A DNA stretch of 64,000 nt from an uncultured Erythrobacter sp. (GTDB taxonomy: Bacteria > Pseudomonadota > Alphaproteobacteria > Sphingomonadales > Sphingomonadaceae), in NCBI RefSeq assembly GCF_958304185.1, contig NZ_OY284435.1:1-64000 (forward strand), given 5' to 3'. Below the pieces are notes generated by a model. It saw only the letters and a list, made by a program, of their open reading frames with translations. It searched no databases and was not told where the DNA came from. This document shows, one piece after another, positions 1-64,000 of this stretch. Positions within the stretch are counted from its first letter, which is position 1; each line of letters begins with the position of its first letter. Both the position numbers and the translations under genes were made by a program.

Positions 1-250
1 CAGCGGGTTCGGCCCGCGGTTCGGCCACGCGCGGCGCGGGCGCGGCAGCGGGCTTCTTGGCAGGAGCGGCCGGCTTCTTCTTGTCATTGGCCTTCACCGG
101 AGACGGGCGCGCCTTCAGGCCAAGGCGGTGCGCCTTGCCGATCACCGCGTTGCGGCTGACCCCGCCGAGCTCGGCCGCGATCTCGCTCGCGGTGGAGCCG
201 CCTTCCCACATCTTCTTGAGCGTTGCGATGCGCTCGTCCGTCCAGCCCAT
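1..250 (-). CDS. gcrA: GcrA cell-cycle regulator, 3' end cut by window
   Basis: The reverse strand from the ATG at 250 reads MGWTDERIATLKKMWEGG, the canonical GcrA N-terminus, followed by a helix-turn-helix (about residues 18-45, with SRNAVIGKAHRLGL) and an Ala/Lys/Pro-rich linker. GcrA is a sigma70-binding alphaproteobacterial regulator that activates promoters carrying CcrM-methylated GANTC sites. About 83 codons are present and the frame is still open at base 1, so the C-terminal sigma-binding part lies outside the window. The identification is very secure; a typical family length is about 170-230 residues. Confidence 0.95.
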   Translation of the reverse strand, partial: MGWTDERIATLKKMWEGGSTASEIAAELGGVSRNAVIGKAHRLGLKARPSPVKANDKKKPAAPAKKPAAAPAPRVAEPRAEPA

Positions 251-335
251 ATGTACTACCTGTTCCTGTGTCCGGCGCGTGCCGTAAAGTGCTGATGCTT
301 GTCAGAGCGTTCCATGCAGCCTAGGCACCTGCGCC

Positions 336-1241
336 ATGGCCGAACGCGCTCCTTCAGCAAACCCTTTGCACGACGCTGCTCCCGTGACTGAAATGACGCC
401 TGATGACAAGACCGGCGGGAGCATCCGGTTTGCCCCGCGCGGCGTGCCCGTGATCATCGGGGTCAATCGCGTGGGGCTCTTCGCCCTCTATATGAAGGAG
501 GTGCGCCGGTTTCTCAAGGTCCAGACGCAGACGATCTGGGCTCCGGCCTTTACCACACTGCTGTTTCTGGTGATTTTCACGGTCGCATTGGGCCGCCAAG
601 GGCGCGAAGTGCTGGGCGTGCCCTTTGCCAGCTTCGTGGCGCCGGGTCTGATCGTGATGGCGATGATGCAGAACGCCTTTGCCAATTCCAGCTTCTCGCT
701 GCTGTCGGGCAAGATGCAGGGGACGATCATCGACCTGCTGATGCCGCCCCTGTCGCCCGGCGAGTTGATGGCGGGCATTCTCGCCGCGGCCGTCACCCGC
801 GCGATTGCGGTGGGGCTGGCTGTGGCATTGGCGATTGGGCTGTGGCCCGGTGTTTCGCTCGCGATGACGCACCCCTGGGCGGTCGTGTGGTTCGGCCTGA
901 TGGGCTCGCTCTTGCTGGCGACGCTCGGCCTTGCGACCTCGATCTGGGCCGAGAAGTTCGATCACAACGCCGCCGTCACCAACTTCATCATCGCACCGCT
1001 CTCGCTGCTGTCGGGCACGTTCTACGTGATCGAGAACCTCGATCCCGTGTTCCAGTGGGTGAGCCGGTTGAACCCGTTCTTCTACGTGATATCGGGCTTC
1101 CGCTATGGCTTCCTCGGGGCGAGCGACATGGGGCCTGGCACTGTCCTGATGGCGGCAGCAGTGGGTCTGCTGGTGCTGAACGCGGTATTGGCGGCAGGCG
1201 TCTATGCGCTGCTGCGATCGGGCTGGAAGCTCAAGAGTTGA
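336..1241 (+). CDS. ABC-2 type transporter permease
   Basis: A 301-residue inner-membrane protein with a hydrophilic N-terminus of about 65 residues and then six hydrophobic segments (roughly 68-90, 98-118, 145-170, 178-200, 212-232, 270-292). The region MKEVRRFLKVQTQTIWAPA before the first segment is the usual amphipathic entry helix of ABC-2 permeases (polysaccharide, drug or lipid exporters). No ATPase gene is adjacent, so the nucleotide-binding partner is encoded elsewhere or upstream of another promoter. A shorter start at 393 (MTPDDKTGG) is possible. The 3' end overlaps the convergent gene by 11 bases. The substrate cannot be read from the sequence. Confidence 0.85.
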   Translation: MAERAPSANPLHDAAPVTEMTPDDKTGGSIRFAPRGVPVIIGVNRVGLFALYMKEVRRFLKVQTQTIWAPAFTTLLFLVIFTVALGRQGREVLGVPFASFVAPGLIVMAMMQNAFANSSFSLLSGKMQGTIIDLLMPPLSPGELMAGILAAAVTRAIAVGLAVALAIGLWPGVSLAMTHPWAVVWFGLMGSLLLATLGLATSIWAEKFDHNAAVTNFIIAPLSLLSGTFYVIENLDPVFQWVSRLNPFFYVISGFRYGFLGASDMGPGTVLMAAAVGLLVLNAVLAAGVYALLRSGWKLKS

Positions 1242-1872
1242 GCGGGCTGGCCTGCCCCTTGGCCATCGCCGAGGTGGCGGTGGTGCTGACAGAAATGCGG
1301 TTCAGCGCGTCCTGCGCGCCCATCACATCGGCCACATTCCCGATTGCGAAGTAGTCGGTCTGCCGATCGCCGTCGCTATCCCTGCCGATCTTCACCGCCA
1401 GTTGCAGCCGGCCGCTCCCGTCGCGCTTTTCGAAGCGCTGGATCAAGCCAATGCGGTCGGCCGGCACGGTCTCCACCGCCAACTCGCGGCCCATGCTGAG
1501 CTTCATCGCGCGCTCGTTCGTCACCACGTAGAGCACCCGCCCTTTCTGGAACAGCGGCACAAAAGGACGAGCCATCATGGCAAGGCCGATCGCGATGAAG
1601 GGCAGGCCGAACAGCGGAAAGGCCCAGCCAATCCAGCCCGGCCCATCATCGCCCGAAATGGCGATCGCGCCGGTGGCAAGCACAGTCCACATCACCGAAA
1701 AAGCCGTCCAAGGGATTGCGAAGATGTAGATTCCGAAGCTGAGCGGTTCCAGCCGGCCTAACTGCCAGCCATGCCACACGACGGTCTCGCTGGCGCGAAG
1801 CTCACGCTCAAGTGCCAGCCGCAGCCGCGACATGATGGGGTTATCTTGGCTCAGGCCCGTCTTTTCCGACAT
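1231..1872 (-). CDS. Membrane protein with PH-like domain
   Basis: A 213-residue protein with two hydrophobic segments near residues 43-66 and 75-98, followed by a soluble beta-rich part containing YVVTNERAMKLS. That short motif (V-T-N-x-R) is typical of bacterial PH-like domains (YdbT/DUF304 type), which usually follow a pair of membrane helices. The function is unknown; such proteins are proposed to sense or shape the membrane. The gene converges with the permease and overlaps its last 11 bases, so the two are not co-transcribed. The last ~25 residues are Ser/Thr/Ala-rich and look disordered. Confidence 0.6.
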   Translation of the reverse strand: MSEKTGLSQDNPIMSRLRLALERELRASETVVWHGWQLGRLEPLSFGIYIFAIPWTAFSVMWTVLATGAIAISGDDGPGWIGWAFPLFGLPFIAIGLAMMARPFVPLFQKGRVLYVVTNERAMKLSMGRELAVETVPADRIGLIQRFEKRDGSGRLQLAVKIGRDSDGDRQTDYFAIGNVADVMGAQDALNRISVSTTATSAMAKGQASPLNS

Positions 1873-1898
1873 GGCCTCAACTTATCCCAAAAGGATTG

Positions 1899-2279
1899 TC
1901 AATGAGTTAGCGAGGCCCGCATCCGGTACCGGCCGTCCTTGAACCTCTCGAACAGCTGGCGCACCGTCGGATGATCGACCGGCCCGCCATCAGAGTCCGC
2001 GATGAGATTGCCCTGGCTAACATAGGCCACATAAGACGAATCATCATTCTCCGCGAGCAGGTGATAAAACGGCTGGTCGCGCCGGGGGCGGATGTCTTCG
2101 GGGATCGATTGGTACCATTCTTCCGAATTGGCGAAGACCGGGTCGATGTCGAACACAACACCGCGAAAGGCGAACAGGCGGTGGCGGACCACATCGCCGA
2201 TGCCGAAGCGGGCACGGGTCTGGCGCGGCGCGATGATGGTGCGCCCGGCCTGGCTCGAGAAGAACTCTGCACGTTCCAT
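1899..2279 (-). CDS. hspQ: Heat shock protein HspQ
   Basis: A 126-residue protein with the YccV/HspQ hemimethylated-DNA-binding fold: an N-terminal ARFGIGDVVRHRLFAFRGVV segment, then DPVFANSEEWY and the characteristic QPFYHLLAE and YVSQGNL strands. HspQ in E. coli stimulates Lon and degrades misfolded DnaA, so a proteostasis role is likely. I start at the ATG at 2279 (MERAEFFSSQAG); a longer frame to 2375 adds 32 residues of low-quality sequence with no family match. The gene lies just upstream of tRNA-Ser on the opposite strand. Confidence 0.85.
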   Translation of the reverse strand: MERAEFFSSQAGRTIIAPRQTRARFGIGDVVRHRLFAFRGVVFDIDPVFANSEEWYQSIPEDIRPRRDQPFYHLLAENDDSSYVAYVSQGNLIADSDGGPVDHPTVRQLFERFKDGRYRMRASLTH

Positions 2280-2458
2280 GTCTGACAATATGGACCTTTG
2301 CGATCGCAAAACAAGCACCGGTTTTGTGCAGCTGCGAGATATGCCCGCATTTTGTGCACCCTCGGGTCTTGGCAAGGCCCGCGCCTTGGGCTAACGGGCG
2401 CGCTCCCTGTCGCCAGCCGTCCCGACCAGACGGCCTCAAGCATCGCGGCAGGCCTCGC

Positions 2459-2548
2459 GGAGAGGTGGCAGAGTGGTCGAATGCGCCGCACTCGAAATGC
2501 GGTTTACCGGCGACGGTAACGTGGGTTCGAATCCCACCCTCTCCGCCA
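2459..2548 (+). tRNA. tRNA-Ser (anticodon CGA)
   Basis: A 90-nt class-II tRNA. The acceptor stem GGAGAGG (2459-2465) pairs with CCTCTCC (2538-2544), followed by discriminator G and an encoded CCA (2546-2548). The anticodon arm has stem CCGCA/TGCGG with loop CTCGAAA, giving anticodon CGA at 2493-2495, which reads UCG. A long variable arm (ccggcgacgg region) and the T-loop GTTCGAATC are clear, as expected for serine tRNA. A serine-recombinase module begins 380 bases downstream. Confidence 0.97.
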
Positions 2549-2714
2549 CGAACCCCCAGCACTAGTCTCCGCTCCGCAGTGAGCGCACGAGACCCGCGCA
2601 AATCCGCGGCTTGCGGGCGGCAATCCGTCACTGCCCTCCTTGAAACCGGCGAATACGGGCGTCTTCCAACGCGTTTTGCGCCGCCAGTCTCCGCGCCAAT
2701 TGTGCTCGGTGCGG

Positions 2715-2870
2715 TTTCCCTGCCGTGCAGGGAATTAGCAGGGAAATTTGTGAGAAAAGCGCCGAATCCAGCAATTTTGATGGAAACCGCATCATCAAGA
2801 GTGCCGTATATCGAGGGAGTTAGGCGTGATTTGGAACTCAAATTCCCTGTAAATTCTGGCAGGGAATTTT
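2715..2870. repeat. Cluster of CAGGGAA / TTCCCTG short repeats
   Basis: The 377-base gap between tRNA-Ser and the recombinase gene holds no convincing gene. It contains at least five copies of CAGGGAA in both orientations (TTCCCTG at 2716 and 2843, CAGGGAA near 2728, 2739 and 2860), around an AT-rich core. The spacing of inverted and direct copies resembles protein-binding arms. They could be recombinase binding or attachment sites, because they lie just beyond the 3' end of the recombinase. This is a visual observation only. Confidence 0.5.
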
Positions 2871-2925
2871 CCCGCTCTCGGCACGGATTTTTTCCACGCG
2901 CTGCAGTGAAACCTTGGCGCGCGAT

Positions 2926-4497
2926 TCAGCGGCGCGCAGGCCAGCCCAAAACCTCGCGCTGGCGATGCCAGCACAGCGGAATCTTCGTGTGGCGCAGCTC
3001 TTCGAGGGTAAGCTTCGGTGGCTGCCGGCCTGCCAGGATATCGCTCTGGATGTCCGGTGCGAGAAAGGCGAATGAGAGGGTCTTTCGTTTATAGTGCGAG
3101 CGCGGCGAGGTCTCGACGATAGGGAGCCCGCGATGGTGTTCGATCATGGTGTGCGCCATGCGAAGTGCATTGATGAGTGAGCGGTCTGGCTTTGATGTGC
3201 GCGAGCCGAGCGCGACGCTCTTCCTGCCGCCGCGCACCGGCAGGGTCAGTGGTATGGCGATACGACAGGACTGCTTGGCCGAGTGCATCAACCGCTCGCC
3301 ATCGTCCAGCCGGGTTTCGATGTCGGCAGCAAGCTGTCCCGGCAGATCGATGAGGATCTCATGTTCGCGAAGGCGGATCGCGATAGGCAGATCGAGCGGT
3401 GCGCCTGCATGCGGCAACCACCGGGAGACAACTTCGCTTACCAACTTCTCGAACGCTGTGGCCGGCAGCCGCATGACCCAGTCAGCGCATCTGCCACCCT
3501 GTTGGAGCGAGGCCGACACGTAGTAGCGATAAAGCCGTCTGCTACGGCCGTGCGAGAACGTGGGGGTCATCAGCTCGTCCATCGCATCAAACAGTCGTCC
3601 GGTTAGCATGGCCTTGGCGGCGCGCTGCTCGCCTGCCGCCGTGTGCCTGCGGGCTTGCGAGCTGAGCCGTTGCTGGACCTCATCGAACAGCCTCTGCTCG
3701 ATTATTGCAGCATGGCTGCCTTCGTGGACCAGATCCTTGTGCGGAATGCGGCCGACATAGATCTGGCTGCGCAGTATGTGGAACAGAGCCCCCCTGCTGA
3801 ACGGGAGACCGCCCGAGGTCTTGCCCGAGCCGGTGACACGCAGCTTTGAGACGATCCCTTGCGCAGTCAGTTCGCGCTGGAGTGCATGCACTGAGCCGAG
3901 TTCGAGATAGCGGGTAAAGATGTGCCGGACTGTCAGCGCCTCAGCCTGGTTGACCTCCAGGATGCGCGTTCCGGAAGCTGGCAGATCATAGCCAAGCGGC
4001 ACATTGCCGCCCATCCACATGCCCTTGGCCTTGGAAGCGGCGATCTTGTCGCGGATGCGCTCGCCGGTCACCTCGCGCTCGAACTGCGCGAACGACAGCA
4101 ACACGTTGAGGGTCAGCCGGCCCATGCTGTTGGTTGTGTTGAACGATTGGGTGACGCTGACAAAGCTGACCTCGCGCGCATCGAAGCGCTCCACGATGCG
4201 GGCAAAATCCGTAAGTGCCCGCGTCAGGCGGTCGATCTTGTAAACGACAACCACGTCGATCAGCCCTGCATCAACATCGGCTAGCAGTCGCTTGAGGGCA
4301 GGGCGCTCCATGGTTCCGCCTGAGAACCCGCCGTCATCATACAAGGCAGGCAGACACTTCCAGCCCTCGTGGGCCTGGCTCTTCACATAGGCCTCGCCCG
4401 CTTCGCGCTGAGCATCGAGGCTATTGAAAGACTGGTCGAGGCCCTCATCTGAACTCTTGCGGGTATAGATTGCGCAGCGGATGGTCTTGCGGCTCAT
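2926..4497 (-). CDS. Large serine recombinase (resolvase/invertase family)
   Basis: A 523-residue site-specific recombinase. The N-terminal catalytic domain begins with CAIYTRKSSDEG; the predicted nucleophile is Ser15 in the Y-T-R-K-S motif. It continues with VVVYKIDRLTRAL and RLTLNVLLSFAQFEREVTGERIRDK, hallmark resolvase motifs. A recombinase domain (about 170-270) and a zinc-ribbon-like region follow, but only a few cysteines are seen (CADW near 350). It is the last gene of a three-gene unit: its ATG overlaps the stop of the DUF2924 gene as ATGA. Such trios are common in alphaproteobacterial chromosomes and prophage-like islands; the substrate sites are unknown. Confidence 0.92.
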   Translation of the reverse strand: MSRKTIRCAIYTRKSSDEGLDQSFNSLDAQREAGEAYVKSQAHEGWKCLPALYDDGGFSGGTMERPALKRLLADVDAGLIDVVVVYKIDRLTRALTDFARIVERFDAREVSFVSVTQSFNTTNSMGRLTLNVLLSFAQFEREVTGERIRDKIAASKAKGMWMGGNVPLGYDLPASGTRILEVNQAEALTVRHIFTRYLELGSVHALQRELTAQGIVSKLRVTGSGKTSGGLPFSRGALFHILRSQIYVGRIPHKDLVHEGSHAAIIEQRLFDEVQQRLSSQARRHTAAGEQRAAKAMLTGRLFDAMDELMTPTFSHGRSRRLYRYYVSASLQQGGRCADWVMRLPATAFEKLVSEVVSRWLPHAGAPLDLPIAIRLREHEILIDLPGQLAADIETRLDDGERLMHSAKQSCRIAIPLTLPVRGGRKSVALGSRTSKPDRSLINALRMAHTMIEHHRGLPIVETSPRSHYKRKTLSFAFLAPDIQSDILAGRQPPKLTLEELRHTKIPLCWHRQREVLGWPARR

Positions 4498-4904
4498 TGC
4501 GTGTCCCTAAGACCGAAGAAGCGCGGGCCGTTCCACTTGCTACCAGCGATCGCGGTGGCAGCAGCGGACAGGCTGGGATAAAGCCTACCCTCCCAGCGGA
4601 ACCCATCCTCTTCCACCAGTACCTCGACCGGCCTGCCTTTCCAGGTCCGCGATAGCCGGGCGCCGACACCGAGGTGGCGGCCTTCGATCTCCACCGAGCC
4701 GGTGCGGGCCAAGGCCTTGCGCGTGTCCGCATCGAGGCCACCCATGGCATCAGCCTGTATCCGCCATGCGAGCATCATTCGCAGCATGGGGGTTGAGCGC
4801 AGCGAGGGAGGATCGCCGTAGCGATCGCTCCAAGTTTGGCGAAGAGCATCGAGATCCATGGACCCGATGTCTTCCAAATGCTGATGCAAGCTGACGCGGC
4901 TCAT
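4494..4904 (-). CDS. DUF2924 domain protein
   Basis: A 136-residue protein matching the DUF2924 pattern: an N-terminal LDALRQTWSDRYGDPPSLRS motif, a helical middle, then RTWKGRPVEVLVEEDGFRWEG and the C-terminal YPSLSAAATAIAGSKWNGPRFFGL. The last motif is the hallmark of the family (a small DNA-interacting-like fold). The gene overlaps both neighbours by 4 bases (ATGA at each end), so it is translationally coupled with the DUF3489 gene and the recombinase. The family has no proven function; genomic linkage suggests an accessory role in recombination or its control. Confidence 0.85.
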   Translation of the reverse strand: MSRVSLHQHLEDIGSMDLDALRQTWSDRYGDPPSLRSTPMLRMMLAWRIQADAMGGLDADTRKALARTGSVEIEGRHLGVGARLSRTWKGRPVEVLVEEDGFRWEGRLYPSLSAAATAIAGSKWNGPRFFGLRDTQ

Positions 4905-5266
4905 TGCGATGCGGCAGTCGAGGTCGAGGCTTTAGCGTGATAGCGGCGCACGCCATCGGCTTTGACACTGGTGATGGTGTGGCCCTTGCGCTTGAGGCCG
5001 GTCATTGCCGCGCGGGTGGTGTGCGGCAGCCAGCCGGTGGCCGCGACCAGCTCTTCAAGCGTGGCGCCTTCCTTGCGCTGCAGCAGTGCAACGACGCGTG
5101 CGGACTTGGTCTCAGGCTTGGTAGCGGGTTCCGTCGCGGGTGCGGTTGCTGATGCCGGTGCGACCTGTTCGCTAGCGTTTGCTGGTGCGCTGTTTTCAGG
5201 CTGGGGAGCGCTGATGGGCGTCCGGGCAATCTGGCGGGTGCGCTTCGCCTTTACGATTTCTGTCAT
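4901..5266 (-). CDS. DUF3489 domain protein
   Basis: A 121-residue protein with a basic, Ala/Pro/Thr-rich N-terminal tail (about 1-55) and a C-terminal winged-helix-like DUF3489 domain, KSARVVALLQRKEGATLEEL then TGWLPHTTRAAMTGLKRKGH. The start at 5266 is preceded by a good ribosome site (AGGAGACC). The 3' end overlaps the DUF2924 start as ATGA. Probably a DNA-binding accessory or regulator for the recombinase; this role is inferred from the fixed gene order in many alphaproteobacteria. Confidence 0.85.
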   Translation of the reverse strand: MTEIVKAKRTRQIARTPISAPQPENSAPANASEQVAPASATAPATEPATKPETKSARVVALLQRKEGATLEELVAATGWLPHTTRAAMTGLKRKGHTITSVKADGVRRYHAKASTSTAASQ

Positions 5267-5475
5267 TGGGTGGTCTCCTGTCAGGGAGGCGGCACTGTGC
5301 CGCTCCACCACTTCAAGCCCCGCCGGTCCCGCCGGTCGGGGTAGCCACCGGGCACAAGCGGCCGCGGTCTGTCCGAACAGCAATGCTTCGTTCGCGCACG
5401 AAGTCGAATGGAAAGACGCAAGGCCACGAAAAGCTGGATATGGACTTCGCGGGCGTGATCGGGCGTCAGGCGCAC

Positions 5476-5667
5476 ATGAACGATAACAACGACGAGCTGG
5501 TCGAGCTGCTCTGCACCAGGATTGGCGCGATCATGGAAGATGCTAGCGTTATTGCGCTCACTATTGGCGCGGTTCCAGCGATGGAGCGAAACGCCCGGAT
5601 CAGGCAATTGCAGCGCGCGTCAGCATCCATCGCTGCGATCACCGCGGCTGTGGCGTGCCTAGTTTAG
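5476..5667 (+). CDS. Small conserved-looking hypothetical protein
   Basis: A 63-residue acidic-then-hydrophobic protein starting MNDNNDELVELLCTRIGAIM and ending in an Ala/Ile-rich helix. It is divergent from the DUF3489 module and 210 bases from it. An upstream in-frame ATG at 5440 would add 12 residues. Codon use is normal for the window and short helical ORFs are often seen beside this recombinase module, so it is plausible, but I do not recognise a family. Confidence 0.45.
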   Translation: MNDNNDELVELLCTRIGAIMEDASVIALTIGAVPAMERNARIRQLQRASASIAAITAAVACLV

Positions 5668-6016
5668 CGACTGTTTTGCGCCCTCATTGTCGTCATTCTA
5701 CCCCCCAAGCGGTGCCCCCAAGATCTGCTGTCCGCTCAGGCGCCGCCATGCCCCAGTGAAGGTCCGGAGTTGGGACTTAGCCGCCTTTCCCATGGGTCAT
5801 TCCAGATGACTGGTTTTTCCAGAAGCCGACATTTCGATGGTTGGGCCAGCAGCCCGGTGCTCGGACAGGGCGATTAGGCTGCGCCTTTTGCTAGTTCATC
5901 TCTCCAGGGTCTTTATGCAACAAGCGTCGCATAAAGACCCTGGAGTCTGATAGCCTCTGCGGAGACTCGCGAAGCAAGCGCGTATCGGAAGCAGGCGCAA
6001 TGCCGAGGAACGGAAA
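5668..6016. other. Intergenic region before flavoprotein operon
   Basis: 349 bases without a gene. It contains a weak copy of the dispersed ~70-bp repeat (about 5787-5847, with tttttccagaagccgaca) and, at 5902-5945, the strong palindrome described separately. The promoter of the flavoprotein operon must lie here, but I cannot assign -35/-10 boxes with confidence. Confidence 0.5.
5902..5945. promoter_or_regulatory. Palindromic operator, copy 1
   Basis: Perfect 17-bp arms (5902-5918 and 5929-5945) flank a 10-base loop. Nested in it is TATGCAACaagcGTCGCATA at 5914-5933, an 8-4-8 palindrome with one arm mismatch. The same 8-4-8 element occurs at 12629-12648 between the divergent Rieske genes. 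It lies 83 bases upstream of the first flavoprotein gene. The size fits a TetR-family dimer site, so the TetR gene at 13954 is the likely binder. The outer arms could also form a hairpin in RNA. Confidence 0.7.
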
Positions 6017-7447
6017 ATGGGCGAGTGGGATCGCATGGTCGATGTAGTGGTCGTAGGGCAAGGCATCGCTGGTGCCTGCGCCGCGCTTGAGGGGCACCGG
6101 GCCGGGGCCGAAGTGCTGGTGCTTGAACGCGCGGGCGGCGGCGGTGGGGCCAGCGCGCTGTCGGAGGGCATTTTCTACCTCGGCGGGGGCACCCCGGTTC
6201 AGCAGGCCTGCGGGTATGAAGACACGGCGCAGAACCTGTATGACTTTCTCCGCGCCAGCACCACGCACCCCGATGATGCCGTGGTCCGCACCTTTGCCGA
6301 GGGCGCGCGCGATCATTTCGACTGGCTGGAGCAGCAAGGCGTCCCGTTCACCCGCACGGCTTTCCCCGGCAAGGTTGTCTCTGTGAGAACAGCCGACTGC
6401 CTGTTCACCACCGGCAACGAAAAGGTCTGGCCGTTCAAGGATGCGGCACAGCCTGTGCCCCGTGGCCACCAGGCGCGTAGCGACGAGGTCAATGGCGGCC
6501 TGTCGGCTATGCGAGCGCTGCTGGCGACTTGCGAGGCGGAAGGCATCGAAACGATCTGCAACGCCGCGGTCACCGGACTGGAGACCGACGCAGACGGCCG
6601 CGTGGTGGGCGTGACGGCCACTATCGATGGCGCACAGCGGCGGATCGGCGCACGCCGCGGAGTGGTGGTCGCCACCGGAAGCTTTACCAATAACGCCGAA
6701 CTCGTGCAGAGGTGGCTCCCGCTGCTCAGCGAGACGTCCTCGCCGCTCGGCGTCCCGTCGAACGACGGCGCCGGCCTTGCGCTGGCACAGCAGGCCGGCG
6801 CCGCGCTCGCCGCAATGGACGGCGTCATTGCGACTGCATCGATCTACCCGCCCGAAAACCTGATCAAGGGGATCGTGGTGAATGACAAGGGCGAGCGGTT
6901 CGTCGCCGAGGACAGCTATCACGGGCGGCTGGCCGGTTTCATCATGGAGCAGCCGGACCAGAAGGCCTACCTGATCGTGGACAGCGAGATCTTCGCCTAC
7001 CCTGAAACCGAAGGGGCAAGGCACGTTCTGATCGACGGCTATGAAACCGTGGCCGAGATGGAGCGCGGCCTGAGGTTGCCGCAGGGCGCGCTCGTCGGCA
7101 CGCTCGTCGAATACAACCATGACGTTGCGCAGGGGGTGGACACCCGCTTTCACAAGCAGCCGCCGTGGCTCAAGCCGCTCGATCAGGCACCCTATGCTGC
7201 GTTCGACATTTCGTTCGACCGCTCGATCTACCATTACATCACGCTCGGCGGGATCGACACCGATGCCCGGGCGCGTGTGCTCGATCCCTCTGGCAATCCG
7301 ATTGCGGGGCTCTACGCTGCGGGCGCCTGCGCCGCCCATATCACTCGTAACGGCAAGGAATATGCCAGCGGGCTGAGCCTGGGGCCGGGTTCATTCTTTG
7401 GCCGCGTGGCTGGGCGCGAGGCGGCGGCCAACACCGGTGCGTCGTAA
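6017..7447 (+). CDS. FAD-dependent oxidoreductase, fumarate-reductase/KstD type
   Basis: A 476-residue flavoprotein. The N-terminal VDVVVVGQGIAGACAALEGHRAG followed by EVLVLERA is a dinucleotide-binding Rossmann motif for FAD (about residues 8-38); a second motif, RRGVVVATGSFTNN, lies near 215 and the C-terminal GLYAAGACAAHI near 435 closes the FAD site. The family (FAD_binding_2) includes fumarate reductase, 3-ketosteroid delta1-dehydrogenase and related desaturases. The start is supported by GAGGAA upstream. The stop overlaps the next ATG by one base (TAATG), so the two flavoproteins are coupled. Substrate unknown; neighbours suggest a cyclic or steroid-like compound. Confidence 0.85.
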   Translation: MGEWDRMVDVVVVGQGIAGACAALEGHRAGAEVLVLERAGGGGGASALSEGIFYLGGGTPVQQACGYEDTAQNLYDFLRASTTHPDDAVVRTFAEGARDHFDWLEQQGVPFTRTAFPGKVVSVRTADCLFTTGNEKVWPFKDAAQPVPRGHQARSDEVNGGLSAMRALLATCEAEGIETICNAAVTGLETDADGRVVGVTATIDGAQRRIGARRGVVVATGSFTNNAELVQRWLPLLSETSSPLGVPSNDGAGLALAQQAGAALAAMDGVIATASIYPPENLIKGIVVNDKGERFVAEDSYHGRLAGFIMEQPDQKAYLIVDSEIFAYPETEGARHVLIDGYETVAEMERGLRLPQGALVGTLVEYNHDVAQGVDTRFHKQPPWLKPLDQAPYAAFDISFDRSIYHYITLGGIDTDARARVLDPSGNPIAGLYAAGACAAHITRNGKEYASGLSLGPGSFFGRVAGREAAANTGAS

Positions 7448-9120
7448 TGAATGCCGGGACCGCGCGAGCACCTGATGGCGGCTATGATTACATCGTCGTC
7501 GGCAGCGGCGCGGCGGGGCTGGTCGGTGCGATTTCGGCGCGGCTCGCCGGATTACGCCCGCTGATCATCGAGAAGTCAGACCGCTGGGGCGGAACAACCG
7601 CGCTGTCAGGCGGGGTGCTATGGATTCCGGCCAATGACGCGATGATGGCCGAGGGAGTCGATGACCCGATAGAACAGGCGCGCGCCTATCTTGCCGGTCT
7701 GCTCGGCCCCGATGCAAGCGAACGCGAGCGCGCGAAGGCCGAGGCGTTTCTTGATCATGCCCCGATGATGGCCCGGATGCTGGAGGGCGAAGGCCTGACA
7801 TGGGTCCGCAACCGCGATCACCCCGATTATTATCCCGAAGTGGATGGCGCAGGCGTCGGCCGCACGCTTGAAGCCGCTCCGATCGACGGGCATCGGCTGG
7901 GCGCCCGGCTCGCTACCTTGCGCGGGGTGGAGCTTGATGTTCCGGCGCTGACCAGCGATCAGTTCGGACCGGCTGTGCTCGCCAAGACCGGAATTGGTCC
8001 AGCCATGGTGGGTGCCGGCATCATGCTGCGACATTACCGCGACAAGCTGCGCGGACGCAAACCGCTGGGGTCGGGCCGCGGGCTTATCGCCTCGCTCATG
8101 CTCATCGTCGACCGGCTTGGGATTCCGGTCCGGCTGTCCACTGCACTGATTGACCTGACCATGGACCACGGCGCTGTCACGGGGGTGGTGTTGGAGCATG
8201 ATGGCCAGCGCGAGACTTTGCCTGCACCGGCGGGCGTCCTGCTCGCGGCAGGCGGTTTCGCCCACAACCCGGCTCTGCGACTGGAATTGCAGGGCTTTGC
8301 TGCCACGTGGAGCAATGCCTCGCGCGACGATCAGGGCGACGCGCTGGTGGCGGCCCGCGCCATCGGCGCCGATACCGAACTGCTTGACGATTGCTGGTGG
8401 ATGCCGACGCTGGAAGTCGGACCGGACACCCGTGCGCTTGCGCTTGGCCTGCGCGCCTTGCCCGGCAGCATCGTCGTCGACCATCACGGCAAGCGCTACA
8501 TGGACGAAGCCCGATCTTACATGGCGACGGGTCGTATCATGCGCGAACACGGCGCAGCAGAGCATCGCCACTGGTTGATCATGGACGAACGCTTCCTGTC
8601 GCGACACATCTTTCCCGATTTGTCGCCACCCGGCGCACGGGCGGCGATGATGGCTAACGGCACGCTCAAGCGCGGCGAATCTATCGCAGAGCTGGCGGTT
8701 CAGTGCGGTCTCGATCCCGCCACCCTGTCGGCTACGGTGGAGCGTTTCAACGGGTTTGCGCATGCGGGCGTGGATGACGATTTCCACCGCGGCGCCACGG
8801 CTTACGACCGTTACTGGGCCGATCCGGTGCATAGACCCAACCCGAGCCTTGGCCCGATCGAACGCCCGCCCTTCTGGGCTGCGGTGCTGCGCCCGGGCGA
8901 TCTCGGCACCAATGGTGGTGTAAAGACTGACGCAGCGGGCAGAGTGCTGGACGGTGCGGAGCAGCCGATTGATGAGCTCTATGCCGCTGGTAACGGCAGC
9001 GGCTCGCCATTCCGCTGCAGCTATCCCGGGGCAGGGGCCACCATCGCGGCAGCCGCGACCTACGGTTACATCGCTGCGCGGCACGCCGCCAAACGCCGGG
9101 TCAACGCCCCGTCGGACTAA
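7447..9120 (+). CDS. 3-ketosteroid delta1-dehydrogenase-like flavoprotein
   Basis: A 557-residue FAD_binding_2 protein. YDYIVVGSGAAGLVGAISAR and LIIEKSDRWGGTTALSGGVL are textbook KstD N-terminal motifs, followed by a substrate cap domain with LDHAPMMARMLEGEGL. The C-terminus has LGTNGGVKTDAAGRVLDG, then AAGNGSGSPFRCSYPGAGATI, matching the KstD/3-oxosteroid dehydrogenase end. The second gene of the operon, with its ATG overlapping the upstream stop. Delta1-desaturation of a 3-oxo ring would fit the family, but activity on steroids is inference; cyclohexanone or terpenoid relatives exist. Confidence 0.8.
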   Translation: MNAGTARAPDGGYDYIVVGSGAAGLVGAISARLAGLRPLIIEKSDRWGGTTALSGGVLWIPANDAMMAEGVDDPIEQARAYLAGLLGPDASERERAKAEAFLDHAPMMARMLEGEGLTWVRNRDHPDYYPEVDGAGVGRTLEAAPIDGHRLGARLATLRGVELDVPALTSDQFGPAVLAKTGIGPAMVGAGIMLRHYRDKLRGRKPLGSGRGLIASLMLIVDRLGIPVRLSTALIDLTMDHGAVTGVVLEHDGQRETLPAPAGVLLAAGGFAHNPALRLELQGFAATWSNASRDDQGDALVAARAIGADTELLDDCWWMPTLEVGPDTRALALGLRALPGSIVVDHHGKRYMDEARSYMATGRIMREHGAAEHRHWLIMDERFLSRHIFPDLSPPGARAAMMANGTLKRGESIAELAVQCGLDPATLSATVERFNGFAHAGVDDDFHRGATAYDRYWADPVHRPNPSLGPIERPPFWAAVLRPGDLGTNGGVKTDAAGRVLDGAEQPIDELYAAGNGSGSPFRCSYPGAGATIAAAATYGYIAARHAAKRRVNAPSD

Positions 9121-9285
9121 TCAGCGCAACCAGGACATGATCTAGCCGGTATCAGACAGGTTCGGATCCTAGCAGGATGCAAGCAAGCCTTGCTGGCCGA
9201 ACAAAGCCTGCTCCGACTGGGAAGGAACCGACCCCAAACAAGATCTTGTTGCCATTGTCTTCCACGTGGGGTCGCTGTGCCATTT

Positions 9286-11250
9286 TCAGATCCCACGCGC
9301 GGCGATGTGGCCTTCGCGGATTGCCGCTTGGAGGTTGCGCGGGCTCAATGCGTCGCCAATCGCTTTGACCAGAGGCACCTGTCGGACAAGAGCGTTGTGA
9401 AGGTCGTTGATCGGCTGGTTTGGGGTCACCAGCACAACTGCATCGGCGATAATGGTGCACGTCCGGCCCGCGTAGGTCGGGGCAAGATCCACCTCGCCCT
9501 CCCGCACAGCAAGAATGCGATGGCGCAGGTGGATCTCCATGCTGCCGCTTGCCGCACCGATGCGTTCCAGCACCGGTTCCACCATCAGCGCGTTCTCCAC
9601 TTTGAAACCGAACTGCTTGAAGGGCGAGACGAAGGTCACATGCGCGCCGTCCGTCACCAGATGCTCGGCGATCCCCAGCGCTTCGTAATGGCCGGTGTCA
9701 TCGAGCACGGTGACCCGCAGACCCTCCCACCGACGATTGGAGGCGAGCACATCGTGGCTGGACAGGACATGCGGCAGATGATGGCCCGCAATCGGTTCGC
9801 CCGGGTTGGAGTTCTGCACCCCATCCATGCGCGGCGCGGAGCCGGTGGCGATAATCACCGCATCGGGCTGTTCGGCCAGAATGTCGCTGGCTTCGGCATA
9901 GGTCGAGAGGCGCACATCCACGCCCAGCCGGTAGATTTCCTGTTCCAGCCAGCCGACGATATCGGTGATGCCGTGGCGGGTCGGCAGGCGTCCGGCTAAC
10001 AGCAGTCCTCCGCCGAGCCGCGGAGCGGCTTCGAACAGCACGACCTTGTGGCCGCGCAAGGCGGCAACCCGCGCCGCCTCCATCCCGCCGACACCCCCAC
10101 CGACGACGATCACCGTGCCGGGTGTCGCGCTCAGCCTGATCTGGTCCTGATCGAGCAGCCGTTCCTGCCCGGTCTCGACATTCACCGCGCAGCCCAGCCG
10201 TCCAACGTCGAACAGCCCGCCGACACAGCCCTGGTTGCAGGCGATGCAGGGCCGCACTTCCTGTGCCCGCCCCTCGCGCGTCTTCTTCACGATATCGGGG
10301 TCTGCGATGTGGGCGCGGGTCATGCCGACCAAGTCGGCGTCGCCTGTGCGGATAGTCTGATCGGCTTCCTCCAGTGTGCGGAACCGGCCGGTGACGATGG
10401 TCGGCACGTTCACCGCGCTGGTTACGGGCACGGCCTCGGGTAATTCGTAGCCCGCTGGCTCGTGCATCCCGCCGATCATCTTGGGGAAGGCGTGATAGCT
10501 GCCAAGGCTGACATTGACGAAATCGATCAACCCCTCGGCTTCTAGCATCTGTGCGGCGCGGGCGTTTTCCTGCGGGCCGACTCCGCCCGCGCTGCCGTCC
10601 GCTGCCAGCCGGATACCGAGCGCAAAGTCCTTCGACACCGCCGCCCGGCAGGCGCGCATCACTTCGAGCATGAAGCGCATTCGGTTCTCGAACGAACCGC
10701 CATAGTCGTCCTCACGCTTGTTGAGGTTGGGCGAGAGGAACTGTTGGATCAGGTAGCCGTGTGCGCCATGCACCTCAACGCCGTCGAGTCCCGCCTTCTC
10801 GCAGCGCGCTGCGGCGGCGGCATAGGCGGCGATGATTTCGTCGATCATCCCCTTGGTCATCGGCACCGGCACATCCGCGCCGAGCGGGTTGGCGATCGTG
10901 GACGGCCCCCAAGGCGGCGATCCGTCGAGCGTATGGCCGTTGTGCCCTGCGTGCCAGAGCTGCTGGAACACCTTCATCCCGTGCGGCTGAACCGCGCGCA
11001 TCAGCTTGCCATAGCCCTCGTCCAGGGTTGGATCGATCATATTGAGCGGAGCAAGGCTGGTGGGATGCACGCCGAGGATCTCGATGATCGTCAGCCCCAC
11101 CCCGCCGCGCGCGCGGCGTTCGTGATAGGCGATCAGATCATCGCTCATCACCCCGCCGCCGATTCGGGTGGCATGGGCGGTGCGCACCACGCGGTTGGGG
11201 ATGGTGCAGCCGCCGACGCGGATCGGGGTGAGAACGTGGGTCAGCGTCAT
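9286..11250 (-). CDS. NADH:flavin oxidoreductase / 2,4-dienoyl-CoA reductase-like
   Basis: A 654-residue two-part enzyme. Residues 1-350 form an Old Yellow Enzyme TIM barrel binding FMN: GCTIPNRVVRTAHAT, HGAHGYLIQQFLSP and DDYGGSFENRMRF. A Cys cluster follows (C-I-A-C-N-Q-G-C, then a fourth Cys in GRLGCAVN) for a 4Fe-4S centre. The C-terminal half has FAD/NAD-binding motifs (TVIVVGGGVGGMEAARVAALRG). The family includes FadH, BaiCD/BaiH bile-acid reductases and trimethylamine dehydrogenase. It probably reduces an enone of the pathway intermediate. It lies 54 bases downstream of the Rieske gene on the same strand, so the two are likely co-transcribed. Confidence 0.87.
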   Translation of the reverse strand: MTLTHVLTPIRVGGCTIPNRVVRTAHATRIGGGVMSDDLIAYHERRARGGVGLTIIEILGVHPTSLAPLNMIDPTLDEGYGKLMRAVQPHGMKVFQQLWHAGHNGHTLDGSPPWGPSTIANPLGADVPVPMTKGMIDEIIAAYAAAAARCEKAGLDGVEVHGAHGYLIQQFLSPNLNKREDDYGGSFENRMRFMLEVMRACRAAVSKDFALGIRLAADGSAGGVGPQENARAAQMLEAEGLIDFVNVSLGSYHAFPKMIGGMHEPAGYELPEAVPVTSAVNVPTIVTGRFRTLEEADQTIRTGDADLVGMTRAHIADPDIVKKTREGRAQEVRPCIACNQGCVGGLFDVGRLGCAVNVETGQERLLDQDQIRLSATPGTVIVVGGGVGGMEAARVAALRGHKVVLFEAAPRLGGGLLLAGRLPTRHGITDIVGWLEQEIYRLGVDVRLSTYAEASDILAEQPDAVIIATGSAPRMDGVQNSNPGEPIAGHHLPHVLSSHDVLASNRRWEGLRVTVLDDTGHYEALGIAEHLVTDGAHVTFVSPFKQFGFKVENALMVEPVLERIGAASGSMEIHLRHRILAVREGEVDLAPTYAGRTCTIIADAVVLVTPNQPINDLHNALVRQVPLVKAIGDALSPRNLQAAIREGHIAARGI

Positions 11251-11304
11251 GTCAGGCCATCCATCCGTGAGAGAAGTGGTCTTTGCGGCGCCCCTGCTCT
11301 GGGG

Positions 11305-12603
11305 TTATACCGCCGCTTCCTGAGGTTTATTTGCCATGAGCGAGACGCGCGGATCATTCGGCCAGACCCAGTCGTCGCCGATGACCTGTTCGACCCGCAA
11401 CTCCGGGGGCACCGCACCCAGCCCGATCAGCCGGTCGCATTGCTGGTGGAACCAGTAGATGCGGGACTCCTGATAGCTCAGCGGCACGCTCTTGAACCCG
11501 CGGCTCTCCATCGACTGCTGGATCGCCTCGCCGAACTGGGTATCCTCCTGAATCAGTTTCGCCATCGCCCGCCCGTTGGATGAAGCAGCGTCAGGCACGG
11601 TCCACAGGTCGGGAGCTTCGCCGTCGCCCCAATCGGGCGCCATTGTGATCAGCTCTAACCGCGTGGTCGTCAGCGAGGTAGGCCAGAAGATCAGCGGCGG
11701 CACGAAGTAGTTCGATAGGGGCGAGACCCAGTTGGGGAAGATCGTGTAGCTCTGGGTGTGGGTGCGGCCCAGTTCACCAACCGTTTCGATTGAAGTCCAG
11801 TTCGGCGCATTGTCGAGTGCGCGCACATGATCGCGCTGCATTGCTTGCGGGGGCGGGGCCAGCATCCGGCCATGGCCGTGGGGATAGAGGTGATTGACGT
11901 TGCGCTTGGCATCGACCAGCGGCGCCACCGTTTCGGGGTGGATGAAGGGCACATGGTAGACTTCCATGTTGGCCTCCATCGCGACCTTCCAGTTGCAGTC
12001 GAGGTCGAACGAATGTCGAGCCGCGAGCCTCAGCTTGTGGAACCCGAATTCCTCCCATTCATCCGCGATCGGTCCGAGGAAGTCCCTAAGGCTGGCTGCC
12101 TGTTCGTCGAAGTTCACGTAGATGAGCTTGCCGAACATCTCGCAGCGCACAGGGATTAGGCCACGCGTCGATAGGTCGAGATCGACGAAATCCTGCCGCT
12201 CAGGAACGCCGATCAGCGTGCCGTCGGTCTTGTAGGTCCATGCGTGGTAGGGGCAGACGAACCGCCGCGCGCAGCCCTTGTCCTGCGTCACGACCGGCGC
12301 GCCGCGATGGCGGCAGGTGTTGTAGAAGGCGCGGACCACCCCGTCGGTGCCATGGACGATAATGATGGGATCGCCGGCATTGTTCCAGCGCATGAAGCTG
12401 CCGGGTTCGGGCACCTCGTCAAGGTGGGCTGCGAACAGCCAAGTCTTGCGAAAGATGTGCTCCTGTTCAAGCGCGTAGAACTCCGCGCTCGTATAGCGCG
12501 CAGCGGGGACATCGGGCAGCCGCGGGAATCCCGCTGGCGGTGCGTTGCGCTGGCCCTCCCACTCCATCAGGTCCTTGAGCGTGGCGATCATCTGCTCGTC
12601 CAT
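11305..12603 (-). CDS. Rieske 2Fe-2S ring-hydroxylating oxygenase alpha subunit
   Basis: A 432-residue oxygenase. The Rieske domain has Cys97-x-His99 and Cys117-x2-His120; the catalytic domain carries Glu214-x2-His217-x4-His222 (MEVYHVPFIH) for the mononuclear iron. No beta subunit, ferredoxin or reductase gene is adjacent, so electrons must come from elsewhere. Transcribed leftward from a 94-base divergent region holding the operator at 12629-12648. An internal ATG at 12591 is an alternative start. The substrate is unknown; with KstD-like and OYE-like enzymes nearby, hydroxylation of an alicyclic or aromatic ring is plausible. Confidence 0.87.
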   Translation of the reverse strand: MDEQMIATLKDLMEWEGQRNAPPAGFPRLPDVPAARYTSAEFYALEQEHIFRKTWLFAAHLDEVPEPGSFMRWNNAGDPIIIVHGTDGVVRAFYNTCRHRGAPVVTQDKGCARRFVCPYHAWTYKTDGTLIGVPERQDFVDLDLSTRGLIPVRCEMFGKLIYVNFDEQAASLRDFLGPIADEWEEFGFHKLRLAARHSFDLDCNWKVAMEANMEVYHVPFIHPETVAPLVDAKRNVNHLYPHGHGRMLAPPPQAMQRDHVRALDNAPNWTSIETVGELGRTHTQSYTIFPNWVSPLSNYFVPPLIFWPTSLTTTRLELITMAPDWGDGEAPDLWTVPDAASSNGRAMAKLIQEDTQFGEAIQQSMESRGFKSVPLSYQESRIYWFHQQCDRLIGLGAVPPELRVEQVIGDDWVWPNDPRVSLMANKPQEAAV

Positions 12604-12628
12604 ATTTCAACCCCGACTCGGCTATTGA

Positions 12629-12648
12629 TATGCAACGTCTGTTGCATA
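12629..12648. promoter_or_regulatory. Palindromic operator, copy 2
   Basis: TATGCAACgtctGTTGCATA, a perfect 8-4-8 palindrome midway between the two divergent Rieske genes, 26 bases from one start and 50 from the other. Its left arm is identical and its right arm differs by one base from the element at 5914-5933. Position and symmetry fit a TetR repressor site controlling both directions at once. Confidence 0.75.
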
Positions 12649-12697
12649 AACTCGGCATAGCTGCTAGTGCTGAATAGTGCAGCTGAGGGAGAAGAGC

Positions 12698-13966
12698 ATG
12701 CAGTCGAGTGAATGCACCGGTGACCTCGGCCAGACGGGCGTGCGCTTGGATCGGAACGCCCGTGCCCTCCTTGAGCAGCAGGCAAGCGAACTACTTGAGC
12801 ACACGGCCGCAGGCACCTTCCCGCTCGCACCTGATGTTATGACCCTCGATGCCAGGCAGTACACCTGCCCCGATCGCTTCGCGCAGGAGAAGCAGCGCAT
12901 CTTCCAACGCCTCCCGCTCGTCTTGGCGGCCTCGTGTCAGCTGCCGAGACCGGGGGATTTCTCTACCCTGGAGGTTGCCGGCATTCCGGTGCTGCTGGTG
13001 CGCGACAAGGCGGGCGCGGTCCACGCGCTGCTCAACAGCTGCACCCACCGCAGCGCTGCCGTGGCAAGCGGGTGCGGGTCGACCGCGCGCTTCACCTGCC
13101 CCTATCACGGTTGGACCTTCGCGCAGGACGGCGCGTTGCTTGGCGTTGCCAGTTCCGCCGATTTCGGCGCCGTCGATCGCGCTGCGCTCGCAATGAAGCG
13201 CTTCCCGGTTGCCGAGCGCGCGGGGCTGATCTGGGCAATTCTCGATCCCGACAGCCCGCACGATCCCGGAGCCATGCTTGGCGGGATCGACACGCTGATC
13301 GCAGGCTTCGGCCTCACTCATTGGACGATGATCGAAAGGCGCGTGCTGCACGGCCCCAACTGGAAGCTCGCCTTCGACGCGCATCTTGAGTTCTACCATG
13401 TCCCCGTCTTGCACCGCGAGACCTTCGGTCCAGAGCGCAGCAACCGCGCCTTCTACTTCACCCATGGTCCGCATCAGCGGGTGATCGCCCCGCAGGGCCG
13501 GCCGGGGGACGTGGTGCCCGACGATCTCTATACACTTGGGCGATTGCCCACCTCCGGAGAGCCGATTGATCCGCTGCTCATGGGCGAATGGATCCTGTTC
13601 CCCGGCACCTCAATCAACACCTTCTACATCGGCGGCATCCGCTGCGTGCTGCTGTCGATCGTTGTTCCTGGCGCCGAGGTCGGCACATCGACCACGACCC
13701 AGACCTTCCTCGCCGAAACTGTGCCGGATGACGCCGCTAGTGCAGCAATGCGCGAGACCAGCGCCTTTCTTGCGCATGTCGTGGGTGACGAGGATCTGCC
13801 GACGTCGGCGTTCCAGCAGAAGGTGATCGGGACGGGGTTGGTCGGCGAGGTGCGCTTCGGCCGCAATGAAGGCGGCTTGCAGCATTTCCACCGCTGGCTC
13901 GGCCGGGCATTGGACAGCGACAATGCCGCATTGCCTGCCCTATTGGCCGCGCCATGCCCGCAATAA
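12698..13966 (+). CDS. Rieske 2Fe-2S ring-hydroxylating oxygenase alpha subunit, second copy
   Basis: A 422-residue paralogue-type oxygenase, distinct from its divergent neighbour. Cys115-x-His117 and Cys134-x2-His137 bind the Rieske cluster; Glu231-x2-His234-x4-His239 (EFYHVPVLH) binds catalytic iron. I prefer the ATG at 12698 because GAGGGAG lies 7 bases upstream; a start at 12677 is possible. The 3' end overlaps the TetR gene by 13 bases, so the regulator is co-transcribed. Two alpha subunits with no beta or electron-transfer gene suggest two separate hydroxylation steps using shared cellular reductases. Confidence 0.86.
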   Translation: MQSSECTGDLGQTGVRLDRNARALLEQQASELLEHTAAGTFPLAPDVMTLDARQYTCPDRFAQEKQRIFQRLPLVLAASCQLPRPGDFSTLEVAGIPVLLVRDKAGAVHALLNSCTHRSAAVASGCGSTARFTCPYHGWTFAQDGALLGVASSADFGAVDRAALAMKRFPVAERAGLIWAILDPDSPHDPGAMLGGIDTLIAGFGLTHWTMIERRVLHGPNWKLAFDAHLEFYHVPVLHRETFGPERSNRAFYFTHGPHQRVIAPQGRPGDVVPDDLYTLGRLPTSGEPIDPLLMGEWILFPGTSINTFYIGGIRCVLLSIVVPGAEVGTSTTTQTFLAETVPDDAASAAMRETSAFLAHVVGDEDLPTSAFQQKVIGTGLVGEVRFGRNEGGLQHFHRWLGRALDSDNAALPALLAAPCPQ

Positions 13967-14544
13967 TCGATCACGCAGCGCGCCGCACGGCGCTGGCCGA
14001 GGTTGCTGCTGATCTCGTAGCAACTGGCGGCTCCGAAGCGGCGACCGTGCGCGCTGTGGCGGCGGCGGCCGGGTTCAGCACCAAGGCGGTGACGCACTAC
14101 TTCCCCGACAAACGCGCTCTGATGCTGCTCACCTACCGCCATGCGGCGCTAAGTTCGAAGGCGCGCACAGATGCCTCGCAGCCCGAGGGCCGTAAGGATG
14201 TCGCTGCGCTGCTGCACGCGCTCCTCCCGACCGACCCGAAGGTCGAGCGCGACTGGCGGGTCTGGTTTTCTTTCTGGGGCCTCGCCATCGCCGACCCCGA
14301 GCTTGCCGAGGAGCAACGGGTTCGGATGCGTGATTTCGTCGCGCAGATCGCCGCCATCCTCGCTGCCGACCCCGCTTTTTCGCATTGTGCCGTGGCCGAT
14401 TACCCGCGCATCGCGAGCGCGCTGCTGGCGGCGCTGATCGGGATCGTCACCCAGGTGATCTTCGCTCCCGAATCCTGGCCACCCTCCGCGCAGGCGCAGG
14501 CCATCGACGACCTGCTGGCTCGCATCGCGAACCGCGCTGATTGA
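13954..14544 (+). CDS. TetR-family transcriptional regulator
   Basis: A 196-residue regulator. The N-terminal helix-turn-helix is clear (ATVRAVAAAAGFSTKAVTHYFPDKRAL, about residues 32-58), including the Y-F-x-x-K that ends TetR DNA-binding domains. The C-terminal part is helical and hydrophobic with several Trp residues, fitting a ligand pocket. Its start overlaps the Rieske gene by 13 bases. By position it is the likely repressor of the catabolic cluster through the 8-4-8 palindromes at 5914 and 12629, which would also make it autoregulated. Confidence 0.88.
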   Translation: MPAIIDHAARRTALAEVAADLVATGGSEAATVRAVAAAAGFSTKAVTHYFPDKRALMLLTYRHAALSSKARTDASQPEGRKDVAALLHALLPTDPKVERDWRVWFSFWGLAIADPELAEEQRVRMRDFVAQIAAILAADPAFSHCAVADYPRIASALLAALIGIVTQVIFAPESWPPSAQAQAIDDLLARIANRAD

Positions 14545-14583
14545 AAGACAAAAATGACGGGAGAGGGCGAGAAATGAGCCAGC

Positions 14584-14720
14584 GTGACGAGAGAAAAAAC
14601 AGTTGCTGTGGCCGGCGCTGCGGACGGGATGAGCCGGGCACTAGCGCTCGCCTTTGCCCGTGAGGGCGCAGCCGTAATGGCCTGCGATGTCAATTCGGCG
14701 GGGCTTGAGGGGAGCGTGCC
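14584..14720 (+). pseudogene. Short-chain dehydrogenase, 5' fragment
   Basis: About 45 codons from a GTG at 14584 encode TREKTVAVAGAADGMSRALA and FAREGAAVMACDVNSAGLE, a short-chain dehydrogenase N-terminus with the NAD-binding G-x3-G-x-x motif altered (GAADGMSRA). Similarity then stops abruptly and the sequence runs into an IS-end-like stretch at 14732. The remaining 200 or so residues are missing. It was probably the next gene of the catabolic operon, broken by a transposition-related deletion. Confidence 0.7.
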
Positions 14721-14731
14721 GCCATCACGAA

Positions 14732-14760
14732 GTGCTCTGCCACCTGCCCAAAATTGGACG
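14732..14760. mobile_element. IS3-family end remnant
   Basis: The 15-mer gtgctctgccacctg at 14732-14746, followed by cccaaaattggac, is the reverse complement of the stretch at 47418-47432 beside the IS3 remnant. That stretch continues into a similar aaaactggac. The match sits exactly where the dehydrogenase fragment ends, so it looks like the scar of a lost insertion sequence. Confidence 0.5.
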
Positions 14761-15325
14761 CCGCCCCGACAAACACGCTGACACCGAGCCTCTTGACGAA
14801 TGAAGACTTGTCGACCATGTTTTTTCTGCGGGCCGGGCCCCTCTGGCGATCATATTTGAGATGATCGTGATGTCGGACCGCATCGAGGAAGCTCGGTGCA
14901 GGTTCACATGAACAAATGTCCCCCGCTACAGCTGACTCGATTGATCCATCTTTGTTTGGAGAGAGGCTGTGAAATACTTTTCCAGTAAATTGATCAAATT
15001 TGGCCTGAGGCCTGACGGCGAGTTATCAGCTGAGCTAACGCCGTGCGTTGCCGGTCAGATTCAGCTGCCGCGGCAGCAAGGACCGCACTAGCCCGTCATG
15101 CATCGTTGCTAACGGAGGCCCATGGGGCTCGCCCTTGTTGACTGGCTTTTTGCTGGCCGGGACGAGTTATCACCGCCTTCACCTTGCGACCGCAACAGAT
15201 CTTTTCAACTAAATCATTCAACTAGTGATCTGCCAGCCCAAGTTTTCTCTCGTCATTGAGCATAGGAAAATTCAGCAAGTTCTGAAATTTCGGACCAACA
15301 GATCATCCATTCTATGGAGAGAATT
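14761..15325. other. Intergenic region, nothing recognised
   Basis: 565 bases with no convincing gene. The GC content falls towards the right end, and a 40-codon frame from a GTG near 14969 has a fair ribosome site but no recognisable content. The promoter of the secreted protein at 15326 should lie near 15250-15310. Confidence 0.4.
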
Positions 15326-15775
15326 ATGCTATTTTCATTTACAGCTGTAATGGTGCTTGGATTAATAGCCGCATCGCCACTCACAACTATCGAGCATTCA
15401 ACACAAATCGATCACGATACTGGCCCACTGACTGCGAACTATCACGGCAACATCAGCATAGATCAGAAGCAGACCGGTAGCGTTACCCCGAGCGGTCGGC
15501 CTTCAACGCTTCGTTGTATTTGGACCGCCAGCATTGCCGTCACGCGTGACGCAAAGACAGCGGACGGGATGATCTTGGGCCGCCAGTTTGTTCGTGAAAA
15601 CGTTGCTTCAGGCAGTTACGCGGGCTGGTGTAGCAAGAACAAAATCGCGATTGCCGAAAGTGTTGCAAAACGCACGCCAGATCTTGAACGCCATATCACG
15701 GCCTTGGTTCAGGAGGATCGTAACATTCTGCTCGCCGACCTCGACAGGTTACGCAGTTCGGCACGGACAATGTGA
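15326..15775 (+). CDS. Small secreted hypothetical protein
   Basis: A 149-residue protein starting MLFSFTAVMVLGLIAASPLT, a probable signal peptide. I choose the ATG at 15326 because GGAGAG lies 5 bases upstream; the ATG at 15314 overlaps that ribosome site. The mature part contains two Cys (LRCIWTAS and GWCSKNK) that could pair, and a C-terminal helical stretch. I do not recognise the family. It stands alone and is followed by a clear hairpin terminator. GC content is lower than in neighbours. Confidence 0.55.
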   Translation: MLFSFTAVMVLGLIAASPLTTIEHSTQIDHDTGPLTANYHGNISIDQKQTGSVTPSGRPSTLRCIWTASIAVTRDAKTADGMILGRQFVRENVASGSYAGWCSKNKIAIAESVAKRTPDLERHITALVQEDRNILLADLDRLRSSARTM

Positions 15776-15794
15776 TACGTCACTGTTCGATTTT

Positions 15795-15824
15795 AGCCGC
15801 CGTTGCAGGCGCAACGGCGGCTTT
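15795..15824 (+). terminator. Rho-independent terminator
   Basis: An 11-bp perfect stem (agccgccgttg at 15795-15805 with caacggcggct at 15812-15822), a 6-base loop, and a short T run, 20 bases after the stop at 15775. The T tract is brief but the stem is strong. Confidence 0.75.
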
Positions 15825-16488
15825 CGAAATTGAAATGCATGGCCGCCCCCAGCCGCGACCTCACAAAGCAGGCGCATAGAGGCTGGGGCGCCGCCCTAGG
15901 ATCCAGTCGCAGGGTCCTCAGGATTCGACCCGCCATGGATCGATCCGTTACGCGACCGCTTTTTTATGTCTCAAGACGATGCTGGGCTGGCCGTGCGAGC
16001 CCTGCGACGTGCGGCATGAATGAGAACGTCGCTTCCGATCTCTTGAAGCAAACTTGACTCACAATCGGAAGCTCGTAGTCTCGACCTGATGGAACTTCCT
16101 TCCACATACTCGCGCTTTGTTCACCACGGTGGTCAACTCGCCGCGCGCTTCCAGTCCGGGCTTGTGCTGCTCTAACGACGCCAAGCCCGGATCTTATTCG
16201 ACCTGGAACTCAGGAGCGGGATTTTCTCCCCTCCTCGCTCGGATAGGCAGGACTCCCAACCTTACATCTGACAGCCACTATGGCCGATTTGCCGTCGTGC
16301 TTCCGCTCGCCGCTGAGTTGCATGCGTTTTTGAGCCTACCCGGCCGCGCAACCTCGCCAGCCGGCAAGGACACCAATCCTGACAGCTGAGCAAGGTCACG
16401 CTTTGCGGCTGCATGAAGACCGTTCTTCGCAAAAGATCTTGCGCCGATTGTGTCTATCAAAGTGATTTCTGAACAAGGTCCGTAAAAC
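15825..16488. other. Intergenic region, nothing recognised
   Basis: About 660 bases without a supportable gene. A 90-codon frame at 16117-16389 has no recognisable content and no ribosome site. No repeat or RNA gene was seen. Confidence 0.4.
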
Positions 16489-17637
16489 TTGAAAAACCAA
16501 CCGAACTATAAAGGCGTATTCCAATTACATTCGCATTTGCTTGAACCGCGCCCTCCCGACGGCGAACCTGCACGGTTGTCACTACTACCAAGCCCTATTC
16601 TCAACCTACGCCTGCCCGCGGCCGACCATATCCCTGCGGCCTGGCAAGCGGCAACATCCGAGCTGGCGCGGCAGGGTAACATCGAAATCGGTTTCCTGCC
16701 CAGACGCTCTGCCTTCAGCCTTCGACATTTGATGGTGTGGGCAAAAGGGATGGCCTCCCACCCCTCCCCGCCGGTCTTTGCTCCTTGGCAATGCTGGTCG
16801 GCTGATAGGCTTCAGACTTCCAAGCATCTGCCCGTCCCCAGCGCTCGCTGGATCAGCGCATATCCCTGCATCTCCATCGGACACTATCAAGCGCAGGTTG
16901 GCCTGAATGGTCCGATGTTGATGTCACCACTTGCTGCCGGTTGTGTCCGGGATGAACCGTGGCCAAGGCCTGATGTGCTTCAAGCAATGATTGAAGCAGG
17001 AATCCGAGAAAATCGCAGGAAAATAACGATCATAACAGATGCCCGGCGCCGCAACCGGGTCATCATGAATCTGCTTCTGCCAAACCTCGCCAAGACTCGC
17101 GACAGGATCCCGATCGAGGTTTTGTTGATCGAAAACGCACGAGACGACCTGGCCCGGGACCCGCGCATCGGAGAGGCAATTATCACGTTGCCTGATTTGC
17201 GCAGCGGGGTGATCGCCATACTGTCGGAAAGCGGATGGCTCAACGGACCGTGGCCCTTGCTTTGGCATGATCAGCAAGTCTGCATGATCTCAAGCGAATG
17301 CCTTCCCGGAATGCCCCACGCCCTACCGCTTGATCTTGAGTTGCTGGTGCATGCCCTCGCGCTCGCCGCACAGAATGCTGGACATGTCATCCGTGCTAAC
17401 CAATTACTCGACGCGTTGGCATCACTTAGAGATTGCGGAAACTATGCGGCGAGCGCCACATCTCCGTCGTTTGAACACGCCAAATCAAGCGATGAAGATT
17501 TCATCGATCACTTCCACCACAGCGTCACATCTGGCGGATCTCCGGATGCGGCTGCACAAGTCATTCTACAACGTTGCGATGCCCGTAAATCCGCCTCGCC
17601 GCCTTGTTTGACGCTTGTCCAGCCTCGGAGCGCGTAA
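16489..17637 (+). CDS. Orphan protein, possibly degenerate isopropylmalate/isocitrate dehydrogenase fold
   Basis: A 382-residue protein from a TTG start at 16489; no better start is seen. No family is obvious. Some segments echo the beta-decarboxylating dehydrogenase order: PRRSAFSLRHLMVWAKG (compare the R-x-L-D-L-Y-A region), KITIITDARRRNRVIM, IPIEVLLIENARDDLARDPR, then a hydrophobic strand and a late helix LLVHALALAAQNAG. The catalytic Tyr/Lys/Asp residues and the HGSAPDIAG motif are not visible. If the relation is real the protein has lost catalysis. It stands alone between long gene-poor stretches; codon use is ordinary. Confidence that it is expressed is moderate, in the fold low. Confidence 0.4.
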   Translation: MKNQPNYKGVFQLHSHLLEPRPPDGEPARLSLLPSPILNLRLPAADHIPAAWQAATSELARQGNIEIGFLPRRSAFSLRHLMVWAKGMASHPSPPVFAPWQCWSADRLQTSKHLPVPSARWISAYPCISIGHYQAQVGLNGPMLMSPLAAGCVRDEPWPRPDVLQAMIEAGIRENRRKITIITDARRRNRVIMNLLLPNLAKTRDRIPIEVLLIENARDDLARDPRIGEAIITLPDLRSGVIAILSESGWLNGPWPLLWHDQQVCMISSECLPGMPHALPLDLELLVHALALAAQNAGHVIRANQLLDALASLRDCGNYAASATSPSFEHAKSSDEDFIDHFHHSVTSGGSPDAAAQVILQRCDARKSASPPCLTLVQPRSA

Positions 17638-17901
17638 GAGCCCGAAACACCTTCAGGCAAATGACTGTCAACATGACTGACCGATAAAAACCGGAGGGAG
17701 CATCCTTCGCATCATTTTTGATATGGAAGGGTGCGGCGGCCGCTGGCAGCCCCACAACACAGAGTGGCAGGGGCCAGGCTTTAGCTCCCGTCGGACCGTT
17801 ATACTTGGGATCAAAGAAGGTTCCCTTTCGCCGGTTTTGTCCCTTCCCTTCCATTCGAGACGCTCGGCGCAAGGTTCCCGCACCGTTGCTGTTGAATGGC
17901 G

Positions 17902-19173
17902 CTATTCCGACCGCGACATCGCGCTCGCGAGAACGGTCTGATGTGCAAGAACTGCCAGCAGATCAGAACGCGTGACAATCCCTACTAGCCTTTGGCCTTT
18001 AACCACCGGGGCAGCCTGAACCCCGCCATCAGCCAGCAATTGGACCAGTATCCCGACCCCGTCTTCAGGTCTGACGACCCGCAAATTTGCCGTCATGATA
18101 TCTTGCGCGGAGATTCTTCGGTTGGCCGGGTCAAGCAGCGCACGCAGGTTGCCAGCAAATCCTCCTTCCCGCGGAAGCGAAAGACTTCGTGCCCGCTGAA
18201 TGAGGTCGTTCTGCGAGATGATCCCTTTGAGCTTTCGGTCTGCATCCACGACGGGCAACGTCTTGAAGTGATGCTTGCGGAACAGATCGGCAATGGTGAC
18301 GAGCGAAGTGTCTGGCGCGACCGAGACGATATCTTTCGACATGACTTCGCCACATGTCAGTCCGGCGAAATGGCGGCGCGCAGCCTCAGCCTCAGCTGCC
18401 GCGAGAATGCGCCCGAAATCCTCGGCACCGATGTTTGCACCGAGATTGAACTCACTGAGAACACGCTCCAGGACGTCCGGTGCCAACCCCAGCCGCCGAT
18501 CGGGCGCGGCATCGCCGGTTTGGTGGGCGCCGATCTCGGGAGCTTGACGGAACGGATATCGCCGCCCGGTAAGGCGATTGTAGACGACCGCCAGCAACAC
18601 TAGAAGCGCAGTGTCGAGCAAGACAGGCGACAGTGCAAAGGCAATGTCAACCCTGCCACCCTCGACGGCGATCAGCACGGTTGCGAGCGCCACCGCACCT
18701 CCCGGGGGGTGCATTGCCCTGAGAATTGCCATCACAAAAATAGCCCCGCCCACGGCAAGGCCAACGCTGACTTCGGCAGGCAGCCCCAGCTGGAGCACAG
18801 CGATCGCAACCAGAGCTGACATTGTGTTGCCCATGATCGCCGAAAAGGGCTGAGCCAGCGGGGAGTTGGGGATGGCAAACAGCAAGAACGCGCTCGCACC
18901 GAGCGGCGCGATCAGCAAAAAATTGGCAAAATCACCGCGCCAGGCGTTGAGCACGATCAGCAACCCGCCACTCAACGACAGAGCAATCCCCGCACCTAGG
19001 CCTGCTCGCAGCGCCTCTTGCGGGCGAGGCCGGGGCATCGCCGGGCCGAGTGACCGAACAATACCGCGCCAAAGTCTGCCCGTGTGGGACAAGCGAGGCG
19101 CGGACCCGACCAGCGTTCGGGTAGGTGCGCCAACGGCTTCAGTGTCGCCGCTGGTTCCGGGCTCGGGTGCCAT
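17902..19173 (-). CDS. HPP-family membrane protein with two CBS domains
   Basis: A 423-residue protein starting at the ATG at 19173 (AGGA 6 bases upstream); a longer frame to 19263 lacks support. Residues about 60-210 form an HPP membrane domain with four or more helices, including APLGASAFLLFA and the signature RAMHPPGGAVALA. The C-terminal half has two CBS domains: CGEVMSKDIVSVAPDTS to LKGIISQNDLIQ, and DIMTANLRVVRPEDG to LVGIVTRSDLLAVL. HPP proteins include a cyanobacterial chloroplast-type nitrite transporter; CBS pairs sense adenosyl ligands. Function here is unknown; a ligand-gated transporter is plausible. Divergent from the MreB paralogue. Confidence 0.87.
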   Translation of the reverse strand: MAPEPGTSGDTEAVGAPTRTLVGSAPRLSHTGRLWRGIVRSLGPAMPRPRPQEALRAGLGAGIALSLSGGLLIVLNAWRGDFANFLLIAPLGASAFLLFAIPNSPLAQPFSAIMGNTMSALVAIAVLQLGLPAEVSVGLAVGGAIFVMAILRAMHPPGGAVALATVLIAVEGGRVDIAFALSPVLLDTALLVLLAVVYNRLTGRRYPFRQAPEIGAHQTGDAAPDRRLGLAPDVLERVLSEFNLGANIGAEDFGRILAAAEAEAARRHFAGLTCGEVMSKDIVSVAPDTSLVTIADLFRKHHFKTLPVVDADRKLKGIISQNDLIQRARSLSLPREGGFAGNLRALLDPANRRISAQDIMTANLRVVRPEDGVGILVQLLADGGVQAAPVVKGQRLVGIVTRSDLLAVLAHQTVLASAMSRSE

Positions 19174-19367
19174 TGCAGTCCTTTTCGTTCCTACCCAATT
19201 GCCGTGCGTCCGCCACATACATCCCTGCCCGCAAATTGCGACCACAGGGGAAAAAACAAACACTGGCTACCAAACAGATTTTCGCTGGCTGACCTGCAAG
19301 GGCGTGCGCAGCCAAGGCATGCGTTGTGCAGCAAGACTTCCAGTTTCAGGCCTGCTACCAGCACGCG

Positions 19368-20372
19368 ATGAGAAGACTATTTAATGGCTCTGGCAAACCG
19401 GACCTCGCAATTGATTTCGGCACGGCAAATACCCGCGTAGTGACCGCAGAGGGTGGCATCGTGTTTGATGAGCCATCCCTGTGCTGTTTCGCCATAGGCT
19501 CTGGTTCCGGCGAGCTCGTCGCCACCGGAAATGCGGCCCAGCTTATGAAGGATCGGACGACGGGCAATCTGCGGATTGTGCGCCCGCTCAATCGCGGCGT
19601 GCTCGCGGACATTCTGGCCGCACGTCATTTCCTGGCCTATGCGGTTCAAGCCAGCGTCGGTCAGCGCCGACTGCGGTCGTTCCGGGCTATCATCGGTGTT
19701 CCGGCTGACGCTACCAAGGCAGAACGCGGCGCATTGTTGACGGCGGCGCGGGACGCCGGACTTGGCGGGGTGGAGCTGCTATCAGAACCGCTGGTAGCCG
19801 CGCGCGGTGCAGATCTTGATGTCGATCAACCGCGGGGCTCGATGATTGTGGAATGCGGCGCCGGCACAACGGAAGCCGCCGTTGTTTCGCTTGGCGGCAT
19901 CTGCGCAGCGGCCTCACTTCGCGGAGGAGGCGATGCGCTTGATGCAGCAATTGTCGATTACCTGCACTTTCAGCACAAGTTCCTGATCAGCCCGACCACC
20001 GCTGAAAAAATCAAGTGTGACATAATCGGTGCGCAACAGGACGAAACCACCTCGGCGACCGACGTCGTGGTCAAGGGGCGCAGTCTTGTAACCGGGCTTC
20101 CGCAAGTGATCAGGCTGCCAGTAGACGAATTGCTGCCGGTTGCAGCGAGGCACACTGCCGGGATCACCCGGATGGTGCTCGAATTGCTAGGCAGCCTCTC
20201 TCCTGAGTTGAGCCGTGACGTGCATGATAGTGGTATCGTGCTGACCGGCGGCAGTGCGGCCGTCAGCCTGGTCAAATCGGCATTGGTCAAGGCGACCGGG
20301 CTGAAGATTGCGGTTGCGCCGAACGCCGCACACTGCGTGGTCAATGGACTGAGAAAAGCTCTGACCCACTGA
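19368..20372 (+). CDS. MreB-like actin paralogue
   Basis: A 334-residue actin-fold protein. Phosphate-1 loop DLAIDFGTANTRVV near residue 12, phosphate-2 region IVECGAGTTEAAVVSLGG near 165, the connect region GGDALDAAIVDYLHFQHKFL with TAEKIKCDIIGAQ, and adenosine loop GIVLTGGSAAV near 290 all align with MreB. Several core residues differ (Glu-Cys-Gly-Ala in place of the usual Asp-Ile-Gly-Gly), so it is a diverged copy, not the main cell-shape gene. No mreC/mreD follows. I start at the ATG at 19368; a GTG at 19326 is possible. Role unknown. Confidence 0.8.
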   Translation: MRRLFNGSGKPDLAIDFGTANTRVVTAEGGIVFDEPSLCCFAIGSGSGELVATGNAAQLMKDRTTGNLRIVRPLNRGVLADILAARHFLAYAVQASVGQRRLRSFRAIIGVPADATKAERGALLTAARDAGLGGVELLSEPLVAARGADLDVDQPRGSMIVECGAGTTEAAVVSLGGICAAASLRGGGDALDAAIVDYLHFQHKFLISPTTAEKIKCDIIGAQQDETTSATDVVVKGRSLVTGLPQVIRLPVDELLPVAARHTAGITRMVLELLGSLSPELSRDVHDSGIVLTGGSAAVSLVKSALVKATGLKIAVAPNAAHCVVNGLRKALTH

Positions 20373-20615
20373 TCTGTCGGGCTGCAACACAGGTTTGACA
20401 TCATCGGCAATCAAGATCACATACGTCTGATGTCTGGCCGCCCCTCTCTTCAGCTTCGACGCTGTCGCACGAGTCCGCTCGTTTGGGGCTAGTGCCCCCG
20501 GACAGCGATAGACACGACCGGCGCCGTCCGGGGCAAATCCAACTTCACCATTTTATTATTCTGCGCCCGCAGGCGCATTGAACGCGCCAGAACGAATGGC
20601 GCGGAAGGAATTGTC

Positions 20616-21020
20616 ATGACAGACAAGCCAACTGCCGATGCTCAGACCCCAATCGTGATCCGCGCGAGCGATGCCGATCGTGTAACCAACCTTGCCATTG
20701 CAGCAGAAGACCGCCTCCCGCAGGTAGCCGCCCTCCTGCTGGCAGAACTCAACCGCGCCGAAGTGGTCCCTGATGACGAACTGCCGGCAGACATCGTGAC
20801 CATGCAAGCGACAGTGAAGTTCATTGATGAAGCAAACGGCGTCGAACGCACCCTGCAGCTCGTGTATCCGACGGAAGCCGATTTTGATGCAGGTCGTATC
20901 TCGATCCTGTCTCTGGTCGGAGCCGGACTCCTCGGCCTGAAGGCGGGCCAGTCAATCATGTGGCCTGATCGCGCAAAAAAGGAGCGGCTGCTGCGGATCA
21001 TTGACGTCATGAAGGGGTAG
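20616..21020 (+). CDS. rnk: Rnk-type nucleoside diphosphate kinase regulator
   Basis: A 134-residue protein of the GreA/GreB C-terminal fold. The N-terminal IVIRASDADRVTNLAI and EDRLPQVAALLLAELNRAEVV form the short coiled coil of Rnk. The C-terminal VTMQATVKFIDEANG, LQLVYPTEADFDAGRISILSLVGAGLLGLKAGQSIMW matches the FKBP-like domain. Rnk binds RNA polymerase near the secondary channel and affects NDP kinase in Pseudomonas. It stands alone, with about 240 bases of upstream non-coding DNA. Confidence 0.88.
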   Translation: MTDKPTADAQTPIVIRASDADRVTNLAIAAEDRLPQVAALLLAELNRAEVVPDDELPADIVTMQATVKFIDEANGVERTLQLVYPTEADFDAGRISILSLVGAGLLGLKAGQSIMWPDRAKKERLLRIIDVMKG

Positions 21021-21045
21021 AAACCAAACAAGAGCTATGAGTCAT

Positions 21046-21990
21046 TCAGCCGAGTGTTGGGGCGGCCATTGCTGGCCCGTGCTCAGCCTCGGCTGCCGGG
21101 CTTCCCGCGTTACTGCTCACCGCGCGTTCGAGCGACATGATCTCGGTTAAAACCGACAGAAGCGCGGTTGTCGCGGCGTCCTGTTCCCATGCGTAAGCCG
21201 AAAGGACCAGTGGCGGGACGGGCTCAAACTGTCGGCAGGTCTGAACTGCGTAGGGTGCGATTGTAGCAACAGGCAGGACCGAGACGCCAAGCCCTGCTTC
21301 TACAGCGCGCAGGACACTGACGAGACTGTTCCCTGTGAAGGCTAGATACCAGCGCAATCCTGCCGCCTCGATCTGTTCGATCATCTGGTCCCGGTAGAGC
21401 CCGCCCGGCGGGAAGGCCACGAGCGGTATCGGTTCAGACCACTGCTGCAATTGGTTGGCCGCCTCGATCCAGGCCAGCGGCTCGGAAAAACTTGCGCGCG
21501 CGTCGGCCTGCGCACGGGGCTCCTTGACGATGATTACGTCGAATTCCCCTTCGCGAAACTGCCGCGATAGATCCCTGCTGAGCCCTGTCGTGACATCGAG
21601 ACGAATTTCACGGTAGCGCTCGGCAAAGCGAGCAAACCCCTGACTCATCGTGGCCGTCATCAGATCATCAGGCAAGCCGACCTGGAGAGTTCGGCTGCCC
21701 GAAAGATCAGCCAGCAAAGCGGCAGCCTCGCTTTGAAGGGCGAGAATGCGCCTCGCATATCCGATCAGGCGTTCGCCCACGGGGGTGAGCTTTACGGGCC
21801 GGGCAGAGCGATCGAGCAGGACCTTGCCAATCAGACCCTCCAGTCGGCCGATCTGCTGACTGATCGTTGACTGGGTAGAGTGCAGTCGGTGGGCCGCAGC
21901 TGTAAAGCTCCCGGCATCAGCAACTGCCACAAACGCCTCGAGAAGTCTGGGATCAAACACTGCATCATTATAGATGTGAATGATAGGCAT
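21046..21990 (-). CDS. LysR-family transcriptional regulator
   Basis: A 314-residue LysR regulator. The N-terminal winged helix reads LLEAFVAVADAGSFTAAAHR and STQSTISQQIGRLEGLIGK; the effector domain follows from about residue 95 (TLQVGLPDDLMTATM). It is divergent from the HIU hydrolase gene, with 89 bases between starts, so it probably controls that operon and itself. Ligand unknown. Its C-terminal ~20 residues are Ala/Pro-rich and probably disordered. Confidence 0.9.
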   Translation of the reverse strand: MPIIHIYNDAVFDPRLLEAFVAVADAGSFTAAAHRLHSTQSTISQQIGRLEGLIGKVLLDRSARPVKLTPVGERLIGYARRILALQSEAAALLADLSGSRTLQVGLPDDLMTATMSQGFARFAERYREIRLDVTTGLSRDLSRQFREGEFDVIIVKEPRAQADARASFSEPLAWIEAANQLQQWSEPIPLVAFPPGGLYRDQMIEQIEAAGLRWYLAFTGNSLVSVLRAVEAGLGVSVLPVATIAPYAVQTCRQFEPVPPLVLSAYAWEQDAATTALLSVLTEIMSLERAVSSNAGSPAAEAEHGPAMAAPTLG

Positions 21991-22079
21991 TCAATCATTT
22001 CATTCGAATATGAGACGGCCCTGCGTTACGGGCGGATATTCCCATTGCTTGGCCCAGCCACAAAATCAGGATCAGACCG

Positions 22080-22478
22080 ATGAAGATGACCAGCTTGCTT
22101 GTGCCAATCGCGCTCAGCCTCATCGCGGCCCCGGCCGCAGCAGCAGATATTTCGACCCACGTGCTCGACCTCGCAGAAGGTGTCGGCGGCGCAAATGTCC
22201 CTGTCACTCTCTCGAAGCGTGATGCCGCCGGAACCTGGGTGGAGGTAGGCACGGCTCGCACGGATCAGAACGGCCGCGTGCGCAGCTTTGGTCCGGACGC
22301 CGATTTCGACACCGGAGTCTATAGGCTGCAATTCGATATGACCGCCTATCCGAACGCTGAAGCGAAGCCCTTCTTCCCTGAGATTACTGTCACCTTCAGT
22401 GTGAAAGACAAGGCCGGCCACTATCACGTTCCCGTCGTGGTCAGCCACTATGGCTATTCGACCTATCGCGGCAACTGA
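22080..22478 (+). CDS. uraH: Secreted 5-hydroxyisourate hydrolase (transthyretin-like)
   Basis: A 132-residue transthyretin-fold protein. An N-terminal signal peptide (MKMTSLLVPIALSLIAAPAA) is followed by STHVLDLAEG, whose His is the first active-site residue, and by the HYHVPVVVSHYGYSTYRGN end. HIU hydrolases end in Y-R-G-S/T; here the last residue is Asn. The enzyme hydrolyses 5-hydroxyisourate in urate breakdown, here in the periplasm. No urate oxidase or OHCU decarboxylase is nearby. The stop TGA overlaps the next ATG by one base, so translation is coupled. Confidence 0.87.
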   Translation: MKMTSLLVPIALSLIAAPAAAADISTHVLDLAEGVGGANVPVTLSKRDAAGTWVEVGTARTDQNGRVRSFGPDADFDTGVYRLQFDMTAYPNAEAKPFFPEITVTFSVKDKAGHYHVPVVVSHYGYSTYRGN

Positions 22479-22948
22479 TGATGATTGGCCTGCTGATCCC
22501 GCTTGCGGTTGCTGCCGTGACCGCATTGCCGACGCCTGCTGCGCAGCGCTCAGTTTCACTCGCAATGGCCAATGCGCTCGCCGACGCAGCCCTTGTATTG
22601 TGCCGCGCCATGAACAGGGACGCTGTTGTCGCTATCGTCGATCGTGGCGGCAACCTGATTGCGCTCCAGAGGGGGGATAGCATCGGGCCGCACAACATCC
22701 GTGCCGCCGAGCGCAAGGCCTTCACTGCCCTGTCGACCAAAACCAGCACATCTGCGCTGGCGGAGCGAGCCGCAACTGACCCCGGATCACGTAACCTTGC
22801 AAATGTCCCTGAACTTTTATTGCTGGGTGGCGGTTTGCCAATAGTCCACGCTGGAGAGGTCATTGGCGGGATCGGCGTCGCGGGCTCCGGTGGATCAGTG
22901 AGCGATGAGCAGTGCGCCAGTTCAGCGCTCGCGAGCCTAACGCGGTAG
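22478..22948 (+). CDS. Secreted GlcG/HbpS-like (DUF336) protein
   Basis: A 156-residue protein with a signal peptide (LLIPLAVAAVTALPTPAAQ) and a GlcG/HbpS fold: LADAALVLCRAMNRDAVVAIVDRGGNLIALQRGD, then RAAERKAFTALSTKTST and the Gly-rich GGGLPIVHAGEVIGGIGVAG. Family members bind heme or act as redox sensors, and some are linked to small-molecule catabolism. It is coupled to the HIU hydrolase gene, and the EamA exporter begins 9 bases after its stop, so the three form one operon. Confidence 0.8.
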   Translation: MMIGLLIPLAVAAVTALPTPAAQRSVSLAMANALADAALVLCRAMNRDAVVAIVDRGGNLIALQRGDSIGPHNIRAAERKAFTALSTKTSTSALAERAATDPGSRNLANVPELLLLGGGLPIVHAGEVIGGIGVAGSGGSVSDEQCASSALASLTR

Positions 22949-22956
22949 CAAACAGC

Positions 22957-23910
22957 ATGATGCGTTCGCTGCAAGCTCAATTAATCAGCTGGGTCTGGTC
23001 GCGCCCTTACTTGCTCCTTACCTTCACGGCCTTGTTCTGGGCTGGGAATTCCATCGTCGGGCGCGCAGCGCGTGATGTGATGCCACCCGTGGCGTTGGCC
23101 TTCTGGCGCTGGGTGCTGGCTTTGCTTGTGCTTTTACCGTTCGCCTTGCCGTATCTGCGGCGCGATTGGAGCATTTTGCGAGCAAATTGGAAATGGATGC
23201 TGGTGCTGGGAGCCCTTGGGATCGGCACGTTCAACACCCTCCTTTATACAGGCCTGCAGACCACAACGGCGGTTAACGGCCTGCTGCTTCAGTCGATGCA
23301 GCCTGCACTGATCCTGATGCTCGGTGCCCTCGTTTTTGGCGAGCAAGTCCGCATTCCGCAGATCATCGGCATATGCCTCTCGATTACTGGCGCCTTGATC
23401 ATCGTTCTGCGCGCTGATCTGTCTGCGCTTCTCGGGCTGAAATTCAATACGGGCGATCTGGTGATCTGCGCGGCGGTTGTCGTCTGGTCGTTTTACTCCG
23501 TGCTGCTCCGTAAGCGCCCGGCTGTTCACCCGCTCAGCTTTCTGGCGGCGACCTTCATGATCGGCATCGCCGCTATCGCGCCGTTCTATTTGGCCGAGAT
23601 TGCCAGCGGTCGCCTGATCCAAAGCCGCCCTGAAAGCTGGCTGGCGATCGGCTATGTCTGCCTGTTTCCCTCGCTGATTGCCTATCTCTTCTTCAATCGC
23701 GGCGTCGAGTTGCTCGGCTCGGCTGCGACCGGGCTTTATCTCAACATCATGCCCGTGATCGGGGCCCTGCTTGCCGTGGCGATCCTTTCCGAACCAATCC
23801 GCTGGTTCCATTTTCTTGGCATGGGCCTGATCGGCGCAAGTATTGTCAGCGCTGCGCGCATTGGGCGTCAACCGATCGTGCGTCCCATCCACGTGGCCCC
23901 GCGCCCGTAG
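22957..23910 (+). CDS. EamA-family (DMT) transporter
   Basis: A 317-residue integral membrane protein with ten hydrophobic segments in two EamA repeats: LTFTALFWAGNSIVGRAA begins the first, TGDLVICAAVVVWSFYSVL the second. The start at 22957 is 9 bases after the previous stop; a longer frame from 22912 overlaps that gene. DMT transporters export amino acids, purine-like or other metabolites; none can be singled out, although the neighbouring HIU hydrolase suggests a purine-related solute. The 3' end overlaps the convergent acetyltransferase by 43 bases. Confidence 0.87.
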   Translation: MMRSLQAQLISWVWSRPYLLLTFTALFWAGNSIVGRAARDVMPPVALAFWRWVLALLVLLPFALPYLRRDWSILRANWKWMLVLGALGIGTFNTLLYTGLQTTTAVNGLLLQSMQPALILMLGALVFGEQVRIPQIIGICLSITGALIIVLRADLSALLGLKFNTGDLVICAAVVVWSFYSVLLRKRPAVHPLSFLAATFMIGIAAIAPFYLAEIASGRLIQSRPESWLAIGYVCLFPSLIAYLFFNRGVELLGSAATGLYLNIMPVIGALLAVAILSEPIRWFHFLGMGLIGASIVSAARIGRQPIVRPIHVAPRP

Positions 23911-24371
23911 CCCGCCAGTTTGGCGGCGATTTCAGGCGTGGCATCAAGCGTGACGAAGCCCATGGTCTTCCAGAAGCTAGCCGCACCCTCGACCGCGACG
24001 AGCTCGGCAGACTTTAAGCCATCGTGCACCGCCAGATCGAAGGCGTGATCAACCAGCCTGCGCCCGATCCCAAGGCCTTGGCCCGCGGTCGCAACCGCCA
24101 GATCGTGAATGAACAGGATTTCGGCGGATCCGACTTCCTCGAGCGGCGTGCCCAGCGGCGGCGGAGCATTGCGCCGCCAGCCATGCGCCAGCATGTAGCC
24201 GACCAACTGACCTTTCACACTCGCTGCGAGGCAATAGGGCATTTTTGCATCGAGGCGGCTGGAGAATGACGTCTCGCTTTCCACCAGTGAGACAAGGTAG
24301 ATCTCCGACTGGATCGCTAGAGCGTGAGCGAGATCGCTGCGGGCAAATCTGCGGATTGAGATAAGGGGCAT
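23868..24371 (-). CDS. GNAT-family N-acetyltransferase
   Basis: A 167-residue GNAT enzyme starting MPLISIRRFARSDLAHALAI at 24371. The acetyl-CoA-binding motif A is clear: LFIHDLAVATAGQGLGIGRRLVDHAFDLA, with the Q/R-x-x-G-x-G/A core, and the late ASFWKTMGFVTLD segment closes the fold. A longer frame to 24422 adds 17 residues without support. Substrate unknown. Convergent overlap of 43 bases with the transporter gene. Confidence 0.85.
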   Translation of the reverse strand: MPLISIRRFARSDLAHALAIQSEIYLVSLVESETSFSSRLDAKMPYCLAASVKGQLVGYMLAHGWRRNAPPPLGTPLEEVGSAEILFIHDLAVATAGQGLGIGRRLVDHAFDLAVHDGLKSAELVAVEGAASFWKTMGFVTLDATPEIAAKLAGYGRGATWMGRTIG

Positions 24372-24986
24372 ATTGACGGGCACGATCGAGCAAATCCTGA
24401 TTTTCGTCTCCCAGCAAGACAAGCTGTTCGGCTAATAGCTCGAAGCTCGCAGACGCTTCCTAGATCGGGGATTTGAGACCTATTCGCAAGCATGTCTGCT
24501 TGCAGGCGATCGTCAGTTGATCCGCTTTGACGGACATGAGAGAGTTTTGCCGACTATCTGCTTCGGACCGCCCCACTGGCAGCTTCTATCTGGAGCGGGC
24601 ATTCATCTTGTGCGAGACAAATGAACGACTAGGGGTCGGCAGCGGCCCCAGCCCTGCTCAGGCTGCGAATAGCGGCTTTGCGAGGTTCGATTCCTAAAGC
24701 CCGACATTCTGGGACCGACCCCATAAAGGCCGTTCCTGCTGTGCGGGATTGACCCGCGTCAGCGACCGGAAACCAAAGTTCACCTTGCCCGCTCCGTTGG
24801 TCGCAAAGCGTGATCGTTGCCTTGCAATCAAGTCGCCGCCCACCACGTATGGCACAAGGCCATCACATTGTTGCCGCTAGAGCTGCGGGCACATGACGCG
24901 ATTGATCAGGCATTTCCCCGCTCACCGAAGCCTTGCTTGTCTGCAATGCGCAGATCTAGTCACCGCGCGTCCTGAAAGGACCGACA
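24372..24986. other. Intergenic region with short repeat
   Basis: 615 bases with no gene. It carries a repeat element whose core gcgaatagcggctttgc at 24665-24681 recurs with one change at 31456-31472; both have GC-rich flanks. The promoter of the alternative oxidase gene must lie towards the right end; boxes are not clear. Confidence 0.5.
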
Positions 24987-25712
24987 ATGGTCAATTCCAT
25001 CCTCACTCCCGACAAGCAGGCACTAATTGAAGAACACAATGCCCAGCCGGTGATCCATCATGCCCTTGACGGCTTTTCGGACCAGTTTGCGCTTGGTTTT
25101 ACCAAGCTGCTGCGCTTCACGGCCGATACGTTCTTCGCCAAACGTTACGGGCACCGCGCGATCGTTCTAGAAACCGTGGCTGCGGTGCCAGGCATGGTCG
25201 GCGCCATGTTCACCCACCTTACCAGCCTGCGTAGCATGAAGGATGATGAAGGCTGGATCCGCACCCTGATGGAAGAGGCGGAAAACGAACGCATGCACCT
25301 GATGACCTTCATCGAGATCGCCAAGCCAGCACTGTTCGAGCGGCTGGTGATCCTGATGGCGCAGTGGATTTTCCTTGCGCTGTTCTCAGTCCTGTATCTG
25401 GTCTCGTCCCGCACCGCTCACCGCGTGGTCGGCTATTTCGAGGAAGAAGCGGTGATCAGCTACACGCTTTATCTGCAAGAGATCGACGAAGGCCGCTCGC
25501 CGAATGTGCCTGCGCCAGCGATTGCCAAGCATTACTGGAACATGGCCGATGATGCGACGTTGCGCGATGTCGTCCTGCTGGTCCGAGCGGACGAGGCACA
25601 CCACCGTGATGTCAATCATGGCTTTGCCAGCAAACTTGGCGGCCAACCGTTCGATCCGAGCAAGACCGCGCCCTATCCGGCGCATGCGGACGACATTCGT
25701 TTGAAAGCGTAA
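24987..25712 (+). CDS. aox: Alternative oxidase (cyanide-insensitive quinol oxidase)
   Basis: A 241-residue di-iron quinol oxidase bound to the inner membrane. All iron ligands are present in order: Glu62 (in LET), Glu101 and His104 (NERMH), Glu153 region (FEEEA), Glu203 and His206 (RADEAHH). The two amphipathic helices that anchor the protein, and the helix around residues 120-140, are evident. It oxidises ubiquinol directly to water without proton pumping and resists NO and cyanide. Its position just before NnrS and an NsrR/globin pair suggests a role in respiration under nitric oxide. Confidence 0.95.
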   Translation: MVNSILTPDKQALIEEHNAQPVIHHALDGFSDQFALGFTKLLRFTADTFFAKRYGHRAIVLETVAAVPGMVGAMFTHLTSLRSMKDDEGWIRTLMEEAENERMHLMTFIEIAKPALFERLVILMAQWIFLALFSVLYLVSSRTAHRVVGYFEEEAVISYTLYLQEIDEGRSPNVPAPAIAKHYWNMADDATLRDVVLLVRADEAHHRDVNHGFASKLGGQPFDPSKTAPYPAHADDIRLKA

Positions 25713-25793
25713 AGCGCTTCCACCATTAAAGACACTGATCAGGTTCGGGAGCTGCTCCATGACGGCTTTTGCCCCAAGAGCTGGGTAATAATA

Positions 25794-25808
25794 GGTATAT
25801 CAAATACC
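25794..25808. promoter_or_regulatory. NsrR-like operator upstream of nnrS
   Basis: GGTATATCAAATACC is a near palindrome 38 bases before the nnrS start. It shares GGTATATCA plus ATAC with the reverse complement of 28017-28033, the site between the Rrf2 regulator and globin genes. The T-T-T/A-C-A-A-A-T-A-C core resembles known NsrR boxes. Likely overlaps the promoter. Confidence 0.6.
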
Positions 25809-25845
25809 GTATTTCTCGCCTAGACAGATTTCAGGGAGAATATTC

Positions 25846-27054
25846 ATGGATCCGGCCACTACCGGCAAACAGCAGCGCGCCTGGAGTGGCCCGGCGGTTT
25901 TCAGCGTCGGATTTCGCCCGTTCTTTTTTCTCGGCGCACTCTGGGCGGTTGTGGCGATGACGCTGTGGGTGCCGATGCTGGCCGGGAGACTGGCGCTGCC
26001 GACCGCGTTCGATCTGGTCAGTTGGCATGCACATGAGTTCTTGTTCGGCTATCTTGCGGCGATCATTGCCGGGTTCCTGCTGACAGCTGTTCCCAGTTGG
26101 ACCGGACGGCCGCCACTCACGGGCTGGCCGCTGGCATCCTTGGTTGCGCTTTGGCTCGCTGGCCGGGTTGCCATCATGTTTTCACAAGGCTTGCCTCCCG
26201 TGGTTGTCGCTCTGGTCGATCTGGCGATGATGGTTGAGCTGGCGCTGCTATTGGCGCGCGAAATTGTGGTGGGAAGCAACTGGCGCAACCTTCCGGTCGT
26301 GGTTCTGCTGGTGGTGTTCGGGGCCGCCAATGGCCTGTTCCATTGGGAAGCGGCGCGCGGTGTCTATGCCGCGCAAGGGATGGGGCTGAGGCTTGGTCTG
26401 GCCGCTTCACTGATGATGATCGCGGTGATCGGTGGGCGGATTGTGCCAACCTTCACCCGCAATTGGCTGGTCAAACGCGGTGGGGGGCGCTTGCCCGCCC
26501 TGCCGATGCAACATTTCGACAAGGCTGCGCTGGCCGTTCTTATGGTCGCCTTGCTGGCGTGGACCGTGTGGCCCAATGCTGAGGGGACGGGGATTGCGTT
26601 GCTGCTCGCGGGGCTTGTCCACTTTGCACGGTTGGCGCGTTGGGCAGGCGACCGCACCTTTGCCGAACCGCTCGTGCTGGTGCTGCACGTCGGGTATGCA
26701 TTTGTGCCGCTGGGCGCTCTGGCAGGCGCGGCAGAGGTTCTAGGGCCGGGCTCGATCGGTGCAGGCACCTCGCAACATGTATGGATGGCTGGCGCCCTTG
26801 GGTTGATGACGCTGGCGGTCATGACGCGCGCAACGCTGGGGCACAGCGGGCATGATTTGACCGCCGGGCCGGGGACGACCGCGATCTACATAGCTGTCAT
26901 CGCCGCCGTGGCTGCGCGACTATCCGCGGGCGTGTGGTCGGATTCTTCCGCCTTGTTGCACAGCCTTTCAGGCGCTGGCTGGATTTTGGCGTTTGCGGGT
27001 TTCGCTACGCTTTACGGTCCGATGTTGCTGCGCCCGCGCCGAATGCCTGCCTAA
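25846..27054 (+). CDS. nnrS: NnrS family heme/copper membrane protein
   Basis: A 402-residue protein with about 12 membrane helices. The N-terminal FSVGFRPFFFLGALWA and SWHAHEFLFGYLAAIIAGFLLT are the hallmark NnrS motifs, and the His-rich Q-H-V-W-M-A and GLMTLAVMTRATLGHSGHDL fit the rest of the family. NnrS is induced by NO and protects against nitrosative stress in several bacteria. The operator at 25794 supports NO-responsive control here. Confidence 0.92.
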   Translation: MDPATTGKQQRAWSGPAVFSVGFRPFFFLGALWAVVAMTLWVPMLAGRLALPTAFDLVSWHAHEFLFGYLAAIIAGFLLTAVPSWTGRPPLTGWPLASLVALWLAGRVAIMFSQGLPPVVVALVDLAMMVELALLLAREIVVGSNWRNLPVVVLLVVFGAANGLFHWEAARGVYAAQGMGLRLGLAASLMMIAVIGGRIVPTFTRNWLVKRGGGRLPALPMQHFDKAALAVLMVALLAWTVWPNAEGTGIALLLAGLVHFARLARWAGDRTFAEPLVLVLHVGYAFVPLGALAGAAEVLGPGSIGAGTSQHVWMAGALGLMTLAVMTRATLGHSGHDLTAGPGTTAIYIAVIAAVAARLSAGVWSDSSALLHSLSGAGWILAFAGFATLYGPMLLRPRRMPA

Positions 27055-27129
27055 ACCGGCTGGCGCCCCCGGTCGTCATGCTGGCTGTATGGCTGCGGCG
27101 GCAGGCGCAAACGGGCCACCATTCCAGGG

Positions 27130-27465
27130 TTAATCGGCAATCGGCAGCATGATCGTCATCAGCAGAACAGCATCCGTATCGGCATTGATGCCATGCACAC
27201 TGCTTTCATCGAAGAAGACCCATTGGTTTGCATGCAAGGCCAGCCTCTGGTCAGCCAGGCTAACGGATACCGCACCTTCGAGGCAGTGGAGCGTGATTTC
27301 GGAGGCCACCTCGTGGGCGGGAATGCTTTCACCTTGTGCAAGAACAAGACGGATGGCTTCGAACCGGTCGGTCTTGACGATCGCTCTGGTGCCGGCCTGC
27401 GCTGACGCATTTGCGGGCAGGCCAAGATCGACCACTTCGCCGGGGCTGGCATGATGCAGGGCCAT
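27130..27465 (-). CDS. Cupin-fold small protein
   Basis: A 111-residue single-domain cupin. The two motifs are recognisable but relaxed: IPAHEVASEITLHCLEGAVSVSL (motif 1) and NQWVFFDESSVHGINADTDAVLL (motif 2, His in SSVHG). Such short cupins near Rrf2/NO genes may bind a metal or a reactive species. It lies 39 bases downstream of the Rrf2 regulator on the same strand, so the pair is probably co-transcribed. Confidence 0.75.
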   Translation of the reverse strand: MALHHASPGEVVDLGLPANASAQAGTRAIVKTDRFEAIRLVLAQGESIPAHEVASEITLHCLEGAVSVSLADQRLALHANQWVFFDESSVHGINADTDAVLLMTIMLPIAD

Positions 27466-27504
27466 TGGATGAGCTCCTCGATAGACTTGTAATCCTGATC
27501 GCTG

Positions 27505-27969
27505 TCAGGCGGGGTGGTTTAGCGGTTCGTCTTGTGTTGCTGGCTCCCGCAGCAAGCGATCGCGGAATCTTTGGGGATCAGGAATAAGCTCGCTGATGCG
27601 GCGTTGATCGAGCTTGGTAAGAAAATCCTCTATCGCCTCGCTAAGCAGAGGCTTCAGCCCGCACACGCCGTTGATCACGCAACCCGAACCAGCGGCGAAA
27701 CAAGATACAAAGGCATCGAGGTTTTCGAACCTGCGCACCACTTCGCCCACGGTAATGGTGTCAGCCGGGCGAGCGAGTCGCATCCCGCCACCCCGACCGC
27801 GGAAAGTTTCGACCAGCCCCTCAGCCTGTAGCCGTTGCACGACCTTAGCCAGGTGATTGCGCGAGATCTGAAACCGCCGGGCGATGTCATCGACCGAGAG
27901 GTGCCGGTCCGCGGCAGCCAAGGTCATGAGCACGCGCAGCGCATAATCGGTGTGAAGGCTTAGCTGCAT
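27505..27969 (-). CDS. nsrR: Rrf2-family regulator, NsrR-like
   Basis: A 154-residue Fe-S regulator. The N-terminal MQLSLHTDYALRVLMTLA is the classic Rrf2 start, with the wing GLVETFRGRGGGMRLARP. Three cysteines, Cys90, Cys97 and Cys103 (in SCFAAGSGCVINGVCGLKPL), fit the cluster-binding loop of NsrR, the NO sensor. I start at 27969 by family alignment; in-frame ATGs at 27981 and 27990 are possible. It is divergent from the globin gene across the 33-bp palindrome at 28009-28041, so it likely represses itself and the globin until NO damages its cluster. Confidence 0.85.
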   Translation of the reverse strand: MQLSLHTDYALRVLMTLAAADRHLSVDDIARRFQISRNHLAKVVQRLQAEGLVETFRGRGGGMRLARPADTITVGEVVRRFENLDAFVSCFAAGSGCVINGVCGLKPLLSEAIEDFLTKLDQRRISELIPDPQRFRDRLLREPATQDEPLNHPA

Positions 27970-28008
27970 TGAAATGCGCATATCACATATTGCTTTTTCC
28001 GGCAACGT

Positions 28009-28041
28009 CGCTTAATGCGTATATGATATACCCATTAAGCG
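28009..28041. promoter_or_regulatory. Divergent operator between nsrR-like gene and globin
   Basis: Outer arms CGCTTAATG (28009-28017) and CATTAAGCG (28033-28041) are perfect inverted repeats around GTATATGATATAC-type inner symmetry. The inner part, reverse-complemented, reads GGGTATATCATATACGC, matching the nnrS site at 25794. It lies 40 bases from the regulator start and 10 bases from the globin start. Confidence 0.65.
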
Positions 28042-28050
28042 AGTCCTTCG

Positions 28051-28551
28051 ATGATCAGCCCCGCTCCTGCTTCCCGCGAAGCCGAATTTGACGCACGCGC
28101 CTTTGCGCTGCGCAAGCGTGCGGAAAAGAAGGTGGCGGCTGAAGATATCGGCGTCGATGCGGACTTCATCGATCAGATGGTCGAGAGCTTTTACACCGCG
28201 ATCCAAGGGGACGATCTGCTCGCCCCGATTTTCGCTGAGCGCGTCCATGATTGGCCTGTGCATCTGGCACGGATGAAGGGGTTCTGGCGCTCGGTGCTCC
28301 ACAATAGCGGGGAGTTTTCGGGCAACCCGATGCTCAAGCATCTGGCCATCCCCGGTCTCGAGCTCGCTCACTTCGTCCGCTGGCTCGATCTGTTTTACGC
28401 CACCTTGCGCCGTCTGGAGAGCCACCCGCAAGCAATCGGGCTGGTCGCCGGACGGGCGCGGATGATCGCCGACAGTTTGCTCACTGCCATCGAAATGCGC
28501 CGTTCCGGCTTGGCCGGAGGGCGCGCAGGAAAGGATCTTCCCCATGTTTGA
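28051..28551 (+). CDS. Group III truncated hemoglobin
   Basis: A 166-residue globin. FIDQMVESFYTAIQGDDLLAPIF begins the conserved globin core, and HDWPVHLARMKGFWRSVLHN plus PMLKHLAI match group III (trHbP) sequences; the proximal His is in the HFVRWLDLF region. These globins are linked to NO and O2 chemistry. The first 30 residues are not part of the fold. Ribosome site is weak. The stop overlaps the ATG of the next gene, so they are coupled. Confidence 0.85.
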   Translation: MISPAPASREAEFDARAFALRKRAEKKVAAEDIGVDADFIDQMVESFYTAIQGDDLLAPIFAERVHDWPVHLARMKGFWRSVLHNSGEFSGNPMLKHLAIPGLELAHFVRWLDLFYATLRRLESHPQAIGLVAGRARMIADSLLTAIEMRRSGLAGGRAGKDLPHV

Positions 28552-29026
28552 AGCCCCCGCATCGCAACCTGTTCTGGATGGCGCATTCAGCGACAATCAC
28601 GGGCCTCATCTATTCCGGCCGACCTTGGTCGTCGTGACATCCCCGGTGCAAACCGATGAAGTCCCCATCGCAGAGCTCGTTGGTGAGCGGCGGACGTTTG
28701 AGCTGCCTGCATCGGTCTGGCAGATTATGAGCGCCTGCTATGCTGTCTTTCTGATCGCGCTGCTGGCCAGCACTGGCGGGGGACGCGCAGGCTTCGCCAT
28801 TGCAGTCTCGGCAATCTATATCGCGATGTTCTTCGGCACTGCACGGATGATTACGCGCCAAGGTCCGCAGCAAGAACCTGCTCCGGTGCGGAATCCTGGA
28901 ACCCATCTGCAAACCGCATTCGGCCCGATGTCGCGCGGCGCGGTGTTCGGTCAGATCCTAATCGTGCCGCTAGCGGTGGCCGTCTTCGGGATCGCGATTG
29001 CCATAGTTATTGCTGTCATTGCTTAG
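28544..29026 (+). CDS. Hypothetical membrane protein coupled to globin
   Basis: A 160-residue protein with three predicted membrane helices (about 60-78, 82-100, 135-158) and a soluble N-terminus of about 55 residues. The ATG overlaps the globin stop by 8 bases. I do not recognise the family. Co-translation with an NO-linked globin suggests a membrane partner for the stress response or respiration. Repeat R3 lies downstream. Confidence 0.7.
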   Translation: MFEAPASQPVLDGAFSDNHGPHLFRPTLVVVTSPVQTDEVPIAELVGERRTFELPASVWQIMSACYAVFLIALLASTGGGRAGFAIAVSAIYIAMFFGTARMITRQGPQQEPAPVRNPGTHLQTAFGPMSRGAVFGQILIVPLAVAVFGIAIAIVIAVIA

Positions 29027-29148
29027 GCCAGAGATCTGCAAGCCGACCATGCGGGTGCCTTCACTTGTCACAAGCTCACATAATCTCGCCAGAAAAGCGG
29101 TCATTCAGCAAACCACTCACCACCGGCCATGACTAGGGGCGATGCGCA

Positions 29149-29220
29149 ATCCCGGAACCTGCCCAGCCGCTTCAGTGGGTTTTTCGCCAGAAGCCGAGAT
29201 TCTGAAAGCGACCCGTTTCG
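29149..29220. repeat. Dispersed ~70-bp repeat, copy
   Basis: A stretch with tttttcgccagaagccgaga and gaaagcgaccc, following tcccggaacc. It aligns by eye with copies at 42501, 44278 and 46767, all in the same orientation. No gene is inside. Confidence 0.55.
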
Positions 29221-29265
29221 GTCGTTTACCTGCATATCGAGGTTTGTCATAAACCTACGTCTGCC

Positions 29266-29463
29266 ATGACAATCCAAGAGCCCATACCCAACCTGTGGAC
29301 AGAACGTCTCGAACTGCGCGGGCCCAAAAGTGATGATTTCCCGGTTTATCGTGATTTCTTCGCTGACGCTGAAGCATCGCGCTTTTACGGTGGCCCGATG
29401 GAAGCTGACCGCGCTTGGCGCGTGTTGGCAACGGACTTGGGTCACTGGGCACTGCGCGGTTAG
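29266..29463 (+). pseudogene. GNAT acetyltransferase, 5' fragment
   Basis: Sixty-five codons read MTIQEPIPNLWTERLELRGP, WRVLATDLGHWALRG: the N-terminus of a RimJ/GNAT-type acetyltransferase that acts on the alpha or side-chain amino group. It stops at 29461 just before the acetyl-CoA-binding motif. The DNA immediately continues into the C-terminal fragment of an unrelated ATP-grasp protein, so the break is a rearrangement, not a simple stop mutation. Confidence 0.75.
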
Positions 29464-29477
29464 CCGCCGCAAGGCGC

Positions 29478-29789
29478 TGCTCGGGCGCGCTGGGGCTCGG
29501 CTATGTCGGGGTCGATCTGGTGATCGATGCCACGCGCGGCGTGCAGGTCCTCGAATGCAATGCCTATCCGGGGCTCGAGATCCAGAACATCAACGGTGCC
29601 GGACTGGGCTCGCGGATCGCGTTGATCGAGCGCCTGCAACGCGAGCGCGAGCGCGCCGCGCGGCGGGCGGGAGCGGGGACTACGGTGCGGCCGGTCAATG
29701 ATTGGGGCGCCGCGCTGCGGGACGCCGCACGCAAGATCGCCGAGCGAGTGTCCGGCGCTTTCGCGCGGCCCGCTCCGGTCACAGCCTGA
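29478..29789 (+). pseudogene. ATP-grasp (alpha-L-glutamate ligase-like), 3' fragment
   Basis: About 104 codons encode LGLGYVGVDLVIDATRGVQV and LECNAYPGLEIQNINGAGL, the last ATP-grasp strand with metal-binding E-x-N in LECNAYPG, then a charged helical tail and a stop at 29787. The first two thirds of the gene are missing. Family members are RimK-like ligases joining amino acids. It abuts the GNAT fragment. Confidence 0.75.
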
Positions 29790-30037
29790 TCGCCGGGCCG
29801 TGAAATCTCCCGCGCGGATTTTCGACATCGCCGGGAATAGGCCGCGGCGCTGAAACGTTAACCCTATGCCAGCCGGAACGACCCGACCGGATGGCACCAT
29901 CTCTTCCCGTCGCGGGTCGGCGGCGGGTCTTCCCTCATGTCCAGGAGAAGACCGTGCATGTCACGCCGATCCCCCATGCCCAACGCCCACACCCCCTCCG
30001 CCCCGCCAGAGAGCCTGCCTCTCGCCGGTGGTCGGCC

Positions 30038-30364
30038 ATGAAGCGCGCCGATGTCGCGATTTTCGCCGCCATGGCGTTGTGGTGCGCGCTGTTCACGCTG
30101 ACGATCATGCAATACGAGCCGGGCGAGCAGCCTGCGGGCTGGCGCGAATGGCTGCTGGCAGCGGTACTGCACCTGCCGTTCCTCGCGATCCTCTCCTTCC
30201 TGATGTTCGGCCTGATCGAGCGCTTCGACTATTTCCGCATCATCAGCCGCCCGCCGCGCCCCGGCAATCTACCGCGCTGCACGCCCAAGGTCTGCGTGCA
30301 GCTGCCGATGTTCAATGAGGACGCCGTGGCCGAGCGCGTCATCGCGGCGGCCTGCGCACTCGAC
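30038..30364 (+). pseudogene. Glycosyltransferase (cellulose-synthase-like), 5' fragment
   Basis: About 109 codons from the ATG at 30038: two membrane segments (VAIFAAMALWCALFTLTI and LLAAVLHLPFLAILSFLMFG), then PKVCVQLPMFNEDAVAERVI, the first strand of a family-2 glycosyltransferase with its P-x-F-N-E motif. Similarity stops after AACALD near 30364, where the DNA switches to the reverse strand of another gene. The D-x-D and Q-x-x-R-W motifs are gone. In sphingomonads such transferases sit in exopolysaccharide loci. Confidence 0.75.
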
Positions 30365-31095
30365 TGCCTGCCCGTCGATCCGCAGCGTCGCCTCGAGGGC
30401 GTGATATTCTCCGGGGCTGAAATAGCCCGGCTGACCCACCAGACGGAAGCTGGTGCCGGTGTAGCGCGCCCCGACATGGATGCGCGGCGCGAGCGCGAGG
30501 CGCTGCTCGAACTCGGCCTGCCACCACCACTGGCGGTTGCCGTCGCTATAATCGGCGGTGGCGGCGCGGGCGGTGAGGCGGCTGCGCTCGGTCGGTTGGA
30601 GATCGGCCGAGGCTTTGATCTGGTTCGCGATTACCCGGTCGCGCAGGGTCGGCTCGCTGTCGAGCGTGAAGCGCTGGACGCCGAGGTCGATCCGCACGCG
30701 GTCCTTAGGGAAGTACGAGGCATAGGCGTCGTAGGTCAGGAAGGTCTGCGTGCCACCTGGCCCGGGCGCATCAATGCTGTCGACGCCGATGTTGGCGTTG
30801 AGATCGACCGCGTCCGACAGGCGCCACCCGCCGCTCGCGGCAATGCGCGTGACGGTGAACACGTCGCCGGATGCGTCCGAGGGATCGAAGGCGGCACGTT
30901 GCAGCCGCGGCCCGATCCGGCCACGCCCATCGGCGAAGCGATAATCCGCGCCGAGGTTGAATTGTTCGACGTCCAGCCCGTCGGACTGGTCGAAGCGGCG
31001 GGCATCCATGCGGACTTCGCTTCGGGTGTCACGCGCGAGCCGGCCGAGCAGCCAGCGCGCGCGATCAGGCCCGCGAACATGGTATGGCTTGCGCG
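30365..31095 (-). pseudogene. TPR/beta-barrel outer-membrane protein, internal fragment (inverted)
   Basis: Read on the reverse strand, about 240 codons encode alternating strands such as FNLGADYRFADGRGRIGP, SDAVDLNANIGVDSIDAPG, DLGVQRFTLDSEPTLRDRV and HVGARYTGTSFRLVG. These resemble the C-terminal barrel of BcsC/PgaA-like secretion porins. It has no proper start and ends at the junction with the glycosyltransferase fragment. It runs opposite to its neighbours, so an inversion has happened. Confidence 0.65.
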
Positions 31096-31097
31096 CC

Positions 31098-31286
31098 AGC
31101 GCCGGGGCGGAGCGCGATGTCGGCAGCGCCGAGCGCTTCATTCTCAGCACCAGCGCCTACCTGCGCCAGCAGCTTACCCCCGCCGTCGATATCGAGGCAG
31201 CCTACGACTACAGCTCATCCAGCGCGGCCTCATCGACCGGTTTTGAACGCGGCATCGCCCGGATTAGTCTGATCGCACGGTTCTGA
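31098..31286 (+). pseudogene. Outer-membrane beta-barrel protein, 3' fragment
   Basis: About 62 codons in the + frame end with AYLRQQLTPAVDIEAAYDYS and RGIARISLIARF. A terminal Phe after alternating hydrophobic residues is the C-terminal signature of an outer-membrane barrel. No start or upstream domain is present. It lies head-on with the inverted fragment, as the last piece of this scrambled stretch. Confidence 0.6.
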
Positions 31287-31714
31287 GACTGGCACGCAGA
31301 AGCAGCGTACCAGATCCCGGTCAGCTTCCGCAGTGAGCGAGAACGGCTCGCGATCTCAAAAAACGGAATGTCGGCTCCTGGCGCGACCAGACATTCAGTT
31401 CGACGGCCGGGAATGACCGGCTTTGGTCGGGAGCCGTCACGGCTCAGATCGGGCCGCGAATGGCGGCTTTGCCCCGTTTTTAAAAAGTTCCTGCCGTTCG
31501 GCTTCCGACCCCGAAACGGACATTCGACCGGTAGGATGTAGCTCACAAGAACTGTGATTGGTATAGCTTCGATTTCCCGCTCCTCGGCATGCTAGCCGCT
31601 TCGGTCTGACGAGGGCGATTGAGATCGGATGGCTTCAATCCCTAAGACAATGTCGGTCGCGCGCAGCAGCGCTTGCTTCCCCGCTCGGGTGTCGGAACCT
31701 TGTTCGCGCGATGG
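31287..31714. other. Intergenic region with repeat elements
   Basis: About 430 bases with no gene. The core gcgaatggcggctttgc at 31456-31472 repeats the element at 24665-24681. Near 31500 is a separate GC-rich stretch with cgaaacggacattcg. These look like fixed intergenic repeats, not coding DNA. Confidence 0.5.
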
Positions 31715-32752
31715 TCAGGCCGTCTGAGCCTGCGGCGCTCGCGCGTCGATGGCGGCGCCGACCAGCGCTGCGATCATGAAGGCCGCATCGGCCCCCTCGG
31801 CCAGCGCCTGCGCCAGCCCGGCCCAGTTGCCACACGGCGCGGCACAATGCGCGCGCAATTGCCCGCACTGGCCTGCCAGCTGGGCAAAGCCCTTGCCCAT
31901 CCGCGGCGCCGTTTGCAGAAGCGCATCGCCAATTGGCAGCAGGACGGCTCCTGTCTGATGGCGCATGTCTTCAATCGCGGCTCGGCGGGCCATCGGCGCG
32001 CGGTGGGCGAGGCGGTGATTGCCGAATGGGGTCGAAAGCAAAGTGGTCTTGAGTTCCGCAGGCGCAATGGCGGCCAGGGCGCTCAGCCAGGTATCGCGCT
32101 CGTCTTGGGACACGAGGTGATCGGATTGCCGGGTCATCGTCACCCGATGCCCGTCAATCGCCATCAGGGCCGTGCTGCCGCTAGCCAAGGTCTCGCAGAG
32201 CGTCACCTGCGGGTGCGCGATTGCGGCGGTTCCCTGCCAGCTGCTGTAGACGCTATGGCCCCCTGTTTCGAGCAGATCGAGCCGCGGCTCGCGCGCCTTG
32301 AGGATCAAGCGACTGCCGCCGGTTGCATCGATGCACAGATCGGCGCTTGTTCGGTTCGCATCGGCCAGCCAGTCGAGCGCTTTGTCGGCAAGAGCCTTAG
32401 CGGTTCCGCAGGCAAGAACGGTGATCGGAGCGTGGCCGGGGCCCGCCAGCAGCCCGCGCAACTGAGCCGTCAGCCGCTTTGCGTCCAGCACTGGGCGATC
32501 CACCGCGCGCACAAGCTGGTGCCCGGTCACTTGCCATGCCGGATGATCGCCACAGCCGGTCAGCGGCGTGCCGACCAGCAGGCCAATGGCGCGCAGCGTG
32601 TCTGCGGTGATCGTGTGCACGTGATTGTGCTGAGGCGATGCTGCGCCGGTGAGCAAGGTCACCGGCACGCCCGCTCTTGCGAGCACCAATGAAGCGATCA
32701 ATCCGGCCGGGCCGTCTCCTGCGACCAGTGCCGTGCTGCGACCCTGTGGCAC
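31715..32752 (-). CDS. FAD-dependent monooxygenase-like protein, coupled to repeat protein
   Basis: A 345-residue flavoprotein of the UbiH/PHBH group, shorter than usual (about 380-420). The N-terminal TALVAGDGPAGLIASLVLAR has a Gly-x-Gly-x-x-Gly variant (G-D-G-P-A-G), and PIGDALLQTAPRMGKGFAQL near residue 270 is the second FAD motif (G-D-x-x-x-x-x-P-x-x-G-x-G). The start is GTG at 32752, two bases after the stop of the FPGDMF-repeat gene, so translation is coupled. It has no signal peptide. It may modify the repeat protein before export, or a small molecule; nothing proves either. Confidence 0.65.
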   Translation of the reverse strand: MPQGRSTALVAGDGPAGLIASLVLARAGVPVTLLTGAASPQHNHVHTITADTLRAIGLLVGTPLTGCGDHPAWQVTGHQLVRAVDRPVLDAKRLTAQLRGLLAGPGHAPITVLACGTAKALADKALDWLADANRTSADLCIDATGGSRLILKAREPRLDLLETGGHSVYSSWQGTAAIAHPQVTLCETLASGSTALMAIDGHRVTMTRQSDHLVSQDERDTWLSALAAIAPAELKTTLLSTPFGNHRLAHRAPMARRAAIEDMRHQTGAVLLPIGDALLQTAPRMGKGFAQLAGQCGQLRAHCAAPCGNWAGLAQALAEGADAAFMIAALVGAAIDARAPQAQTA

Positions 32753-32754
32753 GA

Positions 32755-33327
32755 TTAGCCTGCCGGGCGTGTGGGCACGCCGAGCCCTGCACTGGTGGTG
32801 GCAGCATCGGCGACCAACACAAAGAACACGAGGCCGTTGGGCGCGCCGCCTTCACCCAGGGTGGATTTCGCGATGTCCATCATCAGCGCACGCGTGGCGC
32901 GGTCGCGCTGGCTGGCGGGCATTTTGACACCAGGTTTGAACATGTCGCCAGGAAAGAACATGTCACCGGGGAAGAACATATCTCCGGGGAAGAACATGTC
33001 GCCCGGAAAGAACATATCGCCCGGAAAGGCGACATCGCCTGCACCCAGCTTGAACCCGGGCGAGGCGAACAGATCGGTCACCGCGCCATCATCGATCCGG
33101 GCGGCGAGGAACTGCGCCTCGACCGTTATACCCAGTTCCGACCTGAACCGCATAGCCCGCATCAGGGCTGCGCGCAGCTTGCGTCCTGTCATGCCCTTGA
33201 ACGCCTCGGGATTGTCGATCTCGATTGTGATCGACCCGGCTTGGGCGGCAAAGCTGATGCTGCTCGTCGCAAGGCCAGCGGCCAAAAATGCGGTACCGAC
33301 GATAAGTCTGCGCCTGCTGATGGTCAT
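32755..33327 (-). CDS. Tat-type exported protein with five FPGDMF repeats
   Basis: A 190-residue protein. The start at 33327 has GGAAGG 7 bases upstream. The N-terminus MTISRRRLIVGTAFLAAGLA carries a twin-arginine motif and a hydrophobic stretch, suggesting Tat export. A globular part follows (about 30-100), then five back-to-back copies of FPGDMF, a KPGV end and a hydrophobic, Ala/Gly-rich tail. Differences between the DNA repeats are all silent, so the peptide is held by selection. The next gene is a coupled flavoprotein. No family recognised; function unknown. Confidence 0.75.
   Translation of the reverse strand: MTISRRRLIVGTAFLAAGLATSSISFAAQAGSITIEIDNPEAFKGMTGRKLRAALMRAMRFRSELGITVEAQFLAARIDDGAVTDLFASPGFKLGAGDVAFPGDMFFPGDMFFPGDMFFPGDMFFPGDMFKPGVKMPASQRDRATRALMMDIAKSTLGEGGAPNGLVFFVLVADAATTSAGLGVPTRPAG
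32938..33027 (-). repeat. Five 18-bp tandem repeats coding FPGDMF
   Basis: Units begin at 32938, 32956, 32974, 32992 and 33010, each 18 bases with gaacat...gaa as frame. Third positions vary at Phe, Pro, Gly and Asp codons, but every unit still encodes FPGDMF. That pattern argues for age and selection at the protein level, not for recent slippage. Confidence 0.9.
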
Positions 33328-33525
33328 GATCATTCCTTCCAGTGAGGATAGCACCCGGAGCCGCGCTGCAATTTCGCGCTCCCCGGCAAGCAAAACACGC
33401 TCCGACCGCGAAAGCGGACATGGCGGGCTTGAGGAACCGGCGGACTTTGCATTTGATTATGCCCGCGCTCGGCCATACCCATCGCCTGGCGTTCGGTAGG
33501 TTCAAAAGGGAAGGAAGGCGCGGGC

Positions 33526-34068
33526 ATGGCTGACGGCGACGATACCGCAGACGATGTCCGCGTTCTCGTCGAGGCGCTCTATCCGCAGTTGCGTATGATC
33601 GCAGGCGCGCTGTCTTCGCGGTTCGGTAGCCCGGAAACCCTTCGGTCGACGGCGCTCATTTCCGAAGTCTTCCTGAAACTCCGCCGCTCGCCGCGCTTCG
33701 CCGATGAACAGCATTTCCTGCGCACGGCGGCGCGCGCGATGCGGCAGGTGCTGGTCAATCATGCGCGCGGCCGCGTCGCCCAGCGGCGTGGTGGCGGTGC
33801 AGTGGTACTGCCGCTTGACGATGACGTGCCGGTGTTCTGGCAGAGCGATGCCGAATTGATCGCGCTCGATGATGCATTGGGTAAGTTGGAGAGCATAGAT
33901 GCGCGGCTGGCGGCGGTGGTCGAATGCCGGTTTTTCGGCGGCTATGACGATCAGGAAACGGGGCGCTTGCTCGGCATGACGGATCGCACTGTGCGGCGCG
34001 ACTGGGTCAAGGCGCGTGCATTGCTGCGCAACTTGCTCGCGGATGGCGACCTGCCGGGATCCGATTAA
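33526..34068 (+). CDS. ECF-type RNA polymerase sigma factor
   Basis: A 180-residue sigma factor of the ECF-like subfamily associated with Ser/Thr kinases (TIGR02999 type). Region 2 runs from about 10 to 80 (LVEALYPQLRMIAGAL then FLRTAARAMRQVLVNHARGR) and region 4 from 115 to 170, with LLGMTDRTVRRDWVKARALL as the helix-turn-helix. No anti-sigma gene is adjacent; the kinase gene converges from the other side, 22 bases away. In this subfamily the kinase is thought to control the sigma factor by phosphorylation; that is inference here. Confidence 0.9.
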   Translation: MADGDDTADDVRVLVEALYPQLRMIAGALSSRFGSPETLRSTALISEVFLKLRRSPRFADEQHFLRTAARAMRQVLVNHARGRVAQRRGGGAVVLPLDDDVPVFWQSDAELIALDDALGKLESIDARLAAVVECRFFGGYDDQETGRLLGMTDRTVRRDWVKARALLRNLLADGDLPGSD

Positions 34069-34089
34069 AGCCCGGACCGGGGCCCGGTT

Positions 34090-36531
34090 TCAAAGACCGT
34101 AGCGCTTGCGAATATCGCGGATAGCGTCACTGAGCCGCGCTCCTGCCGGCCCCATCGCCGCCACGCCTTTTTCCGCACTCGCCAATTGATCACGCGCGGC
34201 ACCCTTGTTGCCGTTAGCAGCATTCGCTCGGGCGAGCGCGATCAGCGCCACGATTTCGGGCGGCGAGCCCGCACCCGAAGTTTGGAGCGCGGCGAGATAC
34301 CCTAACTGCGCTGTCAGCAAGGCGTCCCCTTGCTGCCCGGTTCCCAGCATGGCCTCACTTAGCCCTGCGGCAGATGCGGCATGGAGCATCGATCCCTCGC
34401 CAGCGAATTCGCGCGCCATCGCCGTTGCCTCGCGCGCAAGCGGCAAGGCCTGGGCGGCATCCCCTGTCAGCAGCAAGGCCTTGGCGTGGTTATTGATCAG
34501 CGCCGCCAACGCGGCCGAGGGGCCGAACAGCGCACGCCGCAGCCGCACGGCTTCCGCAAATTGCGGCACCGCTGCCTTCGGACGACCAGCCAGAACCTCG
34601 CTCGCCGCCAGATTGTTGAGCGTGTTCATCGCATCGGGCGTTTCGCCCGCCCCGATTGCGGCCCAAGTGGCCTGAGCCTGCCGGAAGGATGCTGCGGCTT
34701 CGTCATGCTGCCCCATGGTCGACAGGACGTTGCCGAGATTGTTCTGAAAGATCGCCACATCGCGGTTGGCGGGGCCTGACATGGCGATACGTTCCGCCAG
34801 CGCGCGGCGCAGGATCGCTGCGGCGCGGGGCGGGTCCTTGTCGAGATCGCGCACAACCTGCGCCTCGGTCAGACGGCTCTCGATCATGTCGCTCTGCCAG
34901 CGGGCCGGATCGCTGGCCCAGAATGCCTGAGCGGCGGCGAGCATCGCGCGGGCCTGTTCGGGCTCACCAGTACGCAGATAGACCTGCGCGAGATCGACCT
35001 TGGCCTCGGCAATCACTTCAGGTGGCACCTTGCCGGACTGCGCGGCCGGGCTGCCTAGCGGTAGGGAAGCGACCGGCTTTAACAGGCCGATGGCACCGGG
35101 ATAGTCGTTGGAATGAAAGTACAGCTCGCCAAGCGCCTTGAGAACCGGGGCAAAATGCGCCGGATCGCGGGCAAATTCGCGCGTCAGGCGTTCGGATGCG
35201 CGGTCGAGCACGTCCTTGCGCGATCCGTCAGGCCCCGCCGCCTCGGTCGATTCGCCCAGCACCAGAAACAGCGATTGGCGCACCGCCTCGGTCCGGTCAG
35301 CCTCGACCACCGCAGCATCGCGGGCGGCTCTCGCATCACGAGCCTGCCAGAGCGCAGCGCCGAGCCCGCCTGTCAGGCTGAGCGCAATCGCAGCAGCGCC
35401 CGCCACCGGCCATTTGAAGCGCGTGAGCCAGCGGCGAAAGCGGTAGCTCGGCTCGTGCTTGCGCGCTTCGACTGCGTGGCCTGCCAGCGCCCGGCGCAGG
35501 TCGCCGGCAAAGGCATCCATGGTTGGATAGCGCGCCGCCGGATCTCTGCTCAGCGCACATGCCAGCACTGCGCTAACATCGTCCAACAAAGCAGATGGCG
35601 CGCGCCGCGCAACGTCGGGCAGCAGGGCGGGCCGGTTGGTCGCTGCCGGAGTATCGCCATCCACTGCCAGCGCGATGCCGGCAGGCAGGCCGCCGCGCCG
35701 GACGGCGGGATGCCCGGTAAGCAATTCGTGCAGCACTTGCGTCAAGCCATAAACATCGGTCGCCGGGCCGACCGACAGGCCTTCGACCAATTCCGGCGCA
35801 GCATAGGCCAGCGACAGGCGCTCCGGCGCGGCGGCATCATGGCTGCCAAGCCGCCGGGCGATCCCGAAATCGATGAGGCGTGGCTGGCCCATCGGATCGA
35901 CCAGAATGTTCGATGGCTTGAGGTCGCGGTGCAGCACCAGCCGCGCATGGGCCTGCGCCAACCCATCAGCAGCGGCGAGCACCAGCCGCACTCGTTCTGC
36001 CAGACCGAGCCGATGGTCGGCGCACCAGCGATCGATGGTCGGACCGTCGATCCGCTCCATCACCATCCAGCTTGACCCGTCGGGCAGGGTGCCACCATCC
36101 AGGATGCGCGCAATCGAGGGGTGATCAAGGTCGGCGAGGACCTGACGTTCCTGCGTCATCACCATCAAGTCTGTGCCGGGTAGAGCATCGTTGAGCTTGA
36201 GCGCCCCGGCCTGCGTGAAGCCGCCCTCGACCCGGTCGACGGCATAGACTCGGCCCATGCCTCCTTCGCCGATCAGGCCCCGTATCGCCCAGACACCGAT
36301 GCGTTCGCCTTCATTCAGGGGCGGTGGGCGGTTCGCCTGATCCACTCCCATCGCTCCTGTGCGCATGAAACCGGTAAGGCCGGAATGCAGACTGTCGATG
36401 AAATGAAAGGCGGCAGCCTGAAAATCGGGATCGCCATCGGTTTGCGCCGCTACAAACCCGCGCTGCTCGGTCAGTGGCAGCTCCATGGCTTCATCGATCA
36501 ACGCCGATAGCCGGGGCCAATTCTGGTTCAT
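34090..36531 (-). CDS. Membrane Ser/Thr protein kinase with C-terminal helical repeats
   Basis: An 813-residue kinase. Glycine loop LIGEGGMGRV (about 86-95), Lys112 (in AGALKL), HRDLKPSN (201-208, catalytic Asp203) and DFG (221-223) are all present, so it should be active. A single membrane helix (about 378-398, VAGAAAIALSLTGGLGAAL) separates the cytoplasmic kinase from a TPR-like, Ala-rich repeat region of about 400 residues outside. I start at ATG 36531; a TTG at 36546 is possible. It converges on the sigma gene. Likely a sensor that acts on the sigma factor. Confidence 0.9.
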   Translation of the reverse strand: MNQNWPRLSALIDEAMELPLTEQRGFVAAQTDGDPDFQAAAFHFIDSLHSGLTGFMRTGAMGVDQANRPPPLNEGERIGVWAIRGLIGEGGMGRVYAVDRVEGGFTQAGALKLNDALPGTDLMVMTQERQVLADLDHPSIARILDGGTLPDGSSWMVMERIDGPTIDRWCADHRLGLAERVRLVLAAADGLAQAHARLVLHRDLKPSNILVDPMGQPRLIDFGIARRLGSHDAAAPERLSLAYAAPELVEGLSVGPATDVYGLTQVLHELLTGHPAVRRGGLPAGIALAVDGDTPAATNRPALLPDVARRAPSALLDDVSAVLACALSRDPAARYPTMDAFAGDLRRALAGHAVEARKHEPSYRFRRWLTRFKWPVAGAAAIALSLTGGLGAALWQARDARAARDAAVVEADRTEAVRQSLFLVLGESTEAAGPDGSRKDVLDRASERLTREFARDPAHFAPVLKALGELYFHSNDYPGAIGLLKPVASLPLGSPAAQSGKVPPEVIAEAKVDLAQVYLRTGEPEQARAMLAAAQAFWASDPARWQSDMIESRLTEAQVVRDLDKDPPRAAAILRRALAERIAMSGPANRDVAIFQNNLGNVLSTMGQHDEAAASFRQAQATWAAIGAGETPDAMNTLNNLAASEVLAGRPKAAVPQFAEAVRLRRALFGPSAALAALINNHAKALLLTGDAAQALPLAREATAMAREFAGEGSMLHAASAAGLSEAMLGTGQQGDALLTAQLGYLAALQTSGAGSPPEIVALIALARANAANGNKGAARDQLASAEKGVAAMGPAGARLSDAIRDIRKRYGL

Positions 36532-36807
36532 CAGCAATATGCCCAATCACTTGGAAAGGCGAAAATACACCTTTCCCCCGGCAACTTGGTAAGCGGCCAT
36601 GAGGCTGTAACGCAACTTTTTTTGCGCCGCATGTCCGCTTTGGGGGAGCTTTGCTGTTCTGCCAGTGGGAGGGCCCGCAACCGGACTATTTTCAGGGGGG
36701 AAGCAAATGTCCGATCCACGCGACCGCGATCGCCTGTCCGCAAATTTCTCCAATCCGTGTTCTGCATTCTGACAGCGCCGCGCGCTGATTTCAGGAAGGA
36801 AAAATTG

Positions 36808-37812
36808 ATGCCGATCTCCACCGATGCCATGTTTGTCGCTCTGGCAGTCAGCGCCTTGATGATCCCCGTTAGCGGCCACGCGCAGCAGCGTACGGTTGCT
36901 CCGGCCGCCGCGCCGGCGGCAGCGACTTGCGTCGACGGGCGCGGGCCGACGTCTGGGTTTTTCTGCGCGCCGTTGGTCAACAACGAATCCGTGCGTGCTT
37001 GCACCACCAACGCCAAGGGGGCCGCCCTGACCCAGTGCCAGCAAGCGGCCGCAGCCAGCTTCTGCCGCACCCGTTCCTACAGCGCGGCGGCGGCCTATCA
37101 GGTCACCCCCAGCGGGAACTTGTCCGAAGTGCTGTGCCGCGCGCCGGTCGCTGCGGTTGTTGCTGGGCAGGGCGATGCGCCTTCTGGTAGCGCGGCGACC
37201 GCAGCCGCGCCCGCCGCGCCCGCACAGATGAACAGCGTTTACGCCACCCAAGTCGAGTCGGGCGCGACTCCAGCTCTTACTTTGTCCCCCTTTGGCCCGC
37301 AGATGACCGGCACATATCGTGTCACGCAGGATGATGCCTTCTTTGACAGCATCTATCAGTCAGGCGGCGGCACGATCACTGAAGGACGCCTAGAGGGCAC
37401 CTTCGACGGCACATTTTTCGTCGGCTATTGGTATGAAAAAGAAGGCCGAACTTATGTTCAGCGTGTGTGTGATCCTGCACGTGGCGGCGAACTCGTATTT
37501 GGACGGTTTAAGCTTAGCTTCTCCGCGGATCGCAAGAGCTTTACCGGCGTGCACGGCACCTGCGATGCTGACCCTGAGGACGGTTACTTCGCCGGTTGGA
37601 ACGGCACATTGACCGGTCAGGTGCCGGCCTCCGCCCCCACGCAAGCGGCAGCGGGTTCCACCAGTGACAAGAAGAGCAAAAAGCGGCCGTCCACAAGCGA
37701 GACGGTGGCCGATCGGCTCGCACGGGAAGCCGCAGAAGAGGCCGAGCGCGCTGCGGCCGACAAGGTGCGCGAAGGCGTGCGCGATGTGATCGGCGGCAAG
37801 CTGCCCTTCTGA
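36808..37812 (+). CDS. Secreted hypothetical protein, first gene of a four-gene operon
   Basis: A 334-residue protein starting MPISTDAMFVALAVSALMIP with a signal peptide (Ala-x-Ala-type GHA/Q site). The start has CAGGAAGGA upstream. An N-terminal Cys-rich part (about 40-115, six Cys) is followed by an Ala/Pro linker, a lipocalin-like beta stretch (TYRVTQDDAFFDSIYQSGGG, TFFVGYWYEKEGRTY) and a charged C-terminal helix. The middle resembles avidin/lipocalin-like domains but no family is certain. Three exported proteins follow closely. Confidence 0.7.
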   Translation: MPISTDAMFVALAVSALMIPVSGHAQQRTVAPAAAPAAATCVDGRGPTSGFFCAPLVNNESVRACTTNAKGAALTQCQQAAAASFCRTRSYSAAAAYQVTPSGNLSEVLCRAPVAAVVAGQGDAPSGSAATAAAPAAPAQMNSVYATQVESGATPALTLSPFGPQMTGTYRVTQDDAFFDSIYQSGGGTITEGRLEGTFDGTFFVGYWYEKEGRTYVQRVCDPARGGELVFGRFKLSFSADRKSFTGVHGTCDADPEDGYFAGWNGTLTGQVPASAPTQAAAGSTSDKKSKKRPSTSETVADRLAREAAEEAERAAADKVREGVRDVIGGKLPF

Positions 37813-37857
37813 TCATCGCGCCTGCCGCCTCCATCACATTCATCAAGGATTTGAGAA

Positions 37858-38346
37858 ATGACCAATCGCAATATTGCACAGCGTCTTGCGGCTTTGGCCG
37901 GGGCCACGCTCCTGCTGGCCGCATGCGGCGGCGAGAATGCCGGGAGTGATGCCGCAAGCAGTGCCGAGGCTGAAGTCGGTGCCTCGGCCGTCAAGGCGGT
38001 CATCGGCGGTGTGACCGGGGTTGGCGTATCCGTTTCCGATCTCCCCGACTTTGCCGAAGTGCCTTCGGGCTCCAATGCGATCCACAACATGGCCGTCAAC
38101 CAAGACGGCAAGACGGGGGGCTCGGTCACATTCGAGACATCCCAGTCACCCGCTGATCTGATCGCTTTCTACCGCGCTTCAATGGCCCGCAATGGCTTAA
38201 AAATCGGCATGGAAACGCAGTCCCCCCAGATGGTCCAGATGATGGGCGAAAGCGAAGATAAATCCAAATCGCTGATGGTGATGATCGTCGTTGACGATGC
38301 GGGCAAGGCATCGCTCAACCTCGTGCACTCGCGAACCACAGGCTGA
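37858..38346 (+). CDS. Lipoprotein, hypothetical
   Basis: A 162-residue lipoprotein. The signal peptide ends in LLLAACGG, a clear lipobox. The mature part has a Ser/Ala-rich tether, then a beta-alpha domain including GGSVTFETSQSPADLIAFYR and MVMIVVDDAGKASLNLV. The segment S-P-A-D-L-I-A-F-Y-R-x-x-M resembles a domain shared with its downstream neighbour (about 30-50 residues). No function known. It lies 45 bases after the previous gene. Confidence 0.7.
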   Translation: MTNRNIAQRLAALAGATLLLAACGGENAGSDAASSAEAEVGASAVKAVIGGVTGVGVSVSDLPDFAEVPSGSNAIHNMAVNQDGKTGGSVTFETSQSPADLIAFYRASMARNGLKIGMETQSPQMVQMMGESEDKSKSLMVMIVVDDAGKASLNLVHSRTTG

Positions 38347-38362
38347 TCGGGAGGAGCATGAC

Positions 38363-38842
38363 ATGATGCGCATTGCCATAAGCGGAGCGCTGGCTCTGAT
38401 CCTCGCCGGCTGCGGCAGCGAAACCGGGAATGACAGCGGTAACCCAGGCGCTGCCGAGGCTGCGGCCGCGGGCGTCGCCGCCGTCTTGAAAAGTGAAGCG
38501 GCCGGGCGTCCCTTTCCCGATGACATGCCAGCCTTCGTCGAGCCGATGCCGGGCGGCAATTACATGACCGGGATGCGCGGCAACAATGCGCTGCGGTCCA
38601 CCGGCATGGATATGTACGACGCGCCGGGCAGCGCGGCAGACGCGGTCGCGTTTCATACCGATGCGCTGACGAAAGCCGGGTTTGCCCCGCAAGTCGCCGC
38701 TGCAAAAAAGGTCCGCAACACCATGGAAACGTTGATTGCCGGAAAGCATGCTGATGGCCGGACGTTGGACATCGTCGTGATCGAGAAATCGCCGACCGAT
38801 GCGGTCGTGCAGATGAGCTATACCATTCCGGCGGCGCAGTAG
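38363..38842 (+). CDS. Lipoprotein, hypothetical, relative of upstream gene
   Basis: A 159-residue lipoprotein starting MMRIAISGALALILAGCGSE, with lipobox LILAGC. GGGAGGAGC precedes the ATG at 38363. The mature part has a low-complexity tether and then GSAADAVAFHTDALTKAGFA and RTLDIVVIEKSPTDAVVQM, patterned like the upstream lipoprotein, so the two are probably paralogues. They are separated by 16 bases, and the third gene's ATG follows its stop directly. Confidence 0.7.
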   Translation: MMRIAISGALALILAGCGSETGNDSGNPGAAEAAAAGVAAVLKSEAAGRPFPDDMPAFVEPMPGGNYMTGMRGNNALRSTGMDMYDAPGSAADAVAFHTDALTKAGFAPQVAAAKKVRNTMETLIAGKHADGRTLDIVVIEKSPTDAVVQMSYTIPAAQ

Positions 38843-39316
38843 ATGCGCCGCACGTTCATGCTCGCTGCCACCGCGATGATCGGTCTGACTCCGAACGCCT
38901 CGGCGCAGGAGAATGACGGCGCGATCCCGCCGAGCGATTGGCAGGGGAATTATGCGCTGACTCGAACCGATCCGCGCATCCGTACGCTGGCAGGGGCTGA
39001 CCTGATCGGGATGCAAGTCATTCAGGATCGCGGAGCCGATACCGCAACGGTCAGCTGGGATGCGCGCCAGGCGATCTGCCCTGATCCGCTAGACGAGCCC
39101 TGCGAGTGGATCGGCGCCAATGGGACCGATACCGCGCGCGTGATCGGCGATACGCTGGTGCTGGCGCTGCGCTTGTCTCCGGATGACAGCGATCCCGCTA
39201 TCCTCGTGCTGCAACGCCGCCCCACCGGGGCGCGCAGACCCGCGCGCTTTGCCGGCTTCATCACCAATGCCCGCGCCGGTTGGGACATCCGGTTTGATGC
39301 AACGCAGACCCTGTAA
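38843..39316 (+). CDS. Small secreted hypothetical protein
   Basis: A 157-residue protein with signal peptide MRRTFMLAATAMIGLTPNAS then AQEN. The mature part is beta-rich with two Cys (AICPDP and DEPCEW) that could form a disulfide. It starts one base after the previous stop (TAG then ATG), so it ends the four-gene operon. Followed at once by a strong two-way hairpin terminator. No family recognised. Confidence 0.65.
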   Translation: MRRTFMLAATAMIGLTPNASAQENDGAIPPSDWQGNYALTRTDPRIRTLAGADLIGMQVIQDRGADTATVSWDARQAICPDPLDEPCEWIGANGTDTARVIGDTLVLALRLSPDDSDPAILVLQRRPTGARRPARFAGFITNARAGWDIRFDATQTL

Positions 39317-39345
39317 CGAAGGCGCAGTAGCGCTGCGCCTTCGTT
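39315..39345. terminator. Bidirectional hairpin terminator
   Basis: A 13-bp stem, aacgaaggcgcag (39315-39327) with ctgcgccttcgtt (39333-39345), with a 5-base loop. It overlaps the stop of the upstream gene and lies 13 bases from the stop of the convergent metallopeptidase gene, so it can serve both. Confidence 0.8.
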
Positions 39346-39357
39346 ATTCTTTCGCCC

Positions 39358-41529
39358 TCAATTGACCCGCCGCGCCGCTGGCACCACCACGGGATCATCT
39401 TCGTAGGTGAACTCAGCCCGGTCGCCGTTGGGATCACCAACCAGCACCGGCTCGCCATCGCGGTCGAAGATCAGCGCCATGGTTCCACCTTCCTCAGGAT
39501 CGGGCACATCATAACGAACACAGCCAGAGCCCTTCGTTGGGCACGGGACCGACTGCGGGCGCAACCCCATGGCCTGCCCCAGTGATTTGCGCATCTCCTT
39601 GTAAAGCTCAGTCATGTTCAGCGGACCACGGTGGGGCATAACCCGTCCCAGTGCGGCCCCGGGTCCGCCAGGGCCGCTCAGACTATATCCGAGTGCCGAT
39701 CCAAATGCCGCCCCGTTAGCGTTCATATTGGAGGCACGCACCCATTGGCCCGTCTGGTCATCCCGACCGACGATGCCATCGGCATCGGCATAACCAACCT
39801 CACCTTCGGCCGATTCCATCCGGGTTGCATCGCTCGAAGCGTCATAGACCATGCGGCCGGACAGGCTCCCGCCTTCATAGATGGTCATGGTGACGCCGCA
39901 GGCCCGCGAGCGCACGTTGACCGTGGTGAAGGTTTCCCAGTCTTGTGCTGAGAGAGACCTATAGCCCCTCACCTGCAAAACGTGCGGGCCCGTGGCCTTG
40001 GGAGTAAAATTGCGGCCTGAAAATGCGCCGGGGCGGCCCTTCGCTTGGAACTCAAGGTCCGGAACCTTGCCACCTTCCCCATCGATATATTCGACCACAA
40101 TTTCGGCTGTGCGGCCAACGCCGATGCAAGATGGCCCCGCCACCCGCACATGGCGCGCAGTACCGACGAAGTTGACCCTCTGGGCATTGGTGGCGTTTGG
40201 GTTGGACTTAGCGACATTTGTCGCACGGCCAAGCACCTCAATATTCCCGCTACGGTTGAGATAAACCCGCTCGAACGGATTTTCATCAAGCCATTGGCCG
40301 CTGACCGCAAGGCCCAGATGCGGCGCTGCTGTCATGCGTTCGATGTCAGCGGTGAAGCTGGTCACCACGATCCCCGGCTGATCAAGCTTCACTGGTGCGA
40401 GCAGCGAACGATTCAATTCAAACATCAGTGCTGACGTGGCCAGACGATTGATCACCTGCTCATCGGAAATCAAACCATCCTTGGTCGTCGGCTTGTCGAA
40501 GGCCATTCTCGGCACATCGCCGCCGGTGGACGTGTAATACTTCTGGTCGTTACCATTTTCCGCGATGACCCGGCCATAGACTTCGCGCAAGGAGGAGCCG
40601 CGTTCCCGGAACATCCGGTCAATGAAGCTGATCCCCGGATCGGCTGGCGACAGTTCACCGCTCTCGTTGGCGCGGGTAATGTCGCGCAGGAAATTGACCG
40701 GGAAGTCATCCAGCTTTCCGCCAGCACCATACCAGAAATGAGCGCGGTCATATCCGGTCTTGGACTGGTGTAGCGGTACATCATAGAAGGTTTCACGCAA
40801 GAAGTACGGCTGGCGATCAGTTGCAACAGCGGCAAAGGCAGTGCCCACCGCTTCGGCCATGCCTTCGTGTATCCATGCGCCATATATCGCGCGCTGAGGC
40901 TGTTTCCAGAAGGTGGAACCGAATGATGCCTGCGACTGAAAGGCATGGAACATTTCATGACCGACATAACTCGCGAGAATTGCTGTGTCGTCCAAATCCT
41001 TGCTGCGCGCCGCGCAAGTTATATCAATCGCCGAAAATACGATAATTGTATTATCTCTGACATAATATGCCGGATTTTGATTTGTATCAACATATTTGTC
41101 GGCACGAGTTATTATTGAAAAATATTTTTTGTCGCCAGATATATTGATGGATTTAATGTCCAGCGGCTCAAGGTCATAGATTTTGTACCAGTCCAGTGCC
41201 TGTTCAAGCAAACCAGTGAACTGTTTCGCCGACGGATCAGCCGGGTCACAATTTGGCTGCCCACCACCTACCGAAGTGACATCGCCCTTCTTGATTCGTC
41301 GGCAATCCAAATACCACCTGTTGCTTTGATAAACTGTGGCAACCTCTGGCACCGCAGCTTCCGGTTTGGCGGCCTCGATCTCGAGGCAGTCGGCCGCCCA
41401 CGCCTGCTGCCCCGCGGCCAGCACAGCCAAAGCCGTGCCAAGCCGCAGTAGGCTACGTTTGCGGTGGCTTGTGATGGCAGAGGGGCGGCTGGTCCGGTTG
41501 GTATCAAGCGCAGCTTTGCATTTGATCAT
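39358..41529 (-). CDS. Secreted HExxH metallopeptidase, uncharacterised
   Basis: A 723-residue protein. A long, positively charged N-terminus precedes a signal sequence (LLRLGTALAVLAAGQQAWA). The zinc motif HEMFHAFQ is at 191-198 (H191-E-M-F-H195), and IHEGMAEAVG at 220-229 gives a likely third ligand (Glu222 or Glu225) as in gluzincins. The second half (about 420-600) has beta-sandwich features and a late helical region. No known peptidase family is certain. It lies opposite the exported-protein operon. Natural targets may include those proteins; this is speculation. Confidence 0.7.
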   Translation of the reverse strand: MIKCKAALDTNRTSRPSAITSHRKRSLLRLGTALAVLAAGQQAWAADCLEIEAAKPEAAVPEVATVYQSNRWYLDCRRIKKGDVTSVGGGQPNCDPADPSAKQFTGLLEQALDWYKIYDLEPLDIKSINISGDKKYFSIITRADKYVDTNQNPAYYVRDNTIIVFSAIDITCAARSKDLDDTAILASYVGHEMFHAFQSQASFGSTFWKQPQRAIYGAWIHEGMAEAVGTAFAAVATDRQPYFLRETFYDVPLHQSKTGYDRAHFWYGAGGKLDDFPVNFLRDITRANESGELSPADPGISFIDRMFRERGSSLREVYGRVIAENGNDQKYYTSTGGDVPRMAFDKPTTKDGLISDEQVINRLATSALMFELNRSLLAPVKLDQPGIVVTSFTADIERMTAAPHLGLAVSGQWLDENPFERVYLNRSGNIEVLGRATNVAKSNPNATNAQRVNFVGTARHVRVAGPSCIGVGRTAEIVVEYIDGEGGKVPDLEFQAKGRPGAFSGRNFTPKATGPHVLQVRGYRSLSAQDWETFTTVNVRSRACGVTMTIYEGGSLSGRMVYDASSDATRMESAEGEVGYADADGIVGRDDQTGQWVRASNMNANGAAFGSALGYSLSGPGGPGAALGRVMPHRGPLNMTELYKEMRKSLGQAMGLRPQSVPCPTKGSGCVRYDVPDPEEGGTMALIFDRDGEPVLVGDPNGDRAEFTYEDDPVVVPAARRVN

Positions 41530-41683
41530 GGCGGGGCGTCCTTATTTCTATGGTCGGAGGCGGCTCTGTTCCTCTAAACCCCTTTTTGCGGCCAAAGCGG
41601 ATATGCAGCGCCGCCACGCTGCTCCCTCGCGCCGCGAGCTTCAAAGGCAAAGCCTCATGCGTCAGCCCCTTGGGGCGCGGGAG

Positions 41684-42130
41684 CTAGGCTCCCTTCTGGA
41701 CCGCAATACAGGCGCTGATATTGGGCAATTCGCGCTCCAGAGCATCGCGGGTGACCAGGTTTCTGGTGGAATTCACCACCAGCGCGTCGACATCGGCCTC
41801 GCTCATATCGGGCGCCTTCAGACGGCCGACGCGGTCGTCCCAATAGACGGTCATCGCGGTATCGATTTCTGCCAGCGCGGCAGGCAGCTCACCGGCAAGG
41901 AGCACTTTTTTCGCAGCGGCGGCGGCGGCGATCAGCCCGCGGCACTTCCATGCCTCCTCCACCTCGGCGCGCGTGGCAGCGATGGTCTCACCAACGCCGT
42001 CGCCAAGGCTTGCAGCGCTGCTGTTGCCCGCTGGCTGAGCACCTTGCGCCGCGCCAACGGTCTCCGCTTGGTCGGCTTCCCCGCAAGCCGTAACGCAGAC
42101 CAGCAGGATTAACATCATCAAAGACCGCAT
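41684..42130 (-). CDS. Lipoprotein, hypothetical
   Basis: A 148-residue lipoprotein starting MRSLMMLILLVCVTACGEAD at 42130, with lipobox VTAC. A longer frame to 42226 adds 32 residues before the signal and is not used. The mature protein is helical, with EVEEAWKCRGLIAAAAAAKK, and has one Cys pair (WKCRG, ISACIA). About 150 bases upstream of the metallopeptidase gene on the same strand; possibly co-transcribed with it. Confidence 0.7.
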   Translation of the reverse strand: MRSLMMLILLVCVTACGEADQAETVGAAQGAQPAGNSSAASLGDGVGETIAATRAEVEEAWKCRGLIAAAAAAKKVLLAGELPAALAEIDTAMTVYWDDRVGRLKAPDMSEADVDALVVNSTRNLVTRDALERELPNISACIAVQKGA

Positions 42131-42283
42131 GTTGTTTCCTTTCGCATGTAAAACCAGAAAACATCGACAAAGCGGACAAGGTGCGCAAAGAATTTTGCGG
42201 TGCTGGTGTCTGCGTCTTTCCAGCAACCTTTATCGCCCGAATATGGTCGGCTTACACCCCAGAGCTGGTCTTCCCTTTGCTGC

Positions 42284-42410
42284 TCAGGCCCGGAAGTCGG
42301 CACCATCATGGGCGTTGGCTGCGCTGGCATCCCACGTTTGGATCAGCCCATGAGCTCTGTCGATGCTGATGTGGTTCTTGTATCCAAGCATCGGAATGAC
42401 AAGCTCGACC
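42284..42410 (-). pseudogene. IS5-family transposase fragment
   Basis: On the reverse strand, about 40 codons read LGYKNHISIDRAHGLIQTWD and ANAHDGADF, the second catalytic segment of IS5-type transposases (usually F-G-Y-K-N-H-I-x-x-D). The rest of the gene is missing. It lies next to a copy of the dispersed repeat. Confidence 0.7.
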
Positions 42411-42500
42411 GGCTTGAAAGCGTTGAGCGTGGGGCCGCTACGCATAAGCCGCCATTCCGAAAACCACCCAATCCTAGTCGTTGCAGGTGATGGTGCGCGT

Positions 42501-42575
42501 TCCCGAAAACGGACAGGCAGCTTAGGCGGGATTTTCGCCGAGAGCGGACTTTCTTCAAACGATCTCGAAACGGAC
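42501..42575. repeat. Dispersed ~70-bp repeat, copy
   Basis: tcccgaaaacggacaggcag, then gggattttcgccgagagcgg and cttcaaacgatctcg. The nearest relative is the copy at 46767 (about 70 percent by eye); both sit beside IS fragments. The next gene starts 60 bases downstream. Confidence 0.6.
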
Positions 42576-42633
42576 CGCATGCGCGCTTCTTGGGCGACTT
42601 GCCTGTGGAGAGCCTTCCACCTACTCCAGACAA

Positions 42634-44193
42634 GTGGCGACAACCGTGGGCAAAATATCGATCATCGGGGAGCGCGCGGCGTTCTTCTGGGCGGGGTGCG
42701 CCGCGATCAGCGGGGGCGTGCTGCTGCATCTGCCGATGCTGGCAATGGCCCACTCCATGGGCAATCACCTTGCAGGCATGCCGATGGACGGCAGCATGTG
42801 GCTGGGCATGGCACTGATCGCGGTGGGCGTGCCGCTCGCCTGTTTCGGGGCGCTGCCGAAGGTGCGAAGCCAGCACAGCTACGATGCGGGGACCGACTAC
42901 GAGGCACCCGACAGCACCCCGCTTGGCCGCTGGCACGCCGCGACCTTGCTGGTGCTGACGCTCGGCCTCGTCATCGACGTGATGAAGCCCGCCACGCTCG
43001 GCTTCGTGCTGCCGGGCCTCTCCGCGGAATACGGGATCGCCAAGTCCGAGGCTGCGCTGCTGCCGCTGGTCGCGCTGACTGGGACCACGGTCGGCTCGTT
43101 CCTGTGGGGCTGGCTCGCGGACGTCTACGGGCGGCGGGTCTCAATCATACTTTCGACCATCCTGTTCGTCTCGACCGCGATCTGTGGTGCGATGCCAGCC
43201 TTCGTCTGGAACCTGGTGATGTGCTTCCTGATGGGCATCTCGGCGGGCGGGATGCTGCCGGTAATCTACACGCTGCTGGCTGAGGTCATGCCGCCGCGCC
43301 ACCGCAGCTGGGTGCTGGTGCTGGTCGGCGGGACGGGGCTGGTGGGCGGCTATCTTGCCGCGAGCGGGGCAGCCTATGTGCTCGAGCCGGTCTACGGCTG
43401 GCGCGCGCTTTGGTTACAGGGTTTCCCGAGCGGGCTGCTGCTACTTGCCTTGGCGCGCTTCATACCGGAGACGCCGCGCTTCCTCGCCGAGCGGGGCCGT
43501 GTGGCCGAGCTTGAGCGGATGCAGCACCGTTTCGGTCTGGTGCCCAAGCCCCGGCCGCAGCAAGCCACAAACTCCGCCGGCGCCGATGCGTCAGCCCCGG
43601 CCGATCACCGCCGCATCACCGCTGCATTGGTAACGACCGCGCTGTGCTGGAGCTTCGTCAATTTCGGGTTGTTGTTGTGGCTTCCGTCCGATCTGCAGGC
43701 GCGCGGCTACAGCGCCGCGGTGGCGAGCGGGATCCTTGCCAAGTCCTCGCTGTTGGCCTTGCCCACGATCCTTCTCGCTGCCTTCTTATACGCGCGGCGC
43801 AGCAGCAAGTGGACGCTGGTGGGCACGGTCGGCCTGACCGTCATCGGTCTCGTCGGTGCGCTGCTGCCGCCCGCAGTGCTGAGCTGGGAACCCTTGCTGG
43901 TGGCCGTCATCGCGGTCCTGATCGTCGGCACCAACGGTACGATAGCAGTGCTGCTGCCGTACACGGCGGAGAATTATCCGCTCGGCACGCGCGGGCGGGC
44001 GACGGGGCTCGTCGCCGGGAGCAGCAAATTCGGAGGGGTCGCCGTGCAGATCGCCGCGTTGGCGGGCTTCGCTCCAACGCTGGTGGGCGCTGCGCTGACG
44101 TTATTGGTTCCGACGGTGGTGTCGGCAGGGTTGATCGCGTGGTTCGGCCGCGAAACGCAGGGCCGCAGCCTGCGCGAGCTCGAAGCGGAGTAG
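42634..44193 (+). CDS. Major facilitator superfamily transporter
   Basis: A 519-residue transporter with an extra N-terminal pair of helices (about 13-36 and 55-75) before twelve MFS helices. GWLADVYGRRVSII is the classic loop 2-3 motif; GTRGRATGLVAGSSKFGG lies in the second half, and GRETQGRSLRELE ends it, as in sugar- and acid-type MFS members. The GTG start has no clear ribosome site and lies soon after a repeat, so the true start is uncertain. Substrate unknown. Confidence 0.85.
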   Translation: MATTVGKISIIGERAAFFWAGCAAISGGVLLHLPMLAMAHSMGNHLAGMPMDGSMWLGMALIAVGVPLACFGALPKVRSQHSYDAGTDYEAPDSTPLGRWHAATLLVLTLGLVIDVMKPATLGFVLPGLSAEYGIAKSEAALLPLVALTGTTVGSFLWGWLADVYGRRVSIILSTILFVSTAICGAMPAFVWNLVMCFLMGISAGGMLPVIYTLLAEVMPPRHRSWVLVLVGGTGLVGGYLAASGAAYVLEPVYGWRALWLQGFPSGLLLLALARFIPETPRFLAERGRVAELERMQHRFGLVPKPRPQQATNSAGADASAPADHRRITAALVTTALCWSFVNFGLLLWLPSDLQARGYSAAVASGILAKSSLLALPTILLAAFLYARRSSKWTLVGTVGLTVIGLVGALLPPAVLSWEPLLVAVIAVLIVGTNGTIAVLLPYTAENYPLGTRGRATGLVAGSSKFGGVAVQIAALAGFAPTLVGAALTLLVPTVVSAGLIAWFGRETQGRSLRELEAE

Positions 44194-44277
44194 GCGCCGC
44201 GTTTGACTGCTCAGCGAAGCAAATTTGGACATTCGGCGTCCCACCCATTTGAAGTCATTCGCCGCCGACCAGCGCGG

Positions 44278-44345
44278 TCCCGAAAACCGCTAGGCAGCTT
44301 CAGCCTCGTTCCCACCAAAAGCTGATATTCTCAAAATGACCCCAA
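44278..44345. repeat. Dispersed ~70-bp repeat, copy
   Basis: tcccgaaaaccgctaggcag, then cccaccaaaagctgatattc and caaaatgaccc. Aligns with 42501 and 29149. It lies in the 210-base gap between the transporter and the esterase. Confidence 0.55.
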
Positions 44346-44403
44346 TTCGGACGCGCACTCCTCGAGGGATGCCAGCGGGAGGATCGCGGAACAGCTCTCT
44401 GTC

Positions 44404-45273
44404 CTAGTCCTGCGGCTCGTCCGGAACAGGGAACATTATCTTCATCCCACGGCGATAGGCGTCGCCGAGGTTGGCGGCATGAGTGCCGCCCTCGATGTCT
44501 ATGAAGTGCGTTTCCCATGGCAGGTCGTCGCGCGATGCGATCTGGTCTCTCCACTGAAGCGCCGTTCCGCGCAGGTAATCCCTATCCTGCGAACCCGACG
44601 CCACAATTAAATGCCCGCCGCGCGGCCTTTGCGGCGGCGCCCGGTTCATTCCGAACAGCAGCCCGGTGTCAGGTTCACGCCCCGGATTGCTCGCGATATG
44701 GCCCCAGAACAGGCCGGGCTTCAGCCATGCTGCCTGCAACACCGCGCTACCTCCACGGCTTTGACCGACAAGCACCCGGCGCTCGGGATCGGTTCGGAAT
44801 TGCCGATCGATCCGAGTGAGCAGTTCGCCTTCGAGCATCGCAAGAAACCGCGCAGCGCCGCCTTCACTTCCGTCGTCCATGACGAGCCGGAAATCCACGT
44901 CCCGTTTGTTTATGCTCGGCTGAAATCCACCGTAAGCGATGCCGACAAGGATCGCTTCGGGAAGCTTGTCATCGTAGTGCATGAAGAGATGCAACGGCGC
45001 GAGCATCGGGAACGTGGAATCGCCATCGAGAAGATAGACCACCGGATAGCGGTGGTTTTCGTCCTCTTGATAGCCCTCCGGTAGGCGCACATAGATGTGA
45101 TAAGCTCTTCCGACAGCTTGCGATTCTAGAAGGAAGTAATCGCCCCGAAGGGAAGGCAGATGGGCAATCGAACCGTCTGTCCCTTGCCCTGATTGCGCAT
45201 TGGCAGCGTCGGGCATCGCCGCAGAGGCCATCGTAGCTAACAGCAAAGCAGCAAGTGTGAACTGGCGGGCCAT
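44404..45273 (-). CDS. Secreted alpha/beta-hydrolase (putative esterase)
   Basis: A 289-residue secreted hydrolase of the Esterase/Fes family (PF00756 type). Signal peptide MARQFTLAALLLATMASAAM, ribosome site GGAGGAACG before ATG 45273. RYPVVYLLDGDSTFP starts the core; the nucleophile is in VLVGQSRGGSAVLQ (G-Q-S-R-G), and IEGGTHAANLG carries the catalytic His. Such enzymes cleave acyl, siderophore or feruloyl esters. Isolated gene. Confidence 0.85.
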   Translation of the reverse strand: MARQFTLAALLLATMASAAMPDAANAQSGQGTDGSIAHLPSLRGDYFLLESQAVGRAYHIYVRLPEGYQEDENHRYPVVYLLDGDSTFPMLAPLHLFMHYDDKLPEAILVGIAYGGFQPSINKRDVDFRLVMDDGSEGGAARFLAMLEGELLTRIDRQFRTDPERRVLVGQSRGGSAVLQAAWLKPGLFWGHIASNPGREPDTGLLFGMNRAPPQRPRGGHLIVASGSQDRDYLRGTALQWRDQIASRDDLPWETHFIDIEGGTHAANLGDAYRRGMKIMFPVPDEPQD

Positions 45274-45341
45274 CGTTCCTCCATAATCAGGTCGCATGCT
45301 GACACCAGTCGTTCAGCTACCCATGCGCGGAGAATTCCCTG

Positions 45342-45659
45342 ATGCCGGCCGCAAGCAGCAGGGCTCTGGATCATGTTCGGGCGATATTGGGCATGGCGGG
45401 AAGGGATACCGTGTTGGTAATGGCACCGATCGCTGTGGTGTTTTCACAGGAGCTTGGGTTCCGGCCCGAGCCGTTCCTGATTGCGATCGCCGTAGGGGCG
45501 GGCTGTGATTTCCTTACCCCGATCGGGCATCAGTGCAACACGCTCGTGTTTGGTGCCGGCGGTTATCGATTTGGAGACTATGCACGGCTCGGAGCACCGC
45601 TTTCGCTATTGGTCATTTTGGTCGGAACTCCTTTGATTCTGTGGTCTTGGCCGTTGTAG
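45342..45659 (+). pseudogene. SLC13-type permease, 3' fragment
   Basis: About 105 codons ending at 45659. The last part, EPFLIAIAVGAGCDFLTPIG, HQCNTLVFGAGGYRFGDYAR and GTPLILWSWPL, is the C-terminal end of a DASS/SLC13 sodium-coupled carboxylate or sulfate carrier, including the S/C-x-x-N-T motif. The first 400 residues and any start are missing. A remnant after deletion. Confidence 0.8.
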
Positions 45660-45958
45660 GTTCCGCTGTTGCCTGGCGTCCCCCAATACAAGATTTTGAG
45701 ATCAGAATCCTTTCAGAGCACAGTCTGACTTGTGGCGTTGTTCCACCCACTTCCTGTCATTGCGGTAGGCGACACTAGGACCCGGAAGACCCCGGTCTCC
45801 GTTGCGATGACGCATACTTAGCCGACGCACTCGATCTGCCTTCTGGAGAACAGAATTGTTCGCAGCACTCTACGGCAGCTAAGGACCTGCGGCGAGCCAA
45901 AGGTGGCCGTCCGTGCGGCAGGAAGCCTGGGCGCGTTGCTGCACGCCCAGGCTCTCAT
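45660..45958. other. Intergenic region with hairpin
   Basis: About 300 bases, no gene. The stem agcctgggcg (45924-45933) with cgcccaggct (45944-45953) lies 5 bases beyond the stop of the gene at 45959 on the minus strand and is a likely terminator for it, though no long T run follows on that strand. Confidence 0.55.
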
Positions 45959-46258
45959 TTATGTTGCCGGCCAGACCAGCATTGCAAGCACAACAAAGCC
46001 GGTGCCGACCACGATGGTGAACCAGAACAGATCCGAACCTGTGAGTCGGTCGAGATGATCCTGCTTCAGAACTTCATAGCTCACTGCTAGGCGCGGATCG
46101 CTGGAGATAAGCCCGACGTCTAGCGCCGAGGCTTCTTTTCGGAACCAGTGCAGAAGTTCTTCAAGGTCGTCGCTTTCGAGACTTGGGTATTCTGCAAGAA
46201 GCGTGATGATACGGTCGCGGCGCCCCGTAGCGGGAGCGCCTTCGTGATTATTTTCCAT
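45959..46258 (-). CDS. Small membrane-anchored hypothetical protein
   Basis: A 99-residue protein with a soluble helical part (DRIITLLAEYPSLESDDLEE then LLHWFRKEASALDVGLISSD) and a C-terminal membrane helix (LFWFTIVVGTGFVVLAMLVW). I recognise the pattern of short sphingomonad proteins with D-x-x-E-L-L-x-W-F-R-x-E-A-S-A-L-D but know no function. It is the second gene of a pair with 46319-46669, 60 bases apart. Confidence 0.65.
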   Translation of the reverse strand: MENNHEGAPATGRRDRIITLLAEYPSLESDDLEELLHWFRKEASALDVGLISSDPRLAVSYEVLKQDHLDRLTGSDLFWFTIVVGTGFVVLAMLVWPAT

Positions 46259-46318
46259 GAGGATTGTCCTCGTCTGATTGAGCTCTGTGCCTCCCTTGAG
46301 AAGGCGATGACGTGAGGC

Positions 46319-46669
46319 TCAAAAAGCGGGAGGCGCCCGAGGCTGTGCCGGTCGTGCACGGATCGATGGGAGCGGCGGGGCGTGGGACCACGGGAGTGGC
46401 CTGAAAATCGCAGGGCGGCCCGTGTGTCTTGGAAGGGAGACGTAAAGCGCACTGTCTGTTGGCGGCCCGGCAGGCTCGGGTTGCACACTGGCGGGCCGCT
46501 CAGTCTGGCGAAAACTTGCCAAAACCGCGACGTCGGTTGTCGTTGCGCTGAATGCCGAACCACGAGCCTGTTCGAAGGCCGTCGCGGGAACAGCCGCATG
46601 CATACTGATCGTGATCAGCAACACAGTTGCCAGCAGGCGAGTGAGAGTTTGGCGAAGACGCGCGAACAT
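46319..46669 (-). CDS. Secreted Pro/Arg-rich hypothetical protein
   Basis: A 116-residue protein starting MFARLRQTLTRLLATVLLIT at 46669, with a signal peptide ending near AVPATA. The C-terminal half is rich in Pro, Arg and His. A longer frame to 46843 reads into the dispersed repeat, so it is rejected. Paired with the downstream membrane-anchored gene. No family recognised. Confidence 0.55.
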   Translation of the reverse strand: MFARLRQTLTRLLATVLLITISMHAAVPATAFEQARGSAFSATTTDVAVLASFRQTERPASVQPEPAGPPTDSALYVSLPRHTGRPAIFRPLPWSHAPPLPSIRARPAQPRAPPAF

Positions 46670-46766
46670 CGCGTCAGCCTTCGGGGAAATGGCCGTTACA
46701 TTGCAAGCAAAAATCGCACGTGTCGGCTCACCACCCAAAAGCAGCAATTCCCGGTAAAGGCATGCG

Positions 46767-46833
46767 TCCCGAGACTGGACAGGCAATTTATCCCGGATTT
46801 TCGCCGAAAGAGGAAGTTCTGCGAACGACCCCC
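46767..46833. repeat. Dispersed ~70-bp repeat, copy
   Basis: tcccgagactggacaggcaa, then cggattttcgccgaaagagg and gcgaacgacccccat. It lies between the secreted protein and the IS3 remnant. Closest to the copy at 42501. Confidence 0.6.
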
Positions 46834-46907
46834 ATGCGGACATTTGGCGGTGTCACCCGGTAGAGCCGCCTCCGTGCTTTTTGTGAGCAGTCACTGGACG
46901 GGCAAGG

Positions 46908-47098
46908 GCGAACATGCGTCTCGCAGATCTCCCTGATCCGCTTCTTCAGAAAGGCCGGATCGGTGCGGCGGGACTGGTAGTGGTAGGTCGAACGTTCAAA
47001 GTGCAAAGCTGAACATGCCCTGCGGATCGTCACCTGCCAGTCCTGCCGAACCGCGTCGATAATCTCGCGCTTGCGATCCGGCCTCAGAGCTTTCGTTT
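46908..47098 (-). pseudogene. IS3-family transposase OrfB, 5' fragment
   Basis: In the frame after orfA, the reverse strand encodes TIRRACSALHFERSTYHYQS and TDPAFLKKRIREICETHVR, the helix-turn-helix start of an IS3-group OrfB (usual continuation Y-G-Y-R-R-V-H). It is cut at 46908, so the DDE domain is lost. The element cannot move on its own. Confidence 0.85.
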
Positions 47099-47350
47099 GA
47101 TGACATCCTGCAACATCTCGCGATCGAGCGTCAGATCAGCAACGATCTTCTTGAGCCGGCTGTTCTCGTCCTCCAGCTCGCGCAACCGCCGCATCTCTGA
47201 CGGCAGCAGCCCCGCGTATTTCTTCTTCCAGTTGAAGTAGGTCGCCTGGCTGATCCCTGCCTTGCGACAGACCTCAGCCACGGGCGTACCTTCCTCGCCC
47301 TGCTTGATGACGAACGCCTTCTGCGCGTCCGTGAACTTCGATGCCTTCAT
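47084..47350 (-). CDS. IS3-family transposase OrfA
   Basis: An 88-residue OrfA, complete. KFTDAQKAFVIKQGEEGTPV and AEVCRKAGISQATYFNWKKKYAG form the helix-turn-helix; the C-terminal LRELEDENSRLKKIVADLTL is a leucine-zipper-like coil. In intact elements a -1 frameshift joins it to OrfB; here OrfB is truncated. The sequence at 47418-47432 marks the likely element end. Confidence 0.9.
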   Translation of the reverse strand: MKASKFTDAQKAFVIKQGEEGTPVAEVCRKAGISQATYFNWKKKYAGLLPSEMRRLRELEDENSRLKKIVADLTLDREMLQDVIKRKL

Positions 47351-47417
47351 GGCGTAACTCCTCGCCCAGCCAGGGAAGCTTACGGCGGGAAACTCTAGCC
47401 GCGAATGGTCCAGTTTT

Positions 47418-47432
47418 CAGGTGGCAGAGCAC
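47418..47432. mobile_element. IS3 end-like sequence
   Basis: caggtggcagagcac lies 68 bases beyond the orfA start, after ggtccagtttt. Its reverse complement occurs at 14732-14746. This suggests an end of the same IS type at both places. Confidence 0.55.
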
Positions 47433-47573
47433 CGGCTAAGTTCCAGGAACGGGCGACTTTGGCCAAAATTCAGCGAGACGTTCCTTTTTGGTCGCAGCCA
47501 AACTCGTCCTCGCGCGGCTTGGTGCACTTACTCTGACAACACCTTCGGTTGGCTTCAGCCAATTGCAGCGCGG

Positions 47574-48509
47574 CTAGAACTCGAAATCCTCAGTTTTTTG
47601 GCGGTCGCCGATAAGGAGCATGTCGGCAACCAGTCTGAGCGGCGCGAGATCGACATCGCTCCTGCCGCCGGCGATCAGTTCGGCAAAGTCATGATATAGC
47701 GCGGCGTACTCGCATTGTGGTTCAATTGGTACCGACCCGCCGTCAAGGTGCAGCGTCGCGCCGCCGTCCGACAGCACCAATTGGTGATCGTCTGCCTCAA
47801 GGGTGATCGTCCACGTTGGTTCGCCTTTTTGCAGAAAGTCGAAACTCGCATCGATCACCGACCCGCCGCTGCGCATCTTCACGACTGCCGAGATGGGAGC
47901 GGCGCAATTGCCGGGGTAGTACAGGCAGGCCGAATGAACGATGGTTTCCTCAGGCAAAATCGCCGTCACGATGGAAAGTGCGTTTATTGCCGTATCGAAC
48001 ACGCCAAATCCGCCCGGCGCCATAATCCAGTCTTGGCCTGGGTGCCATTGCCTGATGTTTTCATGCCAGACGATCTTTGCCGATCTGATCGGGTGTCTGC
48101 GGCACCAATCAGCCGCCGCCTTGACGCCTGCAGCTTTGCGAGAATGCCAAGTAGTGTAAAGGGTCCGTCCGTGCTGACCTGCCAGAGCAGCAATCGCAGC
48201 AGCGCCCCCCAGAGTTGCCGCAGGTGGCTTCTCCAACATGACATGAAGGCCGTTGGCGAAGGCGGTTCGGGCAATGTCCAGACGCGAAAACGGCGGTGTG
48301 CAGAGTGAGACCGCGTCCAGTTCTGTCGCTGCCAGCATCGCCTCGACTGTAGAAAAGGCAGGGACATCCTCGACCTCTCCATTATGGCTGGCGGTTGCGA
48401 CGAGCTGGAAGGGGGCGGCGGAGCGGAGCGCAGGAACGTGCTGATCGCGGGCAATCTTGCCCACTCCGACCAATCCCAGCCTCAGTGGCCGCCGTCCCGA
48501 ACTTTCCAT
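47574..48509 (-). CDS. gal: D-galactose 1-dehydrogenase (Gfo/Idh/MocA family)
   Basis: A 311-residue NAD(P)-dependent dehydrogenase. Rossmann start LRLGLVGVGKIARDQHVPAL, then GLHVMLEKPPAATLGGA with the catalytic Lys of E-K-P, and WHENIRQWHPGQDWIMAPGG later. It matches the galactose/arabinose 1-dehydrogenase subgroup, which oxidises the sugar to its lactone as the first De Ley-Doudoroff step. It is divergent from the dehydratase, with AT-rich DNA between, so both could share control. Substrate choice between D-galactose and L-arabinose is inferred from the neighbours. Confidence 0.85.
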   Translation of the reverse strand: MESSGRRPLRLGLVGVGKIARDQHVPALRSAAPFQLVATASHNGEVEDVPAFSTVEAMLAATELDAVSLCTPPFSRLDIARTAFANGLHVMLEKPPAATLGGAAAIAALAGQHGRTLYTTWHSRKAAGVKAAADWCRRHPIRSAKIVWHENIRQWHPGQDWIMAPGGFGVFDTAINALSIVTAILPEETIVHSACLYYPGNCAAPISAVVKMRSGGSVIDASFDFLQKGEPTWTITLEADDHQLVLSDGGATLHLDGGSVPIEPQCEYAALYHDFAELIAGGRSDVDLAPLRLVADMLLIGDRQKTEDFEF

Positions 48510-48523
48510 CTCACCGTCCTTTT

Positions 48524-48537
48524 ATATTATTTATATG
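48524..48537. promoter_or_regulatory. AT-rich candidate operator in divergent promoter
   Basis: atattatttatatg in the gap between the dehydrogenase and dehydratase genes. Reverse-complemented it starts CATATAAAT, as does the near palindrome at 52117-52128. Probably a promoter or GntR-binding element; the match is short. Confidence 0.4.
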
Positions 48538-48621
48538 TTCCTATCGCAGGATGAATTCGCTATCAAGCTCTTAGCAATGCTGCTCAGACGTTGCTAATGG
48601 GCGGCAGAATGAGGCTAACCA

Positions 48622-50424
48622 ATGGGCGATAATAACGTGGAAACAAGGCGCCTGCGCTCGCAAGCATGGTTCGACAACCCGGCAAATCCGGACATGACCG
48701 CGCTTTATGTTGAGCGCTACCTGAACTTTGGGCTGAGCCTTGAAGAACTCCAGTCGGGTCGGCCGATCATAGGTATCGCGCAGACAGGCAGCGACCTCGT
48801 GCCGTGCAATCGCCATCACATTGAACTCGCCAAGCGGGTCAAGGAGGGCGTGCGCGAGGCGGGGGGCATTGCAATCGAATTTCCGGTGCATCCCATTCAG
48901 GAAACCGGCAAGCGCCCCACTGCCGGACTTGACCGCAACCTTGCCTATCTCAGTCTCGTCGAAACGCTGTACGGCTATCCCATCGACGGGACTGTGCTGA
49001 CGATTGGCTGTGACAAGACCACACCTGCGTGCCTGATGGCTGCAGCCACCGTGAATATCCCGGCGATCGCGCTGTCGGTCGGCCCGATGCTGAATGGTTG
49101 GTACAAGGGCAAGCGCACGGGATCGGGCACGATTGTGTGGCGTGCGCGCGAGATGCTGGCGACGGGCGAAATCGACTACAAGGGCTTTATCGAACTGGTG
49201 GCATCATCGGCCCCGTCGACCGGGTTCTGCAACACCATGGGCACAGCCACCACGATGAATTCGCTCGCCGAAGCTTTGGGCATGTCACTCACTGGCTCGG
49301 CTGCAATCCCTGCGCCCTACCGTGACCGACAGGAATGCGCCTGGGAAACCGGGCGCGCGATTGTTGAGATGGTGCGTGCAGACCGCAAGCCTTCCGACAT
49401 CATGACCCGAGCGTCCTTCATCAACGCGATCAAGGTCAATAGCGCGATTGGCGGTTCGACCAATGCTCCGATCCATATCAATGCTATTGCCCGCCATATG
49501 GGCGTGGAACTGTCCCTTGCGGATTGGCAGCAGCAGGGCGCTCACATTCCTCTGCTGGTCAATTTGCAGCCTGCCGGCGAATATCTTGGCGAGGATTTCT
49601 ACCGCGCAGGCGGCGTGCCGGCGGTGATGAAAACGCTGCTCGAAGCAGGCGAGCTTGACGGGAGCGTGCTGACTGCATCGGGTAAGACTTTGGCGGAAAA
49701 CATTGAGCAGGCCGAGATTTCTGATTGCGATGTGATCCGTCCCTATGACCAGCCCCTGCTCGATGCGGCCGGCCTTATCGTGCTGAGCGGAAACTTGTTT
49801 GATAGTGCGGTCATGAAGACCAGCGTGATCTCGGCCGAGTTTCGCAAGACTTATCTCAGCAACCCCGAGGATCCGGAGGCTTTTGTGGGCACTGCGGTCG
49901 TGTTCGATGGGCCCGAGGACTATCACAGCCGGATCGACAACCCCGAATTGCAGTTGGACGAGCACTCGATCCTGATCATCCGCGGCGCCGGTCCGGTCGG
50001 TTACCCTGGCGGGGCGGAAGTGGTGAACATGCGGCCGCCGCAGTATCTAATCCGGCGCGGCATTACCGAGTTGCCCTGCATCGGCGACGGACGACAATCG
50101 GGGACCAGCGGTTCTCCTTCGATCCTGAACGCGGCACCAGAGGCGGCTGTGGGCGGGGGCCTATCGCTTGTCCAAACCGGCGACCGGATCCGGATCGACA
50201 TCAGGCAGCGCCGGGTCGACATGCTGGTATCCGCGGAGGACCTTGCCGAGCGGCGGGTCGCCGCCAGCGAGCGTTCGGACCGGATTGCGCCGCCATCGCA
50301 AACGCCGTGGCAAGCGATCCAGCGAAGCCTCGTTGGTCAGTTTGACAGCGGCGCCATTCTGGAGGAGGCGGCCAGTTTCCAGCGCATCGCTCAAAACTTC
50401 GGCGTGCCACGTGACAGCCACTAA
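48622..50424 (+). CDS. IlvD/Edd-family sugar acid dehydratase (galactonate/arabinonate type)
   Basis: A 600-residue Fe-S dehydratase. GIAQTGSDLVPCNRHH, GCDKTTPACLMAAATVNIPA and SSAPSTGFCNTMGTATTMNS carry the cluster Cys residues, and GAGPVGYPGGAEVVNM and GDGRQSGTSGSPSILNA complete the family. The length matches arabinonate/galactonate dehydratases (about 580-600). It would turn D-galactonate into 2-keto-3-deoxygalactonate, which the kinase and aldolase here then use. GAGG precedes the ATG. Ten bases to the lactonase. Confidence 0.88.
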   Translation: MGDNNVETRRLRSQAWFDNPANPDMTALYVERYLNFGLSLEELQSGRPIIGIAQTGSDLVPCNRHHIELAKRVKEGVREAGGIAIEFPVHPIQETGKRPTAGLDRNLAYLSLVETLYGYPIDGTVLTIGCDKTTPACLMAAATVNIPAIALSVGPMLNGWYKGKRTGSGTIVWRAREMLATGEIDYKGFIELVASSAPSTGFCNTMGTATTMNSLAEALGMSLTGSAAIPAPYRDRQECAWETGRAIVEMVRADRKPSDIMTRASFINAIKVNSAIGGSTNAPIHINAIARHMGVELSLADWQQQGAHIPLLVNLQPAGEYLGEDFYRAGGVPAVMKTLLEAGELDGSVLTASGKTLAENIEQAEISDCDVIRPYDQPLLDAAGLIVLSGNLFDSAVMKTSVISAEFRKTYLSNPEDPEAFVGTAVVFDGPEDYHSRIDNPELQLDEHSILIIRGAGPVGYPGGAEVVNMRPPQYLIRRGITELPCIGDGRQSGTSGSPSILNAAPEAAVGGGLSLVQTGDRIRIDIRQRRVDMLVSAEDLAERRVAASERSDRIAPPSQTPWQAIQRSLVGQFDSGAILEEAASFQRIAQNFGVPRDSH

Positions 50425-50433
50425 GGTGCTGTA

Positions 50434-51291
50434 ATGGCTGATCAATGGAGGATCATTGCGCGCGATCGCTTCGACCTTCTGGGCGAAGGCCCGATGTGGT
50501 CGGACAGAGCCAATGCCGTTTATTGGGTCGACATTCTCGGACAGCGGGTCAATCGTCTGTCTCTCGCTTCCGATCACGTCACGTCTTGGGCAATGCCCGA
50601 ACTGATCGGGTGGGTGATCGAGCGCGAGCAACACCCCGGCTTTATTGCCGGTCTTGCCAAAGGTTTTGCCGAGTTGAACCTTGATCCCCTGTGCATCTCG
50701 CCCATCGCTGAACTGCAGCCCGGGAATCCGGCCAACCGGATGAATGATGCCAAGGCTGACCGGGCAGGGCGCATCTTCGCTGGGATGAAAGCCGAAGACG
50801 GGGAGGCATCAGGCGCATTGTTCCGGCTCGATCCTGACCTGAGCGTTGTCGAAGTCGATAGCGGTTACGCCATTGCAAACGGGCCCGCGATCTCACCGGA
50901 TGGCGCCTGGATGTATCATACCGACAGCGCCCTGAACCGGATATTCCGGTTCGAGATCGCGCAAGACGGCTCACTCGGCCCGCGCCACTTGTATCTGGAA
51001 TTTCCACCCGAATGGGGTTCCCCCGACGGCATGACGATCGATGCGGATGGCGGCCTGTGGGTGGCGCATTGGGGCGGGGGGCGTGTCAGTCGCTTCTGGC
51101 CGGACGGCACGCTTGACCGCGCGGTAGCGCTGCCCGCCAGTCAGATCACCAGTTGCACCTTCGCCGGTCCCGATCTCGACCGCATGTTCGTCACCTCGGC
51201 GGCAGACGGCGTTGAAGAAGGATTCGCAGGGCAGCTGTTCGAGGTCGATCCCGCAGTGAAGGGTCTGCCGACCATGCGTTTTAGGGGTTAG
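50434..51291 (+). CDS. SMP-30/gluconolactonase-family lactonase
   Basis: A 285-residue six-bladed beta-propeller. DLLGEGPMWSDRANAVYWVD has the metal-binding Glu, NRMNDAKADRAGRIFAGMK has the Asn/Asp pair, and MYHTDSALNRIFRFEI and SPDGMTIDADGGLWVAHWGG complete the metal site. It opens the sugar lactone made by the dehydrogenase. Ten bases after the dehydratase. Its stop overlaps the convergent GntR gene. Confidence 0.9.
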   Translation: MADQWRIIARDRFDLLGEGPMWSDRANAVYWVDILGQRVNRLSLASDHVTSWAMPELIGWVIEREQHPGFIAGLAKGFAELNLDPLCISPIAELQPGNPANRMNDAKADRAGRIFAGMKAEDGEASGALFRLDPDLSVVEVDSGYAIANGPAISPDGAWMYHTDSALNRIFRFEIAQDGSLGPRHLYLEFPPEWGSPDGMTIDADGGLWVAHWGGGRVSRFWPDGTLDRAVALPASQITSCTFAGPDLDRMFVTSAADGVEEGFAGQLFEVDPAVKGLPTMRFRG

Positions 51292-52031
51292 GCTGAAGCG
51301 GCCCCAGCATTGGTGTCGTCCGCCTCTGCATCCTCGATCAGAACGAGCACTTCTCCGATCAGATGGCGCATCGCCTTGCGGGCCTTATCCGGTTGCCGCC
51401 GAATGATGGCCTTCTCAACTGCAGAATGATCATCGACACTAGCGGTCCGTCCCTTGATCCGATTGGTGAACCTGATCGAGGTGCGGAGGGCCGTGGTCAC
51501 AATCGACTGGAATTGAGCATAGAACGGGTTCTTGGTGGCCTGCAGAATGGCAATGTGAAAGGCGATGTCGGAATCAAGCGGGTCGTCGAAACCACGCTCC
51601 GCCTCGCGCATCCGTTCTAGCCCGGCGGATATGGCGGCAAGGTCATGGGCATCGGCCACTTTGGCGGCCAGTGCTGCGGCCTCGGGCTCAATGGCTACAC
51701 GCAATTCGTTGAACTGGCGCAGCAGATCGATCGAAAACCGCCGTTCGAGCAGCCAGCGTAGAACGTCGGTGTCAAATAGGTTCCAACTATCCGGTGATTG
51801 CACCGAAGTGCCTTGCCGCGGGCGGGCACTGAGCAACCCCTTGGCCGTCAGCATTTTGACCGCTTCGCGAGTCACTGAACGGCTTACGCCGTGCTGTTCT
51901 GTGAGCTCGGCTTCGGTCGGGAAGGGGCGGTTGGTGTACTTGCCCAGCACGATGTCACGTCCCAGGCTGTCTAGCATGCCGTAGGTCAGGTTGCGTCCCA
52001 GATGCGGCTTTGCGCGGCCCGGCTCCATCAT
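51288..52031 (-). CDS. GntR/FadR-family regulator (DgoR-like)
   Basis: A 247-residue regulator. Winged helix GKYTNRPFPTEAELTEQHGV and SRSVTREAVKMLTAKGLLSA; the C-terminal FCD domain holds metal-ligand residues (FNELRVAIEPEAAALAA, DIAFHIAILQATKNPFYAQ). Galactonate regulators in this family respond to sugar acids or their phosphates. It lies at the heart of the cluster, divergent from the symporter. Likely represses it and the genes on either side. Confidence 0.87.
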   Translation of the reverse strand: MMEPGRAKPHLGRNLTYGMLDSLGRDIVLGKYTNRPFPTEAELTEQHGVSRSVTREAVKMLTAKGLLSARPRQGTSVQSPDSWNLFDTDVLRWLLERRFSIDLLRQFNELRVAIEPEAAALAAKVADAHDLAAISAGLERMREAERGFDDPLDSDIAFHIAILQATKNPFYAQFQSIVTTALRTSIRFTNRIKGRTASVDDHSAVEKAIIRRQPDKARKAMRHLIGEVLVLIEDAEADDTNAGAASA

Positions 52032-52116
52032 TTAACTCCGTGAATACGGCCCCCTGAGGCGCCTTGTCGGTGTTATAGGCGTCGACTGAACCTTATGCTA
52101 GACACGTATAATAAAT

Positions 52117-52128
52117 CATATAAATATG
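52117..52128. promoter_or_regulatory. Candidate GntR operator
   Basis: CATATAAATATG, five-base arms around AA, in the divergent gap between the GntR and symporter genes (52032-52198). A related element lies at 48524-48537. FadR-type sites usually have a different core, so this is a candidate only. Confidence 0.4.
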
Positions 52129-52198
52129 CTCTCATAGGCTGAACGGGTCGCGTTAGACGCAATCACAAGTCAGCAGAGGGGTTCGAGAGGGGAATCGC

Positions 52199-53818
52199 GT
52201 GAACTTGTCGTCGGTCGATATCGCCGTAGTGATTGCCTACGGGATCGGAATTTTTGTTCTTGCGCAATGGGTAAGCCGAGAAAAGGCCGGCCACAAGACT
52301 GACTCGAACGACTATTTCCTCGCGTCGAAAACCCTGCCCTGGTGGGCTATCGGTGCCTCGCTGATCGCTGCCAATATCTCTGCAGAACAGATCGTCGGCA
52401 TGTCGGGATCGGGTTATGTGATCGGCCTTGCGATTGCATCCTACGAGTGGATGGCGGCCCTTACGCTGCTGATCGTGGGCAAGTATTTCCTGCCGATCTT
52501 TCTCGCCAACCAGATCTACACGATGCCGCAGTTTCTTGAACAGCGGTTTGGCCCGACAATCCGTACCGTGATGGCGATCTTCTGGTTGGCACTCTACATC
52601 TTCGTCAATCTCACCTCGATCCTGTGGCTGGGATCAATTGCGGTGACTTCCGTGGCGGGCATCAATCAGGATCTGGCGTTACTGGGGCTGGGGAGCTTCG
52701 CCCTGCTTTACCAACTGCGCGGCGGGCTGAAGGCTGTGGCTCTGACCGATATCGTGCAAGTGACTCTTCTGGTGCTGGGCGGGCTGGTGATTTCCTATCT
52801 CTCGTTGAGCAAGATTGGCGGCGATGCGGGCGTGTTGGGTGGATTTGCCGAACTAACCCGTCGGGCGCCGGATCATTTCGACATGATCCTGTCACCCGAT
52901 AGTCCACATTACAAGCAGTTGCCGGGCCTTGCCGTGCTGATCGGCGGCATGTGGATCGCCAATCTCAGCTATTGGGGTTTCAACCAGTACATCATCCAAC
53001 GCGCGCTGGCCGCCAAAAACCTGCAGGAGGCGCAGCGCGGGGTCGTGTTTGCGGGCTTCCTCAAGCTGCTGATGCCGGTCATTATCGTACTGCCCGGGAT
53101 CGCGGCGGTAGTGCTGGAGCCTGATCTGTCCAAGCCCGATGAGGCCTATCCTGCGATGATGTCGTTGCTGCCTGTCGGGCTGCTCGGGCTGGTCTTTGCT
53201 GCGCTGATTGCAGCGATCATCGCGTCGACCGCGTCCAAGATCAATTCCATCGCGACGATCTTCACCCTCGACATCTACGCGAAGTTCAAGGACGCGAAGT
53301 CGCTGGCCGCCCATGATACCGATGACAGCGCACAGCAGGCCCATCTTGTGCTGGTGGGACGCATAGCCGCAACAATCGCAATCATTCTGGCGATGCTGAC
53401 TGCCCGGCCCCTGCTCGGAAGCCTTGATCAAGCATTCCAGTACATCCAGGAGTTTTCCGGCTTCGTAACGCCGGGCATCACGGTCATCTTCCTGCTTGGG
53501 CTGTTCTGGCGGGGAGCGACGGAGGCGGGCGCCTTGACCGGGGCCGTGGCATCCGTTGTCCTGAGCTTCGTGTTCTGGTTTCCAGCCGAAATGGGAGGGG
53601 TCGAAGCGCTCAATGCCGTCCCCTTCATGAACCGGATGATGATTGTGTTCTTCGCCTCGCTCGCGCTGGCCGTTGCGGTGTCGCTGGTGCGGCCTGCGCA
53701 GATTGAAGGCAACCTTATCCGGATGGACGGCGTGTCGTTTGCGACCACCGCAGGGTTCAATATCGCCGGGGTTGCCATCATCGCGATCCTGCTCGCCCTT
53801 TACGCAACTTGGTGGTGA
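52199..53818 (+). CDS. Sodium:solute symporter (SSS family), probable galactose uptake
   Basis: A 539-residue transporter with about 14 helices. VSREKAGHKTDSNDYFLASK, GASLIAANISAEQIVGMSGS and YEWMAALTLLIVGKYFLPIF match the SGLT subgroup for hexoses; ASTASKINSIATIFTLDIY is the second family motif. GTG start after GAGAGGGGAA. It sits two bases before the kinase. The role in bringing free galactose through the inner membrane is inferred from the cluster. Confidence 0.9.
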   Translation: MNLSSVDIAVVIAYGIGIFVLAQWVSREKAGHKTDSNDYFLASKTLPWWAIGASLIAANISAEQIVGMSGSGYVIGLAIASYEWMAALTLLIVGKYFLPIFLANQIYTMPQFLEQRFGPTIRTVMAIFWLALYIFVNLTSILWLGSIAVTSVAGINQDLALLGLGSFALLYQLRGGLKAVALTDIVQVTLLVLGGLVISYLSLSKIGGDAGVLGGFAELTRRAPDHFDMILSPDSPHYKQLPGLAVLIGGMWIANLSYWGFNQYIIQRALAAKNLQEAQRGVVFAGFLKLLMPVIIVLPGIAAVVLEPDLSKPDEAYPAMMSLLPVGLLGLVFAALIAAIIASTASKINSIATIFTLDIYAKFKDAKSLAAHDTDDSAQQAHLVLVGRIAATIAIILAMLTARPLLGSLDQAFQYIQEFSGFVTPGITVIFLLGLFWRGATEAGALTGAVASVVLSFVFWFPAEMGGVEALNAVPFMNRMMIVFFASLALAVAVSLVRPAQIEGNLIRMDGVSFATTAGFNIAGVAIIAILLALYATWW

Positions 53819-53819
53819 C

Positions 53820-54692
53820 ATGAACAGCGCATTCATTGCCATCGACTGGGGTTCGACCAACCGACGGATCTACCTGATCGTGCAGGGCAAGGTTGTGCGC
53901 AGCGAGCGTGACGACACCGGCGCGCTGGCCATGGCCGGGACAGGCTATGGCGAGGAGATCGCGTCGATTCGCATCGAATATGGCGACTTGCCAATTTTGT
54001 TGGCGGGCATGGTTGGGTCAAGCCTCGGCTGGACCGACGCTGGCTATATCGGGCTGCCTGCCGCCATTCCCGAATTGGCGGGCGGCCTGCATTGGATCGA
54101 TGATCGTATCGCAATCGTACCGGGCCTTTGCATCGACGACCGCGACCGTGTCGACGTCATGCGCGGTGAAGAAGTCCAACTGCTGGGGGCGGTCACAAAG
54201 AGCTTAGTGCCGCACGATGCCTGGCTGTGTCAGCCCGGAACGCACTGCAAGTGGGCCGAGGTCAGGGATGGCAAGATCACAGACTTCGTCACATCCATGA
54301 GCGGTGAACTCTTCGCCATGTTGCGAAAAAGCGGCGTGCTGGCACACCACCTGACAGGTGCTGTGCAATATAATGATGCCTTTACCCACGGCGTCGTCGA
54401 AGGTGCCGGCCGCGACCTTGCAGCAAGCCTGTTCTCCGTGCGCTCACTCAGCGTGCTTGGCAAGCTTCCGGATGGTGATGCGTCATCCTATGCCAGCGGA
54501 ATCCTGATCGGCAGCGACGTAGCCTGTCGACTCAGAAAAGTCGGAGAAGCGCCAGTCTACATCCTTGCCGACGAAGAACTTGGCGGTCTCTATCGCCGCG
54601 CCGTGTTGATGCTGGGAGGCAAGGCGACCCTGATTGATAGCCATGAAGCCTTTGTCGCGGGGATCACCGCCATTTGGGACATGTCACAATGA
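53820..54692 (+). CDS. dgoK: 2-dehydro-3-deoxygalactonokinase
   Basis: A 290-residue kinase of the DgoK family. MNSAFIAIDWGSTNRRIYLI is the phosphate loop, CQPGTHCKWAEVRDGKITDF and MSGELFAMLRKSGVLAHHL are family signatures, and GKATLIDSHEAFVAGI ends it. It phosphorylates 2-keto-3-deoxygalactonate. The ATG is one base after the symporter stop and the stop overlaps the aldolase start as ATGA. Confidence 0.93.
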   Translation: MNSAFIAIDWGSTNRRIYLIVQGKVVRSERDDTGALAMAGTGYGEEIASIRIEYGDLPILLAGMVGSSLGWTDAGYIGLPAAIPELAGGLHWIDDRIAIVPGLCIDDRDRVDVMRGEEVQLLGAVTKSLVPHDAWLCQPGTHCKWAEVRDGKITDFVTSMSGELFAMLRKSGVLAHHLTGAVQYNDAFTHGVVEGAGRDLAASLFSVRSLSVLGKLPDGDASSYASGILIGSDVACRLRKVGEAPVYILADEELGGLYRRAVLMLGGKATLIDSHEAFVAGITAIWDMSQ

Positions 54693-55318
54693 TACACCAC
54701 TTCGAACAGGCTTTCGCGCAATGTGCGCTGGTTGCCATCCTGCGCGGAATCACCCCAAACGAGGCTGTGGCGGTAGGCGATGCGCTGGTGGAGGCCGGCT
54801 TCCGGATCATCGAGGTGCCGCTGAATTCGCCAGACCCGTTTGCGTCCATCAGCCTGCTGGCGCGGCATTTTTCCGCGACGGACGTTGTAATTGGTGCCGG
54901 CACTGTGCTGGACCGCGCCAGTGTGGAGCAGGTCGAGCAGGCTGGCGGCAAGCTGATCATTTCCCCTAATTGCAATCCCGCGGTGATCACTGAGGCAGCG
55001 GCTCGCGAACTGATCGCTGTGCCTGGCATCGCCACCCCGACCGAGGCGTTGGCGGCACTCGATGCCGGGGCCGCAGCGCTCAAGCTGTTTCCGGCTGAAG
55101 CGGCCTCGCCTGCGGTGCTCAAAGCTATGCGCGCGGTGCTGCCTAGTGGCACGCGGATCTTGCCCGTCGGCGGGATCACGCCCGAGAGCATAGCAGCCTG
55201 GCGCGCTGCCGGGGCGGCGGGCTTCGGGCTGGGCTCTGGACTCTATCGGCCGGGCATTTCGATAGGCGAGGTGCGGGCCAGTGCGACACGGTTTATCGCA
55301 GCATCGCGCGGTGACTGA
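54689..55318 (+). CDS. dgoA: 2-dehydro-3-deoxy-6-phosphogalactonate aldolase
   Basis: A 209-residue class-I aldolase. CALVAILRGITPNEAVAVGD has the R-G-I motif and the Schiff-base Lys132 lies in ALKLFPAEAASP; LPVGGITPESIAAW binds phosphate. It splits KDPGal to pyruvate and glyceraldehyde 3-phosphate, ending the De Ley-Doudoroff route. It overlaps the kinase by four bases and the beta-galactosidase starts one base after its stop. Confidence 0.94.
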   Translation: MIHHFEQAFAQCALVAILRGITPNEAVAVGDALVEAGFRIIEVPLNSPDPFASISLLARHFSATDVVIGAGTVLDRASVEQVEQAGGKLIISPNCNPAVITEAAARELIAVPGIATPTEALAALDAGAAALKLFPAEAASPAVLKAMRAVLPSGTRILPVGGITPESIAAWRAAGAAGFGLGSGLYRPGISIGEVRASATRFIAASRGD

Positions 55319-55319
55319 G

Positions 55320-57635
55320 ATGAGGCAACTCGCCTGGCACCTTTGCTTGCTGGGACTGGCCATTCTGGCGCTGCCTGCCCAAGCGCACGGCCCCGACTTC
55401 AACCGCGGGTGGCAATTCCAGCGCAGCGACGCGCCCTTCGACACCGCGGTGTTTGATCCCGACCAGACTGAGCCAGTCGACTTGCCCCACACCCCCCGGA
55501 TTGAGCCGCGCATCGTCAATGACCAGTGGCAAGGTACGGCCTTCTACCGCAAGACCTTCATTGCGCCCAAGGCATGGCGCGGCCAGACCGTCTATCTCCG
55601 GTTCGAAGCGGCGATGAATGTCGCGAGGGTCAGCGTCAACGGCACGGAAGTGACAACGCATCTGGGGGGATGGCTGCCGTTTACCCTTGATCTGACCCCG
55701 CATTTGCGGCCGGGTGGGCGGAACGAGATTCTCGTCCGGCTCGACAATCGGGACAACCCGATCACCGGCCCCAAACCTTTGGCCGAGCTTGATTTCAGCA
55801 CCTATGGCGGGCTGTATCGCGGCATCAGGTTGTTTGTGAAGCCTCCGGTCCATCTCAGTGACGAGATGCTCGCCGACAAGGTAGCAGGCGGCGAGTTGTT
55901 TGTGACCTACCCGCTTGTGACTGGCGATCAGGCCAGAATTGCGATCGCCGCCAGTTTGCGCAACGCTGCCGACCGCGAGGCAGTGGTAACGGTCCAACAC
56001 AGGCTCTTTGATGGCCGCGCGCTGATCGGTGAAACCCGGGGCAAACAGGTATTGCTGCCACTGTCCGAAGGCGATGATCGTCAGGAGATCCGGCTGTCCG
56101 CGCCCAAGCTGTGGTCGCCCCGGTCCCCACATCTCTACCGGCTCGTCACCGAGGTGATCGATGATCGCGGGCGGGTGGATCGCAGCGAAAGGCAAATCGG
56201 CGTACGCCAGTTCGCCTTTACTGCCGATGGCCAGCTTCTGATTAACGGCGAGCCAACGTTTCTGCGCGGTGTCAATCGTCACCAGGAATATCCCTATGTC
56301 GGGTATGCCCTGTCGCCGCAGGCCGATTACCGGGACGCCAAGCTGATCAAGGAGGCAGGGTTCGATTACGTTCGCCTCTCACACTACCCGCACTCGTCAG
56401 CTTTCATGGCTGCGGCGGATGCTCTGGGGCTCGTGCTGATCGATGCCATTCCGGGCTGGCAATTCCACAATCCTGATCCAGCATTCGAGGCGCAGGTGCT
56501 GCAGACGTGCCGCGACATGATCCGCCGTGACCGCAATCACCCCAGCGTCCTGGCATGGGAATGCTCTCTGAATGAAAGCGCCATGCCTAAGGCGCTGGTG
56601 CATGCCTTCGACGGGGTAGTCGAACAGGAGTATCCCGGAGCATTCTCGGCCGGCTGGCAGAACGACGGTTACGACATTTTCCTGCAGGCACGCCAACATC
56701 GCTTGCAGCATTATGAGCAGCCTGATCGCCCTTATGTCGTGTCTGAATATGGCGACTGGGAGTACTACGCGCAAAACGCGGGCTTTGCGCAGGATCAATG
56801 GGGCGACCTCAAGGAAGCCGAGCGCACGTCGCGCCAGTCGCTCGGCGCAGGCGAGGCAGCCTTGCTGCGACAGGCGACCAACCTGCAGGAAGCGCACAAC
56901 GACAACTTCACGACGCCAGCATTTGCGGACGGGTATTGGGTGATGTTCGATTACAATCGCGGCTATGCGGATGACCTGGAGACATCCGGGCTGATGAGCC
57001 TCGAGCGGCTACCCAAGTTCGCCTATGATTTCTTCCGCTCGCAGCGTCCCCCCGAGGAGCGCTCGGAACGATCCAGCAGCGGGCCGATGGTTCGCATTGC
57101 CAGCCACTGGACGCCTCGCTCTTCCTTGCAGGTCCGGGTCTTCTCCAATGGCGAGGAGGTTGAGTTGCTGCTGAACGGTCGGAGTTTGGGACGGCACAAT
57201 CCCGATCAGGGCCGCATTTCGTCCCACCTGGCGCATCCGCCCTTTACCTTTGAAGTTGATGGCTTTGTCCCCGGCACGCTCGAAGCGCGTAGTTACATCG
57301 GCGGCGCGCTGGTCGCGCAACACCGGGTGACCACCCCTGGTCCGGCGACAGCACTATGCAGCGTCCTCGACGATGGCGGGGTGACCCCGGTGATCGGCGA
57401 CCTGATCTTTTTGCGCGCTCGCCTGCTCGATGCCGACAGTAACCCGGTTCCCGATCAAGCTCGCATCGTCAGCTTCGCGCCGCCCAAGGGCTATGTTATC
57501 GTTGGCCCCCACACAGCCACAGCGGAAGCGGGCACGGCCTCGGTGCTGGTGCGGGTGGTGGCTGCCCGCCGTAGCCAGCGCGCGCGGCTGGCAGCGGCTG
57601 GCCTGCGCGATGTCGGGGTTTGCCCTAGCCGCTAG
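55320..57635 (+). CDS. Secreted GH2 beta-galactosidase
   Basis: A 771-residue family-2 glycoside hydrolase. Signal peptide MRQLAWHLCLLGLAILALPA. Sugar-binding domain (HGPDFNRGWQFQ, RKTFIAPKAWRGQTVYLRFE), Ig-like domain, then the TIM barrel. The acid/base is Glu419 in ECSLNES and the nucleophile is Glu476 in VSEYGDW. A C-terminal DUF4982-like domain follows. It probably trims galacto-oligosaccharides from the GH53 enzyme in the periplasm. Directly coupled to the aldolase gene. Confidence 0.9.
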   Translation: MRQLAWHLCLLGLAILALPAQAHGPDFNRGWQFQRSDAPFDTAVFDPDQTEPVDLPHTPRIEPRIVNDQWQGTAFYRKTFIAPKAWRGQTVYLRFEAAMNVARVSVNGTEVTTHLGGWLPFTLDLTPHLRPGGRNEILVRLDNRDNPITGPKPLAELDFSTYGGLYRGIRLFVKPPVHLSDEMLADKVAGGELFVTYPLVTGDQARIAIAASLRNAADREAVVTVQHRLFDGRALIGETRGKQVLLPLSEGDDRQEIRLSAPKLWSPRSPHLYRLVTEVIDDRGRVDRSERQIGVRQFAFTADGQLLINGEPTFLRGVNRHQEYPYVGYALSPQADYRDAKLIKEAGFDYVRLSHYPHSSAFMAAADALGLVLIDAIPGWQFHNPDPAFEAQVLQTCRDMIRRDRNHPSVLAWECSLNESAMPKALVHAFDGVVEQEYPGAFSAGWQNDGYDIFLQARQHRLQHYEQPDRPYVVSEYGDWEYYAQNAGFAQDQWGDLKEAERTSRQSLGAGEAALLRQATNLQEAHNDNFTTPAFADGYWVMFDYNRGYADDLETSGLMSLERLPKFAYDFFRSQRPPEERSERSSSGPMVRIASHWTPRSSLQVRVFSNGEEVELLLNGRSLGRHNPDQGRISSHLAHPPFTFEVDGFVPGTLEARSYIGGALVAQHRVTTPGPATALCSVLDDGGVTPVIGDLIFLRARLLDADSNPVPDQARIVSFAPPKGYVIVGPHTATAEAGTASVLVRVVAARRSQRARLAAAGLRDVGVCPSR

Positions 57636-57867
57636 AGCGCCGCGTGGGCGGCGGAAGGCTAAGATCCTGAGCGAACCAACTGATTTTGCCGTGACCCCCC
57701 AGCGCTGCGCCATGCCAGTTTTGCCCCCGAACCGTGCGATGTGACACGTTGGGCGCAGATTGCGAATTGCCATCTTCAAATTATCTGATAAATACGATAT
57801 AGCAAGAAGCGGAGAGAGCGCTTCAGCGCGCGAAACATAAGGCCGCCTTGCTTTGGGGAGAGCGATA

Positions 57868-60558
57868 ATGAGGAAATTTGTGTGCGCATCTGCGAGTCTG
57901 ATTGCGATCGCAACGTGGTCGGCGAGCGCGGTTGCGCAGGATAAGCCTGCAGCCGAAGAGCTTGGCGAGGAGGAGCAGAGCGAAATCGTCGTCGTCGGGT
58001 CATTCCAAGCGGCTCTGGAAAACGCCTTCAACGACAAGCGCAATGCCGATCAGGTAGTTGACGTTGTATCCGCCGAGGATCTGGGGCGGCTGCCCGATGT
58101 CAGCATCGCCGAAGCGATTGCGCGTCTCCCTGGGGTTGTGGCCAACCGTGACCGTGGTAATGCCACAGAGCTATCGGTCCGCGGCCTCGGCCCCAATCTG
58201 ACAGCGACCTTCCTCAATGGCCGTGAACTGGCAACCGGCGAAAACAGCCGCAATATTCGCTATGAAACCTACCCTGCCGAACTGCTGCGCGGTGCCTACG
58301 TCTTCAAGTCGCCCAAGGCCAACAATGTCGAAGGTGGGATCGGTGGTGCGATTGATCTCAGGACGCTGCGGCCACTCGATATTGGCAAGCAGCGCATCGT
58401 AATGAATCTGCGCGGTAGCTATTTTGATCTTGGTGATGACATTCGCGGCACCAAGTCAACCGGCTACATCGGCTCGATTTCCTATGTGGATCAGTTCTTT
58501 GACAACACACTTGGCATTGTCCTTTCTTACGCGAGACGCGAGCAGCCAACTGTCAGCACCAGCACCTCGATCTTTCCTTCGGGCCCACGCTCGCCTTTTG
58601 GCAATGCCAACACGGCGGCTTTCGATGTTGCCGGCATCGAGCGCCTGCCGTTCGGATTTGACGTCGGGGTACGCGGCGGGAACGACACGCGCGATGGCGT
58701 GGTCGCAGCGGTGCAATGGCAGCCGTCGGGCGCGTTCCAGATCAACGCCGATTTTTTCTATTCGAGCCTGGATTTCGTCAACCCGTCGCAGGGCATCAGG
58801 ATCGAGGGGGCAAACAGCGAATTTGGCAATCTCTATACCAATATCCAGGGCATTGATGGCTCACTAACGGCGGGCACGATCACGCAGACTGCAAACTTCG
58901 GCCTGAGCATCAGCAACGTCAACGAACGTTACACGCTCAGCGATGATGCCTATGCCGGCGGCCTGAATGCAGCATGGTCGACGGGCGCATTCACGCTTGA
59001 GGGCGATTTCGGCTATTCGCGCAACACTCGCAATGCCGAGTTCGTATCGGTCGAGACCGAGTTGCATGGCTATTCCGGCAATACCCCTTTCCAGCTGACG
59101 AACGGGCCGTCAGTGACGTTCTCGACCCTGCCGAACGGTCGGAGTGTGTTCAGCTTCAACAATGACCTGTCCGACCCTCAAACCAACCTTATTTCGCAAT
59201 TGCGAGTTCCGGACTCTGACACGGTTGTCGATGAGATTTTCAGCTATTCGCTGACAGGCAAGCTGGAGCTGGGCGGGTTTCTGAAATCGCTCGAACTCGG
59301 GGCACGCTATTCGGACCGGCAGAAGTCCCTCGTGGCGCGTTCAGCGTTCGGTTTCATCAACGAGGCTGACCGTCGCAGCGTGCCCGTAAGTCTGCTTCAG
59401 ACACCGCTGACCGGGGCTGGCGGGGTGACATTCCCGCGTTCCCTCGCCTTTGATCTCGACGGCGTGATCGATCAGGTATTCGGGGGCTACACCCCGGTGC
59501 AGGCGAACTTCAACCGGCCCGAAAGCTGGGTGGTCGAGGAAGAGATCTTGTCAGGCTTCGCGCTGGCCAATTTCGAAGGATCGCTGGCTGGTATGCGGCT
59601 GACTGGCAACGTCGGCGTGCGTGTTGCCCGGACGGAAACGGTGTCGTCTAGCACAAGACTGCAGAATGGTGAGGAGACCAGTTTTATCGAGGTACTGACG
59701 CCGTTCAGCATCGAAAATGAATACACGGATGTGTTGCCAAGCCTGAACATCGCACTTTTTCCAGGCGAGAAGCACATTATCCGCTTCGGAGCGAGCAAGG
59801 GAATTTCCCGCGCGCCGTTGGACGATCTGAACGCAGGTGTCAGCGAGTTCAACTTTGGCACGCGCGAGGCCTTCGGCGGCAATCCGCTCCTGGAGCCATT
59901 CCGCGCCAACCAGCTCGATCTCACCTATGAATGGTATCGCAACCCCACGTCCGTGCTGACGGTCAGCGCGTTCTACAAGGATGTCGAAACCTTCATCGTG
60001 CGGTCAGTCCGAACCGGCGTGACGCTGCCTTCCGGCTTAACCGGCAACTTCATCCAGCCGATTAACGGAGAGGGTGGTGACATCAAGGGGGTCGAGATCG
60101 CGGTGTCGCAGGGGCTCACGTTCCTCCCCGAGCCTCTAAACGGGCTGGGCGTCTATCTCAACTATTCCCGGATCGACAGCAACATCGAAGTCGGACCGGC
60201 CTTCGTGGAAGGCGTTTTCCCTTTACCAGGCTTGGCGGAGAACACCTTCAATGCCCAAATTTGGTTCTACAAATCTGGGTTCGAGGCGCGCTTGGGCTAC
60301 CGGTATAATGATGCCTTTGCCACGGAATTGGGCGATGTGCCGGGGCAGGTTCTGTTCAGTGACGCGGCAGAGGTCGTCGACTTCCAGATGTCCTATGAGT
60401 TTCCGGCCAGCTCGAGGCTCAAGGGTGTGAAGCTCTTACTGCAGGCCAACAACCTCACCAATGCACCCTTCGAAACCTTCTATGGAACGGAAGGCGTGCG
60501 TGGCCGATATGAGGAATTCGGGCGGCGCTACTGGTTTGGTGCCAGCTACGAGTTCTGA
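57868..60558 (+). CDS. TonB-dependent receptor
   Basis: An 896-residue outer-membrane receptor. Signal peptide with SASAVAQ site, a TonB box-like EIVVVGSF, plug domain with DLGRLPDVSIAEAIARLPGV and SVRGLGPNLTATFLNGREL, then a 22-strand barrel ending in RRYWFGASYEF (terminal Phe). GGGAG lies upstream of ATG 57868. This is the sphingomonad/Caulobacter carbohydrate type. By position it imports galactan oligosaccharides. 230 bases of leader precede it. The stop overlaps an ATG of the next gene. Confidence 0.94.
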   Translation: MRKFVCASASLIAIATWSASAVAQDKPAAEELGEEEQSEIVVVGSFQAALENAFNDKRNADQVVDVVSAEDLGRLPDVSIAEAIARLPGVVANRDRGNATELSVRGLGPNLTATFLNGRELATGENSRNIRYETYPAELLRGAYVFKSPKANNVEGGIGGAIDLRTLRPLDIGKQRIVMNLRGSYFDLGDDIRGTKSTGYIGSISYVDQFFDNTLGIVLSYARREQPTVSTSTSIFPSGPRSPFGNANTAAFDVAGIERLPFGFDVGVRGGNDTRDGVVAAVQWQPSGAFQINADFFYSSLDFVNPSQGIRIEGANSEFGNLYTNIQGIDGSLTAGTITQTANFGLSISNVNERYTLSDDAYAGGLNAAWSTGAFTLEGDFGYSRNTRNAEFVSVETELHGYSGNTPFQLTNGPSVTFSTLPNGRSVFSFNNDLSDPQTNLISQLRVPDSDTVVDEIFSYSLTGKLELGGFLKSLELGARYSDRQKSLVARSAFGFINEADRRSVPVSLLQTPLTGAGGVTFPRSLAFDLDGVIDQVFGGYTPVQANFNRPESWVVEEEILSGFALANFEGSLAGMRLTGNVGVRVARTETVSSSTRLQNGEETSFIEVLTPFSIENEYTDVLPSLNIALFPGEKHIIRFGASKGISRAPLDDLNAGVSEFNFGTREAFGGNPLLEPFRANQLDLTYEWYRNPTSVLTVSAFYKDVETFIVRSVRTGVTLPSGLTGNFIQPINGEGGDIKGVEIAVSQGLTFLPEPLNGLGVYLNYSRIDSNIEVGPAFVEGVFPLPGLAENTFNAQIWFYKSGFEARLGYRYNDAFATELGDVPGQVLFSDAAEVVDFQMSYEFPASSRLKGVKLLLQANNLTNAPFETFYGTEGVRGRYEEFGRRYWFGASYEF

Positions 60559-60629
60559 TGGAACAATCCGCGGTGGAGTTGCGAGGCACCGTGCCTGCTA
60601 CAACTCCGCCGTGTATCGGGATAAAGCCA

Positions 60630-61757
60630 ATGCGGACCATTGTTGGATTTGCTTTGTTGTCGGCAGCCTTCGTAAGCTCGTGCTGCGCCGCTGCTCAGGC
60701 GCCGTCGATCGCCGTACCGCAGGACAGGACCTGGCGCGGGGTAGACCTTTCCTATGTCAACGAACTCGAAGCTTGCGGCGCAAAATATCGCGACGAGACC
60801 GGTTATCAGGATCCCTACGCAATTTTCGCCAGAGCCGGGGCCAATATCGTCCGGCTAAGGCTGTGGCATACGCCTGATTGGACTTCTTACAGCACGCTGG
60901 ATGACGTAAAGCAGAGCATCCGCCGCGCCAAGGCGAACAACATGCAGGTACTGCTCGACTTTCACTATTCCGATGATTGGGTGCATCCCGGCAAGCAGAT
61001 CGTGCCCAAGGCTTGGGCAGGCCAATCCGATGACGAGCTAGCAGTCAGCCTCGGCAAATACACGAAGTCGGTGCTGCGCTCGCTCGATCAGGATGGCCTG
61101 CTGCCCGACTATGTTCAGATCGGCAACGAAACCAACACCGACATGCTGATCGACAAGGAAGTGCCCGAAACCGCCCCGATCAATTGGCAGCGGAACGTCA
61201 AGTTCTTTCTTGCCGGTGTGACCGCCGTCAGAACGGCCGAACATCAGACTGGCAAGAAAATCGGTGTGATGCTGCACGTTGCCCAGCCTGAGAATATCGA
61301 GCCGTGGCTGGACGCGGCGGCTGCGGCCGGCTTGCCCGATTTCGATATCATCGGCCTAAGTTACTATGAAAAATGGTCATCTGTGCCGTTTGCCGCGATC
61401 GGCCCTAAGGTTGCACGTTTGCGCGCAAAATACGGAAAGGATGTGGTGATCGTGGAGACCGCCTATCCTTGGACGTTGAAGTGGAACGACCAGATGGGCA
61501 ATCTCTTGGGGCAAGACAGCCTTTCGCCTGGCTTTGACGTTTCGCCTGAGGGACAGCGGCGCTATCTTGTGCAGCTCCAGCAGGCGGTTACCACCAATGG
61601 CGGGCTCGGTATCGTCTATTGGGAGCCTGCCTGGACCTCCACTTGGTGCAAGACCCGGTGGGGGACGGGGTCGTCGTGGGAAAATGCCGCGCTCTTCGAC
61701 TTCAAGGGTCGACTTCTTCCCGGCGCGGCGTTCCTGAAGCCGGCAGAGCGCGACTAG
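60630..61757 (+). CDS. GH53 endo-beta-1,4-galactanase
   Basis: A 375-residue secreted hydrolase. Signal peptide MRTIVGFALLSAAFVSSCCA then AAQAP. RGVDLSYVNELEACGAKYRD and NIVRLRLWHTP are GH53 hallmarks; acid/base Glu167 (QIGNET) and nucleophile Glu276 (VIVETAYPW). It cuts the beta-1,4-galactan side chains of pectin. The ATG at 60630 gives a clean signal peptide; one at 60558 overlaps the receptor stop. It completes the depolymerising set. Confidence 0.93.
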   Translation: MRTIVGFALLSAAFVSSCCAAAQAPSIAVPQDRTWRGVDLSYVNELEACGAKYRDETGYQDPYAIFARAGANIVRLRLWHTPDWTSYSTLDDVKQSIRRAKANNMQVLLDFHYSDDWVHPGKQIVPKAWAGQSDDELAVSLGKYTKSVLRSLDQDGLLPDYVQIGNETNTDMLIDKEVPETAPINWQRNVKFFLAGVTAVRTAEHQTGKKIGVMLHVAQPENIEPWLDAAAAAGLPDFDIIGLSYYEKWSSVPFAAIGPKVARLRAKYGKDVVIVETAYPWTLKWNDQMGNLLGQDSLSPGFDVSPEGQRRYLVQLQQAVTTNGGLGIVYWEPAWTSTWCKTRWGTGSSWENAALFDFKGRLLPGAAFLKPAERD

Positions 61758-61796
61758 GCGTGCGAGCGCGGAAGCTCAACCGGATCAGTTTTATGC

Positions 61797-62546
61797 TTAA
61801 CCACCGGCAAGGACACCGCGCTCCTCGGCGATTGCGCCATTGAGCAGGTCAACCCATGCCGCGTATCCGGCTGCAGTCAAATGCACGCCGTCATCGGTGA
61901 ATTCGGCCTTCAGTAAGCCATTACCGTCAACCGCCATGCTGTAGGTGTCGATCAGAACAGCGCCCTGCGAGCTAGCCACTTCTCGCAGCTTCGCGTTAAT
62001 GGCGCGGACCTTGATGTTCCGCTCTGGCTCGCTGCGGATCGGCAGCACGGTCTGGACGAAAATTCGCGTTCGAGGACTTCCGCATATCACAGTGGCAATA
62101 ATTTTCTCGATATTGCCCACGGCCCTCTTCGCCGAGTTGGCAGACCATAGGTCATTGGTACCGATCATGACAAATACGGCGCGCGGCTGTGCCGCGATGA
62201 CTTCGTCCAGTCGTACAAGCACGCCATCGGTCGTGTCGCCGGCGATCCCGCGATTGTGGACGATCGCCTTTGCCTTAAGCGAGCCATTCCAGTCGTGGCG
62301 TTCAGTAAGGCTATCGCCCAGCATCACTATATCGCCGCAACCGAGAGGGGTTCGAGTGAATTCCTCAATTCTGTGTGGATAATGTTCACGAGCGAAAGCG
62401 GTATGCGTGCCAATACGCAGCTTGCTCGCGGGATAATCCATCGGGCCGATTGATCTACACATTCCGGTGGCCTGCGCATCTCGGCCCGAGGCCGGATTGG
62501 CTGGGTTGGCGTAGAATGCAGCCAACACCATCATCTCAGTTGCCAT
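61797..62546 (-). CDS. SGNH/GDSL hydrolase
   Basis: A 249-residue esterase-type enzyme. IVMLGDSLTERHDW (Ser in G-D-S-L), NRGIAGDTTDGVL (Gly), FVMIGTNDLWSANS (Asn) and FTDDGVHLTAAGYAAW (Asp/His) give a full catalytic set. The N-terminus MATEMMVLAAFYANPANPAS is hydrophobic but not a clean signal. Convergent with GH53. Probably a deacetylase for acetylated galactan, by context. Start is uncertain. Confidence 0.85.
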   Translation of the reverse strand: MATEMMVLAAFYANPANPASGRDAQATGMCRSIGPMDYPASKLRIGTHTAFAREHYPHRIEEFTRTPLGCGDIVMLGDSLTERHDWNGSLKAKAIVHNRGIAGDTTDGVLVRLDEVIAAQPRAVFVMIGTNDLWSANSAKRAVGNIEKIIATVICGSPRTRIFVQTVLPIRSEPERNIKVRAINAKLREVASSQGAVLIDTYSMAVDGNGLLKAEFTDDGVHLTAAGYAAWVDLLNGAIAEERGVLAGG

Positions 62547-62701
62547 GCGCACGAACATAGGATGCCCTTCGCCAATTCGTCAAAATCCGATATATCATAT
62601 ATAAGATAGCCGCTAGGGAGATTGGATCAAGGCCTTTGGTGGCTCTGTCAGAGCAAATGCACCGTGATGGCGGAACGCGGCTGATAGGCTAGGGCAGGGC
62701 G

Positions 62702-63418
62702 ATGCCCAGACCCAAGATGCCAGCCAGTCCGTTCCGGTACTTCAACTCTTCGCCCGAGATCATCCGGCTGGTGGTCATGATGTATGTCCGGTTCCCGCTG
62801 AGTCTGCGAAACGTGGAGGACCTGCTGGCTGAGCGCGGCATCGATATCTGCCACGAGACAGTGCGGCACTGGTGGAACAGGTTCGGGCCGCTGTTCGCGG
62901 ACGATGTCCGCCGGCAGCGTGTGAGCCGGATGAAGGGCTTCCGCCAGTGGAAATGGCACCTCGATGAGGTGTATGTGAAGATCAATGGCGAGGTGCATTA
63001 CCTTTGGCGTGCCGTCGACCAGGAGGGCGAGGTGCTGGAAAGCTACGTCACCAAGACGAGAGACAGACCGGCAGCTCTCACCTTCATGAAGAAAGCGCTT
63101 AAGCGCCACGGCTCTCCCGAGACGATCACCACCGACGGGCTGCGATCTTACAAAGCGGCAATGACCACCCTCGGCAACACCGAGAAACAGGAGGTGGGAC
63201 GCTGGGCCAACAACCGGGTGGAGAACAGCCACCTGCCATTCCGGCGAAGGGAACGGGCCATGCTCCGGTTCCGACAGATGAAGTCGTTACAGAAATTCGC
63301 TTCGGTCCACGCCAACGTCCACAACCACTTCAACCTCGATCGCCATCTCACCGACCGCCAGACCTACAAGACCGCCCGCTCAGCCGCACTGGCTGAGTGG
63401 CAGAACCTGATGGCCTGA
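62702..63418 (+). mobile_element. IS6-family transposase
   Basis: A 238-residue DDE transposase of IS6 type. Asp88 (WKWHLDEVYVKI), Asp145 (TITTDGLRSY) and Glu174 (NRVENSHLPFR) form the catalytic triad. A left end with ggctctgtcagagcaaatgc lies at 62641; no matching right end was found, so the element may be incomplete on that side. It closes the galactan locus. Confidence 0.9.
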
Positions 63419-63783
63419 TCTCACACCCGGTAAGGGCGAACTCCGCAAATCGGAGACGAGTTGCGATTAGACTGACAGCACCAGCCGCTGATGTCCATGC
63501 TCCAAGCAACGTTGTCATGCTGCACTGCTCTACCCAATTTTGGACAGCTAGGGTTTGGAGTTTTCCGCGTTGCTCAGTTCCGTTGGGCTGCTTGCGCCGT
63601 CTCGCTCCGTAACAGCCGCAACGCATCCGTACATAAATTTAAAGCTCATTTGCGATAATCCAAACGTAAGCAAGCTACCGGCCTTTGTGAAAAGGCGCCG
63701 GTGTTGCGGAATGGCCCCCGGCCGCCAGTCGCAAGTGCACCTCCGACTGGCGGCCACCCTTACCTCCACGGAGAGGAAACAGT
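63419..63783. other. Intergenic region with two hairpins
   Basis: 365 bases, no gene. Two hairpins precede the next gene: accggc..gccggt at about 63677-63702 with loop gtg, and a perfect 12-bp stem at 63720-63731 with 63744-63755. They lie 30-100 bases before the start, so they may act in control of the next gene. Confidence 0.55.
63720..63755 (+). promoter_or_regulatory. Strong hairpin in leader of next gene
   Basis: ggccgccagtcg (63720-63731) pairs perfectly with cgactggcggcc (63744-63755) around a 12-base loop. No T run follows, so it is more likely an RNA-stability or attenuator element or a binding site than a simple terminator. Confidence 0.6.
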
Positions 63784-64000
63784 GTGACGCGCGCGAATTT
63801 AGCCAGCGAGGATCGGGTCGATGCGAGCGATCTGGTGAATCAGGTTGTCAGAAGCCAGGCCTATGGTGAGCTTCCTCCCAAGATAAATGAGATCATCGAC
63901 CGTCATCGCCAAACGCTGCTCAATCTGGCCACTGCGCTGATACAAGCGGGCCGGGGCGAGGATGAGGTTGTGACTATTCTTGAGAAGGCCTCAGAGAGCT
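63784..64000 (+). CDS. Hypothetical protein, cut by window end
   Basis: A frame open from GTG 63784 to the window end (72 codons seen). It starts TRANLASEDRVDASDLVNQV and has helical, charged content (INEIIDRHRQTLLNLATALI). GGAGAGGAAACA before the GTG is a good ribosome site. Possibly a small regulator or plasmid/phage-type accessory protein. No family recognised. Confidence 0.55.
   Translation, partial: MTRANLASEDRVDASDLVNQVVRSQAYGELPPKINEIIDRHRQTLLNLATALIQAGRGEDEVVTILEKASES

Follow-up and report, generated by a model that had tools for sequence, protein, structure and literature searches.

What is the role of a flavoprotein whose gene directly follows that of an exported hexapeptide-repeat protein? 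The question is raised by a locus in the window, i.e., the 64,000-nucleotide stretch of contig NZ_OY284435.1 of an uncultured Erythrobacter sp. that was analyzed here. An earlier note, made from the letters alone, had proposed that the repeat may be modified by the flavoprotein before export. The features of the locus are listed in Table 1, together with two haloarchaeal proteins that carry similar units.

Table 1. Coordinates of the features discussed (window positions unless a stretch is named)
Feature	Position	Strand	Remarks
Flavin monooxygenase-fold protein, 345 aa	31715..32752	-	GTG start; GxGxxG at residue 12
Repeat protein gene	32755..33327	-	ATG start; 190 aa; predicted exported
Five tandem FPGDMF units, aa 101-130	32938..33027	-	Identical peptide in all five
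Twin-arginine (Tat-type) signal region, MTISRRRLIVGTAFLAAGLATSSISFAA	33244..33327	-	RR invariant in 9/9 homologues
Upstream element, core ATGTCCGCTTTCG	33408..33422	-	Core common to the window and L009-L012
TIGR02999 (Sig-70_X6) ECF sigma factor	33526..34068	+	Divergent from the repeat gene; 160.3 bits, cut-off 126.15
Ser/Thr kinase	34090..36531	-	One predicted membrane segment (hydropathy peak around aa 376); C-terminal TPR region
Two haloarchaeal FPGDTW/FPGDTL/FPGDAL-type proteins	L004:3329-5476; L071:6177-9584 (Natrinema plasmid NZ_CP084880.1)		Nine in a row in one

Repeat protein

The gene product was correctly described in the earlier note as a 190-residue protein with a twin-arginine start and five tandem FPGDMF units whose DNA copies differ only at silent positions. 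The DNA array (32938-33028) has a period of 18 bp and 5.1 copies, and its ten unit pairs show 27 synonymous and no non-synonymous codon differences. Summed across the units of the nine family members described below, the differences are 248 synonymous and 30 non-synonymous. Because these differences are mostly silent, the FPGDMF units seem to be ancient and maintained by selection on the peptide.

The N-terminus, MTISRRRLIVG, fits the twin-arginine motif, the motif test is positive in all nine family members, and a hydrophobic stretch follows (by eye), so that the protein is a predicted Tat substrate. The Pfam TAT_signal model scores weakly on the family (two of nine members, best E 0.035). 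The window protein matches no model in Pfam or NCBIfam, and the nine-member family gives weak Pfam matches only. Its own genome contains a single copy; a second match (E 0.07) is the antisense frame of the same repeat. The predicted structure has a pLDDT of 54, with the repeat region in blocks of pLDDT 26-41, and a fold search with this model returned nothing better than E 0.035. A text search of the literature for FPGDMF and FPGDM found no paper on such a repeat, and a search on methionine sulfoxide formation by flavin monooxygenases in RiPPs gave nothing related, as judged by title.

Family distribution and gene pairing

The repeat protein is present in five of 114 genomes of the genus and in three of 396 genomes of the order, those three all within the genus. 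In a class sample of 385 genomes, a whole-length match was obtained only in the window itself; four other genomes of this sample (best E 2e-7 to 4e-5) were dropped because the alignment lay only around the repeat columns, and the corresponding stretches (L022-L025) contain no ORF of at least 60 aa with three PG[DN] units. A peptide-pattern scan of a genome contig collection yielded 101 stretches, 12 of which encode a relative by tblastn, namely seven true family members (L010-L016) and five dissimilar proteins that share the repeat (L017-L021). The seven originate from two Porphyrobacter records, Sphingopyxis terrae, Erythrobacter cryptus, a Caulobacterales MAG, a Pseudomonadota MAG and Psychromarinibacter. 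Stretches L007/L011, L008/L010 and L003/L006/L013, with equal identities, are apparently the same loci from two collections and were counted once. The nine distinct members are the window, L009 and L010-L016.

A viral origin was rejected: no relative was found in IMG/VR, the three-unit DNA pattern was unmatched, and matches to two phage records were partial and weak. Eight matches on E. faecalis plasmids look like chance; the one inspected lies on the strand opposite an annotated CDS.

The flavoprotein gene is located directly downstream of the repeat gene in all nine members. The distance of 2 bases given in the earlier note was confirmed for the window, between the stop codon TAA and the start codon GTG. 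The stop-to-start spacing in seven members is 2, 2, 2, 3, 5 or 11 bases or a 14-base overlap, and in L009 it is 2 bases; the flavoprotein start codon of L015 is uncertain, and the spacing is therefore clear in eight members. The other eight repeat proteins are 41-96% identical to that of the window and the flavoproteins 22-88%, so the flavoprotein changes faster.

Within the genus, the repeat gene and the flavoprotein gene are present or absent together. A flavoprotein profile detected the same five of 114 genomes as carriers of both, and the other 109 gave no match at E 1e-10; as the carriers' own flavoproteins are largely inside the profile, these 109 genomes are the informative part. The best non-member flavoprotein in the 385 class genomes scored 46.2 bits, compared with 358-472 bits for members. 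Nine genomes and one plasmid were searched whole for the flavoprotein. Four family carriers gave 358-406 bits, and no relative above 42.3 bits was found in the genomes of L017-L021 and the Natrinema plasmid. In three further Maricaulales-type genomes, 15.5-16 kb around the repeat gene contained no flavoprotein relative. The conserved pairing expected in the earlier note was thus observed, and the homologues without flavoprotein that it took to speak against its proposal were not found among the true homologues. The variable repeat number that it also expected did not appear, the number of units per member being nearly constant at five or six.

Flavoprotein

The flavoproteins contain motifs of PHBH-fold FAD monooxygenases: GxGxxG and GD..P..GxG in all nine, and in seven of nine DA[ST]G..R, which we take to occupy the place of the DG motif of these enzymes. 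The FAD motif begins at residue 7-13, too close to the N-terminus for a signal peptide to precede it. The window flavoprotein matches Pfam FAD_binding_3 just above the cut-off. Assignment to the flavin-dependent tryptophan halogenases was rejected, as WxWxIP, presumably the motif of these enzymes, is absent in all nine.

The predicted structure (pLDDT 79, pTM 0.84) ends in two helices. Foldseek placed MonCI and Lsd18 at the top and QhpG tenth for this model, with E values down to 9.8e-17. At E 0.01 the flavoprotein profile matches 139 PDB sequences; the peptidyl tryptophan dihydroxylase QhpG, one among many, is the best of them (E 1.3e-10), with LasC/Lsd18 a close second (7e-10). MICAL is matched at E 1e-6 to 4e-6, weakly, locally and in the FAD-domain part only. 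The NCBIfam model most shared by the nine flavoproteins is that of QhpG (six of nine); the GoxB maturase model and two general FAD-oxidoreductase models match four of nine each, the GoxB model (NF038174) at E 0.001 with a best value of 5.7e-8. Every NCBIfam score of the window flavoprotein is far under the curated cut-off: the QhpG model (NF049967) gives 23.1 bits against a cut-off of 240, and the GoxB model, whose cut-off was not reached, is absent from the 17 matches at E 1. The description of the flavoprotein as UbiH/PHBH-like in the earlier note therefore holds at the level of the fold; its closer relatives by sequence are QhpG, LasC/Lsd18 and GoxB. Judged by its sequence and structural model, the flavoprotein is placed on a separate branch of PHBH-fold flavin monooxygenases, outside every named family tested. 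Its relatives fit protein substrates and small-molecule substrates alike.

The flavoprotein could accordingly oxidize a small molecule, with the exported repeat protein binding, carrying or displaying the product. Such a role would agree with the first places of MonCI and Lsd18 in Foldseek and with the rank of LasC/Lsd18 by sequence; to our knowledge, these epoxidases have small-molecule substrates and no protein partner. However, on inspection of the ORF lists by eye, no biosynthetic gene cluster was noticed next to the pair, and the pair stays while its neighbors differ between orders. We regard this main rival to an action on the repeat protein as unlikely.

Among enzymes that modify proteins, QhpG (PDB 7CTQ) shares the PHBH-type FAD fold. 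According to PMC7876137, it is encoded in one operon with its small partner QhpC, which is modified in the cytoplasm before export; the window flavoprotein is also encoded beside a small exported-type partner. It differs in having 345 aa instead of 432, it may be without the C-terminal winged-helix domain of QhpG, and its FPGDMF partners are without Trp and Tyr, and without Cys except for one FPCDMF unit. No radical-SAM gene was noticed in the neighborhood of the pair. GoxB and LodB are described in the same paper (PMC7876137) as flavoproteins required to mature a protein. Their substrates are CTQ oxidases with a Trp-derived quinone, whereas a 190-aa Trp-free repeat protein is found here. MICAL, a PHBH-like flavoenzyme, is reported in PMC3645671 to oxygenate Met44 of actin. 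It differs in being an animal multidomain enzyme.

Candidate target residues

The 48 units of the nine members have F in all 48 at position 1, P in 48 at position 2, G in 47 at position 3 (one C), D in 44 at position 4 (four N), M in 48 at position 5 and F in 39 at position 6 (nine L). The nine proteins (1681 residues in total) contain no Trp, no Tyr, one Cys, three His, 156 Phe and 90 Met. For comparison, Trp, Tyr and Cys together make up 4.5% of six other window proteins, and about 8.5 such residues would be expected in 190. As Trp is absent from all nine partners, Trp chemistry of the QhpG/LodB/GoxB kind is excluded, and a Trp-quinone cofactor partner similar to QhpC or LodA was rejected for the same reason.

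Met is the most reactive invariant residue of the FPGDMF unit and a likelier flavoenzyme target than Phe; flavin hydroperoxides react poorly with unactivated benzene rings and with Pro. Modification of the partner at another site, i.e., hydroxylation of the first Phe, or a reaction at Pro or at a residue outside the repeat, is in our estimate quite unlikely: the first Phe and the Pro are as invariant as Met, and invariant residues also occur outside the repeat, but Trp and Tyr, the aromatics that such enzymes attack, are absent.

The Tat motif is present in all nine paired family proteins and in none of the eight unpaired bacterial FPxDxF proteins (the protein of L067 has RR, but in another setting), all eight of which contain both Trp and Tyr. 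Fisher's test on this contrast gives P 4e-5, an overstated value since the nine represent one family. Two haloarchaeal proteins were left out of the Tat count; one of them (Natrinema) starts with MIRRRQVLAAM and is possibly a Tat lipoprotein. Tat suits a protein that is modified, and perhaps folded, in the cytoplasm, and the pattern therefore fits modification before export.

FPxDxF units in other proteins

Hexamers of the FPxDxF type (FPGDHF, FPTDTF, FPGDTW) occur in dissimilar exported proteins of Maricaulales, Bacteroidota, Lujinxingia, a clostridial MAG and a haloarchaeal plasmid. The Lujinxingia protein (821 aa) contains two blocks of five FPGDMF units and a beta-helix domain, the clostridial MAG protein FPTDTF and three FPGDMF units, and the Algoriphagus protein two FPGDMF units. 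The array of a Bacteroidetes MAG protein reads IPGDMW YPGDLF FPGDMF FPGDMF FPGEML, and the hexamers of the Natrinema plasmid protein are FPGDTW, FPGDTL and FPGDAL. A Maricaulales-type family, traced from a Glycocaulis match, is present in four of 80 genomes searched, Glycocaulis included. Two of these genomes have five FPGDHF units, including one FPGSHF in one of them; the other two have FPTDTF and FPSDTF units, including one FPGDMF in one of them. No Pfam model of an FPxDxF repeat matched in the carriers examined.

After the repeats had been cut out, comparison of the window family by hhalign with the Maricaulales family, L017, L019 and L020 gave probabilities below 2%, as did comparison of the Maricaulales family with the latter three (reversed control, 0.9%; L018 and L004 were outside this comparison). 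By tblastn, the Sphingopyxis protein aligns on L067 over 77 aa with 44% identity, the repeat included; because the alignment runs past the repeat, a remote kinship of the window and Maricaulales families is possible. Both families have, by eye, the repeat followed by a helix-like stretch and then a hydrophobic strand.

No member of the flavoprotein family was found in FPxDxF carriers outside the repeat-protein family (five whole genomes, one plasmid and three 16-kb stretches), and the 16 kb of L067 and of L068 contain no flavoprotein relative. The FPxDxF array might thus be a structural or assembly element itself, with the flavoprotein aiding folding or tuning assembly and its chemistry secondary. 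The recurrence of the tandem array in dissimilar exported proteins, without the enzyme family where searched and with M, H, T or others at position 5, argues for such a role, which leaves unexplained why a constant enzyme accompanies the Tat-type, Trp/Tyr-free family alone. We consider it decidedly unlikely.

Regulatory neighbors

A TIGR02999 ECF sigma factor and a TPR Ser/Thr kinase are encoded near the pair in six of nine members (window, L009-L013); neither was found in the stretches L014-L016. The same sigma factor and kinase are found near the FPGDHF gene in both Maricaulales-type FPGDHF loci and beside the repeat gene on a 3.8-kb Bacteroidetes MAG contig. The Lujinxingia repeat gene is preceded by a Ser/Thr kinase gene, and its stretch contains no relative of the TIGR02999 sigma factor. 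Sigma factor and kinase were not found in two FPTDTF-type loci (15.5 kb each) or in L019 (6.7 kb). An ECF sigma factor of another kind is encoded about 3.6 kb from the Algoriphagus repeat gene, with no such kinase in the stretch.

At the FPGDHF loci (L067:7752-8492 and L068:7618-8238, five FPGDHF-type units each), an exported DUF4412-like protein (Pfam for L067) is encoded between the repeat gene and the sigma/kinase genes. In Lujinxingia vulgaris (L018:1008-6358), the gene of the repeat protein immediately follows that of a 901-aa Ser/Thr kinase, and the C-terminal part of this kinase matches EgtB/PvdO-type models.

With up to 8 candidates per genome scored, TIGR02999 was found in at least one of the 385 class genomes, the window's own. 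Among 60 chosen genus genomes it is present in five of five carriers and in ten of 55 others. None of the 12 TIGR02999 loci from these ten non-carrier genomes has an FPxDxF tandem or a flavoprotein relative, and the sigma/kinase pair therefore does not predict the repeat. It is associated with the repeat, neither needed nor sufficient. That the two genes of the repeat locus merely share a transcription unit and a regulator, without acting on each other, would agree with the presence of sigma factor and kinase near six of nine pairs, but L014, L015 and L016 retain the pair although neither was found in the stretches read, and we hold this explanation to be very improbable.

PMC13147305 describes PknS of Xanthomonas citri as a membrane Ser/Thr kinase that phosphorylates and activates its cognate ECF sigma factor EcfK. 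There, the two proteins control a type VI secretion system, whereas the adjoining genes here are the repeat pair. By adjacency and by this precedent, the ECF sigma factor and the membrane kinase may activate expression of the pair in carriers of the genera Erythrobacter and Sphingopyxis. Near-matches of the upstream element within the window are at chance level.

Other genes in the window

The gene at 41693-41989 (minus strand) encodes a relative of two lipoproteins whose genes immediately precede the E. cryptus repeat gene (L013, 4951-5948; 52% over 96 aa and 39% over 105 aa). An exported protein is encoded at 36586-37812 (plus strand), with a relative beside the Sphingopyxis kinase (L012, 2832-3212; 44.5% over 128 aa). 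Both products may belong to the same regulon. At 37858-38842, two small neighboring lipoproteins are encoded, one of which resembles by eye the sigma-side lipoprotein of E. cryptus (L013, 8050-8538); tblastn at E 0.01 gave no support for this likeness. Overlapping fragments at 29300-31300 comprise the C-terminal part of a sugar-transfer ATP-grasp protein (PF14397) and, on the opposite strand to it, a PgaA-barrel-like stretch, and look like decayed exopolysaccharide genes. The region 25846-28551 encodes NnrS, a cupin and an Rrf2 regulator (Pfam), as well as a 166-aa ORF without Pfam match that resembles a truncated globin; it reads like a nitric-oxide-type response group.

Proposed function and significance

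The reading favored here, with a probability of about 0.4, is that the flavoprotein oxygenates the FPGDMF units, likeliest at Met, before Tat export of the repeat protein. Translational coupling would probably yield the flavoprotein together with the repeat protein, and in the cytoplasm the enzyme would act on the FPGDMF loop of its partner. Its flavin hydroperoxide would oxygenate one residue per unit, most likely the Met sulfur, yielding a Met sulfoxide in each of the five or six units, and the oxygenated protein would then leave via Tat. Action on the partner, Met as the site and export by Tat after modification are inferred.

Modification before export, as suggested in the earlier note, is consistent with the pairing in all nine members and in the same five of 114 genus genomes, with nearest sequence relatives that include the peptide-modifying QhpG and GoxB, with the Tat-type start, and with the invariant Met and first Phe of the unit. 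Against it, Foldseek favors the small-molecule epoxidases MonCI and Lsd18 over QhpG, and the repeat, FPGDMF versions included, occurs in other phyla in genomes without this enzyme family, so that the array is not in every case dependent on the enzyme. As the nine paired proteins are one family, the correlations with Tat and with the lack of Trp and Tyr rest on few independent events. The earlier note overstated the modification, and it understated the wider motif and the link to kinase and ECF sigma factor, neighbors that it left unmentioned. Outside the cytoplasm, the modified repeat might, as a guess, have a surface or self-assembly role.

A new type of maturation, in which a dedicated bacterial flavin enzyme oxygenates every FPGDMF unit of a Tat cargo, combined with the kinship of the FPxDxF module and a tie to signaling, appears rather doubtful. 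If true, five or six in-register Met sulfoxides would make an exported, chemically patterned repeat, and the pair would represent that branch of a rare, taxonomically scattered FPxDxF module (Met, His or Thr at position 5) in which the repeat is modified, a module repeatedly linked with signaling by Ser/Thr kinases and ECF sigma factors. If the enzyme acts on the repeat, the two genes would form a compact system that oxidizes a protein at several sites in register before its export, readily moved to a laboratory host and testable by mass, and it would extend protein-modifying flavoenzymes of the QhpG/GoxB type beyond tryptophylquinone cofactors. The FPxDxF arrays in dissimilar exported proteins, often near a kinase or an ECF sigma factor, provide an entry point to the outputs of those signaling pairs.
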